From NCBI GenBank assembly GCA_003557485.1, contig PWOI01000141.1:1-10197 (forward strand): a DNA stretch of 10,197 nucleotides, read 5' to 3'. Below the pieces are notes generated by a model. That model made no database searches and had not been told where the DNA came from. It saw only the letters and a list, made by a program, of their open reading frames with translations. This stretch comes from Elusimicrobiota bacterium. GTDB taxonomy: Bacteria > CG03 > SLGR01 > PWQF01. A program made the position numbers and the translations under genes. Positions within the stretch are counted from its first letter, which is position 1. Each line of letters starts with the position of its first letter. Below are positions 1 to 10,197 of the stretch, in pieces.

Positions 1-270
1 AAATTTAGAATTTCCTATAACTCCCCAATATTCTGGACCTGAATATGCACTTTTAATATAAGTTAATTCTCCTTCACCTCCATATTTACGAACAAAATCA
101 TCTTTCCATTTATTAAACTCTTTTTCATTATGTATAAGTTGATCTGCCATGGCATCGAACTCAATTTTTTGGTAATGGGAACCATCATCTATATCACCCC
201 ACTCTACAGTTTTAAGAGGAAATGATTCACCATATTCATCTCTTGACTCATTTACTGTTTTTGCTCTCAT
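1..270 (-). CDS. Hypothetical phage protein, C-terminus cut by window edge
   Basis: An open frame begins with ATG at 270 on the minus strand and stays open for 90 codons to the left edge, so the protein is incomplete at its C-terminus. It starts MRAKTVNES and continues with an acidic, polar stretch (residues 11-30) and then mixed helical sequence containing NEKEFNKWKDDF (about residues 49-60). A Gly-rich turn follows (KYGGEGE), then a Tyr/Trp-bearing segment ending near EYWGVIGNS. No signal peptide or membrane segment is visible. The start follows an A/T-rich leader with no Shine-Dalgarno motif and lies 22 bases after the stop of the upstream gene, so the two are probably co-transcribed. I do not recognise the family. 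Short proteins beginning MRAKTVNE-like are common in large phages, but that gives no function. Confidence 0.75.
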   Translation of the reverse strand, partial: MRAKTVNESRDEYGESFPLKTVEWGDIDDGSHYQKIEFDAMADQLIHNEKEFNKWKDDFVRKYGGEGELTYIKSAYSGPEYWGVIGNSKF

Positions 271-292
271 ATTATAAACTTTATTTTATATA

Positions 293-652
293 TTAAAATG
301 AATAATCGTAATATTCTCTTCTAAAACCTATAGCAAGAACTGATCCTCCTAATGTTGTTCCCATATGCCATTTTCCATCTTTACGAAGAGTGAAAAGTGT
401 CCAGTTATCAGGATTATTCTGGTTTTCATTCTTGTACTCATAAACCTGGTCTTCTGACATTCCATTCTTGTCAACTCGAGTTGCAACATCAGACGAAGCC
501 CAAAGCTTTTTTCCTTTTACTTCATGGATAGTATAAGCTCGTCTATCTGTCCACATTAAAAGTGTTGCACCCATTCCAGCTTCTGGTTTAGGATCTTTTG
601 AAGTTCCTACAATGTAGTTCATTAAACTGCCTGTGTCTTTTCCTAATTTCAT
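293..652 (-). CDS. Conserved hypothetical phage protein (YYDYSF C-terminus)
   Basis: A complete 119-residue protein with no signal peptide or membrane helix. It has the feel of a small beta-rich domain. MGATLLMWTDRRAYTI (residues 27-42) is followed by a Lys-rich turn, KKLWASSDVATRVD (48-61), NGMSEDQVYEY (63-73), a TLFTLRKDGKW hairpin and a closing GFRREYYDYSF. From memory, similar short proteins with a WTDR...NGMSE...YYDxSF pattern recur in phage and bacterial sequences as proteins of unknown function. I name the resemblance only. The ATG at 652 follows an A/T-rich leader. A gap of 104 bases (653-756) separates it from the upstream gene, enough for its own promoter, although I see no convincing consensus there. 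Confidence 0.85.
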   Translation of the reverse strand: MKLGKDTGSLMNYIVGTSKDPKPEAGMGATLLMWTDRRAYTIHEVKGKKLWASSDVATRVDKNGMSEDQVYEYKNENQNNPDNWTLFTLRKDGKWHMGTTLGGSVLAIGFRREYYDYSF

Positions 653-756
653 GATATTATTTTTTTAGTTATACTTAATCCTTTTCAATTACAAGATAAA
701 TATAACCATAATTCTTTAAACTAAAAAATTTTTGGGCAACTATTTTCAAAAAAAAA

Positions 757-981
757 TTAATTTAATTCATCGAAAATATCAGAATATGGATCCTTTTTAC
801 TTTTTGTTTTATTATTTTTTTCTGTAATTAAATTTTGATTTTTTTTCTGTTTAATATTAATATGTTTAACATTTTTTTTCTTTATCACATTATTACTTTC
901 TTTTATATTATAAAAATTTTCCGGGGCCGCTGGATTATCTTTCCATGGAGAGTTAACATTTATTATTTTTTTAAGTTTCAT
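757..981 (-). CDS. Small Lys/Asn-rich basic protein of unknown function
   Basis: A 74-residue protein. An N-terminal segment (MKLKKIINVNSPWKDNPAAP, residues 1-20) contains the only Trp and a Pro/Ala turn. It is followed by a low-complexity Lys/Asn/Ile tract (about residues 28-64, including KKKNVKHINIKQKKNQN) and ends in an acidic patch, DIFDELN. The DNA is extremely A/T-rich. The gene begins 7 bases after the stop of the 185-residue gene, so the two are likely translated from one message. A basic, low-complexity protein next to probable structural genes could bind nucleic acid or act in head assembly, but nothing in the sequence proves it. The conserved-looking SPWKDNPAAPENF stretch argues that this is a real gene and not noise. 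Confidence 0.7.
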   Translation of the reverse strand: MKLKKIINVNSPWKDNPAAPENFYNIKESNNVIKKKNVKHINIKQKKNQNLITEKNNKTKSKKDPYSDIFDELN

Positions 982-988
982 AATTACA

Positions 989-1546
989 TTATAATAAATT
1001 TTTTAAAACATCATTACGAATTGTTTTTTTGTTATTAATGTCGTTTATATTATTATTTGAACAATATCTTTCAATTAATTTATTAAGTACTTTAGTGTTC
1101 TTATATAATCTTTTTTTATTTACATTGTTATTTTCTAATATTTTAAATATTTCTTTGCGATGTTTATTTAAGTCTAATGCTTCATCCTTTAATTTAAAAG
1201 ATATTTTAGGTTTAACTTGAGTTTGTTGTTCATCAAGTTTATTATTGAAACTGACTTCTACTTTTTTTGAAACATCAGTTTGGTATTCATCTTCCCAAGG
1301 TTTGAATACTGTATCTTCAGCTATAACTTCTAAAAATATCTTTCCAGAGAGATTTTCTTTAAGTATTCCCTTTAATTTATTGATTGGAATTTTAACTTTA
1401 CCATCAGAGTTAATTTCTCCAAAAAAAGATAAAGTAAAGTTTTTAGTTTCTAAAAAAAGTCGGACTTCACTTTCATTTAAGTTAGCTCCTTCTATTTTTA
1501 TATCACATTCAAAAATTCTATTTTGATCAAGAAATATTTTGTACAT
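989..1546 (-). CDS. Two-part protein: N-terminal beta domain, Lys/Asn-rich tail; possible virion or assembly protein
   Basis: A 185-residue protein. Residues 1-105 alternate like a beta-sandwich: FECDIKIEGANLNESEVRLF, then FTLSFFGEINSDGKVKIPI, LKGILKENLSGKIFLEVIAEDTVFKPWEDEY and KKVEVSF. Residues 106-185 are Lys/Asn/Leu-rich and probably helical, ending KTIRNDVLKNLL. I recall the pattern 'LKG-L...SGK--LEVIAEDT-F-PW' from proteins in head-assembly regions of large marine phages, so a scaffold or particle-assembly role is a possible low-confidence guess. The ATG at 1546 lies inside the end of the upstream 111-residue gene, a 20-base overlap, which suggests coupled translation. Its stop is 7 bases before the next gene. 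No signal peptide, membrane helix or catalytic motif is visible. Confidence 0.8.
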   Translation of the reverse strand: MYKIFLDQNRIFECDIKIEGANLNESEVRLFLETKNFTLSFFGEINSDGKVKIPINKLKGILKENLSGKIFLEVIAEDTVFKPWEDEYQTDVSKKVEVSFNNKLDEQQTQVKPKISFKLKDEALDLNKHRKEIFKILENNNVNKKRLYKNTKVLNKLIERYCSNNNINDINNKKTIRNDVLKNLL

Positions 1547-1862
1547 CTACTTTTATATTATTTAAAATTTCATTTACAATAGAATCAATATGGTTATATG
1601 TTATTTTTATATCTTTTTCATTTTTGTATTTTGATTCTTCATATTCTTCTCCATTTATTTTACACACAATTTTTATTATTTTTCTTTTCTTCTCGTCTGA
1701 TAATTTATTAAGAGTACTAGTATCATATATTAAACCGCCACCTGGTCCCGTACCTACAGCTGGCAATACATCCTCTATAAGTATACCAACTTCTTCCCAG
1801 TTTAAATTAAGTAACTCCCAATTTATATCTACTTCTTGCCAATCCCAATATTGAAAATTCAC
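1527..1862 (-). CDS. Conserved-looking hypothetical phage protein, GTG start
   Basis: A 111-residue protein, first gene of the leftward block. The start is GTG at 1862. The frame has no ATG upstream before an in-frame TAA and no internal Met at all, so GTG is the only credible initiator. The N-terminus is Trp/acid-rich (FQYWDWQEVDINWELLNLNW, residues 3-22) and continues EEVGILIEDV. Next come a Gly-rich linker (VGTGPGGG) and a basic helix, KLSDEKKRKIIKIVCKINGE, resembling a phage-protein motif I know only as 'K-KKII-LVC-I-GE'. A charged C-terminal helix ends the protein. It overlaps the following gene by 20 bases. No function can be assigned. Its place at the head of a small operon opposite the virion block makes a particle or assembly role plausible. 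Confidence 0.8.
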   Translation of the reverse strand: MNFQYWDWQEVDINWELLNLNWEEVGILIEDVLPAVGTGPGGGLIYDTSTLNKLSDEKKRKIIKIVCKINGEEYEESKYKNEKDIKITYNHIDSIVNEILNNIKVDVQNIS

Positions 1863-1957
1863 GATTATTTTATATATATATTCATTTTTAAATTATAATT
1901 TATGAAACTTTTTATTATAATATATATATTATAATATAATAAAAGAATACATTTAAA
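1863..1957. promoter_or_regulatory. Divergent promoter/leader region with 24-bp perfect palindrome
   Basis: These 95 bases separate the leftward and rightward blocks and are almost pure A/T. Positions 1913-1936 form a perfect palindrome centred between 1924 and 1925. It carries TATAAT at 1930-1935 on the plus strand and, by symmetry, TATAAT at 1919-1914 on the minus strand. A second overlapping plus-strand TATAAT lies at 1935-1940. The plus-strand gene starts 17 bases after that box and the minus-strand GTG lies about 50 bases from the other. A back-to-back promoter is the natural reading. However, TATAAT is easily found by chance in such A/T-rich DNA, and I see no matching -35 element or Bacteroidota TTTG box. 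Confidence 0.45.
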
Positions 1958-2581
1958 ATGTCAAATAATTTAACCGGTCAAAAGGTATCTTTTACTTATA
2001 AATACCTTATCCAAGAGAAAAATGGGAGTTTTTATAATGGATTAGGATCACCTATTGATATAGTAGATGTTTCTTCTCTTGAAAATTATTTAATACCATT
2101 TATTCCTGATTCTTCTTTAAATCCGGATCAATTTTTTTGGGAAAATGGTTATTTGGATGTAAGTGTTATTGGAGGTGATGGAGTTTCTAAATTTTATGTC
2201 GATGCATCATTAATTTTAAGAGATGCAAGTATTGATGTTTTATTTGATAGGCCTATTCCTGATGTTACATTAGAATATGTAGATGGATCTTTAAGTATAA
2301 GAGATTCAATGATAGATTGGTTATATTTAAATCGTTTAGATGCATCTTTAGATTATGCTACATATGAACCAAGAATATCAGACGCTTCTTATTATTATAC
2401 AGATGATTTAGTTACACAAATAGTAACAAAAAATGATTTAGGAACAAAGATTATCGATTTAACTTATGATTCAAATGAAGATGTTTCTATGATAAATATA
2501 AATAATTATGGTGAATGGATTAAAGAAGTGTCATTTGAAAGAGATGCAAGTGATAATGTAATAGCAGTTCATGTAAAATAA
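1958..2581 (+). CDS. Virion fibre/appendage-like protein with repeated Asp-Ala-Ser motifs
   Basis: A 207-residue protein, first of the rightward block. The N-terminus (TGQKVSFTYKYLIQEKNGSF, residues 6-25, then YNGLGSPIDI) resembles the start of phage fibre proteins that attach to the particle. The middle carries the motif Asp-Ala-Ser at residues 82, 89, 128 and 142 and again at 196, with relatives such as DGSL and DVSV. Two aligned copies, beginning at V81 and V108, read VD-A/G-SL--RD--ID-L. The C-terminal 45 residues look like alternating beta strands (KIIDLTYDSNEDVSM, WIKEVSFERDASDN). DAS-L/I repeats of this kind are known to me from tail-fibre-like proteins of metagenomic phages. No enzyme motif, signal peptide or membrane helix is present. 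The leader is A-rich with no Shine-Dalgarno. A structural role is likely and the exact particle position is unknown. Confidence 0.85.
   Translation: MSNNLTGQKVSFTYKYLIQEKNGSFYNGLGSPIDIVDVSSLENYLIPFIPDSSLNPDQFFWENGYLDVSVIGGDGVSKFYVDASLILRDASIDVLFDRPIPDVTLEYVDGSLSIRDSMIDWLYLNRLDASLDYATYEPRISDASYYYTDDLVTQIVTKNDLGTKIIDLTYDSNEDVSMININNYGEWIKEVSFERDASDNVIAVHVK
2198..2335 (+). repeat. Degenerate protein repeat VD(A/G)SL..RD..ID.L, two copies
   Basis: Residues 81-98 and 108-126 of the 207-residue protein align as VDASL/VDGSL, then LRDASID/IRDSMID, then L and R. The copy offset is 27 residues. The DNA copies have diverged, so the repeat is old or held by selection on the protein. Confidence 0.6.
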
Positions 2582-2593
2582 ATTATTAAATTA

Positions 2594-3001
2594 ATGATTA
2601 AAATAGCAGGAATGTGGGAACGTGGGTGGAACACCCCTATAAAAGAATTTGATCTTTGGAACTTTATGCTTAAAGAATTTAATGTGGATGAATTCTACAT
2701 GACTCCAATATCAGGTATTGATGCAGATGTTTCAGAACGAAAAAATCTTAATGATGTGATTGAAGAAAATCCAGATTTAGAAGTTATTCACATCGATGAA
2801 AACGGAGATATGGATCTTGAAAATTTTATACATCCAGAAAATGCACTTTATATTTTTGGAAGAACAAGTTCTTCAACCCTTTCTATAAAAGAAGAAGGAC
2901 ATCATTCAGTTAGAATTTCAACGATAAACAATCTTGCGGGCTTTTGGGCAAATCAAGTTGCAGCATTAGTTCTCTATGATAGATATTTAAAAACTAGATA
3001 A
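2594..3001 (+). CDS. SPOUT-superfamily (TrmH-like) RNA methyltransferase-like protein
   Basis: A 135-residue protein with the layout of a minimal SPOUT domain. N-terminal ERGWNTPIKEFDLWNF...FNVDEFYMTPI (residues 9-40) parallels the family's N/P...N--...R----FGV-----I helix-strand segment. HPENALYIFGRTSSSTLS (80-97) parallels the 'LYLFGPE--GLS' strand and loop. HHSVRIST (103-110) parallels 'V-IPM', and GFWANQVAALVLYDRYL (116-132) parallels the 'SLNVA-A--I-LYE' helix that closes the trefoil knot. Members of this superfamily methylate ribose 2'-OH groups of tRNA or rRNA with S-adenosylmethionine. The usual Gly/Glu after FG and the canonical Ser-Leu-Asn are not conserved here, so activity is uncertain and it may be a structural relative. 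It sits between virion genes, and its TAA overlaps the next ATG by one base (TAATG), implying coupled translation. Confidence 0.6.
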   Translation: MIKIAGMWERGWNTPIKEFDLWNFMLKEFNVDEFYMTPISGIDADVSERKNLNDVIEENPDLEVIHIDENGDMDLENFIHPENALYIFGRTSSSTLSIKEEGHHSVRISTINNLAGFWANQVAALVLYDRYLKTR

Positions 3002-4611
3002 TGGCAGTATCTGTTGACATAACAACTACGATGACTACTATGTGGAACGCTGACACCGCTGGTACATGGACTGGTAGTTCTCCCGACACATTTTCAGGAT
3101 TTCAAAGGGAGGGAACTGCGTGTTTAGGAATAGCAGTTTCAAATGAGACTGTAAATACTTATACAACTGTAACTTCATTTAATGCTACGCAACGTATAAT
3201 ATACATTTGGATATCTCCAAGAGGAACTATGGATACTACTGCAAATGGTGGTATTAGAATTGTTGCGGGGGATGGAACAAATACAGTAGCTTATTATGTA
3301 GGTGGTAGTGATTATGCAACTCCTTTTACAACTGGTGGAGGTTGGTATTGTTATGTTCTTGATGCAAATAATTTACCTACTAATTTTGCTACTATAAATG
3401 GTAATGAAGCATTAATAGATTGGACTGCAATTACACAAGTTGGAGTAGGATTTAAAACTCTTTCTAAGTCACTTGGTGGAGCGGCAAATTGTTTTTGGGA
3501 TATTGGAAGGCATGGAACCGGATTGATTATTGGAGGTGGTACAAGTGGTGATCCTGGAAAATGGTCAGAAATTGCGGCTGATGATGAATCAACGGCTTCA
3601 GGCAAAGCTTATGGAATTATAATGGAATTTCAGCCTGGAGTATACGGTGTTCAAGGTCAAATTACATTTGGTGATAATGGTACAGGTAGTTCTCATTTTG
3701 AAGATACTGATGCCATTATAGTATTTATGGATACTGGTGTAGCAAATAATTTCTATAAAATTGATTTAATTGGCAATTCAACAGGTACAAATGTATTTAT
3801 ACAAGGAATAAAGACAGGTTCAGGAGATGAAATAGCAGGTTCAAATGGTATAACAATAATGTCTGGAGATCCATCAGTAAATGTTGATCTTGATAATGTC
3901 AATATGGATACAGTTCATTGGTATGCTGGAAAGTTTTTTAAGATATATGGAAATATTAACCTTCCAACCGATACTACATCAGAAATAGCAGGAGTTATTT
4001 TTGATCAATGTATACAAGTAACCCCAAATAAATGCTTTTTAAGAAATTGTATATTTTCAAATACATATTCCGATAGTGCTTTGGTTTGGGATGGTTCAAT
4101 AAATATTAAAAATTCTACATTTTCGTCAAATAGTGATACAATTGATGCATCTAAACATGGTATTGAGCATCCAATAGCAGGAGAATATGATTATGATAAT
4201 TTAATATTTAGTGGTAATGATTATGATATTGAATTTTCAGCGGCATCAGGTGATCTTACTATTAATGCAGTTAATGGCGCGAATCCAGCAACATATAATA
4301 TTACAGGGGGCGGCACATCTGTGACTATTGTTTCTCCGGTTTCATTAACTCTAACAAATCTTCCAAATAATACACTTGTTTCAGTAGTAAAAACTAGTGA
4401 TAGATCAGTATTACATCAAGAGAATACAGGAGAAACGGGAACAGAGGTTGTTTATAATTATGGTGCTTCAGAAATTGGATTAGATGTAGATGTTCTTTTT
4501 ATGAATATAAATTATGATCCAAATATTGGAGATATACTTGATTTTACTTTACCTGGAGAAAATACAACATTACCGATAAGTCTTATCATTGATAGAACTT
4601 ATATAGAATGA
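3001..4611 (+). CDS. Large phage appendage protein: lectin-like N-terminus, beta-helix middle, small C-terminal sandwich
   Basis: A 536-residue protein. Residues 1-180 are Thr/Gly-rich alternating strands with conserved-looking QREGTACLGIAVS (36-48) and GGGWYCYVLD (112-121), suggesting a jelly-roll or concanavalin-like fold. Residues 205-425 show short strand-turn units with Asn/Cys-bearing turns (FDQCIQV, LRNCIFSN, INIKNSTFSSN) typical of right-handed parallel beta-helices. Residues 440-536 form a small beta domain (SLTLTNLPNNTLVSVVKTSD) ending TLPGENTTLPISLIIDRTYI. This matches a C-terminal 'LP---T-IP----IDR-Y' pattern that I recall from many phage particle proteins. It is probably an exposed tail- or head-associated protein contacting the host surface. 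No catalytic triad or lyase motif stands out. It is coupled to the upstream gene by TAATG and followed by a 66-base leader. Confidence 0.85.
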   Translation: MAVSVDITTTMTTMWNADTAGTWTGSSPDTFSGFQREGTACLGIAVSNETVNTYTTVTSFNATQRIIYIWISPRGTMDTTANGGIRIVAGDGTNTVAYYVGGSDYATPFTTGGGWYCYVLDANNLPTNFATINGNEALIDWTAITQVGVGFKTLSKSLGGAANCFWDIGRHGTGLIIGGGTSGDPGKWSEIAADDESTASGKAYGIIMEFQPGVYGVQGQITFGDNGTGSSHFEDTDAIIVFMDTGVANNFYKIDLIGNSTGTNVFIQGIKTGSGDEIAGSNGITIMSGDPSVNVDLDNVNMDTVHWYAGKFFKIYGNINLPTDTTSEIAGVIFDQCIQVTPNKCFLRNCIFSNTYSDSALVWDGSINIKNSTFSSNSDTIDASKHGIEHPIAGEYDYDNLIFSGNDYDIEFSAASGDLTINAVNGANPATYNITGGGTSVTIVSPVSLTLTNLPNNTLVSVVKTSDRSVLHQENTGETGTEVVYNYGASEIGLDVDVLFMNINYDPNIGDILDFTLPGENTTLPISLIIDRTYIE

Positions 4612-4677
4612 TAAAAAAAGTTTTAAAACATAAATATATATAAAAAGTAAAAATAAAAATAAAAATAAAAATGTATT
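4612..4677 (+). promoter_or_regulatory. A-rich leader with four AAAAAT repeats before the 518-residue gene
   Basis: The gap holds CATAAATA (4629-4636), one mismatch from the T4-type late promoter box TATAAATA. It is followed by four tandem AAAAAT units (4649-4672) running into the start. An out-of-frame ATG at 4671 opens a 7-codon frame (MYYGKNY) that overlaps the true ATG at 4678. The A-rich tract probably serves as the ribosome-loading leader. The promoter call is weak because T4-type late control has not been shown here. Confidence 0.35.
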
Positions 4678-6234
4678 ATGGCAAAAATTATTGATCCCGA
4701 TCAGTTAAATCAAGATATAGAAGTTGTTTTAGATACTGATACAAAAAAGATAAAATTATTAGAAGCAGGAAACTTAGATAATAATTCGCCTGGTGTAACA
4801 TCTGGAGTTGCGATGCAAGCATTATATTCGTTCTTTAAAAATGAATGGATGACAGATGCATCTTTAAATAAATTTAGATTTCCACAGACTGCTATTTATG
4901 AAGCATCTTTTATTATGACAAATAATTGGGGATGGGAAGATGTTAGTACAAGAAATCTAATACGAGATGCAGGATGGCAAGAAATAGATTCATCTGAATA
5001 TGCTTGTATTATTTCTCTTGGTAGTATGGATGATGAACAGGCTGATCAAGCTTATTATCAACAAGTGACTGGGTTTGATCAAACAACAGAAAATTTTGAT
5101 AAAACAGGTCCTCTTAATGAAGCTATACAAGTTTATGGTGGTACTGATTATAGAGGTTTCTTAAAAACTTTTTTAAGAGAACAAGGCAAGACCTATGATT
5201 TATATAATCTACTGGTTGAACAGAATATCGCAGCACTTACTTATGCTGCTTATCGTTTGCCTCTCTCAAATGCTGTAGATATTAATATATTTTATACTGA
5301 TGCTTCTATTGCTGCTGTACAACCATTTACTTCAATGCAATTACAGTATTATCCAGGCACAAGATTTGAAGATGTAAGCATTGCAATAACTTATGAAATA
5401 GGTGATGTTGTAAAGAGTAGTGATGATAGATGGTTCCAATGTGTTTCTACAAATACTGGTGTAACGGATGCATCTTTAACAGATACTGATTATTGGAAAA
5501 TTTATCCCGGAGAAAAACAAATTGGAGAAAATTATTATGCATTTAATCGAGAAATTAGATGTGATGTTGGAAATCCTGGTGATAGATATGAAATGTATGC
5601 ATGGGCTCAACATCAATTAAGACAAAATAGTGATATTAATGATGATCCTGATACTTTAGTATACGGAACTGTTAATGGTAATGTGGCTAACCCTCTTTGT
5701 TTCTTTGTAGGAGGAAATCTTTGGGGAGAACCTGGAGTGTGGTTTGAGAATTTTAGTACAGGTGATATTAATGATTTAACATTACAAAGTATTGATGCTG
5801 CGCCAGCAAATACAAATGGTTTAAATGAAGAAGATGTTCCGAAATCAGTTACAACAAGAATATATCCATTCGTTTCAACGGGACAATTAGTTTTTAATAC
5901 AGACTTAGTAAATGATGCAGATGCAAAATATTGGATGTATTTTGAAAACGCAGGAGGTAATCAATTCGATACAACTAATGCAATTATAGTAAATGATTCA
6001 GATGGAAATCCTATTAATGGAAATATATCACAACAAAATATTGATTTTACATTCGATTATGATAATAATAATCAAGGAGGAAGAACTCCTGGTACTGATG
6101 CAGCAGTTGTTGTTGTAGCTATGGGATTATCTGATGCTCAATGGGTATTAGGTTCTTTTAATATTACGCGTACTGTTGGATTAAATTTTCCTGTTAATGC
6201 ACCTACAGAAAGAAACTATATATCATCAACTTAA
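4678..6234 (+). CDS. Phage virion structural protein with chitin-binding-like insert
   Basis: A 518-residue protein. The N-terminal 200 residues (IDPDQLNQDIEVVLDTDTKK, residues 5-24, then SGVAMQALYSFFKNEW, FPQTAIYEASFIMTNNWGW, TRNLIRDAGW, YACIISLGSMDD, GFLKTFLREQGKTY) resemble a conserved particle protein that I have seen in unrelated phage contigs. Residues 237-278 (YEIGDVV...RWFQCVST..., TDYWKIYPG) look like a CBM5/12 or ChtBD3-type small beta domain placed inside it. The remainder is beta-rich and Asp/Asn-rich with strands such as PLCFFVGGNLWG and KYWMYFENAGG. It ends in a hydrophobic AAVVVVAMG strand (475-483) and a TRTVGLNFPVNAPTERNYI tail. DASL/DASI occurs at residues 60, 208 and 264. 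It is probably a major component of the tail or baseplate. ATG at 4678 is chosen over ATG 4671, which is out of frame. Confidence 0.85.
   Translation: MAKIIDPDQLNQDIEVVLDTDTKKIKLLEAGNLDNNSPGVTSGVAMQALYSFFKNEWMTDASLNKFRFPQTAIYEASFIMTNNWGWEDVSTRNLIRDAGWQEIDSSEYACIISLGSMDDEQADQAYYQQVTGFDQTTENFDKTGPLNEAIQVYGGTDYRGFLKTFLREQGKTYDLYNLLVEQNIAALTYAAYRLPLSNAVDINIFYTDASIAAVQPFTSMQLQYYPGTRFEDVSIAITYEIGDVVKSSDDRWFQCVSTNTGVTDASLTDTDYWKIYPGEKQIGENYYAFNREIRCDVGNPGDRYEMYAWAQHQLRQNSDINDDPDTLVYGTVNGNVANPLCFFVGGNLWGEPGVWFENFSTGDINDLTLQSIDAAPANTNGLNEEDVPKSVTTRIYPFVSTGQLVFNTDLVNDADAKYWMYFENAGGNQFDTTNAIIVNDSDGNPINGNISQQNIDFTFDYDNNNQGGRTPGTDAAVVVVAMGLSDAQWVLGSFNITRTVGLNFPVNAPTERNYISST
5386..5511 (+). other. CBM5/12-like (ChtBD3-type) domain within the 518-residue protein
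   Basis: Residues 237-278 follow the module pattern Y--GDVV-----RWF-C-S--TG--D--L-D--YW---PG, with aromatic residues at Y239, W252, F253, Y272 and W273. In the known family these aromatics bind chitin or related glycans, or act as a spacer fold in phage proteins. The boundaries are estimated by eye. Confidence 0.45.
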
Positions 6235-6246
6235 TATAAATAAATA

Positions 6247-6591
6247 ATGGCTAAAATTAAACTGTGGTCTAAAAGTGATTTTGAACATTTATTACAAGTA
6301 GTTTTAACAAAAGATCAGTTAAAACTTAGACATAATATTAGATATGCTTGTTTTAGACGTCAAAAAGAATTAAATGATGGTGTAAAGTGTCCTAAAAAAA
6401 TGAAGGATTTAGTAAAACCCATTGAACAAATAGAAGGATTTGAAGGATGGGAAAATTTTGCTAATACTTGGGATATATCACACCCTGATCCAATAACAAT
6501 AGTTAAAAGACTATGGAGTATCCAACAGGAACATGAACAAATGTTAGAACGAGTAGTTAAAATACTCCCTTCTCCATCAGAGGAAAATTAA
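6247..6591 (+). CDS. Small helical phage protein of unknown function
   Basis: A 114-residue protein, predicted mainly helical and rich in Lys, Glu and Trp. Notable stretches are MAKIKLWSKSDFEHLLQVVL (residues 1-20), DQLKLRHNIRYACFRRQKEL (23-42, basic), then FEGWENFANTWDISH and ITIVKRLWSIQQEHEQMLERV (83-103, an amphipathic helix that could form a coiled coil). There is no signal peptide, membrane helix or catalytic motif. It begins 12 bases after the stop of the 518-residue structural gene and is followed 31 bases later by the 676-residue beta-helix gene. It may therefore be an assembly helper or small particle protein for one of these. That is an inference from position only, and I do not recognise the family. 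Confidence 0.8.
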   Translation: MAKIKLWSKSDFEHLLQVVLTKDQLKLRHNIRYACFRRQKELNDGVKCPKKMKDLVKPIEQIEGFEGWENFANTWDISHPDPITIVKRLWSIQQEHEQMLERVVKILPSPSEEN

Positions 6592-6622
6592 AAATAATTT
6601 AAAATTTTAATAAAAATATGTT
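6592..6622 (+). promoter_or_regulatory. A-rich leader with short palindrome and double ATG
   Basis: TTAAAATTTTAA (6599-6610) is a perfect 12-bp palindrome, followed by AATAAAAAT. An out-of-frame ATG at 6618 overlaps the region of the true start at 6623, as in the leader before 4678. This is probably a translation-initiation leader. No terminator or Shine-Dalgarno is visible. Confidence 0.3.
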
Positions 6623-8653
6623 ATGCCAAATATTATCTTTGATACATCATCTAAGCTTATTATACTCAATAATGAGCCAGATCCATCAACTAATAGAATA
6701 ACTTATGATGTTCAAAGAGATATATATTCTTATGGTAAAGAACAATGGTTAGAACAATTAGAATTAAATAAATTTTATATTCCTATTAGGGCTGTTGGAG
6801 GAGATCCACTTCCAGGAGAAAAGGTTTTAGGAGATACATATTTTTTACGGCCAGATTGGAAAATAAAACCTTATGAGGGTAGTCATGTTTTAGAAGTAAA
6901 TGGTAATTTATATTCTGAAGATGGTACGTCTCCATTTGTTACAACAGAAGGAACTTATAATGTTACAATTATAAGTACTGTTTCTAATCTTGTCGACTCA
7001 ACAGTTAAACAACTCCCAGAAATAGAATACTCATCATTTCAAAATAAAGTATCTATTGATGCAAGTAATGGTACAACAGGAACTGATTATCCAAAAGGAA
7101 CTCCTATATCACCGGTCAATAATGTTCAAGATGCAATTTCTATAGCTATAAATAGAGGATTTAAATCTTTATTTTTTATAGGAGATTATCATTTCGATTC
7201 TAATACGTATATTGTAAATTATAAACTTCAGGGTTCAGGAAGTCAGAGTTCTACATTTACTTTTGATGCCGGGGCAGTTGTTGCAAATTGTCAAATACAT
7301 AATGCTAAAACAACCGGTTTAGCATTAGGAATAGAAAGATTTGAGGATTGTCAAATACATAATTATGGTAGTGATGGATCTGTGCCAAGTAGTGATGATA
7401 TTTTACTTATAAGATGTATTTTAAGTGGAGAGATTAATATACCTTCTACATATACCGGAAAAATAATATGTATAGATAGTTGGACAGGTACTAATATTCC
7501 TTATGATATCGGAGATACTTGTTTAACAATAAATTTAAATGATGCTAGTTGTAATTTATTAATCAGAGGATATTCGGGAACAGTTGCATTTAAAAATTAT
7601 TCTTATAGTGCTGGCCGAATTGAAATTGATTTAGAATCAGGTGATATAAGATTAGAGTCAAGTGTTACCGCCGGTGAAATTAGTATAAGAGGAGTGGGTA
7701 TTTTGGAAAATTTCTCAGATGCAAGTGTAGACGCAGATGGATTAATGTCTAAAGAAACTATATCTAAATCGGTTTGGGCAGAAAATCTTACTAAACATAC
7801 AGATATTGGCACAACAGGAAAGGCTTTACTTAATTTAGATTATAGAGGAGAAGGAACAGTTTATATAGATTCTAGTAATGGTCAACCAGGAACGGATTAT
7901 CCAATTGGTACAAAAAAAGTTCCAGTAAATAATTTATCTGATGCTATAATAATAGCAACAGCAATTACAAATAATAGAATTCATATAATTAAATATTTAT
8001 TTGCAGATCAAAATGTAAATAACTTTGAAATAGAAGGAGATATTAGTTGGATATATGATACAATTAATTTAAATGGATTTTCTTTTAATAACTCTTCATT
8101 TAAACATATTCGAATAACAGGAGAACAAGATATTGGAGCAATAATTGCATCTGATTGTTTTATTGAAGATTTAAAGGAAATTAATGGAGAATTTATAGGA
8201 TGTAGAATAAGTGGTACTAATACAGTGGCTTCTCATACAATAGAACCTAACGCTGTATTCTCTGCTGTTGGTTTAGTTACAGAAACTGATGATACAATAG
8301 TTGATTTGCAAAATCTTCCAGCAAAAGTATCACTTGATGTTGATAGTGGAATTATAACCTTTATAAATGCAGTAGAAGGAAGTTTAATTGAATTAAATTT
8401 AAGAGGAGGAGAAATTGTTCTTAATGAATCTTGTACAGGGGGTAATTTTTATGCAGAAGGTTATGGTACATTATATAATGATTCTTCTATGAATATAATA
8501 GATAATCATTTACTTGCTCTTGAAACTATTCCAGGACCTATATGGGATTCTTCTATTGGTGATTATCAAACACCAGGAACTATGGGTAAAACATTAGCTA
8601 GCACGGTTAAAGAAACAGTTAAAAAACTTGTACCATTTTTCTTTGCTAAATAA
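6623..8653 (+). CDS. Large modular phage adhesin/appendage protein with duplicated beta-helix module
   Basis: A 676-residue protein. Residues 1-126 form an N-terminal particle-attachment-like domain: ITYDVQRDIYSYGKEQW, then YIPIRAVGGDPLPGEKVLGD, TYFLRPDWKIKPYEGSHVL, EVNGNLYSEDGTSPFVTTEG and ISTVSNLVDS. This order matches an N-terminal domain that I recall from many phage particle proteins. Two beta-helix modules follow (about 143-402 and 413-658). Each opens ID-SNG--GTDYP-GT--PVNN--DAI-IA, carries Cys-bearing rungs (C223, C243, C265; C512, C527) and closes with L--ETI---W.........GT-GK-L. The last 18 residues are a basic-hydrophobic tail. This is likely an exposed adhesin or a fibre base. No lyase or glycosidase catalytic set is obvious. 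It is the last gene of the rightward block and ends 37 bases from a convergent gene. Confidence 0.85.
   Translation: MPNIIFDTSSKLIILNNEPDPSTNRITYDVQRDIYSYGKEQWLEQLELNKFYIPIRAVGGDPLPGEKVLGDTYFLRPDWKIKPYEGSHVLEVNGNLYSEDGTSPFVTTEGTYNVTIISTVSNLVDSTVKQLPEIEYSSFQNKVSIDASNGTTGTDYPKGTPISPVNNVQDAISIAINRGFKSLFFIGDYHFDSNTYIVNYKLQGSGSQSSTFTFDAGAVVANCQIHNAKTTGLALGIERFEDCQIHNYGSDGSVPSSDDILLIRCILSGEINIPSTYTGKIICIDSWTGTNIPYDIGDTCLTINLNDASCNLLIRGYSGTVAFKNYSYSAGRIEIDLESGDIRLESSVTAGEISIRGVGILENFSDASVDADGLMSKETISKSVWAENLTKHTDIGTTGKALLNLDYRGEGTVYIDSSNGQPGTDYPIGTKKVPVNNLSDAIIIATAITNNRIHIIKYLFADQNVNNFEIEGDISWIYDTINLNGFSFNNSSFKHIRITGEQDIGAIIASDCFIEDLKEINGEFIGCRISGTNTVASHTIEPNAVFSAVGLVTETDDTIVDLQNLPAKVSLDVDSGIITFINAVEGSLIELNLRGGEIVLNESCTGGNFYAEGYGTLYNDSSMNIIDNHLLALETIPGPIWDSSIGDYQTPGTMGKTLASTVKETVKKLVPFFFAK
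7049..7828 (+). repeat. Beta-helix module, copy 1
   Basis: Residues 143-402. The start VSIDASNG...GTDYPKGT aligns with copy 2 at an offset of 270 residues. The end (IEIDLESGDIRLESSVTAG, 333-351, and SVWAENL...GTTGKAL) aligns at an offset of 256, so copy 2 has lost about 14 residues in its middle, or copy 1 has gained them. Confidence 0.7.
7287..7363 (+). repeat. 17-nt exact direct repeat with 60-nt period
   Basis: ATTGTCAAATACATAAT occurs at 7287-7303 and 7347-7363, encoding CQIHN within NCQIHN and DCQIHN exactly 20 residues apart, the typical length of one beta-helix turn. It lies inside copy 1 of the duplicated module. Confidence 0.75.
7859..8596 (+). repeat. Beta-helix module, copy 2
   Basis: Residues 413-658. 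They begin VYIDSSNG...GTDYPIGT...VPVNNLSDAI and end IELNLRGGEIVLNESCTGG (589-607), then LALETIPGPIW and GTMGKTL. The DNA has diverged strongly from copy 1, so the duplication is not recent. Confidence 0.7.
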
Positions 8654-8690
8654 AATTTAACCACCCATTTCTCTGCCAACCAGATTTACC

Positions 8691-8891
8691 TCAATTACTT
8701 CTTGATTCATCTCCGGGTGGTGGCATTATTTCGTCATCTGTTAAGCTCCCTAAATTTTCTTCAAACCACTTTTTCATTTTGAGAGAATATACAAGTAGAT
8801 CATCGTCATTTAATTTAGGGAAAACTCTCTTTTGAAGAAAATCTATTGTTTTATAAAACTCATCTTCTGGTGTTGATAATTTTCTTGGCAT
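8691..8891 (-). CDS. Small acidic hypothetical protein
   Basis: A 66-residue protein, predicted helical in the middle (EFYKTIDFLQKRVFPKLNDD, then LLVYSLKMKKWFEENLGSL). It has a polar, Pro/Gly-rich acidic end (DDEIMPPPGDESRSN). There is no membrane helix or known motif. The ATG at 8891 has an A/T-rich leader and sits 16 bases after the stop of the upstream 67-residue gene, so the pair is likely one message. Its stop is 37 bases from the end of the convergent 676-residue gene, and I see no classical terminator between them. The family is not recognised. Confidence 0.7.
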   Translation of the reverse strand: MPRKLSTPEDEFYKTIDFLQKRVFPKLNDDDLLVYSLKMKKWFEENLGSLTDDEIMPPPGDESRSN

Positions 8892-8907
8892 AATTGGTTA
8901 TTTTATT

Positions 8908-9111
8908 TTATTCATCTTTTATCCAGGCATCGTCTACCTTGACATTTTTCTTTATAGCTGTTATATATCTCCATGGATCTGTTATTCCAGTATGTTCCAT
9001 GATAGTTCCATCAATATATTTAACACACACCGTTCTTTTATCTGTCATAAAAGTTCTTGGTGATTGTAAGAAACTTTTTCGATTATTAAATCCTTTGAAA
9101 AAATCACTCAT
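8908..9111 (-). CDS. Small hypothetical phage protein
   Basis: A 67-residue protein. It has a basic N-terminus (MSDFFKGFNNRKSFLQSPRTFMTDKR), then what looks like a short beta hairpin (TVCVKYIDGTIMEHTGITDP) and a helix (WRYITAIKKNVKVDD) before an acidic tail. The pattern 'V-YIDGT--EH-GI--PW-YI--IKKN' looks like a compact folded domain, but I do not recognise it. It is first of a two-gene leftward unit, with a 184-base gap upstream where its promoter should lie. No signal peptide or membrane segment is present. Confidence 0.7.
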   Translation of the reverse strand: MSDFFKGFNNRKSFLQSPRTFMTDKRTVCVKYIDGTIMEHTGITDPWRYITAIKKNVKVDDAWIKDE

Positions 9112-9295
9112 ATTAATATTTTATAATTACGGTTGATATCTATTAATATTTATTTTTTTATTTGATATAGTTATAAACATAGTTTATTTTATATATTAAA
9201 AAAATATAAAGTCGCTAAACATCTCCGTTTTTGTAAATTACCCAAGAAATACAGAAGGTATATTTTTAAGAGTTGATTCTCTTATTTATTTTCTT
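9112..9295. other. A/T-rich intergenic region between two leftward gene pairs
   Basis: These 184 bases contain no convincing gene. They include a 6-bp hairpin (9267-9284, TAAGAG...CTCTTA with a 6-base loop) just past the stop of the 81-residue gene. A/T-rich stretches near 9140-9200 could carry the promoter of the 67-residue gene. I cannot pick a box with confidence. Confidence 0.4.
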
Positions 9296-9541
9296 TCATT
9301 CCTCTTTTATGTGAAGTTCAAACTCATCATTAAACTCTTTATCCCATTCTTCTTTTACACTTTTGGGGGCTAGCCAATATAAAAAATCGGCAATTGACCT
9401 AAAAAATATAGATAATACTTTAGGTTTCCAGATATACCAGACAGTAAACCATATATTATTATAAAACCATTTACCAAATTTAGTTTTAAACCTTTTTGGT
9501 TTTTTAATAGTAATTTGTAATATTTCCTTTTCCTTATTCAT
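9296..9541 (-). CDS. Small aromatic-rich, probably membrane-associated protein
   Basis: An 81-residue protein. A basic N-terminus (ITIKKPKRFKTKFGKW) precedes an aromatic/hydrophobic stretch (residues 24-58: FYNNIWFTVWYIWKP followed by VLSIFFRSIADFLYWLAP) with many Trp, Phe and Tyr. An acidic tail follows (VKEEWDKEFNDEFELHIKEE). The stretch is long enough for one or two short membrane-dipping helices, interrupted by KP. The ATG at 9541 directly abuts the TAA of the upstream exported-type gene (TAAATG), so the two are almost surely translated together and may work together at the cell envelope. The function is unknown. A membrane protein of this size could be lysis-related or a superinfection factor, but nothing specific supports either. 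Confidence 0.7.
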   Translation of the reverse strand: MNKEKEILQITIKKPKRFKTKFGKWFYNNIWFTVWYIWKPKVLSIFFRSIADFLYWLAPKSVKEEWDKEFNDEFELHIKEE

Positions 9542-9820
9542 TTACTTTAAGTTTTTAATTTGTAATTTAAGTTTTTCGACCTCAAGTTGTTCCTTTGTAA
9601 CATTAATAACTTGAAAGTTATTATCAAAAGTAAATATTCTATAAGTCATTCCATCCATTCTTTCAGTCCATGTTCTTACTGTAACCATATCAAATGATTC
9701 AGATCTTACTGATCTAAGAGATTGTTGGGCTTGTGCGCCTTTAAATGATATATTAATTTCTAGCATGGATAAAGTTATTATAATAATAACAGCAATAATA
9801 AATATAAATTTCTTTTTCAT
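9542..9820 (-). CDS. Small exported or membrane-anchored protein
   Basis: A 92-residue protein. MKKK is followed by a strong hydrophobic helix (FIFIIAVIIIITLSML, residues 5-20), a short polar spacer and AQAQQ (29-33), which fits a signal peptidase I site after A31. If uncleaved, it would be an N-terminal anchor. The mature part (about 60 residues) has a beta-like stretch (SFDMVTVRTWTERMDGMTYR, then IFTFDNNFQVINVT) and a C-terminal charged helix (KEQLEVEKLKLQIKNLK) able to form a coiled coil. It sits between the phage PncB gene (11 bases after its stop) and the aromatic 81-residue gene, which it abuts. An envelope location is the main supported inference, and no known domain is recognised. Confidence 0.75.
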   Translation of the reverse strand: MKKKFIFIIAVIIIITLSMLEINISFKGAQAQQSLRSVRSESFDMVTVRTWTERMDGMTYRIFTFDNNFQVINVTKEQLEVEKLKLQIKNLK

Positions 9821-9831
9821 AATTTTTTATT

Positions 9832-10197
9832 TTAATGTATATTTAATGTGTTTTTTGCATGTTCAATAATTTCTTTAGGTCCTAAGTGTTTACCCTTTGA
9901 ATCAGATAATTTAATAGTATATACCCAATCTTCTCCTTCTGGTTTTGCATGAGTCATTTTTATAACCATATTAAGAGCTTTATAACCAACATCGTTTGTA
10001 AGATTTGTACCAATACCAAATGAACATTTAATTTTACCTTGACAATACTTAAATATTTGTACGGCTAAATCTGGGTTAAGACTATCTGAGAATACTATAG
10101 TTTTAGACTGAGGGTCTATTCCCATTTTTTTATAGTGCATAATTATTTTATCCGTAAATTCAAAAGGACAACCAGAATCTTGTCTAACACCATCATA
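9832..10197 (-). CDS. pncB: Nicotinate phosphoribosyltransferase, C-terminal part (gene runs off right edge)
   Basis: The frame is open from the right edge to a TAA at 9832, giving the last 121 residues. An ATG at 10140 is internal, because the 19 codons upstream of it are clearly homologous to the enzyme (GVRQDSG...PFEFTDKII). Family motifs appear in the right order: GVRQDSG, HYKKMGIDPQSKTIVFSDSL, FGIGTNLTND (phosphate/ribose-binding loop region), ALNMVIKM and KLSDSKGKH near the C-terminus. PncB condenses nicotinate with phosphoribosyl pyrophosphate, coupled to ATP hydrolysis, to make nicotinate mononucleotide, the first step of Preiss-Handler NAD salvage in the cytoplasm. Bacterial PncB is usually about 400 residues, so roughly 280 lie outside the window. 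The autophosphorylated His lies in that missing part and cannot be checked. Within QDSG-C-PFEF a Cys replaces the usual Asp of DSGDP. The phage-like neighbours indicate a virus-carried copy. Confidence 0.92.
   Translation of the reverse strand, partial: YDGVRQDSGCPFEFTDKIIMHYKKMGIDPQSKTIVFSDSLNPDLAVQIFKYCQGKIKCSFGIGTNLTNDVGYKALNMVIKMTHAKPEGEDWVYTIKLSDSKGKHLGPKEIIEHAKNTLNIH

Follow-up and report, generated by a model that had tools for sequence, protein, structure and literature searches.

A relative of TrmH methyltransferases without their catalytic motifs, encoded in tandem with a candidate phage adhesin

What would a small protein resembling an RNA 2'-O-methyltransferase do among genes for phage particles, in a reading frame that overlaps the frame of an adhesin? 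This question is raised by a gene in a stretch of 10,197 nucleotides (the window, meaning here the whole stretch of DNA analysed). The first-pass annotation had noticed a SPOUT/TrmH-like protein in it and left two options: an RNA-modifying enzyme expressed with late genes, or a SPOUT fold reused for assembly. The explanation to which the evidence below leans, by a modest balance, is that the protein is a SPOUT pseudo-methyltransferase related to phage TrmH-like RNA 2'-O-methyltransferases, devoid of their catalytic and cofactor motifs and serving as a dedicated partner of the adjoining adhesin.

The gene and its predicted fold

The 135-aa reading frame is present as had been claimed, with an ATG start and with its stop codon TAA (2999-3001) sharing a base with the ATG (3001-3003) of the next frame, 3001-4611.

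2594..3001, plus strand: SPOUT/TrmH-like putative pseudo-methyltransferase, 135 aa (AlphaFold2 model, PDB matches, 18 other homologous loci)
2597..2614, plus strand: strand 1 of the AlphaFold2 model, residues 2-7, where the motif 1 region begins
2999..3003, plus strand: TAATG, the stop codon overlapping the start of the adhesin gene (from the sequence; 17 of 18 pairs overlap)

Homologues with 24-52% identity are found at 18 other loci, and 2594-3001 is therefore regarded as a real gene. All these relatives come from uncultured viral contigs: the first were L001/L002 (43% identity), followed by L014, L015/L016, and L017, and more loci were obtained with a DNA pattern for F-[IV]-H-P-E-N-A-x-Y-x-F-G and with the family alignment, which comprises 19 members, the window protein included. 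Searches of Pfam, PHROGs, and PDB sequences with the single 135-aa protein gave chance-level matches only, Radial_spoke and aspartokinase being discarded as such; the protein has no match at the Pfam gathering score for PF00588, and weak sub-threshold PF00588 matches are seen in L015, L018, and L035. No family member was found in the isolate phages searched, where the sole match was a frameshifted intact-type TrmH in LR756511, or in one scan of genome contigs, and the real matches in a BFVD search were giant-virus rRNA methylases only.

Structure prediction, which had been proposed as a check of the call, returned a SPOUT fold with matches over residues 1-135. The AlphaFold2 model, built from an 11-sequence alignment (A3), has a pLDDT of 89.2 and a pTM of 0.87 and proceeds through strand 2-7, helix 16-28, strand 33-37, helix 52-57, strand 63-67, strand 84-88, helix 95-98, strand 104-107, and helix 119-134. 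Segments listed by the first-pass annotation do coincide with SPOUT elements, NALYIFG being strand 84-88 and ANQVAALVLYDR lying within the C-terminal helix 119-134. The best PDB matches in Foldseek are TrmL, YibK, CspR, TrmH, and related SPOUT methyltransferases (E from 1e-6, probability 1.00). In VIA-align, Z reaches 14.9 with YibK 6qkv_B (126 residues, 2.6 A) and is at least 12.8 in all 50 matches listed, every one SPOUT; the 50 PDB matches listed by Foldseek and VIA are SPOUT proteins, mostly of the TrmH type. By its predicted alpha/beta fold, membership of the protein in the SPOUT superfamily is thus supported. Since the alignment to deeply knotted YibK (6qh8, 6qkv, 7d51) is full-length, covering residues 1-135, it implies that the protein would likewise have a deep C-terminal trefoil knot.

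Kinship with TrmH enzymes and loss of their motifs

Independent sequence profiles, applied in both directions, agree with the structure prediction on the SPOUT/TrmH-like assignment. The DNA pattern mentioned above also yielded a second group of proteins, which carry all TrmH motifs (NVGA--R, FGPEDG, NLAAA) and PF00588 matches, and hhalign relates the window family to this intact phage TrmH group at 98.8%, in the C-terminal half. As a shared motif had served to gather the intact group, two profile tests less prone to circularity were added. The intact phage TrmH profile was applied to 12 virus records, including four where the pair had been found only via the adhesin, or (L039) via the family alignment, and it produced one match in each, always at the SPOUT-like gene (12/12); in the adhesin-found records, E was 8.6e-5 (L051), 3.2e-7 (L058), 0.0019 (L059), and 0.0022 (L061). 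Conversely, the family profile matched ten of 386 cellular genomes, the window itself among them, and the cellular matches, where inspected, were ordinary TrmH/RlmB-type genes. In a tree, the family falls on one side of a branch (95/94), a placement that carries a long-branch warning. Together, hhalign and the profiles indicate common ancestry with TrmH enzymes.

Capture of the gene from the window's own host was considered as well and is not supported, because the 2.07-Mb bin holding the window (G000, 87% complete) has no PF00588 match above chance, unlike the 14 control genomes, all of which have one.

2825..2860, plus strand: F-[IV]-H-P-E-N-A-x-Y-x-F-G motif, residues 78-89, which intact phage TrmH-like enzymes also have
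2615..2677, plus strand: remodelled motif 1, residues 8-28, with W8, E9, E18, and W22 conserved and N-x5-R absent (model, alignment)
2861..2878, plus strand: motif 2 site, residues 90-95, with RTSSST where intact relatives have PEDG (alignment)
2921..2998, plus strand: remodelled motif 3 and C-terminal helix (119-134), residues 110-135 (model, alignment)

The intact family, with its RLPREERMKGY segment and FVHPENAVYVFGPEDG, belongs to large phages (L019:11257-11796, L024, L026, L027, L029, L030, L032, L036, and L004:4709-5303). One of these TrmH-like genes sits inside a cluster of 13 tRNA genes, and the copy in LR756511, a 595-kb uncultured phage (L004:4709-5303), is split over two frames.

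T. thermophilus TrmH needs Asn35, Arg41, Glu124, Ser150, and Asn152 (PMC5372735). The absence of signature residues, first noticed in the window protein, proved to be a property of the whole family of 19 members. Within the helix that should bear motif 1 (N35 and R41 in the T. thermophilus enzyme), Asn-x5-Arg is not conserved: none of the 19 members has a basic residue at positions 18-20, 22, or 24-26, and position 27 is semi-conserved as K/R (10/19). The motif 2 Glu (E124) after FG is found in 0/19 members, whereas PEDG (FGPEDG) is present in 7/7 intact phage relatives. As to motif 3 (S150, N152), SLN/NLA/NVA is absent in 17 of the 18 members that are complete at this end, and its site holds an L-W-P-H-Q-A-like segment instead. 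The NLA of the window protein was rejected as a surviving motif 3, being out of register and unique to this protein.

Such a pattern makes it very improbable that the gene encodes an ordinary RNA methyltransferase and lies in the late region by chance. This explanation would account for the SPOUT fold and agrees with the intact TrmH relatives in other large phages, but every residue on which TrmH is known to depend is missing throughout the family, and tRNA genes are absent from the family loci scanned (0/4, versus 3/8 loci of intact enzymes, one of them with 13). With the motifs lost and no tRNA genes in the four scanned loci, a role in RNA methylation is poorly supported, and methylating activity has probably been lost.

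Another set of residues has become conserved in the family: W8 in 16/19 members, E9 in 14/19, E18 in 17/19, W22 in 19/19, E48 in 15/19, and Q121 in 11/19. Judged by position in the predicted fold, most of them would be near the old active site, suggesting that this surface has remained important in some other capacity. The main rival explanation starts from the same residues, which could equally serve a new reaction: the protein may still be enzymatic, its active site having been rebuilt. It could, for example, be a transferase that modifies proteins, with the adhesin as the substrate alongside which it is produced. Not all SPOUT enzymes are RNA methyltransferases, a protein methyltransferase and an RNA aminocarboxypropyl transferase being known (PMC5372735), and the strict pairing described below would offer such an enzyme one possible substrate, the adhesin. 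However, the family has lost motifs 2 and 3 of the cofactor loops, and these loops differ among its members in sequence and length; as far as SAM binding in the knot can be judged from sequence alone, the motifs that would hold the cofactor are not conserved. A modifying enzyme is accordingly considered unlikely, though less so than an ordinary methyltransferase, and the pseudo-methyltransferase reading is preferred.

Fixed pairing with the adhesin gene

3001..4611, plus strand: paired adhesin, 536 aa, with a CBM/turret-like N-domain, a right-handed beta-helix, and a C-terminal beta region (AlphaFold2, Foldseek, VIA)
1958..2581, plus strand: upstream ORF, 207 aa, without a family match, not conserved beside the pair
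4678..6234, plus strand: another conserved neighbour, of the MAKIIDPDQL family; in other phages it occurs on either side of the pair

The 536-aa product of the overlapping gene could not be related by sequence to any solved structure. In its AlphaFold2 model (pLDDT 86.9, pTM 0.80), the N-terminal beta-sandwich finds its best Foldseek match in the capsid turret of Haloferax tailed virus 1 (HFTV1; E 2.7e-4), VIA giving Z 12.9 over 140 residues with turret 8qpg_TA, and the right-handed beta-helix is matched to tailspike 6w4q_C with Z 15.8. Since the model combines a turret-like N-domain with a tailspike-like beta-helix, "adhesin" is a reasonable name, and the protein may be treated as a candidate adhesin of the head or tail.

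The association of the two genes was approached from both sides. When loci were collected through the SPOUT-like protein, the gene following it was a member of a single adhesin family at 10/10 of those with downstream DNA (window excluded). Starting from the adhesin alignment, an independent search turned up seven further loci that include upstream DNA, each with a SPOUT-like gene directly upstream (7/7). Thus, the pair is present in 17/17 other loci with readable flanks, 16 of them overlapping, and in 18/18 when the window is counted. Overlaps of 1-23 bases occur in 17/18 pairs, and the genes of the remaining pair are 7 bases apart; the exact overlap in L059 is uncertain because the adhesin start was set there at a non-standard codon. 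In L001, L014, L015, L038, and L058, conserved C-terminal Arg codons (in a TAGG context) are located about where the adhesin ribosome-binding site is expected.

Overlapping frames, together with TrmH homology, would also fit a regulator that still binds RNA as TrmH proteins do and governs how the overlapping adhesin message is translated. Gene overlaps are common in phages, however, and the best conserved residues of the SPOUT-like protein are mostly W, E, H, P, Y, and G, with no conserved basic patch standing out. Such a regulator is thought improbable, more so than a modifying enzyme.

The neighbour comparison that had been suggested revealed the same adhesin pair throughout, with varying upstream genes. 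The genes flanking the pair fall into 12 clusters upstream and 8 downstream, so wholesale conservation of the region does not explain the adjacency, and its persistence with one adhesin family while other neighbours change is a further argument against an ordinary methyltransferase placed there by chance. There is one exception: Virus Rctr197k encodes a distant relative of the adhesin (28% identity) with no SPOUT-like gene beside it, indicating that the adhesin fold does not always need the SPOUT-like protein. Distances among the SPOUT-like proteins track those of the first 230 residues of the adhesin (r 0.84, 0/2000 permutations) better than those of its remainder (r 0.71), a correlation that is suggestive only, because it was computed without an unrelated control gene and shared descent, which by itself can produce such values, inflates both.

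The earlier statement that the gene lies between two particle genes is weaker on the upstream side, where ORF 1958-2581 has no significant family match, so that the particle-gene setting in the window is supported only downstream. In relatives, the surroundings are recognizable as a head/packaging region: L016 has a terminase gene there, L057 a portal gene, and L017 genes for a minor head protein and a maturation protease as well as capsid-type genes. A search for the gp23 family in four records gave no match, with the controls silent too, and is therefore uninformative. L017 also carries a 2OG-Fe(II) oxygenase gene (PF13640, L017:1353-2096), with the minor head gene on one side and the maturation protease gene on the other.

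Large MAKIIDPDQL/MAIVAADW proteins recur on either side of the pair (window 4678-6234, L001:4229-6001, L039:4591-5982, L040:8129-9646). They look like further particle families, and those scanned have no Pfam or PHROG match. ORFs 1958-2581 and 4678-6234 contain many D-A-S and D-V-S tripeptides, e.g., VDASLILRDASIDV. At the far end of the window (9832-10197, minus strand), a partial gene of the nicotinate phosphoribosyltransferase family (PF04095, E 3.9e-27) is cut by the contig end.

Proposed role and comparison with known systems

Of the two options left by the first-pass annotation, the evidence favours reuse in the particle over an active RNA enzyme: the enzyme motifs have disappeared, pairing with the adhesin is near-absolute, and no tRNA genes were found nearby at the loci scanned. 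Gene order, conservation, and motif loss suggest that the SPOUT fold has been reused for the particle, with a role in folding, attachment, or assembly of the adhesin. The pseudo-methyltransferase would be a dimer, like other TrmH proteins, and would bind the adhesin, the conserved N-terminal domain of the latter being the likeliest region of contact; once bound, it might help the adhesin assemble, as a chaperone, or join it to the particle, as an adaptor, and the overlapping reading frames might hold the two proteins in proportion. Put more specifically, and more tentatively, a knotted SPOUT fold, a dead methyltransferase, may be a structural or assembly part of a capsid-turret or tail adhesin complex, encoded as a two-gene unit across diverse phages.

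A 2007 survey of the SPOUT superfamily stated that enzymatically inactive members had not been reported and named one candidate (PMC1829167), and a literature search for SPOUT/TrmH proteins in phage particles or particle modules found nothing relevant. As a small single domain with a fixed partner and a clean loss of motifs, the window protein allows a direct test, with purified proteins, of whether a knotted enzyme fold has been reused, and its gene can mark an adhesin module of uncultured phages that has no name as yet.

With SpoU/TrmH enzymes (PF00588) of the TrmL/YibK type, the window protein shares the full-length predicted fold (Z 13-15) and a remote sequence similarity, and, like YibK, it is a single minimal domain of similar size; it differs in having no motif 1 N-x5-R, motif 2 Glu, motif 3 Ser/Asn, or Pfam match. 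The intact phage TrmH-like enzymes compared (LR756511, L019, L024, L026, L027, L029, L030, and L032) share L-x-x-F-[IV]-H-P-E-N-A-x-Y-x-F-G and V-L-Y-D-R with the window family but keep all three motifs, score over the PF00588 cut-off where tabulated (L024, L026), and possess the additional RLPREERMKGY segment; tRNA genes lie near the intact enzymes in L019, L027, and L036.

On the adhesin side, the likeness is to the HFTV1 capsid turret (8qpg) in the N-part, with Z 12.9, and to phage tailspikes (6w4q) in the beta-helix, with Z 15.8; neither is known to have a SPOUT partner. In Pfam and PHROGs, the 135-aa protein has no significant match to a known chaperone family, although a distant relation could lie beyond the reach of these libraries. 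Lambda Tfa and T4 gp38 are phage tail-fibre chaperones, each a small partner encoded beside an adhesin. The role proposed for the window protein is alike, whereas the fold and the gene order differ, the partner in the window being encoded upstream of its adhesin.
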